A DNA stretch of 64,000 nt from Gemmobacter fulvus (lineage in GTDB: Bacteria; Pseudomonadota; Alphaproteobacteria; Rhodobacterales; Rhodobacteraceae): NCBI RefSeq assembly GCF_018798885.1, contig NZ_CP076361.1:1587501-1651500 (forward strand). Direction: 5' to 3'. Numbering within the stretch: position 1 is the stretch's first letter; the number at the start of each line of letters is the position of its first letter. The notes under the pieces were generated by a model. The model searched no databases, was not told where the DNA came from, and saw only the letters and a program-made list of their open reading frames with translations. This document shows positions 1 to 64,000 of the stretch, piece by piece. The translations under genes were made by a program, and so were the position numbers.

Positions 1-435
1 GACGGTGTGATGATCGGGCGACATCATGGCAATCGGGCGATCCGCAATCACCCGGTCCAGATCGTGCCGTGTCACCGGCGCGCCCAGGATCTCATACGAG
101 GCCCCCTGCGCCATCAACAGCGCGCTGTCGGGATGTTGCTGCGCATAGGCGGCAAAGGCGGCCTTCAGCGCATCGAAACCGTACAGCCCACCAATCTGCA
201 ACTGCACCAGCTCATTGCCGCCCAGCACCAGATGCAGATGGCTTTCCACGAACCCCGGCAGCACCGTGCGCCCGCCTGCATCAATGACCTGCGTGTCAGG
301 CCCGGCGAGCGCGGCAATCTCGACCACCGACCCCACGGCGATGATTTTCCCTTTGGCAATCGCCACCGCCTCGGCGCGCGGGGTCGCGCTGTCCATGGTC
401 AGCACACGGGCATTGGTCAGGATCATATCGGTCAT
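1..435 (-). CDS. amidohydrolase family protein (partial, C-terminus outside window)
   Basis: The reverse strand from 435 reads 145 codons without a stop to the window edge, so only the N-terminal part is present. It starts MTDMILTNARVLTMD and continues with the beta-sandwich opening of amidohydrolase-3 (YtcJ-like) enzymes, then VLPGFVESHLHL at about residues 60-70, whose HxH pair is the first metal-binding motif of the superfamily. The family hydrolyses amide or related C-N bonds in the cytoplasm; the substrate cannot be told from this fragment. It lies 3 bases downstream of a ureohydrolase on the same strand, so the two are probably co-transcribed and may act on the same nitrogen compound. 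That functional link is an inference from position only. Confidence 0.8.
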   Translation of the reverse strand, partial: MTDMILTNARVLTMDSATPRAEAVAIAKGKIIAVGSVVEIAALAGPDTQVIDAGGRTVLPGFVESHLHLVLGGNELVQLQIGGLYGFDALKAAFAAYAQQHPDSALLMAQGASYEILGAPVTRHDLDRVIADRPIAMMSPDHHTV

Positions 436-438
436 CGG

Positions 439-1425
439 TCAGGCGTCCTTCACGTCGGGCGACAGGGTTTCGGCAATGGCGCAGAGCATTTCGAACAGGA
501 TCGACGCGCCCAGAAAGGCCGTCCCCCCCGAAGGGTCAAACGGGGGGGACACCTCGACCAGATCCGCCCCCACGATCTTGACACCGCGCAGGCCCTGCGC
601 CGCCTGCAAGGCTTGCCAGGAATTCGGGCCGCCCACCTCGGGCGTGCCGGTGCCCGGGGCAAAGGCCGGATCCACAAAGTCGATGTCATAGCTGACATAA
701 GTATCGCCCGTCCCGGCGATGGCCCGAGCCTCTGCCATCACATCTTCCACGCCACGGGCATGAAACTCTTCGATCGGAATCACGCGGATGCCGACGGCAC
801 GGGCGAAATCACGGTCCTCACCATCATAGGTGGTGCCGCGAATGCCGATCATGCACACCCGCTGTGGATCCAGCAAACCTTCCTCCACCGCGCGGCGGAA
901 CGGCGTGCCATGCGTGTAAAGCGTGCCGCCGAAATAGCTGTGGAACAGGTCTGTATGGCTATCGAAATGGATCATGCCCAGCGGATGATCCTGCGCCAGG
1001 GCCCGCAGGATCGGCAGGCTGCACAGATGGTCGCCCCCGGCGGTCAGCGGCACGATGCCAACGGCGCGCACCCGGCCATAAAACGCCTGCATCCGCGCCA
1101 TGCTGTCCATCAGATCGGCAGGGTTCGGCGCCACATCACCCAGATCGGCGCAGCGCACCCGCTCGAACGGGCGGACCCCGGTCAGGCCGTTCTGCGCGCG
1201 CATCATGGTCGAGGCATCGCGCAATTGCCGGGGACCGTGGCGCGGGCCGGGGCGGTTGGTCGTGCCGCCATCCCAGGGCGCGCCGATCAGCCCCACCTGC
1301 ACCTGCGCCAGACGCGGATCCTCCAGCGTGACATGCGGCAGGCGCATGAACGTCGGCACCCCGGCGTAGCGCGGCAGGTCAAAGCCGGAAACCGGCTGGA
1401 AAAAACGGCTGTCATCGGCGGTCAT
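439..1425 (-). CDS. agmatinase/guanidinobutyrase-type ureohydrolase
   Basis: This 328-residue protein belongs to the arginase/agmatinase fold. The manganese-ligand motifs are visible: GGDH near residue 130, FDSHTD near 154, and SYDIDFVDPAFAPGTGTPE near 245, the last being the family signature. The enzymes remove urea from guanidino compounds in the cytoplasm. The motif reads DSHTD rather than the commoner DAHxD, and the THGTPFRRAVEEGLL segment resembles guanidinobutyrase or guanidinopropionase proteins as much as agmatinases, so I do not assign speB. A purine-rich AAGGAAAGG lies about 10 bases before the ATG. It is followed closely by an amidohydrolase, consistent with a small guanidine or amide catabolic operon. 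Confidence 0.88.
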   Translation of the reverse strand: MTADDSRFFQPVSGFDLPRYAGVPTFMRLPHVTLEDPRLAQVQVGLIGAPWDGGTTNRPGPRHGPRQLRDASTMMRAQNGLTGVRPFERVRCADLGDVAPNPADLMDSMARMQAFYGRVRAVGIVPLTAGGDHLCSLPILRALAQDHPLGMIHFDSHTDLFHSYFGGTLYTHGTPFRRAVEEGLLDPQRVCMIGIRGTTYDGEDRDFARAVGIRVIPIEEFHARGVEDVMAEARAIAGTGDTYVSYDIDFVDPAFAPGTGTPEVGGPNSWQALQAAQGLRGVKIVGADLVEVSPPFDPSGGTAFLGASILFEMLCAIAETLSPDVKDA

Positions 1426-1595
1426 GCTGTGGCCTTTCCTTCATGCCCGGGCATCCAAGCAGCCGCCTTGCGCTTTGTCATGCCCGGAAACGACGCCCGA
1501 ATGTCTCAGCCATACCGGCGGAAATCCCCACTGCCCCTTGACCAATGCCCGCCCCTGCCCCTTCTATCTGCCAAACCCGTGAACAGGACCGCACC

Positions 1596-1946
1596 ATGAC
1601 CCTCCCTGCCGAATCGCCCCGCCCCGCCGCCATGGGTGGCCGCTCCGTCATCGCACAGGATGTGCGGATCAAGGGCGACCTTGGCTCTGACGGCATCGTC
1701 GAAGTCATGGGCGAGATCGAGGGAAAGATCACCGCGCGCACCCTGGTCATTGGTGCCGAAGGTTATGTGAAGGGCGCCGTCATGGCCGAAACCGTGGATG
1801 TGCGCGGCCGGATGGATGGCCGCATCTCTTGCGTCACGCTGACCCTGCGCGCTGCGGCCCAGGTGAAGGCCGACAGCAGCTATTCCACCCTCAGCATCGA
1901 AAGCGGTGCCACGGTGGACGGACGGTTCAGCAAATCCAAGGCCTAA
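1596..1946 (+). CDS. bactofilin family protein (polymer-forming cytoskeletal)
   Basis: A 116-residue protein made almost entirely of the bactofilin (DUF583) beta-helix, with repeats such as SVIAQDVRIKGDL, GIVEVMGEIEGKI and ETVDVRGRMDGRI. Bactofilins polymerise without nucleotide into membrane-associated filaments and often position cell-wall enzymes. I chose the ATG at 1596, preceded by AACAGGA, over an in-frame ATG at 1545 that would add a non-family proline-rich extension. No peptidase partner is adjacent. Its stop codon overlaps tail-to-tail with that of the thioesterase gene on the other strand. Confidence 0.85.
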   Translation: MTLPAESPRPAAMGGRSVIAQDVRIKGDLGSDGIVEVMGEIEGKITARTLVIGAEGYVKGAVMAETVDVRGRMDGRISCVTLTLRAAAQVKADSSYSTLSIESGATVDGRFSKSKA

Positions 1947-2362
1947 CGCGGCGGAATCGAATAGGTCAGCCCGGCCCGCGCCACGGGCTGATCGCCACCG
2001 TCGGAATAGATCAGCACATCCGTCACCGCCAGCACCCGCCCCAGCTTCAACACGCGGGTGCGGGCCAGCAGATCGCGCCCCGCTTCGGGTTTGCGCATGA
2101 AATCCATGGCGCAATTGGTGGTCACCGCCAGCGCCACCGGCCCGATCCGCGCCAGAATGGCCAGATAGGCCGCCACATCGGCCAGCGCGAACATCGACGG
2201 CCCGGACACGGTGCCGCCGGGGCGCAAATGCCGCTCGGCCACCTTCAGCCGCACCACAAGCTCGGCCTCTGTCACCGCATCAATCGCAAAATCACCCGCC
2301 ACCTGCGGGAATTGCTGCGCCAGAAACGCCGTCAGGCCCGCCGCCTGCATCACCAGTGCCAT
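1943..2362 (-). CDS. PaaI-family hotdog thioesterase
   Basis: A 139-residue hotdog-fold protein. The segment HLRPGGTVSGPSMFALADVAAYLAI (around residues 45-68) matches the helix-containing PaaI/YbgC-like thioesterase signature, where the acidic residue in the long helix activates water. Such enzymes hydrolyse acyl-CoA thioesters in the cytoplasm; the substrate is unknown. The start was placed at 2362 because upstream frame sequence is antisense to the crotonase gene and not family-like. It is divergent from the crotonase gene with only 58 bases between, so the two may share a regulatory region, and its last bases overlap the bactofilin stop. Confidence 0.8.
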   Translation of the reverse strand: MALVMQAAGLTAFLAQQFPQVAGDFAIDAVTEAELVVRLKVAERHLRPGGTVSGPSMFALADVAAYLAILARIGPVALAVTTNCAMDFMRKPEAGRDLLARTRVLKLGRVLAVTDVLIYSDGGDQPVARAGLTYSIPPR

Positions 2363-2420
2363 TCGCTTCCCTCCCCCGTCATTCCCCGGTAGCCTTTCGC
2401 CAAATGGGAGGAATGACAAG

Positions 2421-3209
2421 ATGACTGACCTGCTTTTGCGCGAAGATCTTGGCCCGGTGGCGCGGCTGACGCTGAACGCCCCGACCAGCCTCAACGCCCT
2501 GTCGGATGCCATGCTTGGCACCCTGACCGAGGCCTTTGCCCGCCTTGCCACCGATAGCAGCATCCGGGTGGTGATCCTGCGCGGCGCGGGCAAGGCCTTC
2601 TGCGCCGGGCATGATCTGAAGGAAATGCAGGCCGCCCGTGCCGCCCCCGACAAGGGTGCCGCCTATTTTGCCGATCTGTTCACCCGCTGCGGCGCGATGA
2701 TGCAGGCCATCCCCGCCCTGCCCCAGCCGGTGATTGCCGAAGTGCATGGCATCGCCACCGCCGCAGGCTGCCAGCTTGTTGCCTCCTGCGATCTCGCCGT
2801 GGCCGCAGCGGGCACGCGCTTTGGCGTGAATGGGGTGAATATCGGCCTGTTCTGCTCCACCCCGATGGTGGCGCTCAGCCGCAATGTGCCCGCCAAGGTC
2901 GCGTTCGAGATGCTGACCACGGGCGAGTTCATTGATGCCGAACGCGCGCGCGAGGTGGGTCTTGTCAATCGCGTGGTGCAGCAGGGCGATCTGGAACAGG
3001 AGAGCCTGCGCCTTGCCCAGACCATCGCCGCAAAGCTTGGGGCGGCGGTCAAGATCGGCAAACGCGCCTTTTATGACCAACTGCCGCTGCCGCTGGCCGA
3101 GGCCTATGCGCATACGGCGGCGGTGATGGCAGAAAACATGCTTTGGCGCGATACGCAGGAAGGGATTCAGGCCTTTCTGGAGAAGCGCCCCCCGGATTGG
3201 CAGGTCTGA
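2421..3209 (+). CDS. ECHDC3-like enoyl-CoA hydratase/isomerase family protein
   Basis: A 262-residue crotonase-fold protein. The oxyanion-hole segments FCAGHDLKEM (about residue 62) and HGIATAAGCQLVASCDLAVA (about 112) are clear. The usual catalytic glutamates are not: the region that normally reads PEILLG is VNIGLFCSTP, and the second glutamate position is also changed. This pattern is that of the ECHDC3 group, whose reaction is uncertain, so calling it a true enoyl-CoA hydratase would overstate the evidence. GGGAGGAATG lies upstream of the ATG at 2421. It converges on an AcuI-like reductase gene across a strong hairpin. Confidence 0.85.
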   Translation: MTDLLLREDLGPVARLTLNAPTSLNALSDAMLGTLTEAFARLATDSSIRVVILRGAGKAFCAGHDLKEMQAARAAPDKGAAYFADLFTRCGAMMQAIPALPQPVIAEVHGIATAAGCQLVASCDLAVAAAGTRFGVNGVNIGLFCSTPMVALSRNVPAKVAFEMLTTGEFIDAERAREVGLVNRVVQQGDLEQESLRLAQTIAAKLGAAVKIGKRAFYDQLPLPLAEAYAHTAAVMAENMLWRDTQEGIQAFLEKRPPDWQV

Positions 3210-3215
3210 CCGGCA

Positions 3216-3237
3216 GGCGGGGCCTCGCAAGGCCCCG
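3216..3237. terminator. bidirectional hairpin between convergent genes
   Basis: A perfect 9-base-pair stem (GCGGGGCCT / AGGCCCCGC) with a CGCA loop lies between the stops of the crotonase gene (3209) and the reductase gene (3248). There is no U-run, so termination is plausible but not certain. Confidence 0.5.
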
Positions 3238-3247
3238 CGCCACGGGG

Positions 3248-4230
<983 letters not shown>

Positions 4231-4234
<4 letters not shown>

Positions 4235-4800
4235 GCTGCATCCCCCCGCACGGCGGCGGCCAGCGGATCTGGCAAGGCAAATTCCTGCAACAGCCGCACC
4301 CGCGCCGACTCTGACATCTTGCGGGCGGTCTTTGCGACGATGTCCACCACATCTTCATCCGCATGTTTTGCCGCAAAATCCGCGAAATAATGGCGGATAA
4401 ACACAAAGCAGATCACGTCTTCCAGCGCCTGCACCTCGGCATCGCGTTTGATGCCCTCCTTGCGCAGCAACACACCGACGCGGGCCTGCGCCGCGGCGTC
4501 ATAACCCGCCTCGGCCATGATCCCCGCTACGCGCTCTGCATGACGGCGGCCCTGTTCGCGCCGCCAGTCCAGATACCCCGCCTTGCCCTCAGGATAATCC
4601 GCACGCGGCAGCAGCCAGCGTTCCACATGCTGCCCGCGCGCAGCGATCTGCAGGACATCGCTCGCCTCAGGCACCAGCCGCGCCAGTTCCGCACTCATCC
4701 GCTGACCATAGAGCAAGGCCGCAGGCTGCCCGGTCTCGACATGCGGGTCTGCGCTGTTTGCCGCGTCAATTGCAGCCAAGGCGCTGTTCAGATCTGCCAT
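4231..4800 (-). CDS. DUF4202 domain-containing protein
   Basis: A 189-residue soluble protein matching DUF4202 along its length: DLNSALAAIDAANSADP at the N-terminus, HVERWLLPRADYPEGKAGYLDWRREQGRRHAE in the middle and a conserved His/Glu-rich C-terminal half (EDVICFVFIRHYFADFAAKH). The histidine and acidic residues suggest a metal-dependent helical fold of the HD type, but the function is unknown. I used the ATG at 4800; in-frame sequence further upstream is not conserved in character. It is the first gene of a two-gene unit with acuI, joined by ATGA overlap. Confidence 0.82.
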
Positions 4801-4873
4801 GATCCCCCTCCTTCTTTGCCCTGATCCTGCGCTGCGGGCGCGGTTCATGCAAGCCACCGCGCACAAACGAAAA

Positions 4874-4893
4874 CGCCGCCCCGAAAGGCGGCG
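4874..4893 (-). terminator. rho-independent terminator of the RND efflux operon
   Basis: On the reverse strand a 7-base-pair CGCCGCC/GGCGGCG stem with a six-base loop is followed by TTTTCGTTT, about 20 bases after the stop of the RND permease gene. Confidence 0.8.
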
Positions 4894-4911
4894 GATCCGG
4901 TGAGGGCCGAT

Positions 4912-7900
4912 CTATTCGGCCACGATCAGCTTGGGTTTGCTTTCCGGTGGCGGACGGCGGTTTTCCAGCTGTGACAGCCGCGCCTCCATCGCCGTCAGCT
5001 CCGCCGTCATCACCTCGGGCGACAGGGTCTCCGGCTCCACTTCCTTGCTGCCGATCATGGTGCGCGTCAGCCGGAACAGCAGGCGCGACAGATCATCCAT
5101 GATCAGGAAGAAGGCAGGCACCACCACCAGCGACAGCACGGTCGATACGATGATCCCGCCGATCACCGCCGTTGCCATCGGCGCGCGGAACGAACCGCCC
5201 TCGCCCACCCCCAGCGCCGAAGGCAACATGCCCGCCGACATGGCAATCGAGGTCATCACGATGGGCTGCGCCCGTTTGTGCCCCGCCTCCATCACCGCTT
5301 TTACCCGGTCCATGCCCTGCCGCCGCATCTCGATGGCGAAGTCGATCAGCAGAATCGCGTTCTTGGTCACAATCCCCATCAGCATCAGGATCCCGATCAT
5401 CACCGGCATCGACACCGCCGAGGATGTCAGGATCAGGGCCGCCGCCACCCCGCCAATGGCCAGTGGCAACGACAACAGGATGGTAAAGGGCTGGATCACG
5501 CTCTTGAACAGCAGGATCAGCACCGTCAGCACCAGCATCAGGCCCATAATCATGGCATTGCCAAAGCTGCCCATCAGTTCGGCCTGAATTTCGGCATCGC
5601 CCGATTCCGCCACGCGGACCGAGGGAGGCAGTTCCACACTGTCGGTGATTTCCTTGAACCGCGCCGAGGCTGTGCCCAGCGCCACCCCCACGGGCAGGTT
5701 GGCCCCGATGGTGGCGCGGCGTTCGCGGTTCAGACGTTCGACCAGCGACGGCCCTTCGGCAATGCGGATATCCGCCACCGTGTTCAGCGGCACCGAAGCG
5801 CCGGTGCCCGTCGTCACCCGCAGCGCACCGATGCGCGCCAGATCGGTGCGCGTCGCATCATTCAGCCGCACGCGCACCGGCACCAGCCGGCTGTCAATCG
5901 ACAGTTTCGCCAGCGCCGCATCCACATCGCCAATCGTCGCCACGCGCACCACCTCGGCAATTGCCGCCGTGGTCACGCCCAGCCGCGCCGCCTCGGCCAG
6001 CTTTGGTTCGATCTGCAATTCCGGCCGCGGCAAAGCGCCTTCCGACGCCACATTAGCCAGCAGCGGATCGCCGGTCAGCGCCGCCTCCAGCCGCGCCACC
6101 GCCGTATTCAGATCCGCCTCATTGTCCGACAGGATCGAAAAGGACAGATCGCGTTCGCCCCGGTCATTCAGCTTGAACGCCCGCACATCCGGCACATCAG
6201 CGATACGCTCAAAGATCTCGGCTTCGATCTCGTTCTGCGGGCGCAACCGGCCCTTGCTTTCTACATCCGGCACGATCATCGCCAGACCGGGCACGGAATT
6301 GCCGATCTGAGACAGTTTCAGCAGCAGTGAATGATCCAGCTTTTCCAGAATGACCGTCACCGAGGCCCGGCGAATGTCGCGGTCGCCGGTGGGCGACGAG
6401 CCGCCCAGCACAAAGACATTCTCCACCCCTTCGATATCCTTGATGTGATCCCGCATCAGGGTGGTGGTCTTGTCGGTGTCATCCAGTGTCGCTCCCGGCG
6501 GCAATTCCACACTGATGGCCACGCGGCTCACATCCTCGGGCGGCAGGAAACTGCCCGGCACTTGCAGCATGAAATAGACTGAAACGGCCAGAATCATGAT
6601 GGCGCTGACCATCGTCAGATACTGGTGCCGCGTGGTCAGGGCCACCAGCCGCAGATAGCGCCGCATCACCGGGCCATCCTGATGGTCGTGCTCGCCCATC
6701 GCATCCTTGGCGCGCATCAGATAGGCCGCCATCAGCGGTGTGATCAAACGCGCCACCAGCAGCGAAAACAGCACCGAAATCGCCACTGTCAGACCGAATT
6801 GCCGGAAATACTGCCCCGGAATACCGGGCATGAAGCTGACCGGCACAAACACGGCGATGATGGTAAAGGTGGTCGCAATCACCGCCAGCCCGATTTCGTC
6901 CGCCGCCTCGATCGACGCGCGATAGGGCGATTTGCCCATGCGGATGTGTCGCGCGATATTCTCGATCTCCACAATCGCGTCATCGACAAGGATCCCTGTC
7001 GCCAGCGTGATCGCAAGGAAGCTGACCAGATTGAGCGAGAAGCCCAGCATATCCATGATCCAGAAGGTCGGCACCGCCGACAGCGGCAGCGCCACCGCCG
7101 CGATCAGCGTCGCCCGCCAGTTCTTCAGGAAGGCCAGCACCACCAGAACCGCCAGAATCGCGCCCTCGATCAGCGTATGCAGCGCGCTCTCATAGTTGCC
7201 ATAGGTGTAATACACCGTGTCATCGACCAATGAGATACCGACATCCGGGTGCTTTTCGCGCAGGCGGTCCAGCTCTGCATTGACCACTTCGGCCACCGAA
7301 ACCTCGGATGCGCCCTTGGCGCGGAACACCGCAAAAGTCACCACCTGATCGCCGTTGAAGCGCGAGAAGGACCGCAGCTCCTCATAGGTATCGGTGATGG
7401 TGCCCAGATCCGACAGGCGCACATGCCGCCCGCCGCCCAGCGCAATGGTCGTGGCCGACAGCCGCTCCACCGTTTCGGCATTGCCCAGCGTGCGGATCGC
7501 CTGCTCGCCCGCGCCCAGTTCAGACCGGCCCGCGCCCATATCGGCATTCGTGGCCCGCAATTGCGCGCTGACCTGTTGCGCCGTGACGCCATAGCTGCCC
7601 AGCCGCACCGGATCGAGTTCGATGCGGATCTCCCGATCCGCGCCGCCATACCGATCCACCTTGCCGACGCCCGGCTTGCCCTGCAACGACCGGGTGATGG
7701 CATCATCCACGAACCAGGACAGCTCTTCCATCGTCATGTTCGGGGCAGAGACGGCAAAGGTCATGATCGCCTGACCTTCGACATCCACCCGGTTCACGAT
7801 GGGCGGCTCCACATCGCCCGGCAGATCGCCGCGGATCTTGTCAATCGCGTCCTTCACATCCTGCACCGCCTTGTCGGTCGGCACTTCCATGCGAAACTCG

Positions 7901-8184
7901 ACCAGCGTCTGCGAATTGCCATCCGACACGGTCGAGGTGACGTTTTTCACCCCGGCAATGCCCGCCACCGCATCTTCGACCTCTTTGGTGACCTGTGTTT
8001 CAAGCTCGGCCGGGGCCGCCCCGGCCTGCGACACCGAGACTGCCACCAAAGGCACGTCGATATTCGGAAAGCGGGTGATCGGCAGGTTGTTGAAGCTCTG
8101 CCAGCCCAGTACCATCAGCAGAACAAAGGCCAGAATTGGCGCAACCGGATTGCGGATGGCCCATGCGGAAAAGTTCATCGCCAA
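4912..8184 (-). CDS. RND-family multidrug efflux permease (HAE1 type)
   Basis: A 1090-residue inner-membrane proton/drug antiporter of the AcrB/MexB class. It has the internal duplication of the family: TM1 near residue 15, a large periplasmic porter loop to about 335, six helices to about 550 and the same plan in the second half. GILVDDAIVEIENI near residue 400 is the TM4 proton-relay motif with its paired aspartates. The C-terminus ends in a cytoplasmic tail with a short coiled coil. It follows the adaptor gene by four bases. No outer-membrane factor gene is nearby, so the pump presumably uses a TolC-like channel encoded elsewhere. Substrates cannot be deduced. Confidence 0.93.
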   Translation of the reverse strand: MAMNFSAWAIRNPVAPILAFVLLMVLGWQSFNNLPITRFPNIDVPLVAVSVSQAGAAPAELETQVTKEVEDAVAGIAGVKNVTSTVSDGNSQTLVEFRMEVPTDKAVQDVKDAIDKIRGDLPGDVEPPIVNRVDVEGQAIMTFAVSAPNMTMEELSWFVDDAITRSLQGKPGVGKVDRYGGADREIRIELDPVRLGSYGVTAQQVSAQLRATNADMGAGRSELGAGEQAIRTLGNAETVERLSATTIALGGGRHVRLSDLGTITDTYEELRSFSRFNGDQVVTFAVFRAKGASEVSVAEVVNAELDRLREKHPDVGISLVDDTVYYTYGNYESALHTLIEGAILAVLVVLAFLKNWRATLIAAVALPLSAVPTFWIMDMLGFSLNLVSFLAITLATGILVDDAIVEIENIARHIRMGKSPYRASIEAADEIGLAVIATTFTIIAVFVPVSFMPGIPGQYFRQFGLTVAISVLFSLLVARLITPLMAAYLMRAKDAMGEHDHQDGPVMRRYLRLVALTTRHQYLTMVSAIMILAVSVYFMLQVPGSFLPPEDVSRVAISVELPPGATLDDTDKTTTLMRDHIKDIEGVENVFVLGGSSPTGDRDIRRASVTVILEKLDHSLLLKLSQIGNSVPGLAMIVPDVESKGRLRPQNEIEAEIFERIADVPDVRAFKLNDRGERDLSFSILSDNEADLNTAVARLEAALTGDPLLANVASEGALPRPELQIEPKLAEAARLGVTTAAIAEVVRVATIGDVDAALAKLSIDSRLVPVRVRLNDATRTDLARIGALRVTTGTGASVPLNTVADIRIAEGPSLVERLNRERRATIGANLPVGVALGTASARFKEITDSVELPPSVRVAESGDAEIQAELMGSFGNAMIMGLMLVLTVLILLFKSVIQPFTILLSLPLAIGGVAAALILTSSAVSMPVMIGILMLMGIVTKNAILLIDFAIEMRRQGMDRVKAVMEAGHKRAQPIVMTSIAMSAGMLPSALGVGEGGSFRAPMATAVIGGIIVSTVLSLVVVPAFFLIMDDLSRLLFRLTRTMIGSKEVEPETLSPEVMTAELTAMEARLSQLENRRPPPESKPKLIVAE

Positions 8185-8188
8185 TCCC

Positions 8189-9370
8189 TCACTGCGTTCC
8201 GGCCAGAACCGGGTTCACATGATCGCCGTCGCGCACAAAGGCGGCGGCCTTGGTCACAACGCGGTCGCCTGCCTGCACGCCGGTCAGGATCTCCACCATG
8301 CCCTGATCGCGGATCCCGGTCTGCACCGGCACCTGGCTGACCAGACCGTCCGGCTTGACGATCATCACGGTCGCCCCGTTCGGCCCGACGCCGACTGCCG
8401 TCACCGGCACCGCAAGCGCCTCATGTTCGGTCAGCAGGATTTCCGCATCGGCATACATGCCCGACCGCACCGTCCGCGCGTTTTCCAGCGTGATGCGTGC
8501 CGTTCCCAACCGGGTCGTGGTGTTCACGCCCGGCTCGACCAGCCGCACGGTGCCCTTCAGCGGTTCGGACGCGCCAACCGTCGTGATCCGCGCCGTCATG
8601 CCCGGTTGCAGCCGCACCAGATCGGCCTCGGCAATCTCGGCCCGCAGTTCCAGCGCGCCATCGCGCATCAGGGTGAACATCGGCAGCCCGGCGGCAGAGG
8701 CCACCGCACCGATCTGGGCATTGCGCGCCAGAATCTCGCCCGCCACCGGCGCGACGACACTGGTCCGCGTCAGGCTCAGCTCCACATTGGCCAGCTGCGC
8801 CTCGACGAGCTCCACCTGCGCGCGCGCCGCCTCCAGCACCTGTGCGGCCACCGTCACCCGCGCCGTAGCTGAAACCGCCGCCGCCTGCGCCTGTTCAAGC
8901 GCCGCTTGCGAAGCGCTGCCATTGGCCTTCAACGCCTTGGTACGGGCCGCAACCCGCTGTGCCTCATCCGCCGAGGACCGGGCCTCCAGCACCTGCGCCT
9001 CGGCCTGCGCAATCGTGGCCCGCGCCGAGGCCATCGATGCCTTCAGCTGGCTTTTCTGCAATTCAAGCGAGGTCAACGACAGCCGGGCCAGCACCTGCCC
9101 AGCCTCGACATAATCGCCCACTTCCGCCTCCAGCGCCTCGATCGGCTGGCCTTCGATCAACGGTTGCACCAGAATTTCTTCCACCGCCCCCACCAGCCCG
9201 CCCGCAATCACGCGGTCCTGCAAGGACATGGTTGTGACCTCAGACACGGTGATCGCCGGCAAGACCGCCACCTGTTGTGGCGCAGTTTCGGTTGCGGCCT
9301 CGGACCATGCCCCGCTGGGCAGCCCCACTGCCAGAGCCATCACAATACCCAGTTCAATCGCGCGCATCAT
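8189..9370 (-). CDS. RND efflux periplasmic adaptor subunit
   Basis: A membrane-fusion protein of about 393 residues that bridges the RND permease and an outer-membrane channel. It has an N-terminal signal sequence (IVMALAVGLPSGAWSEA), a biotinyl-lipoyl half motif (IEALEAEVGDYVEAGQVLARL), a long alanine/glutamine-rich coiled-coil hairpin, the second lipoyl half (TSVVAPVAGEILARNAQIG) and beta-barrel plus membrane-proximal domains. I prefer the ATG at 9370 because AAAGGG lies just ahead of it; an in-frame ATG at 9403 would add eleven basic residues. Either start overlaps the end of the tetR gene, so regulator and pump form one operon. Confidence 0.9.
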   Translation of the reverse strand: MMRAIELGIVMALAVGLPSGAWSEAATETAPQQVAVLPAITVSEVTTMSLQDRVIAGGLVGAVEEILVQPLIEGQPIEALEAEVGDYVEAGQVLARLSLTSLELQKSQLKASMASARATIAQAEAQVLEARSSADEAQRVAARTKALKANGSASQAALEQAQAAAVSATARVTVAAQVLEAARAQVELVEAQLANVELSLTRTSVVAPVAGEILARNAQIGAVASAAGLPMFTLMRDGALELRAEIAEADLVRLQPGMTARITTVGASEPLKGTVRLVEPGVNTTTRLGTARITLENARTVRSGMYADAEILLTEHEALAVPVTAVGVGPNGATVMIVKPDGLVSQVPVQTGIRDQGMVEILTGVQAGDRVVTKAAAFVRDGDHVNPVLAGTQ

Positions 9371-10001
9371 CAAAGCCCTTTGCTTTCGCCGCCGAAACTT
9401 CATCCAGAATCATATCAACCATACGCTGCACCAATGCGGTAAGATCACTGCGGCATCTTTGCCCATCGGCCTGCGCCTGAATCGCCGTCGTCTTGATCAG
9501 CATGACCACCATCGCCGCATGGGCGGCAAAGCGGCGCGCGGCCTCGGCCTCGGGCACGCCCGCAATCAGCGCAAAGGCATTGACCAGATAGCCCTGCACC
9601 CCGCGCTCCATCTTGCCCACAACCGCGCCAATCTCGGGTTTGCGCTGTGCAGCGGCGGTAATCTCGGCCCAGAGCGGCGCATCGGGGCAGCCCATACATT
9701 CCTCGGCGATGCGCGCATGCAGCCCGCAACGCAGGGCCGCCAAAGGATCGGAGGCCGCCACGACATCGGTAAACTTGTCGCGCACATCTTCCAGATCGCG
9801 GGTGATGATCGCCTCGACCATCGCGGCTTTCGACGGAAAATAGCGGTAGAAATTGCCCACGCTCATCCCGGCCGCCCGTGCCAGATCCTGCATCGACGCG
9901 CCATCGAACCCCTTTTCGGCAAAGGTGTGACGGATATTGTCGAGGATTTCATATTCGCGCGGCCGTGGCGGCGCGTTTGACAGGGTTTGATCATCGGCCA
10001 T
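9354..10001 (-). CDS. TetR/AcrR family repressor of the adjacent efflux operon
   Basis: A TetR-family protein of 215 residues. The N-terminal helix-turn-helix reads FAEKGFDGASMQDLARAAGMSVGNFYRYFPSKAAM, near-consensus for the family, followed by a helical ligand-binding domain. An in-frame ATG at 10043 is possible, but it would place a palindromic operator-like site inside the coding region and it lacks a ribosome-binding site. The ATG at 10001 has GGAG about 13 bases ahead and leaves the palindrome in the leader. The gene is first in an operon with the adaptor and permease, the usual arrangement for an autoregulated repressor responding to a pump substrate. Confidence 0.85.
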   Translation of the reverse strand: MADDQTLSNAPPRPREYEILDNIRHTFAEKGFDGASMQDLARAAGMSVGNFYRYFPSKAAMVEAIITRDLEDVRDKFTDVVAASDPLAALRCGLHARIAEECMGCPDAPLWAEITAAAQRKPEIGAVVGKMERGVQGYLVNAFALIAGVPEAEAARRFAAHAAMVVMLIKTTAIQAQADGQRCRSDLTALVQRMVDMILDEVSAAKAKGFDDARD

Positions 10002-10031
10002 CAGGGCCACAGGCTCCAGCGAGTCTAGCGA

Positions 10032-10047
10032 GTGAACGTTCATTCAC
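10032..10047. promoter_or_regulatory. candidate TetR operator
   Basis: The perfect 10-base palindrome TGAACGTTCA (10033-10042), extended by an outer GTGAA/TTCAC pair, resembles operators bound by TetR/AcrR proteins that regulate RND pumps. It lies about 30 bases upstream of the preferred tetR start. Confidence 0.6.
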
Positions 10048-10168
10048 ACGGATGGCGAAACTTGTCCCTTCGGTCAAGTAAAACATGCTTTGCACATATG
10101 GTTTCAGGCCCGCGCCGGGCAATTTCTCCGCGCGAGCCGCACAAATGATACGCAAAAGGCAGAAAAGT

Positions 10169-11308
10169 TCAGCGCGCGCGCTGTTCGGCCCGCCGCCATG
10201 CCTCTTTTGACCAGGCCAAAGCCAACATCAGCAGAACCCCGGCAGAGATCACCGCCAGATCCAGCGCAAAGCTGGCGGGTAGCACGGTTTTGATGCCATT
10301 CGCCGTGTAGCACAGCACAACACCAAAGCCGAACACCGCCAGCCCATTGCGCCCCAGCAGGGCAAAGGGCGCGGCCAGCCGATGCGCGCAGGCCTGCCGC
10401 ACGGCGGGAAACGCGCTCAGCACATAGGCCAGCGCCAGCGCATGGGTCAGGCGCGGCCCCGACAGATAGGTCTTGTCAAAGGCCATCACGAACCACGGCA
10501 GGTTCAGCCGGTCCTGCACGAACCACAGCACATGGCCAAACTCGTCCTGAATCGCCGGGAACTGCGCCACCCCCAGCCCCACAAGCAGCCAGGCCACCGC
10601 CAGCGCCAGCAGATCGCGCCGGACCGGCACCAGCCGCTGCCCCTGCTTGAGCTTGATACCGATCAGCAGCCCCAGCACGAACAGCAATTGCCAGCTGAGC
10701 GGGTTGAAGAACCACCCACCCTTGTTGGGAAAGGCCGGAAAGTTGATCCAGAACCGGGCTACCAGCGCCCAGACCAGCACCGAAACCGCCATGGTGCGCA
10801 GCGGCCAGCGCAACGCCGACCACAACAGCACCGGCCCGGCAAACAGCAGCACGGCATAGAGCGGCAGAATATTCGCATAGCCCAACTGATGGGTCAGCAG
10901 CGGGATACCGATCATGTATTGCAGCGGCTTCTTGTAACTGGCGCTGACCACATTCTTCTGCATCATCTCGAACCCGCCGAACCACAGCGCGGTTGCGGCG
11001 GCGATGCCCACCGCGATGACGGTGGTGACGATATGAACCTGATACAGGGTCCAGACCCGCCGCCACATGCGCCCGGTGCCCGCCCAGTAAGGGCCCGGCC
11101 CGGCAAAGAACTTCGCATAGGCCAGAGCCGCCGCGATGCCCGACATCAGAACAAACCCCTCTGCCGCATCGGAAAACCCGAAATTGCGCGAGGTGAGGTT
11201 TTCAAACACGGTGCCGGGCGTGTGGTTGATGAAGATCATCACCAGGGCCAACCCGCGAAACACGTCCAGCCGCAGATCACGGGCAGAGGAGGCCTCAGGA
11301 TGCCGCAT
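10169..11308 (-). CDS. opgC: OpgC, periplasmic glucan succinyltransferase-like membrane protein
   Basis: A 379-residue polytopic membrane protein with about ten hydrophobic helices. The N-terminus RDLRLDVFRGLALVMIFINHTPG is the OpgC/acyltransferase-3-like signature, including the early arginine and histidine. OpgC adds succinyl groups to osmoregulated periplasmic glucans, making them anionic. It is last in the opgG-opgI-opgH-opgC run and its start overlaps the opgH stop by 14 bases. In R. sphaeroides opgGIH and opgC have been described as one operon; the order here is identical. Confidence 0.9.
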   Translation of the reverse strand: MRHPEASSARDLRLDVFRGLALVMIFINHTPGTVFENLTSRNFGFSDAAEGFVLMSGIAAALAYAKFFAGPGPYWAGTGRMWRRVWTLYQVHIVTTVIAVGIAAATALWFGGFEMMQKNVVSASYKKPLQYMIGIPLLTHQLGYANILPLYAVLLFAGPVLLWSALRWPLRTMAVSVLVWALVARFWINFPAFPNKGGWFFNPLSWQLLFVLGLLIGIKLKQGQRLVPVRRDLLALAVAWLLVGLGVAQFPAIQDEFGHVLWFVQDRLNLPWFVMAFDKTYLSGPRLTHALALAYVLSAFPAVRQACAHRLAAPFALLGRNGLAVFGFGVVLCYTANGIKTVLPASFALDLAVISAGVLLMLALAWSKEAWRRAEQRAR

Positions 11309-13091
11309 GAACGGCCTCCGGCACCAGCGAGATGTCCTTCATGGCGATCATGTCCCGTTCCCACAACGCCAGAATTTCCCGTTGCCGCCGCATCACCGGG
11401 GCTTCCTGCAAATCGGTGGGCGTCACGAACATGCCGCTTTGGGTCGGGCGGGATGACCAGCTGATGATCACCGGGGCCAGCATCATCGGCACCAGCACCG
11501 GCAGCATCCAGACCACCAGCCCGGGCGCCAGCATCCAGGTGCCGATCAGGCTCAGCACCCCGGTCGAGACCACCCAATGGCTTGCAGCCCAGGCCTCGGC
11601 CAGCGACAGCCGCGCATCACCGCGGTTGTTGGTGGGCCAGCCGCCATCGCGGCCCAGCAAAACCTGAAACACCGAGCGCGTCTGATAGGCCAGCAGCACG
11701 GGGGCGCTGATCGACGAAAACAGCAGCTCCGCCATCATCGACACAAACGCCCGCAGCGCACCACCAAAAGACTGCGCCCGCCCGCTCATCGCCGCATGCA
11801 GCGCCACGGCAAATTTCGGCAGGATCAGCAGGCCGAACACACCGATGGCCAGACCGATGGCCTTGGAGGTTTCCGCCTGCGGAAAGATCGGGAACGGCCA
11901 ATAGGGCTCGGGGAAATAGTCAGGGGCGGGGGCGAAGAACGGCGCGGCAATGCTGGCCAGCATGAAGCCGATCCAGAACAGCGGCGAGATATAGGCCATG
12001 ATGCCCTGAAAGAACACAAAGCGGCTCCAGGGCAGCAGGCCGGGGGCCAGCAGCAGCCGCGTATGCTGCAAATTGCCCTGACACCAGCGCCGGTCGCGTT
12101 TCGCGTGATCGACCAGATTTTCCGGCCCTTCTTCGAACGAACCGCCCAGATCGTCGTCCAGACGCACCCGCCAGCCCGCCCGCGCCAGCAGCGCCGCCTC
12201 CACATAGTCATGGCTCATGATATGGCCGCCAAAGGGCGGTTGCCCGGCCAGTTCCGGCAGGCCGCAGCTTTCGGCAAAGGCGCGCACCCGCACCATGGCG
12301 TTATGACCCCAGAACGGCCCGCTGCGGCCCTGCATCATCGCAAGGCCGCGCGCGAAGGCAGGCGAGTGGAAGGCCGCCGAAAACTGCATGGCCCGCCCGA
12401 AGCGCGTGCTGGCCCGCGTCACCACCGGCAGGGTTTGCAACAGGCCGATGTCCTGCTCTGCCTCCATCCGGCGCGCCATTTCGACGATTGTGGCACCTTC
12501 CATCAGGCTGTCGGCATCGAGGATCAGCGCAAGATCATAGGCTGCACCGGATTTCTGGATGAAATCCTCGATATTGCCGGCCTTCTTGCCCTTGTTGTCG
12601 GTGCGGCGACGATAGAACATCCGCCCTTCGGCAGCGCGGTCCTTCAGCAAGCGCAGGAACCACAGCCGTTCGCGGGCCGCAATCGCGTCATTGCGGGTAT
12701 CTGACAGGATGGCGATGTGGAACAGATGGCCATAGCCGGTGGCGTGCAGGCTTTCATCCATCGCCGATACGCGTGAAAACGTGGTCAGTGGATCCTCGTT
12801 ATACACCGGCACCAGCACGACGCAGCGCGCGGTCAGCGGCCCGGCCAGCGTCAAACGCGGCGGCTCGGCGCGCGTGGTCAGGCCCATCAGGCCCTGCACC
12901 GCCCCCCAAGCCAGCCACCAGGTTGAAATCAGGATCAGGACAGCCCGCAGGATATCAATGAAATCCAGCCCGTCCGCCCAGCCGAATTGCAGGAACAGCA
13001 TAAAGGCCCCAGCCCCTGCAATGAGGCTGAGCACAATCGCAACCCCGCGTGGCAGGGCGGCCGATCCGGCGCGCACCGCCGGGCTGGTCAT
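11295..13091 (-). CDS. opgH: OpgH, glucan biosynthesis glucosyltransferase
   Basis: A 598-residue inner-membrane family 2 glycosyltransferase that polymerises glucose from UDP-glucose for osmoregulated periplasmic glucans. Two N-terminal helices (residues 15-65) precede the catalytic domain, which has LVPVYNEDP, the metal-binding LILDADSLM near residue 195, a later acidic motif around HDYVEAALLARAG, and RDRRWCQGN, the Q..RW acceptor motif, near 345. Further helices follow. AGGAGATGTAATCAATG gives a strong ribosome-binding site that overlaps the end of opgI, so the two are coupled. Confidence 0.93.
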   Translation of the reverse strand: MTSPAVRAGSAALPRGVAIVLSLIAGAGAFMLFLQFGWADGLDFIDILRAVLILISTWWLAWGAVQGLMGLTTRAEPPRLTLAGPLTARCVVLVPVYNEDPLTTFSRVSAMDESLHATGYGHLFHIAILSDTRNDAIAARERLWFLRLLKDRAAEGRMFYRRRTDNKGKKAGNIEDFIQKSGAAYDLALILDADSLMEGATIVEMARRMEAEQDIGLLQTLPVVTRASTRFGRAMQFSAAFHSPAFARGLAMMQGRSGPFWGHNAMVRVRAFAESCGLPELAGQPPFGGHIMSHDYVEAALLARAGWRVRLDDDLGGSFEEGPENLVDHAKRDRRWCQGNLQHTRLLLAPGLLPWSRFVFFQGIMAYISPLFWIGFMLASIAAPFFAPAPDYFPEPYWPFPIFPQAETSKAIGLAIGVFGLLILPKFAVALHAAMSGRAQSFGGALRAFVSMMAELLFSSISAPVLLAYQTRSVFQVLLGRDGGWPTNNRGDARLSLAEAWAASHWVVSTGVLSLIGTWMLAPGLVVWMLPVLVPMMLAPVIISWSSRPTQSGMFVTPTDLQEAPVMRRQREILALWERDMIAMKDISLVPEAVHAAS

Positions 13092-13094
13092 TGA

Positions 13095-13274
13095 TTACAT
13101 CTCCTGACGCGGAGCCGTCATCAGATGAAGGCGCGTCAGCACAGCCCGCAGCCTGCCACGGTTGGCCGTTTCCAGGATCTGCTTGGGCATCACCATCGGC
13201 GCGGTGACCGGCGCCGCGATATCCTGCACGAGACGCTCGATCTCAGCGGCGGAAAGTGTCGTAATATTCTGCAT
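13095..13274 (-). CDS. opgI: OpgI, small protein of the periplasmic glucan operon
   Basis: A 59-codon frame fills the gap between opgG and opgH. Its ATG overlaps the opgG stop in a TGATG junction and its stop lies three bases before the opgH start, so it is tightly coupled on both sides. The protein is soluble and helical (SAAEIERLVQDI, QILETANRGRLRAVLTRL), with no signal peptide or membrane segment. An alternative ATG at 13289 would overlap opgG by 16 bases. R. sphaeroides carries a small opgI at the same position, which is the basis for the name; its biochemical role is not known to me. Confidence 0.75.
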   Translation of the reverse strand: MQNITTLSAAEIERLVQDIAAPVTAPMVMPKQILETANRGRLRAVLTRLHLMTAPRQEM

Positions 13275-14884
13275 CACGCGTTGATCCACTGATAGAGCCA
13301 GGTTTCAGAAAGCTTGCGTCCATAACCCGCAACATGGGCAACAAGTTCCACAGTCGCCCCCGCTTCAGCCCGCACATCGACGACAAGCCGCCAGATGTCG
13401 GTGCCCCAGACCCGCTGGAAGCTTTGCGAAATGATGTCGCCGTTATGCACCGTCAGCATCGGTTCGATCTCGGCATCGGCGGGCAGCGGTTGCAGCGGCC
13501 CCCCGGTGAAATCGACCACGAACTTGCGGGTGTTTTCGGCGCTTTCCACGCCCGAGACGCCACCGGCCCCCGAACGGGTTTCAAACACATAGCCGATATC
13601 CATGCGATCTTCGGGCGGCAGATTGCCCCAGCGCAGGCGATAGGCGAACTCTCGCGTGTCACCCGCCTTCACGGCCCCCTCCGGCGTCCAGAAGGCGACG
13701 ATATTGTCATTCACCTCCAGCTCGGACGGGATTTCGACCAGCCGCACGATGCCCTTGCCCCAATCCCCGATCGGCTCCACCTCCAGCGAGGGGCGGCGTT
13801 CGTAATGCGCTTCCGCATCCTGATAGCTGTTGAACTCGCGGTCACGCTGATGCAGGCCAAAAGCCTTCGGGCTGGTTTCGCCGAAATGCGACCCGGCCAG
13901 ACGCGGCGGATTATTCAGCGGCCGCCACAGCACATCGCCATCGGTGCGCGTGATGCGCAGGCCGTTGCTGTCATGCACATTCGGGCGGTAGTCATCGAAT
14001 TCGGACCGGTTCTTTTCCGAGAACAGATACATCGAGGTCAGCGGCGCAATGCCAAGCTGTGCCACATCGGCGCGGAAGAACAGACGCGCTGTCACCTCCA
14101 TCACCGTCTCTTCGCCGGGGCGGATCACAAAGCGGTAAGCGCCGGTGACGCTCGGCCCTTCCAGCGCGGCGTGAACCGTGATGTCGCGTGCGCCGGGCAC
14201 CGGACGGTCGACCCAGAACGCCGAAAACCGCGGAAACTCTTCGGCCTGATCGCTGGCGGTGTTGAGCGCGAGCCCGCGCGCAGAAATGCCATAGCCGCTG
14301 CCCTGCCCCAGTGCGCGGAAATAGCTTGCGCCCAGAAAGGCCACAACCTCATCCATTACATCCAGCCGGTTCAGCGGATAATGCAGGCGGAACCCGGCCA
14401 GCCCCGGAACAGGTTCGCCCGCAGGCACCTTGTTCTTCAGCTCGTTCAGGAATTCGAAATCATCGGTGGTGAAGCCCATGGAGGTCGCAAGACCGTCCTT
14501 CACCTCGTACATCTTCACTGGCTCGCCGAACAGCCAGCCCATCGGGAAGGCGTGCAGCTGGAACTGGCTGTCCTTCTCCTCGCTCCAGCGGGCGTGATCG
14601 GGCCGATAGCGGATCAGGCGATAATCGTCATAGGTCAGCTCGGCAAAAAATCCGCTGATCTTTTCCGGCGCGGCATAGGGCTGCCCGGCCTTGGCCTTCA
14701 TCGCCTGCGTCAGCAGATCGAAGGAAAATTGCTGCGGCGCAGCAGGCGCCGCCTGTGCCGGAGCCTCTTGCGCAAAAGCAACACCCCGCCCGCCGCCAAA
14801 CGCAGCCAGAGCGAAAGCGGATGTCGCCGCGAGAATCACAGCGCGGCGAGACAGGGCAGACACGGCATTCGGGCCGAGAGACAT
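13274..14884 (-). CDS. opgG: OpgG, periplasmic glucan biosynthesis protein
   Basis: A 536-residue periplasmic protein of the MdoG/OpgG family, needed to build the branched glucan backbone. The N-terminus contains SRRAVILAATSAFALAAFGGG, a twin-arginine-type signal ending near AFAQEA. Family segments include FFAELTYDDYRLIRYRPDHA, GFRLHYPLNRLDVMDEV, ASYFRALGQGSGYGISARGLA and MYLFSEKNRSEFDDYRPNVHDSNGL. It is the promoter-proximal gene of opgGIHC, and its stop overlaps the opgI start. The Tat-like signal is closer to OpgD than to classical Sec-exported OpgG, but operon position supports OpgG. Confidence 0.92.
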   Translation of the reverse strand: MSLGPNAVSALSRRAVILAATSAFALAAFGGGRGVAFAQEAPAQAAPAAPQQFSFDLLTQAMKAKAGQPYAAPEKISGFFAELTYDDYRLIRYRPDHARWSEEKDSQFQLHAFPMGWLFGEPVKMYEVKDGLATSMGFTTDDFEFLNELKNKVPAGEPVPGLAGFRLHYPLNRLDVMDEVVAFLGASYFRALGQGSGYGISARGLALNTASDQAEEFPRFSAFWVDRPVPGARDITVHAALEGPSVTGAYRFVIRPGEETVMEVTARLFFRADVAQLGIAPLTSMYLFSEKNRSEFDDYRPNVHDSNGLRITRTDGDVLWRPLNNPPRLAGSHFGETSPKAFGLHQRDREFNSYQDAEAHYERRPSLEVEPIGDWGKGIVRLVEIPSELEVNDNIVAFWTPEGAVKAGDTREFAYRLRWGNLPPEDRMDIGYVFETRSGAGGVSGVESAENTRKFVVDFTGGPLQPLPADAEIEPMLTVHNGDIISQSFQRVWGTDIWRLVVDVRAEAGATVELVAHVAGYGRKLSETWLYQWINA

Positions 14885-14936
14885 GGCATAAAATCCAGTA
14901 TTTATGGGCTGGCGGACGCGAGCCCCTTTTCGCGCT

Positions 14937-14966
14937 CCTATATCGGTCGCGGGGGTCGCTTTGCAA
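14937..14966 (-). promoter_or_regulatory. candidate sigma70-type promoter of opgGIHC
   Basis: On the reverse strand TTGCAA (14961-14966) is followed after 16 bases by GATATA (or after 18 by TATAGG). The elements sit 53-82 bases before the opgG ATG. No osmotic control site is recognised. Confidence 0.4.
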
Positions 14967-15093
14967 GATCGGCTGCACGCTTCGTGAGCCGGTCAGCGTG
15001 AATCTGCCCGCCTGTTGCGCAACCGCCAGAGCAGCTGTTGCAAGCTTGCGCATTTCGCAGGCGCAGCACAAGATTCTTGCTGGCAGAAAGGGC

Positions 15094-16152
15094 TTAGCCG
15101 GGCATGATCCACCGCGCGCCCAGCTTGGCCAAAGCCACACTCAGCACGATGCGGGCGACGTGATGCACCGTCACGAAAACGATTCCCATCTGAAGGCTCA
15201 GCGCGATCAGGCTCATCTCGGCCAGACCGCCCGGCGCAAAGGCCAGAAACACCGCCGTCACCGGCTCTCCGGTGATTTTCGCCATCGCCAGACCAAAACC
15301 GAAGGCCAACAGCAAAGCCACAGCCACATTGCCACTCGCCAGCGCAAAGCCACGCCGCAGCAAAGCCCCATTCATGCCGATAAACCGCGCGCCCAAGCCG
15401 GTGCCAACCACGATCTGCGTCAACGCCACGGCCCAGCCGGGCGGCACCCCTTCGGCCCAGCCCAACAGATGCACACAGGCCGAGGCCGCCATCGGCCCGG
15501 TCATCGGCGCGGCAGGCAGATGCAGCAGCCGCCCGACCCAGAAGCCGATACAGCCCGCCGCGATCAGCACCAGCGCATCCGCCGGATCCAGTGCCACCTT
15601 GGCCGCCAACGTGGCGCCAGAGGCCGAGCCGACGGCATGGCCGGTCAGCACCAGAAAGATCAGCGGCACCGCAACAATGGTCAGAATCAGCCGCAGGAAT
15701 TGCAGCAGCACCAACATGCGCACATCCGCGCCCGCCTCTTCCCCCAGCGCCACGCTTTCAATCAGGCCACCCGGCACCGCCCCGAAAAACGCCTCCGGCT
15801 TGGGCAATCCGCCCAGACGATAGATGGCATAGCCCGACAGATGCGCCAGCGGGATGTAAAGGCACAGCGCCAGCAGGCTCGGCCACCAGCCCGGCATCTG
15901 CGCCACCACTTCGGGCGTGAAGGCACCGCCGATGCCAACCCCGATCACCGGCACGAAAAACAGACGCAACTGCTGTGGAAATTCGATGGAAGCGCCGCCA
16001 AGCCTGCCGCCGCGCGCCGCCACCACGCCAACCGCAACCATCGCCCCCAGCAAGACGCCCAGCGGCACCCCGGCCAACCAGCCCGCCGCACCGCCCAATC
16101 CCCCCAACGCCAAGGCGAATGCGGGGCCTCTCACCCTGTGCCAGAGGCTCAT
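15094..16152 (-). CDS. AbrB family membrane transporter
   Basis: A 352-residue integral membrane protein with about ten helices and an internal repeat, matching the AbrB/'ammonia monooxygenase' (Gcw_chp) family. Both halves carry the family pattern of Gly/Pro-rich helices, for example ALGGLGGAAGWLAGVPLGVLLGAMVAVG at residues 15-42 and LIALSLQMGIVFVTVHHVARI near the C-terminus. The family is predicted to transport small molecules and the name AbrB is historical. It lies 10 bases downstream of the slyX-like gene on the same strand. Confidence 0.82.
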   Translation of the reverse strand: MSLWHRVRGPAFALALGGLGGAAGWLAGVPLGVLLGAMVAVGVVAARGGRLGGASIEFPQQLRLFFVPVIGVGIGGAFTPEVVAQMPGWWPSLLALCLYIPLAHLSGYAIYRLGGLPKPEAFFGAVPGGLIESVALGEEAGADVRMLVLLQFLRLILTIVAVPLIFLVLTGHAVGSASGATLAAKVALDPADALVLIAAGCIGFWVGRLLHLPAAPMTGPMAASACVHLLGWAEGVPPGWAVALTQIVVGTGLGARFIGMNGALLRRGFALASGNVAVALLLAFGFGLAMAKITGEPVTAVFLAFAPGGLAEMSLIALSLQMGIVFVTVHHVARIVLSVALAKLGARWIMPG

Positions 16153-16162
16153 CCGATCCGCC

Positions 16163-16363
16163 TCACCAATGCGGCGGCCGCTGATCCGCCAGCGGGATCG
16201 TGTTGCCCATTGCCTCGCGTTCGGCTTCGCGCTCCATCAACATACCGACGCGCCGGGCCAGACGTTCCAGCTCGCGGGCTTGCCCTGCCACCACGTCAGA
16301 CAGCTCTTCCACCGCTTTCACCAGATGGGCAATCTGCTCTTCCGCTGCCGTGATCCGTTCCAT
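16163..16363 (-). CDS. slyX: SlyX family protein
   Basis: A 66-residue protein, nearly all coiled coil: ITAAEEQIAHLVKAVEELSDVV followed by LERLARRVGMLME, then the short proline-containing tail DQRPPHW that closes SlyX proteins. Function is unknown; SlyX was named for linkage to slyD in enteric bacteria. The ATG at 16363 fits the family start. Upstream frame continuation is antisense to hisS and was excluded. Confidence 0.8.
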   Translation of the reverse strand: MERITAAEEQIAHLVKAVEELSDVVAGQARELERLARRVGMLMEREAEREAMGNTIPLADQRPPHW

Positions 16364-16435
16364 TGCATCTCCACATGGCTTGTCCCGAAGGCCCCCATCC
16401 GCTAAGGCAGGCCCGATTAGATGCGAGGCTTCCCC

Positions 16436-17923
16436 ATGTCGAAGGACAAACCCGCCCGCCGCCCCAAGGCCGAACCGCCCAAAGGCTTCCGCGACTATTT
16501 CGGTGCGGATGTCACCGAACGCAAGGCAATGCTGGATCAGATTGCCGGGGTTTACCATGCCTACGGTTTTGATCCGCTGGAAACCAGTGCGGTTGAAACG
16601 GTCGAGGCTTTGGGCAAGTTCCTGCCGGATGTCGACCGCCCGAACGAAGGTGTGTTCGGCTGGCAGGACGAGGACGACCAGTGGCTGGCCCTGCGCTATG
16701 ACCTGACGGCCCCGCTGGCGCGGGTGGCCGCACAGTTCCGCAATGATCTGCCCTCACCCTATCGGCGCTATGCCATGGGGCCGGTCTGGCGCAATGAAAA
16801 GCCGGGACCGGGGCGGTTCCGTCAATTCTATCAATGCGATGCCGATACGGTGGGCAGTGCCACCGTGGCCGCGGATGCCGAAATCTGCGCCATGCTGTCG
16901 GACGCGCTGGAAATCGTGGGCATTCCGCGCGGCGATTACATCGTGCGGGTCAACAACCGCAAGGTTCTGAACGGCGTGATGGAAGTGGCCGGGGTTCTGG
17001 ATCCCTCGGATGCCAGCCGGTTCGAGGCCGAGCGCGGCATCGTGCTGCGCGCCATCGACAAGATCGACCGGCTGGGCGACGCGGGTGTGCGCGCACTGCT
17101 TGGTGCGGGCCGCAAGGATGAGAGCGGCGATTTCACCAAGGGTGCGGGCCTTTCGGACGAACAGGCCGAGGTCGTGATGGCCTTCATGGCCGCCAAGCGC
17201 GACACGGGGGCGGCCACCGCCGCCCGGCTGCGCGATCTTGTCGGGGCCTCCACCGTCGGGCTGGAAGGCGTGACAGAGCTGGAAACCATGGCCGAACTGC
17301 TGGAAGCGCAGGGCTATGGCGCGGACCGGATCGTGGTCGACCCCGGCGTGGTGCGCGGGCTTGGCTATTACACCGGCCCGGTGTTCGAGGCCGAGCTGAC
17401 CTTTGAAATCCTGGATGAAAAGGGACGCAAACGGCAATTCGGCAGCGTGGCCGGCGGCGGGCGCTATGACGATCTGGTCAAGCGCTTCACCGGCCAGAGC
17501 GTGCCTGCCACCGGCGTGTCCATCGGCGTCGACCGCCTGCTGGCGGCACTGCGCGCCAAGGGCCGCGCCGGGCAGGCCGCTGTCGGCCCGGTCATCGTGA
17601 CGGTGATGGACCGCGACCGCATGGCTGATTACATGGTCATCGTCGGAGAGCTGCGCCGCGCGGGCATCCGCGCCGAAATGTATCTGGGGAACCCGAAGAA
17701 CTTCGGCAACCAGTTGAAATATGCCGATAAACGCCAATCCCCCGTCGCCGTGATCCAGGGCGGGGACGAGGCAGCCAAGGGCACGGTTGTGCTGAAAGAC
17801 CTGATCCTTGGCGCGAAAATCGCCGAAGGCGCATCGCTGGAAGAATGGAAATCGCGCCCGGCTCAGGTCGAAGTGTCGCGCGCCGATCTGATCCCCGCGC
17901 TGCGCCGGATGCTGGATCAATGA
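16436..17923 (+). CDS. hisS: histidyl-tRNA synthetase
   Basis: A 495-residue class II synthetase that charges tRNA-His. Motif 1 region [17 protein letters not shown], motif 2 with [23 protein letters not shown] (around residues 120-142), the histidine-binding [14 protein letters not shown] near 310 and motif 3 [15 protein letters not shown] near 360 are present, with a C-terminal anticodon-binding domain. I chose the ATG at 16436 with CGAGG ahead of it; an ATG 15 bases upstream is possible. It heads an operon with hisZ and hisG through ATGA overlaps, linking histidine charging and synthesis genes. Confidence 0.95.
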
Positions 17924-19029
17924 CCGTGACGCCCGCGATCCGGGCCGAGGCCGAGGCGCTGTTTGCCGCGTTCCGCGCGACCGGTGCCCTTCCGGTCGAG
18001 GCTGATATTCTGCAACCCGCTGGCACCCTGCTGGATCTCTATGGCGAAGATATCCGCGCCCGTGCTTATATCACGCAAGACCCGCTGCGCGGCGAAATGG
18101 TGCTGCGGCCCGATTTCACCGTGCCCGTGGTGCAGGCGCATATGGCCCATGGGGCCGACCCGGCCCGATACACCTATATGGGCGAAGTGTTTCGCAAACA
18201 GGATCACATCGGCCCCCGCGCGTCGGAATATCTGCAAGTCGGGTTCGAGATGTTCGACCGCGACGCGCCCGAGGCCGATGCAGAGGTTTTTGCCCTGTTC
18301 TCGCGCCTGCTGGCCCCTTTGGGACTGCGCGCCGCGACCGGGGATATCGGCATTCTTCTGGCGGCGATTGAGGGCCTGTCCACCACCGAGCGGCGCAAGG
18401 CGGCCCTGCGGCGGCATGTCTGGCGGCCCCGCCGATTCCGCGCCCTGCTGGATCGGTTCTCGGGCCGTGCGCCCATGGCCGAGGCGCGCAGCCGCCTGCT
18501 GGCACATCTTGGATCCCGCCCCGCCGCCGCCCTGATGGAAGCGGCAGGCCCCCGGATCGGGCTGCGCAGCGCCGATGAAATCGCGGCGCGGGCCGAAGCG
18601 CTTTTGGCAGATTCCACCACGGCCCCGATCGCAGCCCCCGAAGCGGCGCTGCTCTATGATCTGCTCGGCCTGTCTGCCCCCGCCGAAGCAGCCCTGATGC
18701 ACCTGCGCGGGATTGAGTCCCTGATGCCCGCCATCTCCCCGGCGGTTGATCGCTTTGCCAGCCGTCTTTCGGCGCTGCGCAGCCGGGGGATCGACACCGG
18801 CAATCTGCCGTTCGAGGCGAGTCTGGGCCGGACCACCTTGGAATATTATGACGGCTTCGTCTTTTCCTTCCATGCCGGGGATCAGGGGGCCGAGGCGATG
18901 CCACCAGTCGCATCGGGCGGGCGATATGATGCCCTGACAGCCATTCTCGGCCAAGGCCGATCCATCCCTGCGGTGGGCGGCATCGTGCGCCCTGCCCTTG
19001 TCGCCCAGTTGAAAGGCCAAGACGCATGA
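17920..19029 (+). CDS. hisZ: ATP phosphoribosyltransferase regulatory subunit
   Basis: A 369-residue HisRS paralogue without aminoacylation function. It resembles the HisS catalytic core ([64 protein letters not shown]) but lacks the anticodon-binding domain. HisZ assembles with short-form HisG into an octamer, supplying allosteric histidine feedback for the first step of histidine synthesis. It overlaps hisS by ATGA at its start and hisG by ATGA at its end, which should favour balanced synthesis of the two subunits. Confidence 0.93.
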
Positions 19030-19733
19030 GCCTGAAGATCGGCGTGCCGTCCAAGGGGCGGCTGATGGAAAAGACATTCGAATGGTTCGGCGCGCGCGGC
19101 ATCGCCATGCGCCAAAGCGGGGCCGAGCGGGAATATTCCGGCGCGGTCGACGGGATCACCGGGGTCGAATTGGTGATGCTGTCGGCGGGTGAAATTCCGC
19201 GCGAACTGGCGGCGGGGCGTGTTCACCTTGGCGTGACCGGCTCTGATCTGGTCCGCGACAAGCTGGCCGACTGGGACAAACAGGTGGCCGAGCTTGCGCC
19301 ACTTGGCTTTGGCCATGCCGACCTGATTCTGGCCGTGCCCGCCTGCTGGATTGATGTCGAAAGCCTGGACGATCTGGATGCCGCCGCCAGCGCCTTTCGC
19401 GCCAGGCACGGCTTCCGCCTGCGTATCGCCACCAAATACCATCGTCTGGTGCGCGATTTCCTCACCGAACAGGGCGTTGCGGATTATCAGCTGGTCGACA
19501 GTCAGGGCGCGACCGAAGGTACGGTGAAGAACCTGACCGCCGAGGCGATTGCCGATATCACCTCCACCGGCGAAACCCTGCGCGCGAACCATCTGAAGAT
19601 ACTCGCTGATTCGGTGGTTCACCGCAGTCAGGCCACGCTGTTTCTTGCCCGCGCCGCCGATTGGGGCGCTGCTGACCGCGCGACGCTGGCGGAACTGACG
19701 CGCATACTCGCCCTGACCACCCCTGATCTGTAA
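19026..19733 (+). CDS. hisG: ATP phosphoribosyltransferase catalytic subunit (short form)
   Basis: A 235-residue short-form HisG, which condenses ATP and PRPP to phosphoribosyl-ATP, the committed step of histidine synthesis. IGVPSKGRLMEKTFEWF is the conserved start, VTGSDLVRDKL (about residue 75) and the PRPP-binding segment around DSQGATEGTVKNLTAEAIADITSTGETL (about 157-184) are typical. It lacks the C-terminal regulatory domain of long HisG, which fits the hisZ gene immediately upstream. Confidence 0.95.
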   Translation: MSLKIGVPSKGRLMEKTFEWFGARGIAMRQSGAEREYSGAVDGITGVELVMLSAGEIPRELAAGRVHLGVTGSDLVRDKLADWDKQVAELAPLGFGHADLILAVPACWIDVESLDDLDAAASAFRARHGFRLRIATKYHRLVRDFLTEQGVADYQLVDSQGATEGTVKNLTAEAIADITSTGETLRANHLKILADSVVHRSQATLFLARAADWGAADRATLAELTRILALTTPDL

Positions 19734-19865
19734 GAACAGGGCAACGAACGCGGCAAGAAGAAACAGGATCGCACGCAAGACAGGCACCCTCCCTCAGGAC
19801 TGCCCCATTAAGCCTGCAAAAGGTTAAGGCCGGGTTGCTGCGCGCGCCTTATACGCAGCAAAACC

Positions 19866-20309
19866 TCAGCGCAGGCCGATTTCGGCCAAGGCGCGGGCCA
19901 GTTCTTCGGGCAGCGCCTCTTCTTTCTGGCGTGTCTTGGGCAAATCGCGCGGGCTTTCCTCAGCCGCAAGATAGCGCCAACCCTGAAACGGCCTGCGCGG
20001 CACCGGCTCGGTGCGGATGACCTCGCGATCCAGCAACAGCGCACAGCGCTGGATACCGTCGTCGCCCGCGACCCGCTCCAGCCCCAGCAGCTTTTGCCGC
20101 GCCAGAACCATGCCTTTGATAACCCAGTACAAAGAACCGCCATCCAGCAATTCTTCGGCCCGTTTGGGCCACATGCGGGTGACATGCACCGCATGCCCCT
20201 TGGGCCAGCGATGGCTTTGGCTGTCTTGCCAGGCCTCCAGATCCTCGACCGAATCAGCTCCGACGCACAGCTTCAGAAGATTGACGAATTCCGGCACGCA
20301 TACCCCCAT
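19866..20309 (-). CDS. DUF1489 family protein
   Basis: A 147-residue soluble protein matching DUF1489, common in alphaproteobacteria: EFVNLLKLCVGADSVEDLEAWQ at the N-terminus, then HVTRMWPKRAEELLDGGSLYWVIKGMVLARQKLLGLE and a C-terminal RPFQGWRYLAAEESPRDL. The function is unknown; the motif HVTRxWPKR..EL.DGGSLYWVIKG is highly conserved in the family. The ATG at 20309 matches the usual start. It is transcribed divergently from nrdJ, with 113 bases between. Confidence 0.82.
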   Translation of the reverse strand: MGVCVPEFVNLLKLCVGADSVEDLEAWQDSQSHRWPKGHAVHVTRMWPKRAEELLDGGSLYWVIKGMVLARQKLLGLERVAGDDGIQRCALLLDREVIRTEPVPRRPFQGWRYLAAEESPRDLPKTRQKEEALPEELARALAEIGLR

Positions 20310-20352
20310 GACCTTGCTGCAACCTAGCAGCCAAAGCCCCCGCAGCAAGGGT

Positions 20353-20381
20353 TTGACCCTTCCTTCTGTGGGGCGTATCTT
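20353..20381 (+). promoter_or_regulatory. candidate sigma70 promoter of nrdJ
   Basis: TTGACC (20353-20358), a 17-base spacer and TATCTT (20376-20381) lie about 40 bases upstream of the nrdJ ATG. I find no cobalamin riboswitch and no convincing NrdR boxes in this gap. Confidence 0.6.
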
Positions 20382-20422
20382 GTAGGGCCTCCCCGACAGA
20401 ATACCATAGCAAGGATGCCGCC

Positions 20423-22696
20423 ATGTCGCGTTTCGCCGCCCCCATCGCCGAACAAATCTGGGACATGAAATATCGGCTGAAAGCTGTGGATGGCACCCCG
20501 ATCGACGGCACGCTGGAGGACACCTGGCGCCGGATCGCCCGCGCGCTTGCCGAGGTGGAGCAGGATCAGGCCCATTGGGAAGAGAAATTCTATCGCGCGC
20601 TGGAAGGGTTCAAATACCTGCCCGCAGGCCGGATCACGGCGGGGGCGGGCACGGGCCGCGCCGTGACGCTGTTCAACTGCTTTGTGATGGGCACCATTCC
20701 CGACAGCATGGGCGGCATCTTCGACGCGCTGAAGGAAGCTGCGCTGACGATGCAGCAGGGCGGCGGAATCGGCTATGATTTCAGCACGATACGCCCGCGT
20801 GGCGCCGAGGTGAAAGGTGTCGCCGCCGATGCCTCTGGCCCGCTGTCCTTCATGGATGTCTGGGATGCGATGTGCCGCACCATCATGTCGGCCGGGTCAC
20901 GGCGCGGTGCGATGATGGCCACGATGCGCTGCGATCATCCCGATGTCGAAGCCTTCATCGAAGCAAAAAAAGACCCTGCGCGTTTGCGGATGTTTAACCT
21001 TTCGGTCCTTATCACAGACGCATTCATGGATGCGGTAAAGGCCGATGCCGCATGGGATCTGACCTATGGAGGGAAAGTCTACAAAACGGTGCAGGCACTG
21101 GATCTGTGGAACCGCATCATGCGGAACACCTATGATTTTGCAGAGCCGGGCGTGATCTTCATCGACCGCATCAACAAGATGAACAATCTGGCCTATTGCG
21201 AAAGCATTGCGGCCACCAACCCCTGTGGCGAACAGCCTTTGCCGCCCTATGGGGCCTGTCTGCTCGGCTCGATCAATCTGGCAACGCTCGTCTCTGCCCC
21301 GTTCAGCCCCGAGGCACAGTTGGATGTGCGGGCGCTGGACGAACTGGTCAGCCTCGCCGTGCGGATGATGGACAATGTTGTGGATGCCTCGCGCTTCCCG
21401 CTGCCCGAACAGGCTGCCGAGGCCCGCAACAAGCGCCGCATCGGTCTGGGCGTGACCGGGCTTGCCGATGCGCTGCTGATGGTGGGGCTGCGCTATGGCT
21501 CCGAAGCGGCGGCGGCCCAGACGGATCGTTGGATGAAGGCCATTGCGCGGGCGGCCTATCTGGCCTCGGTGGATCTGGCGAAGGAAAAGGGGCCGTTCCC
21601 GCTGTTTGATGCCGAAGCCTATCTGGCGTCGGGCACGATGATGCAGATGGACGAGGATGTGCGTGCGGCAATCCGCGCCCATGGCATCCGCAATGCGCTG
21701 CTGACCTCGGTCGCGCCCACCGGCACGATCAGCCTTTATGCCGGCAATGTCTCGTCAGGGATCGAGCCGGTGTTTGCCTATGCCTATACCCGCAAGGTGC
21801 TGCAAAAGGACGGGTCGCGTACCGAAGAGGAAGTGGTGGATTACGCGGTGCGGCTGTGGCGCGAACTGAAGGGCGATGCGCCGCTGCCGGACTATTTTGT
21901 GAATGCGCAGACCCTGCCGCCGCTGGATCATGTGCGGATGCAGGCCGCCGCACAGAAATGGATCGACAGCAGCATTTCCAAGACGATCAACTGCCCCGAG
22001 GACATCAGCTTTGACGCGTTCAAAGAGGTCTATATGGCCGCCTGGGATCAGGGCTGCAAAGGCTGCACGACCTATCGCCCCAATGCGGTGACCGGCTCGG
22101 TGCTGACCGTCTCGGAAAGCAGTGAAAAGGCCCCGACAGAGCTGCCGCAAGCCGGGCAGGGCGCGGAGGTGGTGTATCTGAGCGAGCCGCTGGACCGTCC
22201 GGCGGCACTGGAAGGCCAGACCTACAAGGTCAAATGGCCGGGCAGCGAACATGCGCTGTACATCACCATCAATGACATCGTCATTGCCGCCCATCGCCGC
22301 CCGTTCGAGGTGTTCATCAACTCCAAGAACATGGAGCATTTCGCCTGGACGGTGGCGCTGACGCGGATGATTTCTGCGGTGTTCCGCCGGGGGGGCGACA
22401 TTTCCTTTGTGGTCGAAGAGCTGAAGGCCGTGTTCGACCCGCGTGGCGGGGCCTGGATGGAAGGCCGCTATATCCCGTCGATCCTCGCGGCCATCGGTGG
22501 CGTGATCGAACGGCATCTGGTTAGCATCGGCTTCATCGAAGGCGAAGGCATGGGCCTCAAATCCGATCCGAAGGCCGAAGTGGTCGCCATTGGCGCCCGC
22601 CCGGGCAGAACCTGCGACAGCTGCGGCAGCAGCGACCTGCGGATGGTGGAAGGCTGCATGACCTGCGGCAGCTGCGGCCAAAGCAAATGCCAATAG
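20423..22696 (+). CDS. nrdJ: adenosylcobalamin-dependent ribonucleotide reductase (class II)
   Basis: A 757-residue class II reductase making deoxyribonucleotides with coenzyme B12, independent of oxygen. The barrel motifs are visible: FNCFVMG near residue 90 (redox cysteine), QQGGGIGYDFS, the NPCGEQPLPPYGACLLGSINLA region near 272 with the thiyl-radical cysteine, and SVAPTGTISLYAGN near 433. The C-terminus has CDSCGSSDLRMVEGCMTCGSCG, a cysteine-rich tail that can bind zinc or pass electrons to the active site. This is the shorter (~750-residue) NrdJ type. A strong terminator follows. Confidence 0.94.
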   Translation: MSRFAAPIAEQIWDMKYRLKAVDGTPIDGTLEDTWRRIARALAEVEQDQAHWEEKFYRALEGFKYLPAGRITAGAGTGRAVTLFNCFVMGTIPDSMGGIFDALKEAALTMQQGGGIGYDFSTIRPRGAEVKGVAADASGPLSFMDVWDAMCRTIMSAGSRRGAMMATMRCDHPDVEAFIEAKKDPARLRMFNLSVLITDAFMDAVKADAAWDLTYGGKVYKTVQALDLWNRIMRNTYDFAEPGVIFIDRINKMNNLAYCESIAATNPCGEQPLPPYGACLLGSINLATLVSAPFSPEAQLDVRALDELVSLAVRMMDNVVDASRFPLPEQAAEARNKRRIGLGVTGLADALLMVGLRYGSEAAAAQTDRWMKAIARAAYLASVDLAKEKGPFPLFDAEAYLASGTMMQMDEDVRAAIRAHGIRNALLTSVAPTGTISLYAGNVSSGIEPVFAYAYTRKVLQKDGSRTEEEVVDYAVRLWRELKGDAPLPDYFVNAQTLPPLDHVRMQAAAQKWIDSSISKTINCPEDISFDAFKEVYMAAWDQGCKGCTTYRPNAVTGSVLTVSESSEKAPTELPQAGQGAEVVYLSEPLDRPAALEGQTYKVKWPGSEHALYITINDIVIAAHRRPFEVFINSKNMEHFAWTVALTRMISAVFRRGGDISFVVEELKAVFDPRGGAWMEGRYIPSILAAIGGVIERHLVSIGFIEGEGMGLKSDPKAEVVAIGARPGRTCDSCGSSDLRMVEGCMTCGSCGQSKCQ

Positions 22697-22737
22697 GCCG
22701 GGTGCCCCTGCCGGGGCTGATCTGACAGCGTTGCCTG

Positions 22738-22773
22738 AAAACCCCGGCCCGCATCCCGCGCGCCGGGGTTTTT
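22738..22773 (+). terminator. rho-independent terminator of nrdJ
   Basis: A CCCCGGC/GCCGGGG stem flanked by A-tract and T-tract (five T) lies 42 bases after the nrdJ stop. Confidence 0.88.
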
Positions 22774-22814
22774 CTTTGCCGGAACCCTCCCTCCACATAC
22801 GACCAGTTTCCTAT

Positions 22815-22892
22815 CGGAAACGACATTTCCGCTTGCAAGACTCACAGGGGTTTCGTAATTCCCGCAGCGGGACACCTCTCCCCAACGAGAGG
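22815..22892 (+). ncRNA. structured 5' leader of serC (serC-motif-like)
   Basis: Three short hairpins lie in the 130 bases ahead of serC: CGGAAA/TTTCCG (22815-22831), CCCG/CGGG (22861-22871) and CCTCTC/GAGAGG (22875-22892). The last ends 20 bases before the ATG and about 8 bases ahead of the GGAAGG ribosome-binding site. A conserved serC RNA motif is known upstream of serC-serA operons in alphaproteobacteria; position and the paired hairpins fit it, but I compared only from memory. The ligand or regulator of that motif is not known to me. Confidence 0.55.
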
Positions 22893-22912
22893 CTCATATC
22901 TGGAAGGATACC

Positions 22913-24058
22913 ATGGCTGATCTGATCGCCCCGGCACTGCGCCCGGCCAACCCGCGCTTTTCGTCTGGCCCCTGCGCCAAGATCCCCGGCTTTACCCTCG
23001 ATCATCTGGCAGACGCCCCTCTGGGTCGCTCGCACCGCGCCGCTGTCGGCAAGGCGAAGCTGAAGCGCGCCATTGATCTGACCCGCGACATTCTCGGTGT
23101 GCCCGCCGACTACCGCATCGGCATCGTGCCCGGCTCTGACACCGGGGCCGTGGAAATGGCGCTGTGGTCGCTGCTGGGCGCGCGTCCGGTGGAAATGCTC
23201 GCCTGGGAAAGCTTTGGCGAAGGCTGGGTCACCGATGTGGTGAAGCAGCTCAAGCTGGATGCCAAGGTCAAGATCGCGCCTTACGGCGAGATCGTCGATC
23301 TGGCCACCGTCGATTTCAATTCGGATGTGGTGTTCACCTGGAACGGCACCACCTCGGGCGTGCGCCTGCCGAATGCCGATGCCATCCCGGCAGACCGCGC
23401 GGGCCTGACCATCTGTGATGCGACCAGCGCCGCCTTTGCGATGGATTTGCCCTGGGACAAGCTGGATGTCACCACCTTCTCCTGGCAGAAGGTTCTGGGC
23501 GGCGAAGGTGCGCATGGCATGCTGATCCTCAGCCCGCGTGCGGTGGAACGGCTGGAAAGCTATACGCCCGCCTGGCCGCTGCCGAAGATTTTCCGGCTGA
23601 CCTCCAAGGGCAAGCTGATCGAAGGCATCTTCGTCGGCGAAACCATCAACACCCCGTCGATGCTGGCGGTGGAAGATTACCTCGTGGCGCTGGACTGGGC
23701 GCAATCCATCGGCGGGCTGAAGGGCCTTGTCGGCCGGGCTGCGGCCAATGCGCAGGTGGTGTGGGATTTCTGCGCCGCGAACCCGTGGATCGCCAATCTG
23801 GCGGTGGATCCGGCAACCGCCTCGACCACCTCTGTCTGCCTGAAATTCACCGATCCGCGCATCACCGATGGTGCGACCTTTGCCAAGAACGTGGCGAAAC
23901 GGCTGGAGAAAGAGGGCGTGGCACTGGATGTGGGCGCCTATCGGGATGCCCCGGCCGGGCTGCGTATCTGGTGCGGCTCCACGGTGGAAACGGCGGATGT
24001 GGCCGCGCTGATGCCCTGGATCGCCCATGAGTTCCATGCGGAAATCGCCACGCTCTGA
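22913..24058 (+). CDS. serC: phosphoserine aminotransferase
   Basis: A 381-residue PLP enzyme that transaminates 3-phosphohydroxypyruvate to phosphoserine. It opens with [18 protein letters not shown]. The PLP-lysine lies in [22 protein letters not shown] near residue 195, and the cofactor aspartate in [12 protein letters not shown] near 170. This is the alphaproteobacterial/archaeal SerC type. GGAAGG precedes the ATG. It is followed after 86 bases by serA on the same strand, giving the first two steps of serine synthesis in one unit. Confidence 0.94.
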
Positions 24059-24065
24059 TCGGGAC

Positions 24066-24116
24066 GGCGGGGGATGCCCCCGCCCTGCCACCCCTGTCGG
24101 GCGGGTTTGCCCCGCC
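24066..24116 (+). other. two stable hairpins in the serC-serA intercistronic gap
   Basis: GGCGGGGG/CCCCCGCC with a 3-base loop (24066-24084) and GGCGGG/CCCGCC with a 5-base loop (24100-24116) follow the serC stop. Neither has a U-run. They could protect the upstream mRNA 3' end or reduce transcription into serA. Confidence 0.5.
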
Positions 24117-24144
24117 TCTTGCCCATCATCATAGGAGCCCTGCA

Positions 24145-25740
24145 ATGGCCCCCCGCGTTCTCGTATCCGACGAACTGTCCGAAACCGCCGTCCAGATCTT
24201 CCGCGACCGTGGGGTCGAGGTGGATTACCTGCCGAAACTCGGCAAGGACAAAGAAAAACTGGCCGAACTAATCAGCCAATATGACGGCCTTGCCATCCGC
24301 TCGGCCACCAAGGTCACCGAAAAGCTGCTGGAAAGCGCGACCAACCTGAAGGTGGTGGGCCGCGCCGGGATCGGTGTCGACAACGTCGATATTCCGGCTG
24401 CGTCGAAAAAAGGCGTGATCGTGATGAACACGCCCTTCGGCAATTCGATCACCACTGCCGAACATGCCATTGCGATGATGTTCGCCGTGGCGCGGCAGAT
24501 CCCCGAGGCGAATGCCTCCACCCATGCCGGCAAATGGGAAAAATCGCGCTTCATGGGGGTTGAGCTGTTCAACAAGACCCTCGGCGTGATCGGCGCGGGC
24601 AATATCGGCGGCATCGTCTGCAACCGCGCTGTCGGGCTGCACATGAAGGTCGTGGCCTATGATCCCTTCCTGTCGGACGAGCGCGCCAAACAGCTGGGCG
24701 TCACCAAGGTGGAGCTGGACGAGCTGCTGCACCGCGCCGATTTCATCACGTTGCATGTGCCGCTGACCGACAAGACCCGCAACATCCTGTCGAAAGACAA
24801 TCTGGCCAAGACCAAGAAGGGCGTGCGCATCATCAACTGCGCCCGTGGCGGTCTGGTGGACGAGGTTGCCCTGCTGGAGGCGCTGAACTCCGGTCAGGTG
24901 GCCGCAGCCGCGCTGGACGTGTTCGAGGTGGAACCGGCCACCGAAAGCCCGCTGTTCGGCCATGCCAATGTGGTCTGCACCCCGCATCTGGGGGCCTCCA
25001 CCACCGAGGCGCAGGAAAACGTGGCGCTGCAAGTGGCCGAACAGATGTCGGATTACCTGCTGACCGGCGCTGTGCAAAACGCCCTGAACATGCCGTCGGT
25101 CACCGCCGAGGAGGCCGCCGTGATGGGGCCGTGGCTGAAGCTGGCCGCGCATCTGGGGGCCTTCATCGGCCAGATGACGGACGAGCCGATCAAGGCGCTC
25201 AACATCCTCTATGATGGCACCGTGGCGGGCATGAACCTTGCCGCGCTGAATTCGGCGGTCATCGCAGGCGTGATGAAGGCGGCGAACCCGGATGTGAACC
25301 TTGTGTCGGCCCCGATCGTCGCCAAAGAGCGCGGCATTCAGGTGTCCACCACCCGTCAGGACAAGACCGGCACCTTTGATGCCTATATCAAGGTCACCAT
25401 GGTCACGGACAAGCGCGAGCGGTCGGTTGCGGGCACCTGTTTCTCGGATGGCAAACCGCGCTTCATCCAGATCAAGGGCATCAACATCGACGCCGAGATC
25501 GGCGCGCATATGCTCTATACCACCAATGACGACGTGCCGGGCATCATCGGCCTGTTGGGCATGACCATGGGCAAGAATGGCGTGAACATCGCCAACTTCA
25601 CCCTTGGCCGGTCGGGTGTGGGGCAGGATGCGATTGCCATCCTGTATCTGGATCAGGCGATTGACCCGAAAGTGCTGGAAACGCTGGAAAGCACCGGCAT
25701 GTTCCAATCGGTCAAGGCACTGCAATTCGACGTGGCCTGA
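24145..25740 (+). CDS. serA: D-3-phosphoglycerate dehydrogenase
   Basis: A 531-residue long-form SerA that oxidises 3-phosphoglycerate with NAD in the first step of serine synthesis. The nucleotide-binding GVIGAGNIGG lies at residues 148-156, NCARGGLVDE near 231 and the catalytic histidine in CTPHLGAST near 276. An intervening domain (about 315-450) separates these from a C-terminal ACT domain (about 455-531), which normally binds serine. AGGAG lies ahead of the ATG, and a terminator follows the stop. Confidence 0.95.
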   Translation: MAPRVLVSDELSETAVQIFRDRGVEVDYLPKLGKDKEKLAELISQYDGLAIRSATKVTEKLLESATNLKVVGRAGIGVDNVDIPAASKKGVIVMNTPFGNSITTAEHAIAMMFAVARQIPEANASTHAGKWEKSRFMGVELFNKTLGVIGAGNIGGIVCNRAVGLHMKVVAYDPFLSDERAKQLGVTKVELDELLHRADFITLHVPLTDKTRNILSKDNLAKTKKGVRIINCARGGLVDEVALLEALNSGQVAAAALDVFEVEPATESPLFGHANVVCTPHLGASTTEAQENVALQVAEQMSDYLLTGAVQNALNMPSVTAEEAAVMGPWLKLAAHLGAFIGQMTDEPIKALNILYDGTVAGMNLAALNSAVIAGVMKAANPDVNLVSAPIVAKERGIQVSTTRQDKTGTFDAYIKVTMVTDKRERSVAGTCFSDGKPRFIQIKGINIDAEIGAHMLYTTNDDVPGIIGLLGMTMGKNGVNIANFTLGRSGVGQDAIAILYLDQAIDPKVLETLESTGMFQSVKALQFDVA

Positions 25741-25762
25741 TCCCCTCGCCAATCCAATCCAA

Positions 25763-25792
25763 AAGGCCCCGCCCCCCAGGGAGCGGGGCCTT
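25763..25792 (+). terminator. terminator of serCA
   Basis: AAGGCCCCGC/GCGGGGCCTT forms a 10-base-pair stem with a 10-base loop, followed by TTCTCG, 22 bases after serA. Confidence 0.75.
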
Positions 25793-25890
25793 CTCGTACC
25801 TGCGCCTTGGTGCGGCAGCGCATGGGGCGCATCTTTCTTTCCATCCGCAGGCTGCTATCATCGGGGCTCATCCCATTCACAGGTGCCCCC

Positions 25891-26289
25891 ATGAGACATG
25901 CGTTTCTCTGCCTGCCCCTGCTGGCCAGCCTCGCGCTGACCGGCCTCAGCTCGGTCAGCCTTGCCCAAAGTCGTGAGGTGGTAAAGTTCGCGGCGGGCAA
26001 TGACAATGCCAGCCTGTCGGCCTCTGTCACCGGGCAGGAATACCGCGATTACATCCTCGGGGCGCAGGCCGGGCAGACCATGTCCGTGTCGCTGATCGGG
26101 GATGCCTATTTCAACATCCTGCCGCCCGGCAGCACGGGAGAGGCGATCTACAACGGCTCCATCGACGGGGCGGATGCCGTGATCCCGCTGACGGCCAGCG
26201 GCGATTATACCGTACGGGTCTATATGATGGGCAATGATGCGGATACCTGCGTAACACAGGCCTTCACCCTGTCTTTCGGCATCATGTAA
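25891..26289 (+). CDS. small secreted protein, possible PliG-like lysozyme inhibitor
   Basis: A 132-residue protein with a clear signal peptide (MRHAFLCLPLLASLALTGLSSVSLAQS, cleavage probably after the alanine near 25). The mature part is a small beta-rich domain: VVKFAAGNDNASLSASVTGQEYRDYILGAQAGQTMSVSL and SGDYTVRVYMMGNDADTCVTQAFTLSFGIM. The YRDYxLxAQxGQTMSVSL pattern recalls periplasmic inhibitors of g-type lysozyme (PliG) and related pre-peptidase C-terminal-like domains. This is recognition from memory, so the function is tentative. An in-frame ATG at 25807 is rejected because it would hide the signal peptide. It stands alone after the serA terminator. Confidence 0.7.
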   Translation: MRHAFLCLPLLASLALTGLSSVSLAQSREVVKFAAGNDNASLSASVTGQEYRDYILGAQAGQTMSVSLIGDAYFNILPPGSTGEAIYNGSIDGADAVIPLTASGDYTVRVYMMGNDADTCVTQAFTLSFGIM

Positions 26290-26349
26290 CGCCTTGCAGC
26301 GCCCGGTGGCGGCCCCTAACGTGGCCGCCGCAACATCGGGACCACGACA

Positions 26350-27087
26350 ATGACGCTCTACGCCATCGGCGATATTCACGGCCATCTCGACCAGCTCAAG
26401 CAGCAGCATGACCGGATCGCGGCAGATCAGGCCCGCCATGGCGCGGCCACGGTGGTGCATATCGGCGATCTGGTGGATCGTGGCCCCGACAGCCGGGGGG
26501 TGATCGACTATCTGATGGCCGGGCAGCAGTCCGGGGCGGATTGGGTCGTGCTGAAGGGCAATCACGACCGCATGTTCGCGCTCTATCTGACGGCGCTGGA
26601 TGCCCATGATGACGGGCTGCGCCGGGATCTGAGCTGGCTGCACCCGCGGCTGGGCGGGGCAGCCACTCTGGCCTCTTACGGCGTGCAGAACCCCGGTGAC
26701 CGGCCACTGGAGCCGGTGTTTCAGGACGCACTGGCCGCCGTACCGCAGGCCCACCGCGATTGGTTGGCCGCCTTGCCCACCGCCCATCACAGCGGGGATG
26801 TGATCTTCGCCCATGCCGGGATTCGCCCCGGTATCCCGCTGGCCGAACAGGTGGAAACCGATCTGGTGTGGATCCGCGAGCCGTTTCTGTCAGATCCGCG
26901 CGATCATGGCGCGCTGATCGTGCATGGCCATACCGCCATCGACGCCCCCACCCATTACGGCAATCGCCTGAACCTTGACAGCGGCGCCGCCTATGGTGGT
27001 CCGCTCTCTGCCGTGGTGATCGACGAGGACGGCGTGTTCCACCTGACAGACAAGGGCCGCATCCGTCTGTCGCCGCAGGCGGACTGA
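26350..27087 (+). CDS. PrpA/Ser-Thr phosphatase-type metallophosphoesterase
   Basis: A 245-residue calcineurin-like phosphoesterase. The metal-ligand motifs are in order: YAIGDIHGHLDQL at residues 4-16, HIGDLVDRGPDSRG near 40, LKGNHDRM near 72, then HAGIRPGIP near 157 and IVHGHTAIDAP near 195. This is the PPP-family layout of bacterial PrpA/lambda phosphatase enzymes, which dephosphorylate proteins or small phosphoesters in the cytoplasm. The DUF2585 gene starts 12 bases after its stop, suggesting co-transcription. Confidence 0.9.
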   Translation: MTLYAIGDIHGHLDQLKQQHDRIAADQARHGAATVVHIGDLVDRGPDSRGVIDYLMAGQQSGADWVVLKGNHDRMFALYLTALDAHDDGLRRDLSWLHPRLGGAATLASYGVQNPGDRPLEPVFQDALAAVPQAHRDWLAALPTAHHSGDVIFAHAGIRPGIPLAEQVETDLVWIREPFLSDPRDHGALIVHGHTAIDAPTHYGNRLNLDSGAAYGGPLSAVVIDEDGVFHLTDKGRIRLSPQAD

Positions 27088-27099
27088 GGCGCGATCCCC

Positions 27100-27660
27100 A
27101 TGACACGACGCCATCTGCCCTATGTGATCACCGCAGCACTGGCGCTGGCTGCCGTGGTCTGGCTGCTGATGATCGGGCGCACGCCGATCTGCACCTGCGG
27201 CTTCGTCAAGCTCTGGCATGGCGAGACGATGAGTTCGGAAAGCTCGCAGCACCTGCTGGATTGGTACAGCCCCTCGCATCTGCTGCACGGGTTTCTGCTC
27301 TATGGCGCACTGTGGCTGGTGGCGCGGCGGCTTGGGTTCGGCTGGCGGCTGGCCATCGCCACCGCCATCGAGGCGGTGTGGGAGATCGTCGAAAACTCCG
27401 ATGCGATCATCGAACGTTATCGTGCCGTGACCATTTCGCTCGATTATTTTGGCGACAGCGTGGTCAATTCGGCGGCGGATATCGGTGCGATGATCCTCGG
27501 GTTCTGGCTGGCGCGGATGCTGCCGCTCTGGGCCTCGGTTGTGATCGTGATTGGGTTCGAGGTGCTGACCCTCTGGCTGATCCGTGATGGTCTGGCGCTG
27601 AATGTGCTGATGCTGGTCTATCCGCTTGACGCCATCAGGCTTTGGCAGGCGGGCGGCTGA
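27100..27660 (+). CDS. DUF2585 (UPF0314) membrane protein
   Basis: A 186-residue integral membrane protein with an N-terminal helix ([18 protein letters not shown]), the conserved [12 protein letters not shown] and [25 protein letters not shown] motifs, and further helices. [18 protein letters not shown] and [17 protein letters not shown] are the most conserved charged loops and may form a polar site at the membrane. Function unknown. The 3' end overlaps the convergent MFS gene by 26 bases. Confidence 0.82.
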
Positions 27661-28759
27661 CCGCCATCGCCCGCATCCTGCCGTGCAGCGCCGCGAGCAG
27701 CAAGACCACCGCCGCAATCCCGCCCAGCAGCCAGAAAAATGCCCGGTCGCCCGCCCGGTCCAGCGCCTGCGCCAGCAACAGCGGCGCGGAAATGCCGCCG
27801 ATCAGCCCGGCCCCGATCACCACGGGCGCCACCCGCGCATCCCGCCCCATGCGCCGCGCCGCCTCGACGAAATAGCCGGGGAACACCATGCTCGCAAAGG
27901 CCCCTGCGGGCACGTAAAACAACGCCGGGGCCACCACAGCCCCGCCCAGCAGGCACAGAGCCATGCCCGCCAGCGCCAGCATATAGAGTGAAAACGGCGC
28001 AATCAGATGGGCGCAGAAGGTCAGCATCACCCGTGCGGCAAGGAAGGCCACAAAAAACGCCGACAAAAGTCCTGCCGCCGCGGCCTCGGTCTCGCCCAAG
28101 CGGAGCAGCGCCGCCGGGCCAAGCCCGATCAGGCAGGCCTCCATGCCCACCCCCACCGCGCCAAAGGCGAGGATCGCCCAATCGGGCCGCACGCCGCCCA
28201 GCGCCCCGGCCTCGGGGGCCACCTTGCCATCATCGCTGGCCCCGATCAGAACCAGCGCCGCCAGCCCGGCCACAAGCGCAAAGCTCAGCCCTGGCTGGCT
28301 GTGCAGGGCCACAAACACCAGCGGCGCGATGATGGCCCCGATACCGAAGGTGGCGTTCAGCAGGCTGAGCATGGCCGGGCCGCGCGCGCCAAAGGCCGCC
28401 AGAAAGCGCGGATTGAACAGCACCGTGGCGCAGCCATAGCCCATGCCGAACACCAGCGCCCCGGCCAGCGTCACCGCCCAGCCCCAACCCACGGCCATCA
28501 GCGCCGCACCAAGCGCCATCACCAGCAGCAGGCGGCGTGGTGTGGCCAGATGCCCGGCGGCAAACATCGCGCCCACGCCGATGAAACAGCCCACCCAATG
28601 CGCAGAAATCACCCCGCTCGCCTCGGCAAGGCTCAGCCCGTAATCGCGGGCAAAAACCGGCACCGCCGGACCATAGAGCGATTGGCCCGCCCCCATCAGG
28701 ATAAAGGTCGCCATTCCGGCAAAAAGCAGCCCCAGATGGGCCCCGATCATCCCGCGCAT
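27635..28759 (-). CDS. MFS transporter
   Basis: A 374-residue major facilitator protein with about twelve helices. Signature parts include the [40 protein letters not shown] segment after TM1 and a Gly-rich TM5. AGGAG lies about 10 bases ahead of the ATG at 28759; an ATG nine bases downstream is an alternative. No substrate is indicated. It is divergent from the thiolase gene with 203 bases between them. Confidence 0.82.
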
Positions 28760-28880
28760 ACCCTGTCTCCTGTCGCTGGTCCTCCCTTCGTCTGCGGGCG
28801 CGCCACTGTCAATTGCCCGCGCGGCCTTGGCCCTGACCGCCACCGCGCTTGTGACACAGGCACACCGCATGGCAAAAACG

Positions 28881-28891
28881 GACGTAACGTC
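28881..28891. promoter_or_regulatory. palindrome GACGTAACGTC in a divergent promoter region
   Basis: A perfect 11-base palindrome lies between the divergent MFS and thiolase genes, about 70 bases before the thiolase start. It has the form of a dimeric regulator site; the regulator is unknown. Confidence 0.35.
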
Positions 28892-28962
28892 ACACTCGCG
28901 GATCCTGCGGATCGCGGCCACTCTCGCGCCACCCAGAACCGCACCGACCGAAAGGCTGAACC

Positions 28963-30138
28963 ATGAATGAGATCGTCATCCTGTCCGGCGCCCGCACGGC
29001 GATTGGCACCTTCGGCGGCAGCCTGTCTGCCATCGCGCCCATCGACCTTGCGACCCATGTTGCAAAGGCCGCGCTGGAACGGGCCGGGGTGGAGGGCGGC
29101 CAGATCGGCACCACCGTCTTCGGCCATGTCATCAACACCGAACCCCGCGACATGTATCTGAGCCGGGTGGCCGCGATGCAGGCGGGCGTGCCGGAAACGA
29201 CCCCGGCGATGAACGTCAACCGGCTCTGCGGCTCCGGCGCGCAGGCCATCGTTTCGGCCACGCAGGCGCTGATGCTGGGCGACGCCGATTTCGCGCTGGC
29301 GGGCGGGGCAGAGTGCATGAGCCGCGCGCCCTATATCCTGCAAGCGGCGCGCTGGGGGCAGAAAATGGGTGATACCCGCGCGCTTGACATGATGACAGGC
29401 GCGCTCACCTGCCCCTTTGGCACCGGCCATATGGGGGTGACGGCCGAAAATGTCGCGGCGGAACATGGCATCAGCCGCGCCGATCAGGATGCCTTCGCGC
29501 TGGAAAGCCAGATCCGCGCCGCCCATGCCATTGCCGAGGGCCGGTTCAAGGATCAGATCGCCCCGTTCGAGATGCAAAGCCGCAAGGGCACCGTCCGGTT
29601 TGACACGGACGAACATCCCAAGGCCAGTTCGCCCGAGGCGCTTGCTGCGCTGAAAACCGTGTTCCAGAAGGATGGCACGGTTACGGCGGGCAATGCCTCG
29701 GGCATCAATGACGGTGCTGCGGCGCTGGTTCTGGCCCGCGCCGATGCCGCCGCCCGCGCCGGTCTGACACCCCGCGCCCGCATCCTCGGCTATGCTGTGG
29801 CGGGGGTACGGCCTCAGGTGATGGGCATTGGCCCGATCCCGGCAGTGGAGGCGCTGCTGGCCCGCACCGGGCTTGCCCTCTCTGATTTCGACGTGATCGA
29901 GTCGAACGAAGCCTTCGCGGCACAGGCACTGGCCGTCAATCGTGGCCTCGGCCTTGATCCGGCCAAGGTGAACCCGAATGGCGGGGCCATCGCCCTCGGC
30001 CATCCCGTTGGCGCAACCGGGGCCATCGTCACGGTGAAAGCCCTGTATGAGCTGGAGCGGACCGGCGCAAAACGCGCGATCATCACCATGTGCATCGGCG
30101 GTGGTCAGGGCATCGCGCTGGCGATCGAGCGGCTGTAA
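28963..30138 (+). CDS. acetyl-CoA C-acyltransferase (beta-ketothiolase, BktB-like)
   Basis: A 391-residue thiolase. The acyl-accepting cysteine is in NVNRLCGSGAQAI near residue 89, the catalytic histidine in GGAIALGHPVGATGA near 349 and the second cysteine in MCIGGGQGIAL near 379. DVIESNEAFAAQA matches BktB-type enzymes that make or cleave 3-ketoacyl-CoA, used in polyhydroxyalkanoate synthesis or fatty-acid degradation. No phaB or phaC is adjacent, so the pathway is not fixed. AAAGG precedes the ATG. The stop abuts that of the convergent sulfotransferase-like gene. Confidence 0.92.
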   Translation: MNEIVILSGARTAIGTFGGSLSAIAPIDLATHVAKAALERAGVEGGQIGTTVFGHVINTEPRDMYLSRVAAMQAGVPETTPAMNVNRLCGSGAQAIVSATQALMLGDADFALAGGAECMSRAPYILQAARWGQKMGDTRALDMMTGALTCPFGTGHMGVTAENVAAEHGISRADQDAFALESQIRAAHAIAEGRFKDQIAPFEMQSRKGTVRFDTDEHPKASSPEALAALKTVFQKDGTVTAGNASGINDGAAALVLARADAAARAGLTPRARILGYAVAGVRPQVMGIGPIPAVEALLARTGLALSDFDVIESNEAFAAQALAVNRGLGLDPAKVNPNGGAIALGHPVGATGAIVTVKALYELERTGAKRAIITMCIGGGQGIALAIERL

Positions 30139-30972
30139 TCAGGCCGCAACGCCGGGCTGCGCGTCATCCCCGATCAGTGGCGTGCCCAGCGCATAGCGCA
30201 GCTGTTTCGCCGCGTGCAGCGCAGCGCGCAGCTCGGCCCCATTCTCCACCCGGTCAAACGGGCGCGCGGCCTTGTCCTGCCGGATGAAACCGGGTTTGCG
30301 GATCTGGTCGGGCAGCTTTGCGCCCGTGCCAAGATCGGCCAGATGCAGGGCAAGCTCCTGCATCAGCGCCGCCTTGCCCACATTCACGTCCTGCTCATAA
30401 TCCCAGATGCGATAGGGCAGGCCCAGCGCCGTCACATCGGCCAGACGATCTGCGAACCATGCGTCATTGGCCTTTGACCATTCCAGAAACGCATCGGCAT
30501 CCACCCTCACACGCAGGTCGGTCGTGTCCTGATTGGCCCAGCTTTTATGCGTCTGCGCCTTGCAATAGGAGACATAGACATCCAGCCTGCGCCGCGTCAG
30601 GAACGACACCGACACATTCTCGCGTGCCATCAGGGCCGAAAGCTGTTCGGGCGGAAGCTGTCGCGGGAAGACCTTGTAGCTGATCAGCGAGGCCCCCTGC
30701 GCATCCGCATAGGATCGCAACAGATTGACCGCCTGCAACGGATCCTGCTTGAAAAACGCGACCAGCCGCTTGTCGCGCGCACCGTCGATATCATGCCCCA
30801 AGGCCTCGGCGAAATGGGCCAAAAGCGGTGGTTCCCGCACCCCGAACACCGCAGACGGGTTGAAAATCTCGAACAGCCCAAGCGCGCCTTCGATCTGCCG
30901 CACACATTCGCAATAGAAATTTGTCCCATTTCGCGGGCTGGAAATGATGATCATCTCGCGCAAATGGGCCAT
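30139..30972 (-). CDS. Stf0-like sulfotransferase family protein
   Basis: A 277-residue protein. IIISSPRNGTNFYCECV near the N-terminus has the place and form of the 5'-phosphosulfate-binding loop of PAPS sulfotransferases, and VSFLTRRRLDVYVSYCKAQ near residue 145 matches the 3'-phosphate-binding region (RR..D...S). A lipid or sugar sulfotransferase of the Stf0 type is most likely, but substrate and activity are unproven. An upstream TTG at 31026 could extend it, but the ATG at 30972 keeps the loop at the expected distance. No clear ribosome-binding site is visible. Confidence 0.68.
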   Translation of the reverse strand: MAHLREMIIISSPRNGTNFYCECVRQIEGALGLFEIFNPSAVFGVREPPLLAHFAEALGHDIDGARDKRLVAFFKQDPLQAVNLLRSYADAQGASLISYKVFPRQLPPEQLSALMARENVSVSFLTRRRLDVYVSYCKAQTHKSWANQDTTDLRVRVDADAFLEWSKANDAWFADRLADVTALGLPYRIWDYEQDVNVGKAALMQELALHLADLGTGAKLPDQIRKPGFIRQDKAARPFDRVENGAELRAALHAAKQLRYALGTPLIGDDAQPGVAA

Positions 30973-31067
30973 ACGCAGGGGCGGCTTTCTCGGTAAATTG
31001 GGTCGCCCAAGAACGTAAAGGCACAACAGGGGCGGGGCAAGGCATCATTGGCCGCCCGCGCTGCGGA

Positions 31068-33104
31068 TCAGTGCAGCAAGACCTGAACCCGCGCCGAACG
31101 CCCCAAGGCATCAATCACCGACAATGTCACATAGCCGCCGCCCAGCATCGGCAGCAGCGCCTCGCGGTCGCGCAAGCCAAGCCGCAGCGGCACGCCATCA
31201 GCCAGCACGGTGAAGGGGGCCTTGCCGCCACGCAGCCGCAGCAGCAGCGCGCCATCCAGCCGCTCCACCGCCGCGCCATCGGGCGGAAAGGTGACCACCG
31301 GCGCATCCGCGGCCACATCGAACGCCGCCGTGCGTGACCGGAAACGCCGCAGCGGCTGGGGCAGTTCGGCATTGGCCACCAGCAGCGTGGCAGGCGGCGC
31401 AGGCGGCAGCGGGGTCAGGGTGCGGCTGATCCGGCCTATCGCCTGAAACAGCACCGGGGCGGCCAGATCCCCGCCAAAGGCCCCCGGCACCGGCGTGCCA
31501 TCTGCCCGCCCCATCCAGACCCCGACCACATACCGACCGTCAAAACCGATGGCCCACGCATCGCGGTGGCCATAGCTGGTGCCGGTCTTGTAAGCGAGGC
31601 GGTTTTCCGGTGCGCCTGCCGGGGGCGGCAGCCCGGCAAGGATGTCGGCCACCTGCCACGCCGCCACGGCAGAGATCACCCGCTGCCCTTCGGCCCCCGC
31701 CCCGGTATAACGCAGCGGCAGGGCCACGCCACCGCGGGCGATGGCCGCGTAAAGCTGCACCATGTCTTCCAGCGTCACGCCGACGCCGCCCAGACTGATC
31801 GCCAGCCCCGGCTCGTCACCCTTGATGACCGGCGTCATCCCCGCCCGCCGCATCGCCGCAATCAGCCGCGCCGGGCCAAGCGCATCGGTCAGCAGCACCA
31901 CCGGAATGTTCAGCGACAGTTGCAACGCCTCGCGCAGCCGGAGGGTGCCGCGAAACATCTTGTCGAAATTCTGCGGCGCATAGGTGCCAAAAAAATTTAC
32001 CGGGCGGTCGTCTATCATCGTTTCGGGATGGGCCAGCCCTTCATCGAAGGCCAGACCATAGACCAGCGGTTTCAGGGTGCTGCCGGGCGAGCGCAGCGCG
32101 CGGGTCATATCCACGAACCCCTGCCGCTGATCCGCCAGAAACCCGGCAGAGCCGACCGAGGCGAGAACCTCGCCCGACAGGTGATCGGCGGCCAGAATGG
32201 CCACCTGCAACTGATCGCCCTTGCCCGCTACCGCCTCTTTCGCCAGCGCCTCCAGCGCCTTCTGCAAACCGGCATCCAGGGTCAGCTGATGCCGCAGCCC
32301 GCCGGGACCGGCCTTGCTGATCCGGTCTGCCAGATGCGGTGCCAGCATCGGCACCGGCTTGCGGGCAGTTGGCACCGGCTCGCCGGTGGTCGCCTCGGCC
32401 TCTTCGGCGCTGATCACCCCGTCGCGCAGCGCCCGCGCCAGCACCCGTTCGCGCGCCGCCACCGCACGGGCCACCTGCCGGTCGGGGCGGCGGCTTTCGG
32501 GCGCTTGCGGAATGGCCACCAGCAGCGCCGCCTCGGCCGGTGTCAGCCGCAACGGCTCTTTGCCGAAATAGGCAAGGCTGGCGGCGCGCACGCCTTCAAG
32601 ATTGCCACCAAAGGGCGCAAGATGCAGATAAAGTTGCAGGATCTGATCTTTGTCCAGCCGCTGTTCCAGCGCCAGCGCCACCCGCATCTGCCGCAGTTTG
32701 CCCGCCACCTTGCCGGTGCCGCTTTCCTCCAGCAACCGCGCCACCTGCATGGTCAGCGTCGATCCGCCCGATACCACCCGCCCATGCCGCACCGCTTGCG
32801 CCACCGCCCGCAGCATGGAGCGCCAATCCACCCCCGGATGCCGCCAGAAGCGTTTGTCCTCATAGGCGACCAGCATGTCGATATAATCGGCATCGACCTG
32901 ATCGGGGGCCACGGCCATGCGCCAGCGCCCGTCCGCCACGGTATAGGCGCGCAGCAGGGTGCCGTTGCGGTCCACCACCTCGACCGAGGTGGGCAGGGTC
33001 AACGGCGGCAGTTCGGTTGCCGCCACCCAGTCGCGCCCGCTGTCACAGGCAAAGGCCGCCACCCAAAGGGCAGCGGCCAAAGCCAGAGGCCAACGCGCGC
33101 GCAT
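31068..33104 (-). CDS. pbpC: penicillin-binding protein 1C
   Basis: A 678-residue class A PBP. A short N-terminal hydrophobic segment anchors it in the inner membrane. The glycosyltransferase domain has YEDKRFWRHPGVDW near residue 82 and SGGSTLTMQVARLL near 115. The transpeptidase domain has the active serine in LRSPGSTLKPLVYGLA (S-x-x-K) near 345, an SLN motif (LQLSLNIPVV) and KTGTSYG near 515. A C-terminal BiPBP_C domain closes it. Its ATG overlaps the alpha-2-macroglobulin stop (TGATG), the usual pairing, and the two are thought to act together in wall repair after attack. Confidence 0.92.
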   Translation of the reverse strand: MRARWPLALAAALWVAAFACDSGRDWVAATELPPLTLPTSVEVVDRNGTLLRAYTVADGRWRMAVAPDQVDADYIDMLVAYEDKRFWRHPGVDWRSMLRAVAQAVRHGRVVSGGSTLTMQVARLLEESGTGKVAGKLRQMRVALALEQRLDKDQILQLYLHLAPFGGNLEGVRAASLAYFGKEPLRLTPAEAALLVAIPQAPESRRPDRQVARAVAARERVLARALRDGVISAEEAEATTGEPVPTARKPVPMLAPHLADRISKAGPGGLRHQLTLDAGLQKALEALAKEAVAGKGDQLQVAILAADHLSGEVLASVGSAGFLADQRQGFVDMTRALRSPGSTLKPLVYGLAFDEGLAHPETMIDDRPVNFFGTYAPQNFDKMFRGTLRLREALQLSLNIPVVLLTDALGPARLIAAMRRAGMTPVIKGDEPGLAISLGGVGVTLEDMVQLYAAIARGGVALPLRYTGAGAEGQRVISAVAAWQVADILAGLPPPAGAPENRLAYKTGTSYGHRDAWAIGFDGRYVVGVWMGRADGTPVPGAFGGDLAAPVLFQAIGRISRTLTPLPPAPPATLLVANAELPQPLRRFRSRTAAFDVAADAPVVTFPPDGAAVERLDGALLLRLRGGKAPFTVLADGVPLRLGLRDREALLPMLGGGYVTLSVIDALGRSARVQVLLH

Positions 33105-36100
33105 CACTCGGCAATCGTGATCCGGCCGGTCTCCGACCGCGCCCGGTAATCCGGGCGATACATATCCTCGACCGAGGCGGCGGGGTGGCGGAAGGTTCCG
33201 GGCGAAATCGCCCGCACCACATAGGCCAGCCGGAACGGCGCATTGTCATAGCGGTCAATCGCGGTCAGGAAGCGGTCCTGCCGGAATTCGCTATGCGCCG
33301 CGTCGACCTCCAGCCCCAGCCAGTCCAGCGCCGAAACCGCCCCGCCGCCGATCAGGTTCGGGTTGTCGATCTCGAACCCGGCGGGCAGCGGATCGGCCAC
33401 CATCAGCCGCGCCTCGCCCTTGCCGAAGGGCGTCACCTCCAGCACTGTCACCAGCCGGGTGCCCACCACCAGATCATCCAGCGAGGCGGGTTCCCCGTCC
33501 AGCGTGTAGTAGCTGCGGGTGATCGCATAACCATTGCCGCCAGCGGCCACCGGCTCGGACGGCACGCCATAGGTGGTGACGGTCAAGGCGGTTTTCGCGC
33601 CATTGTTCTTCACCACAACCGGGGCGCTGGCATCATTGGCGACCCGGACCAGAGGCCCCGAGGCCGCCGCGCCATTCAGCGTCACATCCGCCCCGCCGCC
33701 ATCAATCAGCGCGTTGGAGGCCAGCAAGGTCCACACGCTTTCCTGCGTGGACAGCGCCCCCGCCGTGGCGATGCGGTTGGTCAGCGCCTCGCGGTCCACC
33801 GCCTCGGAGCCGGATTCCACCGCCAGCGTCAGCACCGCCGCCGCATCGCGGAACGCCGTGCCATAATCGGCACGGAACAGTTGCGCCGTATCGGCCTGTG
33901 CCGCATCCAGCCGCGCCTGCGCCTTGCGGAACATCGCATCCGCGCGCGACGGATCGCCGTAAGAGGCCAGCGCCGCGCCCAGTTGTGCCTGCGCCAAGGG
34001 CGTGCTGAACGCATCGCCCTTCACGTCGGCATAATATCGCAGATCGCCCACCGCCGCAGCCCCTTCACGCGCCAGCACCAGCAGCGCATAGGCCAGCGCC
34101 TCGCCCCCAGCATCGAAATCGGTCTGGTAATTCACCTGATTTCTGAGGTTGTCCAAGGCATTGCGGAACGCCTGATCCGGCACCGCATATCCTTGCGCCC
34201 GCGCCCGGCTGAGGAAATCGGTGACATAGGCATCAAGCCACATATCGCCGGTGGCCGGTTGCCACAGGCCAAACGCGCCTTCGGCGCTTTGGTTCTGCAG
34301 CACTTCGGTCACCGCCTGTTCGATGCGCAGGCTGATATTGTCAGCGCCTTTCAACTGCATCGCCTGCGCCACCTGATCGAAGTAGATCAGCGGCAGCGCG
34401 CGGGAGGTGATCTGTTCGGTGCAGCCATAGGGATAGCGGTCCAGCGCCTGCAACAGCCCCGGCGCATTCAGCCGGGCAATCGGCCCGATCGCCATGCTTG
34501 CCGATCCGGTGCCGGGGATCAGCCCGGCAAAGACATTGGCATCAAAGGTGAACTCCTGCCCCGGCTCCAGATCAAAGCGGCTGATCCGGGCAATCTCCGG
34601 GTCGTTCGACTGCACCGGCAGCATCAACGTCTTGACCAGTTCCTTGCCGTCCGGCGTGGTCAGGCGCACGCTGATCTGGTGCAGGCCCGCCGCATCCGCC
34701 GTCACCGGCACGGCAATCACCGCCTTGGCCTTTTCGCCCAGATCAACCTCGGTCGGGGCGGTGCCCAGCGTCACACCCTGCCCCGTCACCGCCAGCGCCA
34801 TCTTGCCCGCAGGCCCGGTGGCATGAACGATTTCCAGCAGCACCCGGCTTTCATCCCCCGGTGCCATGAAGCGCGGCAAGGAGGCTGTGACCACCACCGG
34901 ATCACGCACCAGAACCTCGGCCTCGGCCTGCCCGACACCCTTGCCGGACCACGCCACCGCCATCAGCTTGACCGTGCCATTGAAGGCCGGCAGATCAAAG
35001 CTGGCCCGAGCGTAGCCATCGGCCCCAACCGCAACCGGGCCGGTGAAATAGGCCACCAGCTCTTCGGTGGGCGGTGGCGCTTGCAGGCGCGCCTGCGCGC
35101 CCGCATCCCCGCCCGAGCGCACCTGACCTTCGGCCCCATTCAGCCCGTCGATCAACCGCCCATAGACATCGCGGATCCCGACGCCCAGCTTGCGCTGGCC
35201 GAAATAATGGCCCGCAGGATCCGGTGACTTGAAGCCGGTCAGGTTCAGGATGCCCAGATCCACCGCCGCCAGCGTGACGAAGGCCGCATCGCCTTCGGCC
35301 ACGCCATCCACCTTCACCGCAACCTCCACCGGCCCGCGCGGCGCAGCCTCTGCCGGGGCTTCAACCGAGACGGCGAGCCTGGCGGCCCCCGGATCAATCG
35401 CGGCATGGGTCAGCCCCAGCGCCCGCGCCGGATTGCGCCCCGCCGCCACATCCATCGGCCGCAGCACCGAGGCGGTGACGTAAACACCCGCGCCCCAGTC
35501 ATCCGTCACCGGCAGATCAATCAGGTTTTCACCCTCGGTCACGTCGACCGCCTGCATCGACACCAGACGGTTCGACATCACCATCACAAGCGCCGTGCCG
35601 GGCGCACGCGGCACCAGCCGCAGTTTCGCGGTCTCGCCCGGTTTGTAGGCAGGTTTGTCCAGCGAAAGCTCCAGCGTATCCGGGCTTTCCGAGGCATCGG
35701 CGGGGGCATACCAGCCCGCATAGAAACTGGTGGAGGTTTCGGCAGGGGTGCCATCCACCCGGCTCACAGCCAGTTCATATTCGCCCCATTGCACCGGGGC
35801 CGAAATCGCCACCGGCTCCGCGCCCAGATCGGCCTTGCCCTCGGCAATGCGGGTGCGGGTGGTGACGGGTTCCCAGTTCCAGTTGCCCGAATACTGATAC
35901 CACTGATAGGTGGTTTCCACCCGCGTCAGCTCCCACGCCACCTGCATCGGGGTCGGGGCCTCATCGGCACCAATACCGATCAGCTGAAACCGTGCCTCGG
36001 CCCCTTCGGACACAACGCCGTCGAACATCGGCTTTACGCCGATCATCGGCGCAGAGGGCGTCAGGATCTTGTCCACCCGCCGTTCCACCGGGCGGCCCGA

Positions 36101-38536
36101 GCCTTCGGCGATGCGCAGCGTCACCCGCGCCTCCAGCGGGCGACCGGGGTCTTCCACCTCGGGCAGCGGCGCGCTGACCACGGCCTTGCCTGCCGCATCG
36201 GTGCGGGTGCCGCCCATGATGCTTTCCATCCGCGCATCGAAGGGCAAATCATGGCGGCCAAACACATAGCCGGGGAACTTGGGCAGGCCTTGGGCAGCGC
36301 GCAACAGCACCTCGCCTTCAATTGCCAGATCGGCCCCCGGCGCGCCGAACAGATAGCGCGCCTCGACCGCAATCTGCGGCACATCACCCAGCTTCACCGA
36401 CCCGTCCAGCGCCAGCGTGTAATCAATGCGTTCCGGCAGGAAATCCTCGACCAGGAAGGTTTGCGAGGTCAGCGGCTCCGCCTCCACATCCGCCAGAACC
36501 TCCAGCCGCCACACACCGCGCGGGGCCGACCCGGCAATCGGCAGGGCAAACACATGGCCGCCCTTGCCGCCATCCGCCGCCTGCAGGCGGCTGTATTCCA
36601 CGCCGTCCGGGCGTTTCAGGATCGCGGTCAGCGGCAGGCCTTCGATTGCCCCCGCCTGCGCATCCCGGGCCAGTGCCGTGGCATAGACGGTTTCCCCGGC
36701 GCGGTAGGCCCCCCGGTCGGTGGTCAGAAACACATCCAGCGGCGGCGCAGGTTCGCGGCCTTCCACGCCACGGTCCGACAGATCGAATTCCGGGTCGGTC
36801 AGCGACAGGAAGGCGATGTCGCCTTCACCTTCGCGCACCACCACCATGGCCGGGGCCGCCCCGCCGGTGCCACGCGCCAGTCCGGCATCAAAGCGGGCAT
36901 AGCCCTGATCATCGGTCTGCGCCGTGCCCAGCACCGCATTGGCCCGGCTCAGCAATTCCACCGTCACACCGGCCTTGGCCTCTGCCGAGGCAAGGCTGCG
37001 CACGATCACATGCAGCCCGTCGGTGCCAGAGAGCGTGGTCAGGCCCAGATCGGAGATCACGAACCACTGCCAGGCCGCAGGCACCACATAGGGGTCCACC
37101 CCCGGCACCGAGGCTTTCAGCGCATAAATCCCGGCAGGCAGGCCCTTGATCGCCTCGGCCAGCGGCAGACGGGTGGTCACGTCGCGGTTGACCTCCATCG
37201 CCACGCTGCCCGCGCCGGTCCACAATTCTTCGCCGACATCGCCGGTAAAGCCGGATTCCTGATATTCCATCATCGGCCAGCCAAAATAGCTGTTCTGCAC
37301 AGACCGCAACAGGTTGCGGTCAGATACGCGGAACAACACCAGATCCAGCTTTTCGGTATTTACCGTTTCAACCGGCAGCGCCGCCTGATCTGATTTCGGC
37401 AGCACATAGGCCCGCCCGGGGAAGCGCACTCCGGGCTGGCGGTCGCGCACATAGGACGTCAGCGTGACCGATTTCACCAGCACCTGCCCATCCGCCGAAG
37501 GCAGCCCCTCGCGGAAGGTCAGCTGATAGCGTTTGCCATGCTGCACCCCTTCGACACAAAGCTGCCGCCAGCCTCCCGGCGCGACCGACAGACCCGGTTC
37601 CGGCAATTGCACGAAGGGGGTGTAATCCAGCCCCGCCTCCACCAGATTTTCTGACAGATTCACACAGATGCGCGGGCGGGCATTGTCGGATTGCACATCG
37701 GTTTCCAGCACGCGGAAGCCGTATTTTCCGGCGGCATCGTCCAGCAGGGCGGCGGTTTCATCGCGCGGTTGCAGATCCTGCGCCAGACGCAGTGCCTTGA
37801 CCATGTCATTGCCACGGCCCGTCTGTTCCAATGCAAAGGCCATCTGCACCAAGGCATTGTGGCGCAGCGCCTTGTTCGCGCCGCGCAGATAGGCGTTGGT
37901 CGCCGCCCGCAGCGCACGGGCGCGCAGATCGCTCTGATCGCCCTGCTGTGCCTCGGCCGCCGCCAGCATCAGCCGGGCGTATTCGGTCCAGGCATCCGCC
38001 GAATCTTCCACATTGACCGCCGCCCCGGCAAAGTTGCTGGCCGACAGCAGATCGCCCTGCGCCTCCATATCGCGGGCGGATTGCAGATGTTCGGCCTCGC
38101 TCCATTGGCCGGAAGTGTGCTGATTGGCCAGATCCCTGGCCTGTGCCAGCGCCATGGCAAAATCATCGTCGGACAGGAAAGCAAGCTCGGCCTTGCGCTC
38201 GGGTGCTGCGGCCAGAACGTTGGCATCCGTGATCACCAGCCGCCCGGAAAACGCGCCCTGATAAAACGCCTCTGCGCCCGGATCGGCCTTGGGAAAACAC
38301 GAGCCGTTGCGTGTGTTGAAGGTGAAATGCGTGCAATTCTGATCCGCCATGCAGGCGCGTTCGCAGGCGTCGATTGTGGTATCCAGCTGGGTCGACAGAT
38401 CCCCGCCCGGCAGATCGGCATCCTGGCTCAGCACAAACCGCTTGGCCGGAATCACCTCTTCGGCCCAGGCCATTCCGGTCAGTGCGGGCGCACAGACCAA
38501 AAGCCCAACAAAAAACGCCCGGCTGAATGCACGCAT
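33104..38536 (-). CDS. bacterial alpha-2-macroglobulin with N-terminal PAN domain
   Basis: An 1810-residue exported protease-trapping protein. A signal peptide ends near AWAEE. A PAN/apple domain with paired cysteines (CERACMADQNCTHFTFNTRNGSCF, residues 58-81) follows, then the MG-type beta-domains and, near residue 1365, YGCTEQITSRALP, the CxEQ thioester motif. The thioester reacts with attacking proteases and tethers them. The N-terminus has a plain signal without an early lipobox cysteine, so it looks periplasmic rather than lipid-anchored. GAGGAG precedes the ATG. It is coupled to pbpC. Confidence 0.93.
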   Translation of the reverse strand: MRAFSRAFFVGLLVCAPALTGMAWAEEVIPAKRFVLSQDADLPGGDLSTQLDTTIDACERACMADQNCTHFTFNTRNGSCFPKADPGAEAFYQGAFSGRLVITDANVLAAAPERKAELAFLSDDDFAMALAQARDLANQHTSGQWSEAEHLQSARDMEAQGDLLSASNFAGAAVNVEDSADAWTEYARLMLAAAEAQQGDQSDLRARALRAATNAYLRGANKALRHNALVQMAFALEQTGRGNDMVKALRLAQDLQPRDETAALLDDAAGKYGFRVLETDVQSDNARPRICVNLSENLVEAGLDYTPFVQLPEPGLSVAPGGWRQLCVEGVQHGKRYQLTFREGLPSADGQVLVKSVTLTSYVRDRQPGVRFPGRAYVLPKSDQAALPVETVNTEKLDLVLFRVSDRNLLRSVQNSYFGWPMMEYQESGFTGDVGEELWTGAGSVAMEVNRDVTTRLPLAEAIKGLPAGIYALKASVPGVDPYVVPAAWQWFVISDLGLTTLSGTDGLHVIVRSLASAEAKAGVTVELLSRANAVLGTAQTDDQGYARFDAGLARGTGGAAPAMVVVREGEGDIAFLSLTDPEFDLSDRGVEGREPAPPLDVFLTTDRGAYRAGETVYATALARDAQAGAIEGLPLTAILKRPDGVEYSRLQAADGGKGGHVFALPIAGSAPRGVWRLEVLADVEAEPLTSQTFLVEDFLPERIDYTLALDGSVKLGDVPQIAVEARYLFGAPGADLAIEGEVLLRAAQGLPKFPGYVFGRHDLPFDARMESIMGGTRTDAAGKAVVSAPLPEVEDPGRPLEARVTLRIAEGSGRPVERRVDKILTPSAPMIGVKPMFDGVVSEGAEARFQLIGIGADEAPTPMQVAWELTRVETTYQWYQYSGNWNWEPVTTRTRIAEGKADLGAEPVAISAPVQWGEYELAVSRVDGTPAETSTSFYAGWYAPADASESPDTLELSLDKPAYKPGETAKLRLVPRAPGTALVMVMSNRLVSMQAVDVTEGENLIDLPVTDDWGAGVYVTASVLRPMDVAAGRNPARALGLTHAAIDPGAARLAVSVEAPAEAAPRGPVEVAVKVDGVAEGDAAFVTLAAVDLGILNLTGFKSPDPAGHYFGQRKLGVGIRDVYGRLIDGLNGAEGQVRSGGDAGAQARLQAPPPTEELVAYFTGPVAVGADGYARASFDLPAFNGTVKLMAVAWSGKGVGQAEAEVLVRDPVVVTASLPRFMAPGDESRVLLEIVHATGPAGKMALAVTGQGVTLGTAPTEVDLGEKAKAVIAVPVTADAAGLHQISVRLTTPDGKELVKTLMLPVQSNDPEIARISRFDLEPGQEFTFDANVFAGLIPGTGSASMAIGPIARLNAPGLLQALDRYPYGCTEQITSRALPLIYFDQVAQAMQLKGADNISLRIEQAVTEVLQNQSAEGAFGLWQPATGDMWLDAYVTDFLSRARAQGYAVPDQAFRNALDNLRNQVNYQTDFDAGGEALAYALLVLAREGAAAVGDLRYYADVKGDAFSTPLAQAQLGAALASYGDPSRADAMFRKAQARLDAAQADTAQLFRADYGTAFRDAAAVLTLAVESGSEAVDREALTNRIATAGALSTQESVWTLLASNALIDGGGADVTLNGAAASGPLVRVANDASAPVVVKNNGAKTALTVTTYGVPSEPVAAGGNGYAITRSYYTLDGEPASLDDLVVGTRLVTVLEVTPFGKGEARLMVADPLPAGFEIDNPNLIGGGAVSALDWLGLEVDAAHSEFRQDRFLTAIDRYDNAPFRLAYVVRAISPGTFRHPAASVEDMYRPDYRARSETGRITIAE

Positions 38537-38706
38537 CGAAAAATCTCCTCAAAGAGTTGCGCGGATGCTGCCACGCCCGCCCTGTTCACGCAATGACAAG
38601 CACGCCGCCGTTCCTGATTTGATCGCGTTAAGTTTTGTTTCACGATGTTGCGCCAGCTTGACCAAAACGCCGAATCCACAGGGGGCTCGGGCAGATCGGG
38701 TAACGG

Positions 38707-41274
38707 ATGGACCTCGCAGATCGTCTGGCAAAGGAACGGCGGGCACGGCTCGCGGCAGAGCGGCTGCTGGAACACAAAAGCCGCGAATTGTTCGTGGCTA
38801 ATGAAAAGCTGGCGCTGCACGCCCGCGCGCTGTCGGATCAGATTGTCGAACAGCGTCAGGTGGTGAAATCCGCCCTGTCAGAGGCCGAGGCGTTGAAGGG
38901 GCAGAACTCTCGCTTTCTGACGGATCTGGAACGCGCGCATACCGCCGCCGTGATGGCGGAACGGCGGCTGTGGGATTCGATCAACACGATTCGCGATGGA
39001 TTCGCGGTGTTTGATGCAGGCAACCGGCTGGTCGCGGCCAATCGCGCCTATCTTGCCGCCTTTGACACCGATGCCATCGCCCCCGGCATCGGCTATGATG
39101 CGATCCTGCGTCTGGCCGCAGAAACCGGCCTTGTCGATATTGGCAACCAAAGCCCGGATGCCTGGTGCGCGGCCATGCTGGCCCGGTGGGACAGCGACCA
39201 GATCGAACCGATTGTGCTGCAATTTTCCAACGGCACCTGGGTGCGGCTGGTCGATCATCGGGCGCGCGATGGCGATATGGTCAGCCTCGCGCTCAACATC
39301 ACCGATCAGATGCGGATCTGGGCGGCGATCGAGGCGATCCCCGATGGCTTCGTGCTGTTTGATCGGGAAGACCGGCTGATGACCTGCAATCAGCGCTACC
39401 GCGATCTTTATCCCGAAAGCAGCGCGGCGATGACCCCCGGTGCCAGCTTCGAATCCATCCTGCGCTATGGCCTTGCCCATGGCCAATATGCTGATGCGCT
39501 GGACCGCGAAGAGGCCTGGCTGGAGGACCGGCTGCGCCTGCGCGAAACGAAAAGTGTCGATTTTGAACAGGAACTTGCGGGCGGCCACTGGCTCCGGGTG
39601 ATTGACCAGGAAACGCCGGATGGCGGGCGGGTCGGCCTGCGGGTGGACATCACGCAGGCCCGCGAACAACAGGCCGCGCTGGAGGCCGCGCGCGCTGCAG
39701 CCGAGGCTGCCGTGCGGGCGAAATCGGCGTTTCTGGCCAATATGAGCCATGAAATCCGCACGCCGATGAACGGGGTCGTCGGTATGGCCGAGTTGCTGTG
39801 CGACAGCCCGCTGTCCGAAGAGCAACGGCTGTTTGCCGAAACCATCCGCTCCTCCGGCGAGGCCTTGCTGGTGATCATCAATGACATCCTCGATTATTCC
39901 AAGATCGAAGCGGAACGCCTGACGCTGCACCCGGAACCCTTTGATCTGGAACGGGTGATCCACGAAGTGACGATGCTGCTGCAACCCCGTGCGCGCGCCC
40001 GCGGCGTCGATCTGATCATTGATTTCGACATGTTCCTGCCAACCCGCTATGTCGGCGATCCCGGTCGTTTGCGGCAGGTGCTGACCAATCTGATCGGCAA
40101 TGCGGTGAAATTCACCGATGTGGGCCATGTTCTGGTGCGTGTGGTCGGGATCGAGGCCGGCCCCGGCGCGCAGCAGTTGCATATCACCGTCGAAGATACC
40201 GGCATCGGCATTGCACCCGAAAATCTCGATCACATTTTCGGCGAGTTCAATCAGGTCGATACCGCCACCAACCGCAAGTTCGAAGGCACAGGTCTGGGCC
40301 TTGCCATCTCGCGGCGGCTGATCGAACGGATGGGCGGGGCGGTCTGGGTCGACAGCGAGCTGGGGCGCGGCTCGTGTTTCGGGTTCCGCCTGTCGCTGCC
40401 GGTGGCCGAGGATGATGGCGACCACCCGGCGACCGTGACGCTGAACCGTGCGCTTGTGGTGGATGACCAGTTCATCAACCGCACCATTCTGGAACGACAA
40501 CTGGCCACCTGCGGCATGCGTTCGGTGCTGTGCCGCTCCGGGGCCGAGGCCTTGGCCGTGCTGGCACAGGACCGGGACTTTGATGTGATCCTGACCGATC
40601 ACGACATGCCCGATATGGATGGCCTGTCCTTTGCCAGCCATCTGGCGGAGGCGGGCAATGTGACACCGATCCTGCTGCTGTCCTCCTCCCCGGCCACCGC
40701 GCGCGAGGCCCCGGGGGCCGAACATCTGGCAGGGTTCCTGCAAAAGCCGCTGCTGCGCGCCGATCTTTATAGGCGCCTGCAGGATCTGTCGCCGCCGCCG
40801 CAGCCCCCCGTGGTGGCCCTGCCGCCCGCCGCGCCCGACCAGCCGCGCCGGGCGTTGCGGGTTCTGGCGGCCGAGGACAACCGCACCAATCAACTGGTGT
40901 TTCGCAAGATGGTGAAGGATCTGGATCTGGAGCTGACCTTTGCCAGCAACGGGCGCGAGGCGGTCACGCTGTTCCGCAGCCTGCGCCCCGATCTGATCTT
41001 CATGGATATCTCGATGCCGGAAATGGATGGGCGCGACGCCGCGCGCGCCATCCGCCAGTTGGAAACCGACGGCGATCATGTGCCCATCGTTGCCCTGACC
41101 GCCCACGCGCTTGAGGGGGATGCGGAGTCCATCCTTGCCGCCGGGATCGACCGTTATCTGACCAAACCCCTACGCAAATCCGTCATCTGCGAGGCGCTGT
41201 CGGAATTCACCCCCGCCGATGTACGCCCAGTGCAGCGGGGCGAGGCGGCGTTGCCACAAAGCGGAGCGGCCTGA
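38707..41274 (+). CDS. cytoplasmic hybrid histidine kinase with two PAS-like and two receiver domains
   Basis: An 855-residue signalling protein without membrane helices. Residues 1-85 form a long coiled coil (DLADRLAKERRARLAAERLLEHKSREL). Two PAS-like modules follow, beginning SINTIRDGFAVFDAGNRLVAAN and AIEAIPDGFVLFDREDRLMTCN. The kinase core has FLANMSHEIRTPMNG (phospho-His near residue 349), NLIGNAVKFT and DTGIGIAPENL / GTGLGLAI. Two receivers follow: the first with LTDHDMPDMDG near 625 and the second with FMDISMPEMDG near 765, each with the conserved lysine. No partner regulator is adjacent. The ligand is unknown. Confidence 0.9.
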   Translation: MDLADRLAKERRARLAAERLLEHKSRELFVANEKLALHARALSDQIVEQRQVVKSALSEAEALKGQNSRFLTDLERAHTAAVMAERRLWDSINTIRDGFAVFDAGNRLVAANRAYLAAFDTDAIAPGIGYDAILRLAAETGLVDIGNQSPDAWCAAMLARWDSDQIEPIVLQFSNGTWVRLVDHRARDGDMVSLALNITDQMRIWAAIEAIPDGFVLFDREDRLMTCNQRYRDLYPESSAAMTPGASFESILRYGLAHGQYADALDREEAWLEDRLRLRETKSVDFEQELAGGHWLRVIDQETPDGGRVGLRVDITQAREQQAALEAARAAAEAAVRAKSAFLANMSHEIRTPMNGVVGMAELLCDSPLSEEQRLFAETIRSSGEALLVIINDILDYSKIEAERLTLHPEPFDLERVIHEVTMLLQPRARARGVDLIIDFDMFLPTRYVGDPGRLRQVLTNLIGNAVKFTDVGHVLVRVVGIEAGPGAQQLHITVEDTGIGIAPENLDHIFGEFNQVDTATNRKFEGTGLGLAISRRLIERMGGAVWVDSELGRGSCFGFRLSLPVAEDDGDHPATVTLNRALVVDDQFINRTILERQLATCGMRSVLCRSGAEALAVLAQDRDFDVILTDHDMPDMDGLSFASHLAEAGNVTPILLLSSSPATAREAPGAEHLAGFLQKPLLRADLYRRLQDLSPPPQPPVVALPPAAPDQPRRALRVLAAEDNRTNQLVFRKMVKDLDLELTFASNGREAVTLFRSLRPDLIFMDISMPEMDGRDAARAIRQLETDGDHVPIVALTAHALEGDAESILAAGIDRYLTKPLRKSVICEALSEFTPADVRPVQRGEAALPQSGAA

Positions 41275-41285
41275 TGCACGCCGCG

Positions 41286-42050
41286 TCAGCTCTGGCGCAG
41301 AAATACCGGGCGTTCGGGCGCGGAGGAGGCGGGGCAATAGCGATAGCCCCCGGCCGTGAAATCGCGCAGCGTGTCGGGATCGGTCAGCCGCTGCTCCAGG
41401 ATGAAGCGCGCCATCGCCCCCCGCGCCTTCTTGGCCCAGAAGCTCACCACTTTCTGCGCGCCTGCACGGTCCTCCAGAAACACCGGCGTGATCACCCGCA
41501 GGCGCAACGCGCCCGTATCCACCGCCGAGAAATATTCGACCGAAGCGCAGTTCACCAGAACCGCGCTGCCCTGCTCGGCCGCAAGATCGTTCAGCGCCGA
41601 GGCAAGGCGCGCGCCCCACCAGTGATAGAGCGTGGCCCCCCGATCCGTCGCCAGTCGCGAGCCCATTTCCAGCCGATAGGGTTCGATACAGTCGGTTGGG
41701 CGCAGCAGCCCATAAAGCCCCGAGAGGATGCGCAAATGTCCCTCAGCCCAGCGCCAGGCGTCGGGGTCAAGGGTCTTGGCCTCCAGCCCGGCATAGGTAT
41801 CGCCCGCAAACAGCAGCGCCGCCGGCGCCTTGGGCTGCGTGCCAAAGGCGCTGAACCGCCCGGCATTCAGCTCGGCCAAAGCAGGCGAGATGTCCATCAG
41901 CTTGCGCAGGGCGTCTGGCGACAGCCCGCGCGCCACCGCGGCCAAGGCCCGCGCCTCCTCCTGAAAGGCCGGGTCTTGCGCCGTCATGCCCGCAGGCAAC
42001 AGACCCGGTGCAGGCTCAAGCCGCTTGGCGGGCGAGATGACGGTCAGCAT
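41286..42050 (-). CDS. yaaA: peroxide stress protein YaaA
   Basis: A 254-residue member of the YaaA/DUF328 family. It starts MLTVISPAKRLE, has FAGDTYAGLEAKTL near residue 82, ILSGLYGLLRPTDCIEPYRLEMGSRL near 108-133 and a C-terminal FWAKKARGAMARFILE. YaaA limits free iron and DNA damage during peroxide stress and binds DNA through a helix-hairpin-helix-like motif. It lies just downstream of recQ on the same strand (48-base gap), a plausible stress/repair pairing. It is convergent with the histidine kinase gene. Confidence 0.93.
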   Translation of the reverse strand: MLTVISPAKRLEPAPGLLPAGMTAQDPAFQEEARALAAVARGLSPDALRKLMDISPALAELNAGRFSAFGTQPKAPAALLFAGDTYAGLEAKTLDPDAWRWAEGHLRILSGLYGLLRPTDCIEPYRLEMGSRLATDRGATLYHWWGARLASALNDLAAEQGSAVLVNCASVEYFSAVDTGALRLRVITPVFLEDRAGAQKVVSFWAKKARGAMARFILEQRLTDPDTLRDFTAGGYRYCPASSAPERPVFLRQS

Positions 42051-42098
42051 GGGTATTCCTTCACGGCCATGGGGATCGGGGCGGCGGGCATGGGCGTG

Positions 42099-44141
42099 TC
42101 AATCCGCGCGGCAGATCGCCAGAAACGCCGCGCCGAACCGGTCCAGCTTGGCGGGGCCCAGATCGCCAACCCGATCCAGTTCGGCCAGCGAGGCGGGCCG
42201 CGTCTCGGCAATACGGCGCAACACCGATTGCGACAGCGACAATGGCTTGCCGATCCCATCTTCGCCACGCATCAGCTGCAATTGCGCTTCGGCCAGCCGG
42301 TCAAAGATCTCGCCCGCCGGACGGCCCGCCAGCCGCATCCGCTGGGGATGCAGGGCCGCTGCCGCGCCGGTGATCACCTCCAAAAACGCCAGCCCGTAGC
42401 TTTCCAGCTTTTTCGCACCGACCCCACTGACCTGCGCCATCTGATCCAGCGAGGCCGGGCGACGCTCGGCCATCTCGATCAGCGTGCGGTCGGGGAAGAT
42501 CACATAGGCGGGCACGCGCGCCGCCTCGGCCAAAGCCCGGCGCTTGGCCTTGAGCGCCGACAGCAGCGGCGCATCCTCTTCGGACACCAGCGTCTTGACC
42601 ATGGGCCGCGCCCCTGCCGCCTGCACGGTATCGCGGCGCAGGGTGATCGGCTCTTCGCCGCGCAGGATGGGGCGCGCCGCTTCGGTCATGCGCAGGGCGC
42701 CAAAACGGTCCGGGTCGGGGCGTACCAGATCCCGGCCCATCATCTGCCGGAACACCGCCCCCCAGGCCGGTTTCGACAGATCCCGCCCCACAGCAAAGGT
42801 GGGCAGCGCGTCATGGCCCTTTTCGCGCACCTTGGCGGTAGCATTTCCGGTCAGGATATCAATCAGATGCCCCGCGCCAAACCATTCGCCGGTGCGCAGA
42901 ATGGCCGACAGCGCCTTGCGCACCGCATCGGTGCCGTCAAACAACACGGCGGGCCGGTCGCACAGATCACAATTGCCACAGGGCTCGGCAGTTTCGCCGA
43001 AATAGCCCAGCAACACCTGACGGCGGCAGGCCATCGCCTCGGCAAGCCCCAGCAGCGCATTCAGCCGCGCATGATCGGCGGCCTTGCGGTCCGGCGGGGC
43101 CTGCCCTTCGTCGATCTGGCTGCGCCGCAGCCGGATGTCATCGGGGCCATAGAGCGTCAGCGTTTCGGCAGGCGCACCATCGCGGCCCGCGCGACCGATT
43201 TCCTGATAATAGCCTTCAATGCTTTTGGGCAGATCGGCATGGGCGACCCAGCGGATATCCGGCTTGTCGATCCCCATGCCGAAGGCAATCGTGGCCACCA
43301 CGATCAGCCCGTCTTCCTGCTGAAAGCGCACCTCGACGCTGCGCCGGTCTTCCGGGTCCATGCCGCCGTGATAATGGCAGGCAAGGTGCCCAGCCTCGCG
43401 CAGTGCCTGCGACAGAACCTCGGTTTTCGCGCGGGTCGCACAATAGACGATGCCGGACTGAGCCTTGCGCGCCTGCGCGAAGTCAAGGATCTGGCGGCGC
43501 GGGCTGTCTTTCACCGCAAAGGCAAGGTGGATGTTCGGGCGGTCAAACCCGCGCAGGAAGGTGGCAGGCTCCACCCCGTCGAACAGGCGGGTGACGATTT
43601 CGGCGCGGGTTTCCTCGTCTGCCGTGGCGGTAAAGGCCGCCAGCGGCACCTGCAAGGCGCGTTTCAGCTCGCCGATGCGCAGGTAATCAGGGCGGAAGTC
43701 ATGGCCCCACTGGCTGACGCAATGCGCCTCGTCCACCGCGATCAGCCGCACGCCGATCCGGCGCAGCAGGCCCATGCTGCCCGGTGCGGCCAGCCGCTCC
43801 GGTGCCATATAGAGCAGCTTGAGCCGCCCTTCATCCAGCGCCGCGAATACCTCTTCGGTTTCGGCATCGGTATTGCCAGAGGTCAGCGCCCCCGCCTCGA
43901 CCCCGGCCTCGCGCAGGGCACGCACCTGATCGCGCATCAGCGCAATCAGCGGCGAGATGACCACCGTCACGCCCTCGCGGCACAGGGCAGGCAGTTGGAA
44001 ACACAAGGATTTTCCGCCACCCGTCGGCATGATGGCCAGCGTGTCGCGGCCCGCCAGCACGGCCTCCACGATCTCTTCCTGACCGGGACGAAACGCCCCG
44101 TATCCAAAGACCGAGGCCAGAAGCTCGCGCGGGTGCTGCAT
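42099..44141 (-). CDS. recQ: ATP-dependent DNA helicase RecQ
   Basis: A 680-residue 3'-5' helicase. Helicase motifs: GAFRPGQEEIVEAV (motif 0), MPTGGGKSLCFQLPAL (Walker A, near residue 40), VDEAHCVSQWGHDFRPDY (DEAH and the RecQ aromatic-rich loop near 136), and QEIGRAGRDGAPA (motif VI). A zinc-binding cluster ending CGNCDLC lies near 380. Two HRDC domains close it (RRALAEAARVPAYVIFPD..., and FDRLAEAQLQLMRGEDG...). It sits three bases after the yggT gene on the same strand. Confidence 0.95.
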   Translation of the reverse strand: MQHPRELLASVFGYGAFRPGQEEIVEAVLAGRDTLAIMPTGGGKSLCFQLPALCREGVTVVISPLIALMRDQVRALREAGVEAGALTSGNTDAETEEVFAALDEGRLKLLYMAPERLAAPGSMGLLRRIGVRLIAVDEAHCVSQWGHDFRPDYLRIGELKRALQVPLAAFTATADEETRAEIVTRLFDGVEPATFLRGFDRPNIHLAFAVKDSPRRQILDFAQARKAQSGIVYCATRAKTEVLSQALREAGHLACHYHGGMDPEDRRSVEVRFQQEDGLIVVATIAFGMGIDKPDIRWVAHADLPKSIEGYYQEIGRAGRDGAPAETLTLYGPDDIRLRRSQIDEGQAPPDRKAADHARLNALLGLAEAMACRRQVLLGYFGETAEPCGNCDLCDRPAVLFDGTDAVRKALSAILRTGEWFGAGHLIDILTGNATAKVREKGHDALPTFAVGRDLSKPAWGAVFRQMMGRDLVRPDPDRFGALRMTEAARPILRGEEPITLRRDTVQAAGARPMVKTLVSEEDAPLLSALKAKRRALAEAARVPAYVIFPDRTLIEMAERRPASLDQMAQVSGVGAKKLESYGLAFLEVITGAAAALHPQRMRLAGRPAGEIFDRLAEAQLQLMRGEDGIGKPLSLSQSVLRRIAETRPASLAELDRVGDLGPAKLDRFGAAFLAICRAD

Positions 44142-44144
44142 GGA

Positions 44145-44432
44145 TCAGAAGAACATCGGCAGGTTGTTCTGGATCACGATGCGCAGCGCATAAATGCCCA
44201 GCAGCACGACAAGCGGGGCAAAATCAATCCCGCCCATCTGCGGCAGCACCGAGCGGACCTTGCTGTACACCGGCTCAAGCACGCGGTTCAGGCCATACCA
44301 GATCTGCGCCACGATCGGCTGACGCAGGTTCAGCACCTGGAAATTGATCAGCCAGCTCATGATGATATGCGCGATGACGATGAACTGCGCGATATCAAGC
44401 ACGAGCAGCAGGATTTGCAGGATCGAAACCAT
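44145..44432 (-). CDS. YggT family membrane protein
   Basis: A 95-residue protein with two YggT-type hydrophobic segments: SILQILLLVLDIAQFIVIAHIIMSW and FAPLVVLLGIYALRIVIQNNL, separated by VLNLRQPIVAQIWYGLNRVLEPVYSKVRSVLPQMGGIDF with its conserved R.P and P....R..P pattern. YggT proteins are small inner-membrane proteins linked to osmotic or K+ stress and cell division. The ATG at 44432 is preceded by GAGGG; an in-frame ATG at 44447 adds five residues. It is followed directly by recQ. Confidence 0.85.
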   Translation of the reverse strand: MVSILQILLLVLDIAQFIVIAHIIMSWLINFQVLNLRQPIVAQIWYGLNRVLEPVYSKVRSVLPQMGGIDFAPLVVLLGIYALRIVIQNNLPMFF

Positions 44433-44558
44433 CGAAAGGGCCCTCATTATCGGTTGTGGTTTAGGTAGCGCGCAGCCCCCAGAAGCACAACCATTTCCGC
44501 AGCGTTTCGCTTGACCTGCGCGTCAGTCTTGGGCAGGCCACGGACAGGAGGCCCGCGC

Positions 44559-45089
44559 ATGTATCCGTATTTTCGTCTCGCCAAGGAAATCCTCAAATTC
44601 CGCAAGGCGCCCCGCCTCGGGATTTTTGACACGCATGTCAGCACCCATATCTGCTGGCCTTGGGATATTGACCCCTGGCGCGAGCTGAACAATGGCCGCA
44701 CCCTGACGCTCTATGATCTGGGCCGGGTGCCGCTTGGCCTGCGGGCCGGGCTGCATGAGGTGGTGCGGCGCAATGGCTGGGGCATGGCGATTGCCGGCAA
44801 TTCGCTGCGTTACCGCAAAAGGGTCACGGTGTTTCAGCGCGTCACAATTCATTCGCGCTGCATCGGCTGGGATCACCGCTTCATCTATATCGAACAAAGC
44901 ATGTGGCGTGGCGCGGACTGCACCAGCCACATGCTCGCCCGCTCTGCCTTCACCTCGAAACAGGGCATCGTGCCACCTGGAAAGGTGCTGGCGGCCATGG
45001 GGCTATCGCCCGAAAGCCCGGCCCTGCCTGGCTGGGTGCAGGACTGGATCGACGCGGATGCCGGGCGGCCCTGGCCGCCGGAGCGCTGA
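44559..45089 (+). CDS. THEM6-like acyl-CoA thioesterase
   Basis: A 176-residue hotdog-fold protein related to 4-hydroxybenzoyl-CoA-type thioesterases and mammalian THEM6. FRLAKEILKFRKAPRLGIFDTHVSTHICWPWDIDPWRELNNGRTLTLYDLGR contains the WDID.W.ELNNGR signature, and YRKRVTVFQRVTIHSRCIGWDHRFIYIEQSMW follows. The substrate is unknown. ACAGGAGG lies about 8 bases ahead of the ATG. The gene is divergent from yggT-recQ and 69 bases ahead of an MFS gene. Confidence 0.8.
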   Translation: MYPYFRLAKEILKFRKAPRLGIFDTHVSTHICWPWDIDPWRELNNGRTLTLYDLGRVPLGLRAGLHEVVRRNGWGMAIAGNSLRYRKRVTVFQRVTIHSRCIGWDHRFIYIEQSMWRGADCTSHMLARSAFTSKQGIVPPGKVLAAMGLSPESPALPGWVQDWIDADAGRPWPPER

Positions 45090-45158
45090 GCCCCGCGCGC
45101 TGACACCTTGCACGCGCGGCCTGTTTCAGGCTTCATCGTGGCCAAACAGGGGGCACGC

Positions 45159-46523
45159 ATGGTAACGACACGCAAACGCATCTGGGGCTGGTATTTCTTT
45201 GATTGGGCCAGCCAACCCTACAACACCCTGCTGCTGACCTTCATCTTCGGCCCATATTTCGCAGAAGTCGCGCGCGCGCATTTCGTGGCGCAGGGTCTGA
45301 CCGCCACCGCCGCCGGGGCAGAGGCACAGGCCTTGTGGGGCTATGGCCAGACCATTGCGGGCGTCTGCATCGCCCTGCTGGCCCCGGTTCTGGGCGCAAT
45401 TGCTGACGGGTCGGGGCGGCGCATGGTCTGGATCTGGGCCTTTTCGGCCTGTTATGTCATTGGTGCCTATGGGCTGTGGTATCTGCTGCCGGTGCAACCC
45501 GGACTGACCATGGCGATGGTCTTTTTCGGGCTGGGCCTGATCGGCATGGAATTTGCCACGATCTTTACCAATTCGCTGATGCCCAGCCTCGCCAGCGAAG
45601 AGGAAATGGGCAAGATCTCGGGCTCGGGCTTTGCCTTTGGCTATCTCGGCGGCATCGTCTCGTTGGTGATCATGCTGCTGCTGTTTGCGGAAAATGGCGT
45701 GACGGGCAAAACCCTGATCGGCATCGACCCGATCTTCGGGCTGGATGCCACCGAGCGTGAGGGCACCCGCGCGGTCGGCCCCTTCACCGCGCTGTGGTTT
45801 GCGCTGTTCATGGTGCCGTTTTTCCTCTGGGTGCGCGAGCCGCGCGGGACGCACCGCGCCATCAGCCTCGGCACCGCCATGGCCAATCTGGGGCGGCTGC
45901 TGAAAAGCCTGCCGTCGCGGCAAAGCCTGTTTGCCTATCTCATGTCCTCGATGTTCTACCGCGACTCGCTGAATGCGCTTTACGGCTTTGGCGGCGTCTA
46001 TGCCTCGGGCGTGCTGGGGTGGAGCGTGACGCAGATCGGGATTTTCGGCATCACCGGCGCGATTGCGGCCAGCCTCGCCACCTGGATCGGCGGCAAGCTG
46101 GATGCGGCACGCGGGCCAAAGCCGGTGATCGTGCTGTCGATCTGGGTGCTGATCGCGGTCTGTTGTGTGATCGTCGGCATGTCGCGCGAGGCGATTTTCG
46201 GCTTTGCCTTCGCCCCCGGTTCGGCCATGCCGGATTACATCATGTATGGCTGCGGCATCCTGATCGGGGCGGCGGGCGGTACGGTGCAGGCGGCCTCACG
46301 CACGATGATGGTGTTCCACACCACGCCCGAACGCGCGACCGAGGCTTTTGGCCTGTTCGCGCTGTCTGGCAAGGCCACCGCCTTCATCGCGCCCTTCGCC
46401 ATCGCAGTCGCCTCGGACATAAGCGGATCACAGCGCATCGGCGTAGCCCCGCTGATCGGCCTGTTCCTCATCGGCCTCATTCTGCTAGTCTGGGTCAAAC
46501 CGAATGGTGAAAAGCAGGCATGA
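45159..46523 (+). CDS. UMF1 (Atg22-like) family MFS transporter
   Basis: A 454-residue membrane protein with about twelve helices. RKRIWGWYFFDWASQPYNTLLLTFIFGPYFA is the hallmark start of the UMF1/Atg22-like family, whose fungal members export vacuolar amino acids. FYRDSLNALYGFGGVYASGVLGWS begins the second half. The ATG at 45159 follows CAGGGGG; an in-frame start at 45108 would add non-family sequence. The mepA gene overlaps its stop by ATGA. Confidence 0.87.
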   Translation: MVTTRKRIWGWYFFDWASQPYNTLLLTFIFGPYFAEVARAHFVAQGLTATAAGAEAQALWGYGQTIAGVCIALLAPVLGAIADGSGRRMVWIWAFSACYVIGAYGLWYLLPVQPGLTMAMVFFGLGLIGMEFATIFTNSLMPSLASEEEMGKISGSGFAFGYLGGIVSLVIMLLLFAENGVTGKTLIGIDPIFGLDATEREGTRAVGPFTALWFALFMVPFFLWVREPRGTHRAISLGTAMANLGRLLKSLPSRQSLFAYLMSSMFYRDSLNALYGFGGVYASGVLGWSVTQIGIFGITGAIAASLATWIGGKLDAARGPKPVIVLSIWVLIAVCCVIVGMSREAIFGFAFAPGSAMPDYIMYGCGILIGAAGGTVQAASRTMMVFHTTPERATEAFGLFALSGKATAFIAPFAIAVASDISGSQRIGVAPLIGLFLIGLILLVWVKPNGEKQA

Positions 46524-47419
46524 CAATGATCCGCAAACTGTCGCTCGTGCTGTCCATAGGCCTTGGGCTGGCGCTGCCTGCCGGGGCGGATGGTCTGGCC
46601 AATCAGCTGCTGGGGGCCAAGGCCCTGCCGTCGCAGCAGGCCCCGATGCCGATCGGATCCTATGCCAAGGGCTGTGGTGCCGGGTTGATGGAATTGCCGG
46701 AAACCGGGCCGACATGGCAGGCCATGCGCCTGTCGCGCAACCGTAATTTCGGCCATCCCGAAATGGTCGGCTTCCTGCAGGCGTTGTCGGTTGCCGCCAC
46801 CCAGATCGGCTGGAACGGGCTTTATATCGGCGACATCAGCCAGCCGCGCGGGGGGCCGATGACCTCGGGCCATGCCAGCCATCAGATCGGGCTGGATGCC
46901 GATATCTGGATGTTGCCGCCCAAACGACTGAACCTGTCGCGGTCTGAACGGGAAAACATCAGCTCGATCCCGGTGCGGTCGGCGGATCAGCGCAGCGTCA
47001 CCCGCAACTGGACGGCCTCGCATCACGCGCTGCTGCGCGCCGCGGCCTCGGACAAACGTGTGGACCGCATCTTTGTCGCCGCCGCCGTCAAGATCGAGAT
47101 GTGCAAGACCGCCACCCGCAAAGACAAGGCGTGGCTGCAAAAGATCCGCCCCGTCGCCGGGCATGACACACATTTTCATGTGCGGCTGAAATGCCCGAAA
47201 GGGGCAACGCTCTGCGAAACCCAGACACCGACGGTGGCAGAGCTGTCGAATGGCGGCAATGGCTGCGATGACACGCTGATGTGGTGGGTCACCGATTACC
47301 TGAACCCGCCGAAGCCCAGCAAGAAGCCGACAGAACCGGCACCGCGCAAGCGCCATCCGCGCGAATACACCATGGCCGATCTGCCGAACCAATGCGCCGC
47401 CGTACTGTCTGCGCCATAA
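46520..47419 (+). CDS. mepA: penicillin-insensitive murein endopeptidase
   Basis: A 299-residue periplasmic peptidoglycan hydrolase of the LAS metallopeptidase family. A signal peptide (LSLVLSIGLGLALPAGADG) precedes the mature enzyme. The zinc ligands are visible in GHASHQIGLDADIWM near residues 117-130 and HDTHFHVRLKCP near 216. Paired cysteines elsewhere probably form disulfides. MepA cuts D-Ala-mDAP cross-links. It is translationally coupled to the UMF1 transporter upstream, and its 3' end overlaps the next gene by 28 bases. Confidence 0.93.
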   Translation: MTMIRKLSLVLSIGLGLALPAGADGLANQLLGAKALPSQQAPMPIGSYAKGCGAGLMELPETGPTWQAMRLSRNRNFGHPEMVGFLQALSVAATQIGWNGLYIGDISQPRGGPMTSGHASHQIGLDADIWMLPPKRLNLSRSERENISSIPVRSADQRSVTRNWTASHHALLRAAASDKRVDRIFVAAAVKIEMCKTATRKDKAWLQKIRPVAGHDTHFHVRLKCPKGATLCETQTPTVAELSNGGNGCDDTLMWWVTDYLNPPKPSKKPTEPAPRKRHPREYTMADLPNQCAAVLSAP

Positions 47420-48282
47420 TTCTGGCCTGTGGGCTGGCACTGGAAGGCAGCGCCAGCCCGACCCTGCCGAACGGCTATCTGGGCAGCTTTATCTGGCGGT
47501 CGGAGGATCCGCGCATGGGCGGCATGTCGGCCATCGAGCTGGACCGCAACGGCAGTGGCTTTACCGCGCTGTCGGATCGCGGCGGCTGGACCACGGGCAG
47601 GCTGATCCGCGATGACGCAGGCCGCATCACCGGCATTGAGGCCGCGCCGGTGCGCTTGCTGCGCGGCAAGGGCAGCGCGCCACTGGCGGCAGAGAGGTCG
47701 GATAGCGAAGGTCTGGCGATTGCCCCGGATGGCACGGCTTATGTCTCGCTGGAGGGGGTGGCCCGGGTGCTCCGCTATGAGCGGTTGGACGGCCCCGCCG
47801 AAAACCTGCCGATCCCGCCCGAGTTCCGCCGCCTGCAACGCAATTCCGCGCTGGAGGCGCTGGCAATCGGTCCCGATGGCGCGCTTTATACCCTGCCCGA
47901 ACGCTCTGGCCGCGAAAACCGCCCCTTCCCGGTGTTCCGCTTTCGCAATGGCGCCTGGGCCCAACCCTTCACCATTCCGCGTCTTGGCTCTTTCCTGCCT
48001 GTGGGCGCGGATTTCGGCCCCGATGGCCGCCTTTATCTGCTGGAGCGGCAGTTTCGCGGGCTGATGGGCTTTGCCGCGCGGGTGCGCCGGTTTGAGATTG
48101 CGGGTGATAGCATCAGCGCGGGCGAGGTGCTGCTGGAAACCCGGCCCGGTCAGCATGACAATCTGGAAGGCATGGCGGTCTGGCGCGATGGCGGCGGTGA
48201 CATCCGCCTGACACTGATTGCCGATGACAATTTCCGCTTTTTCCAGACCACAGAAATTGTCGAATACCGTATCCCCGGTTGA
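47392..48282 (+). CDS. esterase-like activity of phytase family protein (exported)
   Basis: A 296-residue exported protein. The signal segment (MRRRTVCAIILACGLALEGSA) is followed by a beta-propeller-like domain: LGSFIWRSEDPRMGGMSAIEL, FTALSDRGGW, SDSEGLAIAPDGTAYVSLEG, NSALEALAIGPDGALYTLPE and DNLEGMAVWRDGGGDIRLTLIADDNF. These acidic repeats match the 'esterase-like activity of phytase' (DUF839-like) family. The enzymatic activity is unconfirmed. The start overlaps the end of mepA, giving a three-gene operon with the UMF1 transporter. Confidence 0.85.
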   Translation: MRRRTVCAIILACGLALEGSASPTLPNGYLGSFIWRSEDPRMGGMSAIELDRNGSGFTALSDRGGWTTGRLIRDDAGRITGIEAAPVRLLRGKGSAPLAAERSDSEGLAIAPDGTAYVSLEGVARVLRYERLDGPAENLPIPPEFRRLQRNSALEALAIGPDGALYTLPERSGRENRPFPVFRFRNGAWAQPFTIPRLGSFLPVGADFGPDGRLYLLERQFRGLMGFAARVRRFEIAGDSISAGEVLLETRPGQHDNLEGMAVWRDGGGDIRLTLIADDNFRFFQTTEIVEYRIPG

Positions 48283-48324
48283 CTCGGCCATCCCCGGCGC
48301 GTATCGGGGCTGCCTTGCCCAAAA

Positions 48325-48356
48325 GGGCCAAGTCTCCGCGACCTTGTAAAAAACGG
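48325..48356 (+). promoter_or_regulatory. candidate preQ1-I riboswitch upstream of yhhQ
   Basis: A CAAG/CTTG stem (48329-48332 / 48343-48346) encloses the loop TCTCCGCGAC and is followed by TAAAAAACGGAA. The loop bases TCCG can pair with CGGA in the tail (a 4-base-pair H-type pseudoknot), and six adenines separate stem and pseudoknot strand, as in preQ1 class I. The CGGA strand lies 8-11 bases before the yhhQ ATG, where the ribosome-binding site should be, so ligand binding could block translation. The gene product transports queuosine precursors, which fits. Confidence 0.7.
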
Positions 48357-48363
48357 AACTCGC

Positions 48364-48987
48364 ATGTCCAAATCCCTGATCCCTGGCATTCTTGCCATGG
48401 CCGCGCTTGTCGTGGCCTCGAATATCCTTGTGCAATATCTGCTCGGCCCCTGGCTTACCTGGGGGGCGCTGACCTATCCCTTCGCCTTTCTCGTGACCGA
48501 CCTTACCAACCGCCTGCAAGGTGCCGCCGCCGCGCGCCGCGTGGTGATCGTGGGCTTTGTGGTCGGGGTGATCTGTTCGCTGATCGGCACGCAGATCATG
48601 GGCGAATTCGGTCCGCTGGTCACCCTGCGCGTGGCGCTTGGCTCGGGCACCGCGTTCCTCTGCGCGCAACTGACCGATGTTGCAGTGTTCAACCGCCTGC
48701 GCGCCGGAAGCTGGTGGCGCGCGCCGCTGATCTCCACGCTGGTCGGGGCAACGCTCGACACCATGCTGTTCTTCACCATTGCCTTTTCGGCAGGGCTGAG
48801 CGGCATTGAGCCGGGCAATGATGTGGCTTGGGCAAATGAACTTGTGCCGCTTCTGGGCGTGGGCCCGGTGCTGCCCTTGTGGATCTCGCTCGGAACGGCC
48901 GACTGGCTGGTGAAACTTGCGCTCGCAGCTGTTGCACTTGTGCCATTCCGGCTGATTGTCGGAAAGTTGACCACACGGCTGGCGTAA
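48364..48987 (+). CDS. yhhQ: queuosine precursor transporter (VUT family)
   Basis: A 207-residue membrane protein with about six helices. It has the family core YPFAFLVTDLTNRLQGAAAARRVV near residue 40 and the FLCAQLTDVAVFNRLR and STLVGATLDTMLFFTIAF segments of COG1738. These proteins import queuine precursors (preQ0/preQ1) for the tRNA wobble modification. The upstream preQ1-I-like element supports the assignment independently. It stands alone, with a promoter-like TTGACA shortly after its stop belonging to the next unit. Confidence 0.9.
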   Translation: MSKSLIPGILAMAALVVASNILVQYLLGPWLTWGALTYPFAFLVTDLTNRLQGAAAARRVVIVGFVVGVICSLIGTQIMGEFGPLVTLRVALGSGTAFLCAQLTDVAVFNRLRAGSWWRAPLISTLVGATLDTMLFFTIAFSAGLSGIEPGNDVAWANELVPLLGVGPVLPLWISLGTADWLVKLALAAVALVPFRLIVGKLTTRLA

Positions 48988-49041
48988 AAACTTTTGACAA
49001 ACACAAAATCTGTGTCAGGCTCACCTTATCGGCAACACATT

Positions 49042-49057
49042 GAAAGGAGGTGATCCA
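49042..49057 (+). promoter_or_regulatory. extended Shine-Dalgarno, perfect complement of the 16S rRNA tail
   Basis: GAAAGGAGGTGATCCA is complementary over all 16 bases to the 16S rRNA 3' end of Rhodobacteraceae (TGGATCACCTCCTTTC). It ends immediately before a GTG codon; the GGAGG core is 7 bases from that codon, the normal spacing. No other gene in the window has more than about 6-8 matching bases. Confidence 0.85.
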
Positions 49058-49114
49058 GTGTCTAGAGTGATATTGGAGAGAGGTGTCGGGACAGTCGGAG
49101 GGAGTGGTTCCTAA
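49058..49114 (+). CDS. 18-codon leader-type reading frame with rare codons
   Basis: GTG start to TAA encodes MSRVILERGVGTVGGSGS. It directly follows the 16-base anti-16S complement, so initiation should be very strong. The first codons (TCT, AGA, GTG, ATA, TTG, GAG, AGA) are rare in this GC-rich genome, unlike every neighbouring gene. The stop codon is the first part of a 7-base-pair hairpin. The peptide matches no family I know. It could be a leader peptide, a ribosome-loading site, or part of a small RNA that is not translated. Whether it is a gene in its own right is uncertain. Confidence 0.5.
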   Translation: MSRVILERGVGTVGGSGS

Positions 49115-49128
49115 GGGCAAACCCTTAG
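49111..49128 (+). other. stable hairpin overlapping the leader stop codon
   Basis: CTAAGGG (49111-49117) and CCCTTAG (49122-49128) pair perfectly around a CAAA loop. The TAA stop at 49112-49114 is inside the stem. GTTCCTA (49107-49113) could instead pair with TAGGAAC (49175-49181), a mutually exclusive fold. Confidence 0.6.
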
Positions 49129-49185
49129 AAAACAAGACTTTTGATTGGGCTTGAAACCTAACTGGCCCATCTCCTAGGAACTCGG

Positions 49186-49214
49186 AAAGGGTCGCCGAAC
49201 ACCGGCGGCCCTTT
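49186..49214 (+). terminator. intrinsic terminator of the leader/small RNA transcript
   Basis: AAAGGG (49186-49191) pairs with CCCTTT (49209-49214), with an inner GCCG/CGGC stem and AACAC loop, followed by CTCGTAT. It would end a transcript of roughly 170-200 bases starting near 49020, upstream of arfB. Confidence 0.65.
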
Positions 49215-49234
49215 CTCGTATCAGCGTGCCAATG

Positions 49235-49270
49235 TTAAAATAAACCGGATGCACGCTTAAAATGTAACCG
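49235..49270. repeat. two direct repeats TTAAAAT..ACCG, 22-base period
   Basis: TTAAAATAAACCG begins at 49235 and TTAAAATGTAACCG at 49257. They lie in the AT-rich stretch ahead of arfB and could be a regulator site or promoter elements. Confidence 0.4.
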
Positions 49271-49272
49271 CT

Positions 49273-49301
49273 TTATAAACGACCCATCAGGGCGTTTATA
49301 A
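49273..49301. repeat. 9-base inverted repeat ahead of arfB
   Basis: TTATAAACG (49273-49281) and CGTTTATAA (49293-49301) are perfect inverted repeats with an 11-base spacer, flanked on both outer sides by ACCG or CGGT-like bases. It could be an operator or a weak hairpin in the arfB leader. Confidence 0.5.
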
Positions 49302-49369
49302 CCGGCAGATTGACGGATCAAACCGCACTGCCCCCTTCCGTGCTGCGCAAAACCCGCTACCTTGTCGCC

Positions 49370-49795
49370 ATGCTGCGGATCAATGACACACTCACCATTG
49401 CCGACTGGGAACTGTCCGAGAGCTTTTCGCGCTCGTCAGGGCCGGGGGGGCAGAATGTCAACAAGGTGGAAACCGCCGTTGAACTGCGGTTCGAGGCCGA
49501 ACGCTCGCCGCATCTTGGCCCGGCGGTCAAGGCGCGGCTGAAGCGGCTGGCCGGGCGGCGCTGGACCAATGAGGGCGCGATTGTCATTCGGGCCGAAGAA
49601 ACCCGCAGTCAGGCGCGCAACCGCGAACTGGCCGAGGAACGGCTGATCGAGCTGATCCGCGCAGCGCTGGTCGCGCCAAAGCGGCGCATCGCCACCAAAC
49701 CGACGCTGGGCAGCCAGCGCCGCAGGCTCAGTGCCAAAACCCAGCGGGGCGAGGTGAAATCGCTGCGCGGCAAAATCCCGGAGGATGGCGAATGA
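49370..49795 (+). CDS. arfB: alternative ribosome-rescue factor / peptidyl-tRNA hydrolase ArfB
   Basis: A 141-residue class-I release-factor homologue. The catalytic GGQ lies in SFSRSSGPGGQNVNKVETAVELRF near residues 21-44. A basic C-terminal tail (KRRIATKPTLGSQRRRLSAKTQRGEVKSLRGK) is the family's ribosome mRNA-channel anchor. ArfB releases peptides from ribosomes stalled at mRNA ends. I chose the ATG at 49370, which gives the usual family N-terminus (LRINDTLTIADWELSESF); an in-frame TTG at 49310 would add 20 residues. Its stop overlaps the next gene by ATGA. Confidence 0.93.
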   Translation: MLRINDTLTIADWELSESFSRSSGPGGQNVNKVETAVELRFEAERSPHLGPAVKARLKRLAGRRWTNEGAIVIRAEETRSQARNRELAEERLIELIRAALVAPKRRIATKPTLGSQRRRLSAKTQRGEVKSLRGKIPEDGE

Positions 49796-50730
49796 CCGAG
49801 GCCGAAGAGGCAGCGGCCCATTGGGGCGGCACCGATCTGCGCCTGCTGCGCAACCGCGAAAATGCCGTCTATGCCATGCGCCTGCCCGATGGGCGGCGCG
49901 CGGCCCTGCGTCTACATCGCCCCGGCTATCAGGGCGCGGCGGCGATCCGGTCCGAGCTGTGGTGGTGCGCGGAACTGGCGGGCCGGGGCGTGGCGGTGCC
50001 AGCACCGCTGCCCAGCACTCATGGCGAGATGTTGCCACAACTGACGGGCGGGCGGGTCGCATCCGCCATCGCCTGGGTCGAGGGCCAGCCCTTTGGCGAG
50101 GCGGGGCACCCCCTGCCCGGCACCGCCGCCCAGCAGATTGCCCGCCATCATGCCTTGGGCCACCTGCTTGCCACCGTCCACACCGTGACCGACTCGCTGG
50201 TCTTGCCGCACGATTTCACCCGCCCGCGCTGGGACATCGACGGGCTGACCGGCGAGACGCCGTTCTGGGGCCGGTTCTGGGAACATCCCGCCCTTGGGCC
50301 GGAGGATGGCCGCACCCTGCGCCGCGCGCGCGATTTCCTGCGCGAGGCCCTGACGGATCATGCCCGCACAGCACCGCTGGGGCCGATCCATGCCGATGTC
50401 TTGCGTGAAAACATTCTGGTGGATGGGGAACAGCTGTCGCTGATTGATTTCGATGACAGCGGCATCGGCTTTCGGCTCTATGATCTGGGCACGGTGATGT
50501 CGCAGAACCTGTATGAGCCACAGCGTCCTGCCCTGCAACAGGCGCTGATCGACGGCTATGCCGCACTCCGCCCGCTCGATTCCAATATGGTGCCAGTGTT
50601 CACATTGGCGCGTGTGCTGGCATCGGTCGGCTGGGCCGCCCCCCGTCTGGCCCCGGATGATCCCATTCATCGTAGCCATATCGCCCGCGCGGTGATGTGG
50701 GCGGATCATGTGATGGCAGGCCACGCCTGA
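49792..50730 (+). CDS. aminoglycoside phosphotransferase-like (APH/ChoK) kinase
   Basis: A 312-residue protein kinase-like phosphotransferase. LRNRENAVYAMRLPDGRRAALRLHRPGYQ is the nucleotide-binding N-lobe with its lysine position replaced by arginine-rich RLHR, common in this subfamily. The catalytic loop is LGPIHADVLRENILVDGEQLSLIDFDDSGIGFRLYDLGTV near residues 197-234 with HxD and DFD motifs. The family phosphorylates small alcohols (homoserine, choline, fructosamine, aminoglycosides). The substrate is unknown, and antibiotic resistance should not be assumed. It is coupled to arfB. Confidence 0.85.
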   Translation: MTEAEEAAAHWGGTDLRLLRNRENAVYAMRLPDGRRAALRLHRPGYQGAAAIRSELWWCAELAGRGVAVPAPLPSTHGEMLPQLTGGRVASAIAWVEGQPFGEAGHPLPGTAAQQIARHHALGHLLATVHTVTDSLVLPHDFTRPRWDIDGLTGETPFWGRFWEHPALGPEDGRTLRRARDFLREALTDHARTAPLGPIHADVLRENILVDGEQLSLIDFDDSGIGFRLYDLGTVMSQNLYEPQRPALQQALIDGYAALRPLDSNMVPVFTLARVLASVGWAAPRLAPDDPIHRSHIARAVMWADHVMAGHA

Positions 50731-50786
50731 GCCATTCCGCACGATCATGCGGAAATCGGTTGCCGCCTCGCCGGACGCGGGATAAT

Positions 50787-50804
50787 GCGACAGGCGAATG
50801 ACAG
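50787..50804 (-). promoter_or_regulatory. candidate Pho box (PhoB site) at the PiT gene start
   Basis: On the reverse strand CTGTCATTCGCCTGTCGC matches the 18-base Pho box, two CTGTCA-type units spaced by 11 bases. It lies just downstream of a GATAAT (50781-50786) that could be the -10 element, ending 15 bases before the ATG, a position suited to repression. Confidence 0.55.
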
Positions 50805-50819
50805 CTCGGTAACATCTGC

Positions 50820-52292
50820 ATGACAAACCCTGCCCCGCAAAATCAGTGGAAAACGCTCGACAAGGATCTTTCACGCCTTGTGGTCCTGGAACAGGCGACA
50901 AGCTTTCTGTCACGCCCGCTGATCGCCATCGGCATCGGTCTGGCGTTTGTTGCCTTCTGTGCCATTGCCGCAGCCGTCTTCACCGGCGGTGCGCCCAATT
51001 CGTTGATCATCGTCGCGGCGGCGGCCTTCGGGGCCTATATGGCGCTGAACATCGGCGCCAATGATGTGGCCAACAACATGGGCCCGGCGGTGGGGGCCAA
51101 TGCCCTGACCATGGGCGGCGCGCTGGTGATCGCCGCCGTGTTTGAAACCGCAGGCGCGCTGATTGCCGGGGGCGATGTTGTATCGACCATTTCCGGCGGG
51201 ATCGTCGCCCCCGAGGCGGTGGCCGATCCCCACACCTTCATCTGGACGATGATGGCGGCGCTGATCGCCTCGTCGCTCTGGCTCAATCTGGCGACGGCGC
51301 TGGGGGCTCCGGTGTCGACCACCCATGCGATTGTCGGCGGAGTGATGGGCGCGGGCATCGTGGCGGCCGGCTTCGGCGCGGTCGATTGGGGCAAGATGGG
51401 GCAGATCGCCCTCAGCTGGATCATCTCGCCGGTGCTGGGCGGGGTGATTGCCGCCGCGTTTCTGGCCTTCATCAAGGCCCGCATCAATGATGTCGAAGAC
51501 AAGCTGGGCGCGGCGCGCTTCTGGGTGCCGATCCTGATCGGCATCATGGCAGGCACCTTCGCCACCTATCTTGCCGTCAAGGGTCTGAAAAAACTGATCG
51601 ACATTTCCATGCCCTCGGCGGTGCTGCTCGGGCTGGCAATTGGCGTCGTGTCGGTCTTTCTCACCCGCCCGATGATCCGCCGTCAGGCAGCCGGGATGGA
51701 GAACCGCAAGAAATCGCTGAAAAAACTGTTCGGCATGCCACTGGTCCTGTCAGCCGCGCTGCTGTCCTTTGCGCATGGGGCCAATGATGTGGCCAATGCG
51801 GTGGGGCCATTGGCAGCGATTGTTCATGCCGTGGCCGATGGCGGCACCGCCGAAAAGGTGCAGATCCCGCTGTGGGTGATGCTGATCGGCGCGGGCGGCA
51901 TCTCGTTCGGCCTGACCCTGTTCGGGCCGAAACTGATCCGCATGGTCGGCACCGAAATCACCAAGCTGAACCCGATGCGCGCCTATTGCGTGGCGCTATC
52001 GGCAGCGATCACCGTGATCGTGGCCAGCTGGCTGGGCCTGCCGGTCAGCTCCACCCATATCGCCGTGGGTGCGGTGTTTGGCGTTGGTTTCTTTCGGGAA
52101 TGGCACGCCGAACGGCGTGTGCGGCAGACCGGCATCATCAAGGGCAAACCCGTCGCCCCGGATGAACGGTCGCGGCGCAAACTGGTGCGGCGGGCGCATG
52201 TGCTGTCGATCGGCGCGGCCTGGGTTGTCACCGTGCCCCTGACGGCGCTGCTGTCGGCCCTGATCTTTGTCGTACTGAACTGGCTGGCCTGA
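50820..52292 (+). CDS. pit: PiT family inorganic phosphate transporter
   Basis: A 490-residue low-affinity phosphate (metal-phosphate)/proton symporter. The duplicated PiT signature is visible twice: NIGANDVANNMGPAVGANALTMGGA near residue 76 and FAHGANDVANAVGPLAAIVHA near 319. About ten to twelve helices surround an intracellular loop (RRQAAGMENRKKSLKKL). No clear ribosome-binding site precedes the ATG, so the transcript may have a short leader. It converges on pncB with only six bases between stops. Confidence 0.93.
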   Translation: MTNPAPQNQWKTLDKDLSRLVVLEQATSFLSRPLIAIGIGLAFVAFCAIAAAVFTGGAPNSLIIVAAAAFGAYMALNIGANDVANNMGPAVGANALTMGGALVIAAVFETAGALIAGGDVVSTISGGIVAPEAVADPHTFIWTMMAALIASSLWLNLATALGAPVSTTHAIVGGVMGAGIVAAGFGAVDWGKMGQIALSWIISPVLGGVIAAAFLAFIKARINDVEDKLGAARFWVPILIGIMAGTFATYLAVKGLKKLIDISMPSAVLLGLAIGVVSVFLTRPMIRRQAAGMENRKKSLKKLFGMPLVLSAALLSFAHGANDVANAVGPLAAIVHAVADGGTAEKVQIPLWVMLIGAGGISFGLTLFGPKLIRMVGTEITKLNPMRAYCVALSAAITVIVASWLGLPVSSTHIAVGAVFGVGFFREWHAERRVRQTGIIKGKPVAPDERSRRKLVRRAHVLSIGAAWVVTVPLTALLSALIFVVLNWLA

Positions 52293-52298
52293 CGCGCG

Positions 52299-53588
52299 TC
52301 AGACCAGCAGATCCTGCGCCACCTGATCGGCCACGCCGAACACCCGTTTGTAGCGCGCCACCTCTTCCGCCGGACCCATGGCCTTGTTCGGATTGTCTGA
52401 CAGCTTCACCGTGGGCCGCCCATTGGCCGAGACGGCCTTGCACACCAGACTGAACGGCGCCAGCCGTTCGCCCGCGAGGCCGCGGAAATCATTGGTCAGC
52501 ATCGTGCCCCAGCCGAACGAGACCTTGACCCGCCCGGCGAACTGCCGGTGCAGCTCTTCGATCTTGGCGACATCCAGCCCGTCCGAAAAGATCACCAGTT
52601 TCTTCAGCGGGTCTTCACCCTTTTCCTGCCACCAGCGAATCGCCGTCTCTGCCCCGCGCGCCGGATCACCGCTGTCGATGCGGATCCCGGTCCAGGTGCT
52701 GAGCCAGTCCGGCGCGTTTTTCAGAAAGCCCTCGGTCCCGTAGGTATCGGGCAGCATGATGCGCAGATTGCCGTCATGTTCCTCGTGCCAGTCGGCCAGC
52801 ACCTGATAGGGGGCCTGCGCCAGATCGGCATCATTGGTGGTCAGCGCCGAATAGACCATGGGCAGTTCATGCGCATTGGTGCCGATGGCCTCGATATCGC
52901 GCTTCATGGCAATGCGGCAGTTGGAGGTGCCGGTGAAGGCAGAGCCCAGACCCTCTTGCATCGCCTGCACACACCAATCCTGCCACAGGAAGGAATGGCG
53001 GCGACGGGTGCCGAAATCCGCAATTTTCAAGCCCTCGATCCCGCGCAACCGTTCGATCTTTTCCCACAGCCGGGCCATGGCGCGGGCATAGAGCACCTGA
53101 AGCTCAAACTTGCCCATGCCACGCAGCACGGCGCGCGAGCGCAACTCCATCAGCACCGCCAGCGCCGGAATTTCCCACAGCATCACCTCGGGCCATTTGC
53201 CCTCGAAGGTCAGCTCATACTGCCCGTCGCGCTTTTCCAGATGATAGGGCGGCAGGCGCAGCCCCTCGAACCATTCCATGAAATCGGGGCGGAACATCTG
53301 GCGTTTGCCGTAGAAGGTATTGCCGCGCAACCAGGTGCTTTCGCCGCGCGACAGGCTCAGGCTGCGCACATGATCCAGCTGTTCGCGCAGCTCGCCCTCG
53401 TCGATCAGATCGCCCAGCCGCACCGATTTGCTGCGGTTGATCAGGCTGAACACCACGGTGGTATCGGGTTTATTGCGGAAAATCGACTGGCACATCAACA
53501 GCTTGTAAAAGTCCGTGTCGATGAGCGAGCGGACGATCGGGTCGATCTTCCAGTTGTGGTTATGCACCCGTGTGGCGATATCGACCAT
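52299..53588 (-). CDS. pncB: nicotinate phosphoribosyltransferase
   Basis: A 429-residue enzyme of NAD salvage converting nicotinate and PRPP to nicotinate mononucleotide. DPIVRSLIDTDFYKLLMCQSIF opens the family core. GTSNCRIAMKRDIEAIGTNAHELPMV (about residues 218-243) includes the histidine phosphorylated during ATP-coupled turnover, and FSDGLDVAKIEELHRQFAGRVKVSFGWGTMLTND (about 338-371) is the ribose-phosphate-binding region. It lies 72 bases downstream of pncA on the same strand, so the two-step salvage route from nicotinamide is encoded together. Confidence 0.95.
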   Translation of the reverse strand: MVDIATRVHNHNWKIDPIVRSLIDTDFYKLLMCQSIFRNKPDTTVVFSLINRSKSVRLGDLIDEGELREQLDHVRSLSLSRGESTWLRGNTFYGKRQMFRPDFMEWFEGLRLPPYHLEKRDGQYELTFEGKWPEVMLWEIPALAVLMELRSRAVLRGMGKFELQVLYARAMARLWEKIERLRGIEGLKIADFGTRRRHSFLWQDWCVQAMQEGLGSAFTGTSNCRIAMKRDIEAIGTNAHELPMVYSALTTNDADLAQAPYQVLADWHEEHDGNLRIMLPDTYGTEGFLKNAPDWLSTWTGIRIDSGDPARGAETAIRWWQEKGEDPLKKLVIFSDGLDVAKIEELHRQFAGRVKVSFGWGTMLTNDFRGLAGERLAPFSLVCKAVSANGRPTVKLSDNPNKAMGPAEEVARYKRVFGVADQVAQDLLV

Positions 53589-53660
53589 TCAGCGTCTCCC
53601 TTTGCCACCCCTGTCTAAGCCATGTTCCGGGGAAAGGTCAAAACCAGATCCGGGGCGGGC

Positions 53661-54272
53661 CTAGGCTAGAATGACCCCGGCTGCGCGCATCTGATCGCAG
53701 GCCCGGGCCAAAGAGCCGTCCAGATCAATCGCGCGGCAGGCCTGCATCCGCACCGTCACGCCAAAGCCCAGCCGCACCGCATCCAGCGCCGAATAGGCGA
53801 CGCAGAAATCCGTGGCCAGCCCGACCAGCGTCAGCGTGGACGCCCCGCGGGCACGCAGATACCCGTCAAGCCCGGTCTGGGTCTGATGGTCATTCTCGAA
53901 AAACGCGGAATAGCTGTCGATCTGCGGGCGAAAGCCCTTACGGATCACCAGATCCGCCGCATCGCTGTGCAGCCCGGAATGGAACACCGCCCCCGCTGTG
54001 CCCTGCACACAGTGCGCGGGCCACAGAACCTGCGGCCCATAGGGCATGTCTATCTGCGAAAACGGGGCCGCGCCAGGATGATTGTCGGCAAAGCTGCTGT
54101 GAGTGACGGGGTGCCAATCCTGCGTCAGCACCTTGATGGCAAATTGCCCGAGCAGGGCATTGACCTCGGGCAGGATCTCGTCCCCCCCGGCCACCGCCAG
54201 CGCCCCGCCGGGGCAGAAATCATTCTGCACGTCGATCACGATCAGGGCGTCGGTCTGTGGGTGCATCGCCAT
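53661..54272 (-). CDS. pncA: nicotinamidase
   Basis: A 203-residue cysteine hydrolase converting nicotinamide to nicotinate. [24 protein letters not shown] carries the catalytic aspartate near residue 14. The metal-binding [10 protein letters not shown] is near 53, the catalytic lysine in VIRKGFRP near 111 and the nucleophilic cysteine in [15 protein letters not shown] near 157. The ATG at 54272 has AAGGA close ahead and was preferred over upstream in-frame starts. The product feeds pncB directly downstream. Confidence 0.93.
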
Positions 54273-54362
54273 TGTCCTTGCTGTTTGCACAGGGCTAAGC
54301 ATCGCGGCGGGATGCGTCAATGCCGCCCTTGCATTTCACACGCGCCGGGGCCAAATGCGCGC

Positions 54363-55265
54363 ATGATCACCATTGCCGCACTCTATCATTTCACCCGTTT
54401 CGCTGATCCCGCCAGCCTGCGCGCGCCGCTGCAAACCGCCGCCGAGGCACAGGGCATCAAGGGATCGCTGCTGATTGCCGCCGAAGGCATCAATGGCACG
54501 ATTGCAGGCAGCCGCAGCGGAATCGACGCCTTGCTGGCGATGATCCGCGCCCTGCCCGGCTGCGCCGATCTGGAGCACAAGGAAAGCTGGTCCGAAACCA
54601 TGCCCTTTGGCCGGATGAAGGTGCGGCTGAAGCGGGAAATCGTGACCATGGGCCAGCCCGACATCGACCCGCGCGCCCGCGTCGGGCATTACGTCGCCGC
54701 GCAGGACTGGAACGATCTGATTTCGCAGCCGGATGTGGCGGTGATTGACACCCGCAACGATTACGAGGTCGCCATCGGCACCTTTCGCGGTGCCGTCGAT
54801 CCCGACACCCGCAGCTTCCGCGATTTTCCGGCGTGGTGGGCGGCCAACAAGGACAGGTTCCACAACAAACGCATCGCCATGTTCTGCACCGGCGGCATCC
54901 GCTGCGAGAAATCGACCAACTTCCTGCTGGGGCAAGGGGTGAACGAGGTCTATCACCTGAAAGGCGGCATCCTGAAATATCTCGAGGATGTGCCGCAGGA
55001 CCAAAGCCTGTGGGATGGCGAATGTTATGTGTTCGATCAGCGCGTCAGCGTCGGCCATGGCCTTGTGCCTGGTGCCTATGACAGCTGCCACGCCTGCCGC
55101 AGACCGCTCGCCCCCGATGACAAACTGCGCCCGGAATATGAGCTTGGCGTGCAATGCCATCACTGCGTTGACGAATATGGCCCCGAAGACCGCGCCCGGT
55201 TTCGTGAACGGATGCACCAGATGACCCTGGCCCAGAAGCGCGGGCAAAAGCACCTCGGCGGCTGA
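54363..55265 (+). CDS. trhO: tRNA uridine(34) 5-hydroxylase TrhO (rhodanese-like)
   Basis: A 300-residue member of the YceA/TrhO family, which makes 5-hydroxyuridine at tRNA position 34 using oxygen. An N-terminal acylphosphatase-like domain ([17 protein letters not shown]...) precedes a rhodanese domain beginning [18 protein letters not shown], with the active cysteine in [17 protein letters not shown] near residue 180. The C-terminus has CHACRRPL and CHHC, a probable zinc site. It is divergent from pncA with 90 bases between. Confidence 0.92.
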
Positions 55266-55275
55266 TCCCCGAAGA

Positions 55276-56001
55276 TCAGGGGGCAGCGCCGAGGGAGATC
55301 TCCACCGCCCGCGCATAGCCCATGTCGGGATCAAACCGGCCCTCGCGCAGAAACAGGATCGTCTGCGCGATCACCTGCGGGTTCAGCATCATGAATGTAT
55401 GCGTCACCGGCAGCGTCACATGCGCCGTCATGCCGGCCACCTTGGTCGAGGCGACCGACACCTTGCCATCATCCGGGCCTTCTATGATCGAGGAATAGAC
55501 GGGGTTCAGCGACCGGCTGCCCGCAATCACGCCCAGGGCATAATCCGGCAGCGGCAGCGCCCGTGGCACGGATCCCGGCCCGGTGCCCAGTTGCACCCCC
55601 GCCGGGCCGTTCAGCCATTCAAACGCACCAATCTCGCCAAAGGCATCCACCAGCTCTGACCCGTGGTTGGGCGGGGCGAGCATCACCACGCGGCCCATCT
55701 CGGCCGGAGGGTTTGCCATCAGCCAGATCCGCGCCAGAATCCCGCCCATGGAATGGGTGACAAAATGCACCGGGCCGGGCGCGCATTGCGCAACCGCCGT
55801 GCCCACCAGCGGCGCCAGATCGCGCAAAGGCGCATCGGTAGAAGGATAGCCCTCGTTCACCACCTGAAAGCCCTGTGCCTTCAGCGCCTCTTCCATCGCC
55901 AGAAGCGAGGTTTCGCTGCGCGCCAGCCCATGCAGAAGCACCACACAATCGGCAAGGGCGGGTGTGGCAAGCAGGCTGAACAGGGCAATCAGGCGCAACA
56001 T
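55276..56001 (-). CDS. exported alpha/beta hydrolase (lipase-like)
   Basis: A 241-residue protein with a signal peptide ([18 protein letters not shown]). The alpha/beta hydrolase core starts [21 protein letters not shown] with the oxyanion HG motif and has the nucleophile elbow [15 protein letters not shown] near residue 83. The later histidine is probably in [11 protein letters not shown] near 203. It resembles PGAP1/lipase-2-type esterases acting in the periplasm; the substrate is not known. It converges on trhO with 10 bases between the stops. Confidence 0.85.
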
Positions 56002-56071
56002 GCCCGCAATCTAGGATCAGATGCGCGGCAAATCCATGGACAAACGCAGCGCTTTCCCCCAGCCTGCCCGC

Positions 56072-56518
56072 ATGAAGCCCATCTGCCCCCGCCTTGCCGC
56101 CCGCGCCCTGATCCTGCATGACGACCGCCTGCTGCTGGTGAATGCCTATGGCGGCGGCATATCCGATCTGTGGTGCGCCCCCGGTGGCGGGGTGGAGCGC
56201 GGCACCTCCTTGCCCGCAAACCTGATCCGCGAGGTGCATGAGGAAACCGGGCTGACCGTCGCTGTTGGCGATCCGGCGCTGGTGAATGAATTTCACGATC
56301 CGCGCGGCACGTTTCATCAGGTTGACATCTATTTCCGCTGCACCATCGTGGCGGGCGTGATTGATCCGGCATGGCGCGACCCCGAAGGCATCGTCACCCA
56401 GCGCCGGTTTTTCAGCCGCACCGAACTGTCGCGCATCCGCTTCAAACCCGACAGCCTGCCCGCCGCCGCCTGGGGCAGCGGTATCCTCTATGACGCCTTG
56501 GAGCCGATCACCCGATGA
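56072..56518 (+). CDS. Nudix hydrolase with altered Nudix box
   Basis: A 148-residue Nudix-fold protein. The Nudix helix reads GGGVERGTSLPANLIREVHEETGL near residues 38-61, with the catalytic REVHEETG part intact. The first conserved glutamate of the box (GX5EX7REUXEEXGU) is threonine. The substrate is probably a nucleoside diphosphate derivative, but this is not fixed by the sequence. The ATG at 56072 gives a normal family start; one at 56036 is possible. Its stop overlaps the Gre-like gene start by ATGA. Confidence 0.83.
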   Translation: MKPICPRLAARALILHDDRLLLVNAYGGGISDLWCAPGGGVERGTSLPANLIREVHEETGLTVAVGDPALVNEFHDPRGTFHQVDIYFRCTIVAGVIDPAWRDPEGIVTQRRFFSRTELSRIRFKPDSLPAAAWGSGILYDALEPITR

Positions 56519-57009
56519 GCCGCGCCTTTGTCAAGGAAGATGGCAATGATCTGGAGCCACTGCCCGATCTGCCTCTGTCGCCGCATCCTAATTACGTCAC
56601 CCCGCGCGGCCTGACGGCGCTGCAAACCCGCCTGCGCGACACGCAAGAGCGGCTGGCCCTGCTGCGCGCCCGGCCAGACCGGCTGGACAAGCTGCCCGAA
56701 GCCGCCGCCGAGCGGGACATCCGCTATCTGGAGGCCCGGCTGCGCAGCGCCATGGTGATCGACCCGGCGCAGCAGCCGTTGCGCGCCGTGGCCTTTGGCC
56801 TGAGCGTTGTCGTCGCGGATGAGGCGGGCGTGGAAAGCCGCTATGAAATCACCGGCGAGGATGAGGCCGACGCAGCACAGGGCCGGATTGCGCCGCAATC
56901 ACCACTGGCCCGCGCCCTGATCGGGGCCGAGGTCGGCGACAGCGTGATCTGGCGCCGCCCCACCGGCCCGGCCACGCTGGAGATCGTGGCCATCGAACAC
57001 CCCGCCTGA
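56515..57009 (+). CDS. GreA/GreB family transcription elongation factor-like protein
   Basis: A 164-residue two-domain protein. Residues about 25-75 form a Gre-like helical hairpin (PNYVTPRGLTALQTRLRDTQERLALLRARPDR...LEARLRSA), with tip residues RPDRLDKLPEAAAERD. The C-terminal half has the FKBP-like fold pattern of GreA (VVVADEAGVESRYEITGEDEADAAQGRIAPQSPLARALIGAEVGDSVIW). It resembles the shorter GreA/GreB paralogues whose effect on RNA polymerase may differ from true GreA. It is translationally coupled to the Nudix gene. Confidence 0.82.
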   Translation: MSRAFVKEDGNDLEPLPDLPLSPHPNYVTPRGLTALQTRLRDTQERLALLRARPDRLDKLPEAAAERDIRYLEARLRSAMVIDPAQQPLRAVAFGLSVVVADEAGVESRYEITGEDEADAAQGRIAPQSPLARALIGAEVGDSVIWRRPTGPATLEIVAIEHPA

Positions 57010-57016
57010 TCGCCGC

Positions 57017-58624
57017 TCAGCCCGCCTCTGTCTGTGCCGCACAGCGCGACCACAGCCAGCCATTCGGCCCCAGCTGCACCATACCTTTCGCCAGCTTTGC
57101 CGCCGCGTGCGGCCCGTCCATTGCGACCAGCTCCGCAACGGCCACGCTTTGCGCGTCGGATGACAGGTTGAACAGACAGATCACACTGCCTTCTGCATCA
57201 TCCCGCCGAAACCCGAGCAGCGGCGCCGGCAGATCGAAGAACCGGCTGCGCCCGGCCCGCAGCGCCGATCCCTTGCGCCAGTCCAGCAGCGCGCGATAGG
57301 TTTCCAGAACCGACCCCGCCACACCCTGTTGCGACAGCACGTTCCGGTCCAGCTGCGGCCCCTTCACCGGCAACCACGGCGTGCCCGTGGTAAAGCCGCC
57401 GGTATGCGAGCCATCCCAGACCATCGGCGTGCGGCAGCCATCGCGCCCCTTGTAATCAGGCCAGAAGCGGAAGCCGGGCGGATCGGTCAGTTCGTGATAT
57501 TCGATATCGGTTTCGGTCTGGCCCAGCTCTTCACCCTGATAGAGACAGATGGAGCCTTCAAAGCTCAACAGCATCGCCGCCGCCAGCTTTGCCACATCGT
57601 CCTGGGTGCCGTGATCGGCCCAGCGGGTCACATGCCGGATCACGTCATGGTTGGAAAAGGCCCACATCGGCCAGCCATCCGGCGCGGCGGTGAAAAACCC
57701 CTCCACCCGGCTACGAAAATGCTCTGGCGTGAACAGCGGCCCCAGCATGTCAAAACTATAGGCCATGTGCAGGCGGCCATTGCTGGTATATTCCTCCATG
57801 ATCTTCAGCGAGCGGCGCGGCCCGTCGCCCACCTCGCCCACCATGCTGCGCGCCTCGTATTCATCCAGCAGCGCGCGCAACCGGGCCAGAAAGGCAAGAT
57901 TCTCGGGCCGGGATTTGGAAAACTCGTGGTCTTGCATGTCATAGGGGTTCACCGCAGGCGTATTATCGGCGCGCGGCTCCGGCCCATTGTTGCGCAGCTT
58001 CTGGTCGTGGAAATAGTAGTTCACGGTATCCAGCCGGAACCCGTCGACCCCGCGCTCCAGCCAGAAGCGCAGCACAGACAGAACCCAATCCTGAACCTCC
58101 GGGTTGTGAAAGTTGAAATCGGGCTGCGACGGCAGGAAGTTGTGCAGGTAATATTGCCGCCGCCGCGTATCCCACTCCCAGGCACTGCCGCCGAACACCG
58201 ACACCCAGTTGTTGGGCGGGCTGCCATCCGGCTGCGCATCGGCCCAGACATACCAGTCGGCCTTGTCATTGCTGCGGTCGCGGCGACTTTGCGCGAAATA
58301 GGGGTGCTGGTCGCTGGAATGGCTGATCACCTGATCAATGACCACCTTCAGCCCCAGATCATGCGCCTGCGCCACCAGCGTATCAAAATCCGCAAGCGTG
58401 CCGAACAGCGGATCAATGTCGCAGTAATCCGAAACGTCATAACCCATATCGGCCATCGGGCTTTTGAACACGGGCGACAGCCAGACCGCATCGACACCAA
58501 GCGACGCGATATGGCCAAGCCGCTGCGTGATGCCCTTCAGATCGCCAATGCCGTCACCATCACTGTCCTGAAACGACCTTGGATATACCTGATAGACCAC
58601 CGCACCGCGCCACCACTCTGTCAT
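57017..58624 (-). CDS. GH13 alpha-glucosidase
   Basis: A 535-residue cytoplasmic glycoside hydrolase of family 13, oligo-1,6-glucosidase/alpha-glucosidase group. WWRGAVVYQVYPRSFQDSDGDGIGDLKGI is the usual start. The conserved regions are KVVIDQVISHSSDQHPYF, GFRLDTVNYYF with the nucleophile Asp near residue 200, MVGEVGDG with the acid/base Glu near 262, and FSNHDV with the third carboxylate near 323. It splits maltose, sucrose or trehalose-like sugars. No ABC sugar importer is adjacent, but two MFS genes diverge from it. Confidence 0.9.
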   Translation of the reverse strand: MTEWWRGAVVYQVYPRSFQDSDGDGIGDLKGITQRLGHIASLGVDAVWLSPVFKSPMADMGYDVSDYCDIDPLFGTLADFDTLVAQAHDLGLKVVIDQVISHSSDQHPYFAQSRRDRSNDKADWYVWADAQPDGSPPNNWVSVFGGSAWEWDTRRRQYYLHNFLPSQPDFNFHNPEVQDWVLSVLRFWLERGVDGFRLDTVNYYFHDQKLRNNGPEPRADNTPAVNPYDMQDHEFSKSRPENLAFLARLRALLDEYEARSMVGEVGDGPRRSLKIMEEYTSNGRLHMAYSFDMLGPLFTPEHFRSRVEGFFTAAPDGWPMWAFSNHDVIRHVTRWADHGTQDDVAKLAAAMLLSFEGSICLYQGEELGQTETDIEYHELTDPPGFRFWPDYKGRDGCRTPMVWDGSHTGGFTTGTPWLPVKGPQLDRNVLSQQGVAGSVLETYRALLDWRKGSALRAGRSRFFDLPAPLLGFRRDDAEGSVICLFNLSSDAQSVAVAELVAMDGPHAAAKLAKGMVQLGPNGWLWSRCAAQTEAG

Positions 58625-58683
58625 GTCTGCCCCCGAAGCCCATCGTGACTGTTTCCGCTAACCTTAGGGACGGCACGGGCCGG

Positions 58684-58700
58684 TGCAAGCGTTTTTGAAA
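58684..58700. promoter_or_regulatory. candidate LacI/GalR-type operator upstream of the glucosidase
   Basis: TGCAAGCGTTTTTGAAA, overlapped by GAAACCGCTTTG, has half-sites of the AAxCGxTT type bound by LacI-family sugar regulators such as AglR. It lies 60 bases ahead of the glucosidase start in the 207-base divergent region. Confidence 0.4.
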
Positions 58701-58831
58701 CCGCTTTGGACGCGGATTTGGCGGCCATGCAGGCCACGCATCACATTCCGTCATTGTACGGATCACAAGATTTGGATTGACCGCACCGCGCCGCCACCGC
58801 AACCTCCGCGCCTGATCCCGGAGCGCATATC

Positions 58832-60067
58832 ATGACCAAAGCCCCCCTTTTTACCTCGGTCCTGATTGCAGGCTGTGTGATCCTTCTGCTGAACTTCGCG
58901 CTGCGCGCCAGTTTCGGCATGTTCCAGATCCCGATCGCCACCGAGTTCAACTGGCCGCGTGCCGAATTTTCGCTGGCCATCGCCATTCAGAACCTCGCCT
59001 GGGGCATCGGGCAGCCGATCTTTGGCGCGCTGGCCGAACGCTTTGGCGACCGCAAGGCGGTCATCCTCGGGGCCTTCACCTATGCGCTGGGTCTGGTGCT
59101 GTCGAGTTCCGCCGTCACCCCGTTGCAGATGCAGCTTTATGAGGTGCTTGTCGGCTTTGGCATCGCGGGCACCGGCTTTGGCGTGATCCTGGCTGTTGTC
59201 GGTCGCGCCGCCTCGCCGGAAAACCGCTCCATCGCCCTGGGCATCGCCACCGCCGCAGGCTCTGCCGGTCAGGTGGTCGGCGCGCCGCTGGCCGAGTTTC
59301 TGCTGCAATCCTATCCGTGGCAGACCGTCTTCCTGATCTTTGCCGCGATCATCCTGACCACGCTGCTTTCCCTGCCCTTCATGCGCTCGCCACAGATGGC
59401 CACCCGGACTGAGCTGGAAGAAAGCCTGGGCGCCGTGCTGAAACGGGCCTTCACCGACCCGTCCTATATCATGATTTTCCTCGGGTTTTTCTCCTGCGGT
59501 TATCAGCTTGCCTTCATCACCGCGCATTTTCCCGCCTTCGTGACCGAAATGTGCGGCCCGATTGATCCCAATGGCCCCCTGGCCGCCATGGGCATTTCCT
59601 CCACCTCGGCACTGGGGGCGGTGGCCATCGCGGTGATCGGGCTGGCCAATATCGTCGGCACCATCACGGCGGGCATGCTGGGCAAGAAATACACCAAGAA
59701 ATACCTGCTGGCAGGGATCTATACCGCCCGCACCATTGTCGCAGCGCTGTTCATCCTGCTGCCGATGACCCCGACCACGGTTCTGCTGTTCTCGCTGGCC
59801 ATGGGGTCGCTGTGGCTGGCCACCGTACCGCTGACCTCCGGGCTGGTCGCGCATATCTACGGGCTGCGTTATATGGGCACGCTCTATGGCTTCGTGTTTC
59901 TCAGCCACCAGATCGGCGGCTTTCTGGGCGTCTGGCTCGGCGGCAAGATGTATGATCTGACGGGCGATTACACGCTGGTCTGGTGGATCGGTGTCGGCGT
60001 CGGGGCGTTTTCGGCCATCGTGCATCTGCCGATCCGCGAACGCCAAGCCATCGCCCAACCCGCCTGA
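58832..60067 (+). CDS. MFS transporter
   Basis: A 411-residue protein with about twelve helices. LALRASFGMFQIPIATEFNWPRAEFSLAIAIQNLAWGIGQPIFGALAERFGDRKAVILG carries the loop 2-3 G...D/ER.G.R motif (oxalate/formate-like or monocarboxylate-like MFS group). GGAG lies 10 bases ahead of the ATG. The next MFS gene starts within its stop codon (TGATG). The substrate is unknown; proximity to the glucosidase does not prove a sugar role. Confidence 0.85.
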   Translation: MTKAPLFTSVLIAGCVILLLNFALRASFGMFQIPIATEFNWPRAEFSLAIAIQNLAWGIGQPIFGALAERFGDRKAVILGAFTYALGLVLSSSAVTPLQMQLYEVLVGFGIAGTGFGVILAVVGRAASPENRSIALGIATAAGSAGQVVGAPLAEFLLQSYPWQTVFLIFAAIILTTLLSLPFMRSPQMATRTELEESLGAVLKRAFTDPSYIMIFLGFFSCGYQLAFITAHFPAFVTEMCGPIDPNGPLAAMGISSTSALGAVAIAVIGLANIVGTITAGMLGKKYTKKYLLAGIYTARTIVAALFILLPMTPTTVLLFSLAMGSLWLATVPLTSGLVAHIYGLRYMGTLYGFVFLSHQIGGFLGVWLGGKMYDLTGDYTLVWWIGVGVGAFSAIVHLPIRERQAIAQPA

Positions 60068-61239
60068 TGCGCGCCGGAATTGCCTGCCTCGTCGCCGCCT
60101 ATGTGCTGAGCCAGTTCTACCGCGCCTTCCTCGCGGTGCTGGCCCCGGTGCTGAAAACCGAACTGGGCGCCACCGCAGAAGATCTCGCCAGCGCCTCGGG
60201 CCTGTGGTTCCTGACCTTTGCCGCGATGCAACTGCCGGTCGGCTGGGCGCTCGATCACATCGGCCCCCGCCGCACCACCATCGCCTTGCTGGCCTTCGGC
60301 GGCGGCGGCGGTGCGCTGGTCTTCGGCATGGCCACCACCCCCATGGCGATCAAACTCGCCATGGCACTGATCGGCATCGGCTGCGCGCCGGTGCTGATGG
60401 CGAGCTATTATATTTTCGCCCGGCAATTCCCGCCCGCCGTCTTTGCCACCCTCGCCAGCGCGATGATCGGCTTCGGCAGTCTTGGCAATATCGCGGGCAG
60501 CCTGCCGCTGGCTTGGGCGGTGCAGGCCTTTGGCTGGCGCGAAACCATGCTCGGCCTTGCCGTCACCACCTTGCTGGTGGCCGCCCTGCTGGGTCTGCTG
60601 CTGCGTGACCCCGACCGGGTCGAGGGCGGCAGCAAAGGCTCGGTTCTGGATCTGCTGAAAATGCCCGCGCTCTGGCCGATCCTGATCATGATGTCGGTCT
60701 GTTACCTGCCCGCCGGGGCCCTGCGCGGGCTGTGGGTCGGCCCCTATTACGCCGATGTCTTCGGCGCCGATACGGCGGCGGTGGGCTGGGCAACGCTGGT
60801 GATGGGTCTGGCAATGGTGCTGGGCAATTTCGCCTATGGCCCGCTGGACCGGCTGTTCAGAACCCGCAAATGGGTGATTTTCGGCGGCAATCTGGCCTGC
60901 GCCGCCGCCCTGCTGGCGCTCTGGGCCCACCCCGAGGCCGGCGGTGGCACCACCCTCGCCCTGATTGCGGCCGTGGGCCTGTTCGGCTCCAGCTTTGCCA
61001 TTGTCATTGCCCATGGCCGCGCCTTCTTTCCACCGCATCTGATGGGGCGCGGCGTCACGCTGCTCAATCTTTTCGGCATCGGCACGGTCGGCGCGGCGCA
61101 GATCCTCACCGGTCGCGTCCATGCCGCGATCCCGCCCACCCCGCCCTCCGCCCCCTATGCCGCGCTGTTCCTGCTGTTCGGTCTGGTCCTGCTGGCAGGC
61201 TGCCTGATCTATCTGATCAGCCAAGACCGCACGGATTGA
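60067..61239 (+). CDS. MFS transporter (second of coupled pair)
   Basis: A 390-residue MFS protein of about twelve helices: LVAAYVLSQFYRAFLAVLAPVLKTELGATAEDLASASGLWFLTFAAMQLPVGWALDHIGPRRTT in the first third carries the typical loop motif. The start overlaps the stop of the previous MFS gene in TGATG, so it depends on translation of that gene. The two proteins are not close copies. The substrate is unknown. Confidence 0.85.
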   Translation: MRAGIACLVAAYVLSQFYRAFLAVLAPVLKTELGATAEDLASASGLWFLTFAAMQLPVGWALDHIGPRRTTIALLAFGGGGGALVFGMATTPMAIKLAMALIGIGCAPVLMASYYIFARQFPPAVFATLASAMIGFGSLGNIAGSLPLAWAVQAFGWRETMLGLAVTTLLVAALLGLLLRDPDRVEGGSKGSVLDLLKMPALWPILIMMSVCYLPAGALRGLWVGPYYADVFGADTAAVGWATLVMGLAMVLGNFAYGPLDRLFRTRKWVIFGGNLACAAALLALWAHPEAGGGTTLALIAAVGLFGSSFAIVIAHGRAFFPPHLMGRGVTLLNLFGIGTVGAAQILTGRVHAAIPPTPPSAPYAALFLLFGLVLLAGCLIYLISQDRTD

Positions 61240-61320
61240 CCGCGCAGAGGCACCTTTCCCTTTCATCTTGGCTCAAATATCCTCGCCGAAGGCTTCCGCA
61301 CTCATCGCCAGGCGCATCGC

Positions 61321-62478
61321 ATGATCCTGTTCCCTGCTGAATACAGCGCCCGCAAAGAGGCGGTTTTCGCGGCCTTGGCCGCCATTGACGGATCTGCACG
61401 CCGCCTGCCGATGATCCCGCTCAGCCTGCGCGACCATGCCGAAACACCGGCGCGGGTGGCCGAGGCGCTGCATCGCGCCAAACGCCAACCGAAGAACGCC
61501 CTGCTCCGCTGGCTCAAGCGGCAGCTGATCCGCGGGCAATACAATTGGGCGCGCCGTTATTTCACCCGCCACCCCGATCACATCGCGCTGGCCTGGAACG
61601 GCCTGACCGGATCGCGCATGGCCTTCATGCTCGCGGCCAAGGATGCGGGCGCGCCCACGCTTTATGCCGAGCTTGCCCCGCTGCCGGGGCGCATCACGCT
61701 CGATCCGGCCGGGGTGAATGCCGAAGGATCGGTGCCGCAGGATCCGGCCTTTTTCCGTGACTGGGCCCGAACCCACGGAACACAAGGCTGGCGGGACATC
61801 GGCGCGGGGCTGACCGCCCGCGCCTCGCGCCGCGCCGATGTCGGGCAAAGCGATGCGCCGCTGCCCGACACGCCCTTCCTGTTCTGCCCGCTACAAGTGC
61901 CCGATGACAGTCAGGTAACGCTGTTTGCGGGCTGGTGCGGCGGCATGTCGGGCTTTCTGGCCGCACTGGCTCAGGCGGCGCAGCGCCTGCCCGAGGGCTG
62001 GCATCTGCGGCTCAAGGAACATCCCTCGGCCAAGACCCCGCTGACCCCGCTGCTGGCACCGCTGATGGCCTCGGGCCGCGTCGTGCTCGACAATGCCAGT
62101 GACAGCTTTGCCCAGATCGCAGCCTCGCGCGGGGTCGTCACGCTCAATTCCTCGATGGGGTTGCAGGCGTTTTTCCATGACAGGCCGGTGATCACGCTGG
62201 GCCGCGCCTTCTTTGCCTTGCCCGGTCTGGTTCAGGTGGCAGACAGCCAGACCGCGCTGGACAGCCTGTTCGCCGATCCCGCAGGGCTGCACTATGACGA
62301 ACCGCTGCGCGCCGCCTTCCTGACCTGGCTTGACCGGGTCTATTACCCGCGTTTCAGCCATGCCGCAGGCCAGCCCGCAGCCTTCGACCGTGACGCATTC
62401 GCCGCAAAGCTGGATCAAGCGCGCACCATAGCCCGGCTGCGCGCAGAAACCCTTCCCCCCCGCCCCCCTTTGCGGTAA
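61321..62478 (+). CDS. KpsS/LipB-like capsule polysaccharide biosynthesis protein
   Basis: A 385-residue protein that resembles the capsule polysaccharide biosynthesis/export family (PF05159) of beta-Kdo transferases. The C-terminal domain has HLRLKEHPSAKTPLTP near residue 237, then GRVVLDNASDSFAQIAASRGVVTLNSSMGLQAFFHDRPVITLGRAFF near 257-302, with the conserved TLNSSMGLEA-type core. KpsC/KpsS build the Kdo linker that joins capsule to lipid. No kpsE, kpsD, kpsM or kpsT is present here, so this stands alone and its product is unknown. Confidence 0.78.
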   Translation: MILFPAEYSARKEAVFAALAAIDGSARRLPMIPLSLRDHAETPARVAEALHRAKRQPKNALLRWLKRQLIRGQYNWARRYFTRHPDHIALAWNGLTGSRMAFMLAAKDAGAPTLYAELAPLPGRITLDPAGVNAEGSVPQDPAFFRDWARTHGTQGWRDIGAGLTARASRRADVGQSDAPLPDTPFLFCPLQVPDDSQVTLFAGWCGGMSGFLAALAQAAQRLPEGWHLRLKEHPSAKTPLTPLLAPLMASGRVVLDNASDSFAQIAASRGVVTLNSSMGLQAFFHDRPVITLGRAFFALPGLVQVADSQTALDSLFADPAGLHYDEPLRAAFLTWLDRVYYPRFSHAAGQPAAFDRDAFAAKLDQARTIARLRAETLPPRPPLR

Positions 62479-62515
62479 GGGGCAGCGTCACTTTTGACAC
62501 TTAGGAGGGTCCCCG

Positions 62516-63538
62516 ATGGGCTACAAAGTCGTCGTCGTTGGTGCCACGGGCAACGTGGGCCGCGAAATGCTGAACATCCTCGCCGAGCGCGAGTTTCCGG
62601 TGGATGAGATCACTGCGCTCGCATCGCGCAATTCTCTGGGCACTGAAGTCAGCTTCGGGGACAAGACTCTCAAGACCAAAGACCTTGCCGATTTCGATTT
62701 CACCGGCTGGGACATCGCCTTTTTCGCCGTTGGCTCCGAAGCGACCAAGACCTATGCGCCCAAGGCCGCAAGCCAGGGCTGCGTGGTGATCGACAATTCG
62801 TCGCTCTACCGCTACGACCCTGATGTGCCGCTGGTCGTGCCCGAAGTGAACGCGGCGGCGGTCGATGGCTACAAAAAGAAGATGATCATCGCCAACCCCA
62901 ACTGCTCCACCGCGCAGATGGTTGTGGCGCTGAAGCCGCTGCATGACCGCGCGCGCATCAAGCGGGTGGTCGTGGCCACCTATCAATCGGTGTCCGGCAC
63001 CGGCAAGGAAGCGATTGACGAGCTGTGGAACCAGACCAAGGGCATGTACGTCCCCGGTCAGGAAGTGGCCCCGAAGGTCTATCCGAAGCAGATCGCCTTC
63101 AACGTGATCCCGCATATCGACGTGTTCCTGGACGATGGCTCGACCAAGGAAGAATGGAAGATGGTCGCTGAGACGAAAAAGATCCTCGACAAGAACATCA
63201 AGTTGACCGCGACCTGCGTGCGCGTGCCGGTGTTCGTCGGCCATTCCGAAGCGATCAATATCGAGTTTGAAGAGCCGCTGGACTGGCAAGAGGCGCAGGA
63301 CATCCTGCGCGAAGCGCCGGGCATCCTCGTGGTCGACAAACGCGAGGCCGGTGGCTACATCACCCCGGTCGAATGTGTGGGCGAATATGCCACCTATATC
63401 AGCCGGATCCGGCAAGACAGCACCGTGGAAAACGGCATCTCGCTGTGGTGCGTGTCGGACAACCTGCGCAAGGGCGCGGCGCTGAACGCGGTGCAGATCG
63501 CCGAAGTTCTGGGCAACCGCTGCCTGAAAAAAGGCTGA
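62516..63538 (+). CDS. asd: aspartate-semialdehyde dehydrogenase
   Basis: A 340-residue enzyme reducing aspartyl phosphate with NADPH for lysine, threonine, methionine and diaminopimelate synthesis. VVVGATGNVGREMLNIL is the nucleotide-binding start, the active cysteine is in IANPNCSTAQMV near residue 130, and VRVPVFVGHSEAINIEF contains the catalytic histidine near 243. TAGGAGG precedes the ATG. A strong terminator follows. Confidence 0.95.
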   Translation: MGYKVVVVGATGNVGREMLNILAEREFPVDEITALASRNSLGTEVSFGDKTLKTKDLADFDFTGWDIAFFAVGSEATKTYAPKAASQGCVVIDNSSLYRYDPDVPLVVPEVNAAAVDGYKKKMIIANPNCSTAQMVVALKPLHDRARIKRVVVATYQSVSGTGKEAIDELWNQTKGMYVPGQEVAPKVYPKQIAFNVIPHIDVFLDDGSTKEEWKMVAETKKILDKNIKLTATCVRVPVFVGHSEAINIEFEEPLDWQEAQDILREAPGILVVDKREAGGYITPVECVGEYATYISRIRQDSTVENGISLWCVSDNLRKGAALNAVQIAEVLGNRCLKKG

Positions 63539-63557
63539 CGCCCCGCCATCTGACAGC

Positions 63558-63586
63558 AAAAAGCCCCGCTTTGCGGGGCTTTTTTT
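63558..63586. terminator. terminator of asd, probably bidirectional
   Basis: AAAAAGCCCCGC/GCGGGGCTTTTT with a TTT loop and a seven-T tail lies 19 bases after asd. The A-tract on the other side gives a U-run for the convergent HutD-like gene. Confidence 0.92.
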
Positions 63587-63596
63587 CATGGGCGGT

Positions 63597-64000
63597 TCAA
63601 AACCCCAGCTGCACCGCGATGGAGAGGCCCGGTACCCGCAACTCCGCGTCGGAAATCCACAAATCGCCACTGTCCAGCGCCAGCAGGCAGACTCGCCCGC
63701 CTTGCGGGGCCGCCACCTTGCCCTGCCGCAACACCTGCACCTGCGGCGCAGGCAGACCGCGCGCCACCATCACGTTGAAATCCATCGACGGCGCGCTCAC
63801 CCGCTCGGCCCGGATCGGCACATCCCCCGGAAACGCCACCGGCAGCAGCGGATCACAGCGCAGAAGCAGCCCATCGCCGTGCAGATCAAAGCCCGGCCCG
63901 TCGATCACCGTCAGCACCCGTTCGATCCCCGGAAAGATCGAAAACGCGCCCGGTTCCACCACCGCCGCCATGGAGAGGCGCAGCCGCATCCCCTCGGGTC
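63597..64000 (-). CDS. HutD/Ves-like cupin protein (partial, N-terminus outside window)
   Basis: The reverse-strand frame is open to the window edge. It encodes at least 133 residues of C-terminal sequence: MRLRLSMAAVVEPGAFSIFPGIERVLTVIDGPGFDLH, then MDFNVMVARG and LLALDSGDLWISDAELRV. The 'RLSMA.V...G.FS.FPGIERVLTV..G.G' segment matches the HutD/Ves double-stranded beta-helix family, linked in some bacteria to histidine use. The frame runs through an internal ATG at 63989, but conserved residues before it show that the gene starts outside. No hut genes are visible here. Confidence 0.75.
   Translation of the reverse strand, partial: PEGMRLRLSMAAVVEPGAFSIFPGIERVLTVIDGPGFDLHGDGLLLRCDPLLPVAFPGDVPIRAERVSAPSMDFNVMVARGLPAPQVQVLRQGKVAAPQGGRVCLLALDSGDLWISDAELRVPGLSIAVQLGF

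Follow-up and report, generated by a model that had tools for sequence, protein, structure and literature searches.

A presumed small RNA gene of Rhodobacteraceae with an extended Shine-Dalgarno sequence, a predicted imitation of the 16S rRNA tail and an open reading frame of apparently unselected peptide

What would a sequence complementary to the whole 3′ tail of 16S rRNA be doing ahead of a reading frame of only 18 codons? The question is raised by a locus of Gemmobacter fulvus, analysed here within a window of 64,000 nucleotides (the whole stretch of DNA considered, to which all coordinates refer; the features described lie on the + strand). The reading that we favour, with a probability of about 45%, is that of a closed small RNA that free 30S subunits would open, in which selection would bear on translation or ribosome binding, not on the peptide, and which would respond to ribosomes or titrate them.

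Positions 49042-49058 read GAAAGGAGGTGATCCAG, 17 nt forming the exact complement of the 3′ terminus of the 16S rRNA encoded in this genome (stretch CTGGATCACCTCCTTTC), the final base being the G of a GTG start codon. An earlier note on this DNA had claimed 16 complementary bases; the match proved real and one base longer. With up to one mismatch allowed, its first 15 bases (GAAAGGAGGTGATCC) occur at two sites genome-wide, this element and one 16S gene. A chance match or a 16S fragment was rejected, since the shared part is the tail complement only, recurs in many genomes and has a single genomic site besides a 16S gene. The GTG at 49058 starts an 18-codon frame (V/M-SRVILERGVGTVGGSGS) ending with a TAA at 49112-49114, with the sequence and coordinates previously described. 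The rarity attributed to three of its codons, TCT, AGA and ATA, agrees with their frequencies of 2.5, 1.3 and 4.8 per thousand in the 37 long ORFs of the window; ACA and AGT are rare there too, at 3.0 and 2.1, and TTG reaches 9.3. Both purine-rich, Shine-Dalgarno-like stretches that had been pointed out, GGAGAGAGG and GGAGGGAG, are present in the window as well.

The whole looks like an independent gene some 190 nt long, equipped with a promoter and a terminator of its own and presumably encoding a small RNA (49029-49216). This extent follows the promoter position, a terminator-like hairpin and a match of 183.8 bits to a covariance model, R1, the window being among that model's own sequences. 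A −35 box (TTGACA, 48994-48999) lies 49 bases ahead of the motif AAAGG, and its position recurs in the copies described below: 83 of 236 copies have a TTGAC between 36 and 65 nt ahead of AAAGG, compared with 5.5 (sd 2.6) in shuffled upstream sequences, and 75 of 84 occurrences were located 48-51 nt upstream. The presumed −10 region (AGGCTC, 49017-49022), placed by its spacing from the −35 box alone, is a poor match, and the promoter is absent from the list of a simple consensus scan because no TATAAT-like box follows TTGACA. Judging from the same spacing, transcription is expected to start near 49029-49031. At the 3′ end, the computed fold contains a terminator-like hairpin of 13 pairs (49185-49197 with 49203-49215) with a short T-rich end reaching 49216. 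A simple terminator scan, with a criterion of five T in eight bases, listed none at the element. A terminator-like hairpin leading into a T-run about 170 bases past AAAGG was nevertheless detected in 165 of 182 copies versus 37.6 in shuffled downstream sequences, and in 153 versus 2.4 under a stricter rule, the shuffle controls used here and elsewhere ignoring kinship among the copies.

Model R1, built from an alignment (A1) of 52 Rhodobacteraceae-type copies, matched 139 of 149 Rhodobacteraceae genomes at E ≤ 0.01, a count that includes at least one false match since L252, the best match of one genome, lacks the element. As 117 of these matches fell below 1e-20, the element is present in at least 117 of the 149 genomes. 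Forty stretches were fetched without any sequence pattern, and 36 of them hold the element, the other four being L252 and three weak second matches (L260, L262 and L264). The first 11 bases of the Shine-Dalgarno sequence, GAAAGGAGGTG (49042-49052), are its near-invariant part, found in 34 of the 36 element-bearing stretches and one base off in the remaining two; beyond them, the other bases of the 16S complement and the distance to the start codon vary. No second copy was found in the G. fulvus genome, where R1 at E ≤ 1 gave 12 matches, the other eleven scoring at most 25.5 bits; among those listed, the extra matches mostly covered the terminator part only, and the best one lacked the ribosome-binding block.

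The stretch GAAAGGAGGTGATCCAGTG with up to one mismatch was found in 34 of 61 genomes, the genome of origin included, and an exact 20-mer occurred in at least 119 stretches of species genomes. Its carriers, among the matches listed, comprise Rhodobacteraceae, Bradyrhizobium, Methylobacterium, Microvirga, Bosea, Ancylobacter, Devosia, Brevundimonas, Phenylobacterium, Falsiroseomonas and others, plus two gammaproteobacterial sequences. In a draw of 249 genomes across the phylum, with up to one mismatch, 22 matched, all Alphaproteobacteria, and none of the 182 genomes outside that class did. A pattern search with a gap of N{2,5} found 4 of 192, which is not a prevalence figure since this gap misses the commonest spacing (6). 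The conservation in relatives on which the earlier note had made its reading depend was thus recovered by the family search and the covariance model: the element is kept within the family and is widespread in Alphaproteobacteria.

Several isolated cases emerged from these searches. In the two gammaproteobacterial sequences (L076, SAR92 cluster, and L102, Cellvibrionales), the exact 20-mer is soon followed by a hairpin and a T-run; they have the 20-mer in common with the element and not the remainder, and are possibly unrelated shorter RNAs of the same design. In L142, the frame behind the same 20-base block (VSRPADARVNPVFKAMNRPL...) is about 100 codons long and therefore presumably an ordinary gene, whose product resembles a conjugation protein (VirB3/TrbD-like). 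The exact 20-mer was also found on five viral contigs (L152-L156), where the peptides belong to the Bradyrhizobium, Methylobacterium and Brevundimonas types, so these copies may be host flanks of proviruses. On plasmids, the 191 bases of the window element gave no match (blastn, E 0.01). Three genomes of one family (L258, L265 and L266) have 18-codon copies starting MSHG, and one of them also carries an MSHC-type copy (L257).

To characterize the frame, copies were gathered by AAAGGAGGTG followed by an NTG 12-16 nt further on, provided that no less than 75 nt of upstream and 200 nt of downstream sequence was available, which gave 264 copies, 238 of them distinct. The Shine-Dalgarno sequence and the start codon are given by this construction because copies were chosen by those two, while the statistics of the frame are not. 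Removing L076 and L142, whose frames exceed 40 codons, left 236 copies, 113 of which come from the exact 20-mer scan. No stop occurred in codons 2-14 of any of the 238 copies in frame, whereas a stop interrupts 106 and 90 copies in the other two frames, and an open frame of 14-33 codons was found in 236 of 238 versus 74 and 77. The start was GTG in 192 of the 236 copies, ATG in 41 and TTG in three, and codon 2 was TCN in 229. In the 36 pattern-free stretches the spacer varies and is at times 1-2 nt shorter; the start codon, usually the serine codon and often the length of 18 codons persist. The stop codon itself was mixed in 57 frames (TAG 27, TAA 17 and TGA 13), a set open by construction in which the stop mixture alone is informative.

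This constancy does not extend to the amino acids. In the 18-codon set, which was picked by length and so has a stop at codon 19 and no internal stops by construction, 38 nearest pairs showed 34 synonymous changes versus 33.1 expected without selection, and 30 pairs of other lengths showed 35 versus 36.3. The true frame was no better than the control frames, as their synonymous counts show (37 versus 30.5 and 35 versus 31.9 for 18 codons; 34 versus 32.6 and 41 versus 29.6 for the other lengths). Changes were evenly distributed over codon positions, and purifying selection on amino acids was detected neither by the nearest-pair counts in both sets nor by coarser counts, which are not phylogenetic and concern bases many of which may also be constrained by RNA pairing. 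The peptides differ wholly between groups (MSR..LERGVGT, MSHCH..TWILAS or MSYTKRCHLAGIAR, for example). A conserved or stalling peptide, the latter suggested by the earlier note, was rejected on this absence of codon-level signal. In Bradyrhizobium-type copies (such as L055 and L060), the frame has mostly 14 codons and KRCHLA occurs in 13 of 13; these codons form the masking segment considered below, and the constancy may thus reflect RNA pairing.

The frame therefore appears to be kept open by selection and the peptide apparently not, being translated probably constituting the point. A fast-evolving peptide, or one of which only the length matters, would yield the same codon result, and a small mRNA for a rapidly changing functional peptide of 14-33 residues, its ribosome-binding site masked by the RNA itself for tight control, would account for the retained frame, the Met-Ser beginning and the mostly exact 18 codons of Rhodobacteraceae-type copies. 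We consider it unlikely, however, given that synonymous changes are not in excess in either set and that the groups have no peptide sequence in common.

Comparison with Rfam revealed a match of RF01867 (CC2171, a Caulobacter sRNA) to positions 49034-49211, with 31.8 bits and an E-value of 2.9e-4, below the curated cut-off of 75. CC2171 reportedly belongs to a group of 27 Caulobacter RNAs from 2008 and goes back to Landt 2008. In 289 Alphaproteobacteria genomes RF01867 matched 69 at E ≤ 0.01, nine of them over the cut-off, and its scores graded from 90.5 bits to below the level of the window element. Matches were also obtained in two of 14 named control genomes, those of Caulobacter vibrioides and of Deinobacterium chartae, and one of the two exceeded the cut-off; the match in D. 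chartae, far outside Alphaproteobacteria, was unexpected and may be terminator-only or a product of chance. In the alignment, the 5′ block of the family and an RF01867-like 3′ terminator hairpin are present in the window element, and the positions of the long-range stem CAUUGUC/GACAAUG are deleted, the window reading TAGAGTG. As the 5′ part and the general plan are common to both, but the cut-off is failed and the long-range stem absent, the window element is, on sequence grounds, a Rhodobacteraceae variant and distant relative of RF01867, not a member. The earlier note had accepted that a known Rfam family might explain the conservation: such a relative does exist, yet the match remains under its cut-off.

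The literature consulted yielded no published function for the window element or for CC2171, the latter RNA being found in tables only. RF01867 figures in a table of improved structures in Rfam 15, another table assigns to it an sRNA predicted in Mesorhizobium huakuii, and a 2018 paper states, in the part available, that CrfA alone of the 27 Caulobacter RNAs from 2008 had been characterised further. The listing of CC2171 as an sRNA by Rfam and the Mesorhizobium candidate would fit an ordinary base-pairing sRNA, in which the only tasks of the frame would be to protect the RNA or to influence its decay by attracting ribosomes. This is quite unlikely in our view, the two aligned groups sharing little beyond the ribosome-binding region, the masking segment and the terminator.

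The masking segment was identified in the predicted fold of the window element, which is 5.2 sd better than shuffles (z −5.2) and pairs AGGAGGUG (49045-49052) with CAUCUCCU (49168-49175). The latter belongs to a segment (49160-49176) resembling the 16S tail, CTGG..CA.CTCCT, and hence an anti-Shine-Dalgarno sequence, also recognised in the copies. Of 101 distinct downstream sequences of 18-codon copies, mostly Rhodobacteraceae-type with a few from another family, 92 contain past the stop a partner able to pair with GGAGGTG, versus 21.4 (sd 3.7) in shuffles; for the commonest forms of this partner, the distance from the start is 105-111 bases in 67 of 86 cases. Two further hairpins are predicted. 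The first, of nine pairs (49054-49062 with 49069-49077), holds the start codon; across 102 copies, 89.9% of its cells are paired versus 37-46% when it is slid by 1-3 nt, with no excess of compensatory double changes (9 cells versus 4-12 when slid). The second, CTAAGGG/CCCTTAG (49111-49128), covers the stop codon and has similar counterparts in other Rhodobacteraceae-type folds.

When 56 copies were aligned carefully, their consensus fold contained the masking helix. On A1 it was not recovered, GGU pairing with the ACY of a conserved CTAACYG just ahead, and RNAalifold on a mixed Rhizobiales-type alignment returned little besides the terminator. Among copies with unusual spacers, the own partner beat the average foreign one in only 12 of 17 swaps, a predicted advantage that is suggestive at most. 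Accessibility differed between groups in the 157 of 182 copies with a recognised terminator. The predicted unpaired fraction of AGGAGG was 0.06 versus 0.37 in controls for 58 Rhodobacteraceae-type copies, 0.45 versus 0.30, and thus freer, for 55 Rhizobiales-type (MSHC) copies, equal (0.38 versus 0.37) for 31 other copies and slightly less free (0.26 versus 0.34) for 13 Bradyrhizobium-type copies. Complementary segments also occur in the other groups, often in frame (CCTGGATC.TCGCCTC in Rhizobiales-type and GCTGGGATCGCC in Bradyrhizobium-type copies), where the mean z of the fold ranges from −1.5 to −2.75. Since the prediction for Rhizobiales-type copies leaves AGGAGG more accessible than in controls, masking is proposed as the resting state in Rhodobacteraceae only, as the folding models suggest.

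Opening the Shine-Dalgarno region would cost about 10.4 kcal/mol on average in the 102 18-codon copies, according to predictions for naked RNA covering the 215 of 236 copies with a recognised terminator. Extended pairing with the 16S tail of the window's genome would repay 27.4 kcal/mol, leaving a net −17.0 (−11.8 when the start region has to be opened as well), compared with 9.1 kcal/mol and a net −2.6 for a six-base Shine-Dalgarno sequence in the same copies. The extended pairing far outweighs the cost of opening, and the long match therefore looks like the price of letting the 30S subunit open a closed RNA unaided.

A strong ribosome-binding block could also serve a non-coding sponge, whose GGAGG segment would titrate anti-Shine-Dalgarno small RNAs as CrfA titrates SisA-D (alpha-R8) in Caulobacter (PMC12559287, in the part available); the existence of such RNAs and of a sponge in that bacterium makes the idea conceivable. 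A sponge, however, would need neither the largely conserved 16S complement nor the well-placed start, the serine codon, the open frame and the stop, and CrfA, the sponge of that paper, is distinguished from CC2171 here by its name. We regard this reading as very unlikely.

The surroundings of the element were examined in 60 Rhodobacteraceae-type loci. Upstream in the window lies a queuosine-precursor transporter gene (TIGR00697, 48364-48987), a relative of which stands upstream in 33 of the 60 loci. Downstream, the gene called arfB by the earlier note was confirmed as a true ArfB (NF006718). In two of the 60 loci the next gene lies outside the available sequence, and no widely recurring neighbour was found in other groups. 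A leader or attenuator of the downstream gene, here arfB, exerting feedback on ribosome rescue as previously proposed, is scarcely credible although arfB comes next in the window and in 22 of the 60 loci: 18 loci continue with a gene of the opposite strand and 18 with a different same-strand gene, none of the downstream genes is common to many groups, and the terminator-like hairpin ends the element before arfB. The arfB leader was rejected on these counts; judged from gene order, a conserved downstream gene in the same transcript, as expected of a leader, was not found. Between the terminator and arfB, an inverted repeat was noticed by eye, TTATAAACG / CGTTTATAA (49273-49301, arms 11 bases apart), which might be an operator for arfB.

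Returning to the small RNA opened by free 30S subunits, its anatomy, its conservation and an open frame without peptide selection can be read from the sequences compared. The Shine-Dalgarno sequence would be able to pair with the entire single-stranded 16S tail, and the same RNA bears what appears to be an imitation of that tail some 105-111 nt past the start. The RNA would be closed until a free 30S subunit invades it through the extended pairing, and the ribosome would then translate a throw-away frame, opening the RNA and holding it open. With selection on the frame and not on the peptide, the useful event would be ribosome binding or translation itself. Its outcome could be the holding or counting of free 30S subunits, or the release of the 16S-like segment and the 3′ part to act in trans.

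A more specific form of this reading goes further, and we hold it to be doubtful as a whole: a widespread gauge of free 30S subunits, in which the whole-tail Shine-Dalgarno sequence is set against a built-in copy of the tail, the neutral frame acts as the moving part and the output is the 16S-like segment once released. As the Shine-Dalgarno sequence would compete with the built-in copy, the state of the RNA would report the number of free small subunits. To our knowledge, how bacteria sense spare ribosome capacity is poorly understood. An RNA encoded in most genomes of a family, with ribosome binding and an open frame seemingly under selection and the peptide not, would offer a direct handle on that sensing, and an Rfam family without a function found in print would acquire a testable role.

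Compared with known systems, RF01867 has the 5′ block CAAC..GAAAGGAGGUGAUCCAGUGUCU, a similar length, a terminator hairpin and scores grading down to the window element in common with it; the difference lies in the CAUUGUC/GACAAUG stem, which the window element lacks, its Shine-Dalgarno sequence and start codon being predicted to be paired instead. Sinorhizobium rnTrpL, a dual-function sRNA (PMC10117765, as far as the consulted part describes it), resembles the window element as a small RNA with a tiny translated frame, the peptide peTrpL having 14 residues. It is, however, the trp attenuator: it lies upstream of trpE, is leaderless and encodes a leader peptide that has a function, whereas the window element combines a strong Shine-Dalgarno sequence with a variable downstream gene and a peptide that shows no trace of selection. 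The extended Shine-Dalgarno sites reported in Staphylococcus aureus (PMC13009471, partial text) also pair with the 16S tail past the usual core, including at a GUG start, but they are located on ordinary mRNAs, while the window element would be an RNA of its own, with an apparently unselected peptide and an imitation of the 16S tail. Finally, SisA-D and CrfA resemble it in placing Shine-Dalgarno-like and anti-Shine-Dalgarno sequences in small RNAs, as the consulted part of PMC12559287 describes; the window element differs from them in appearing to unite both partners in a single RNA, beside a start codon and a reading frame.
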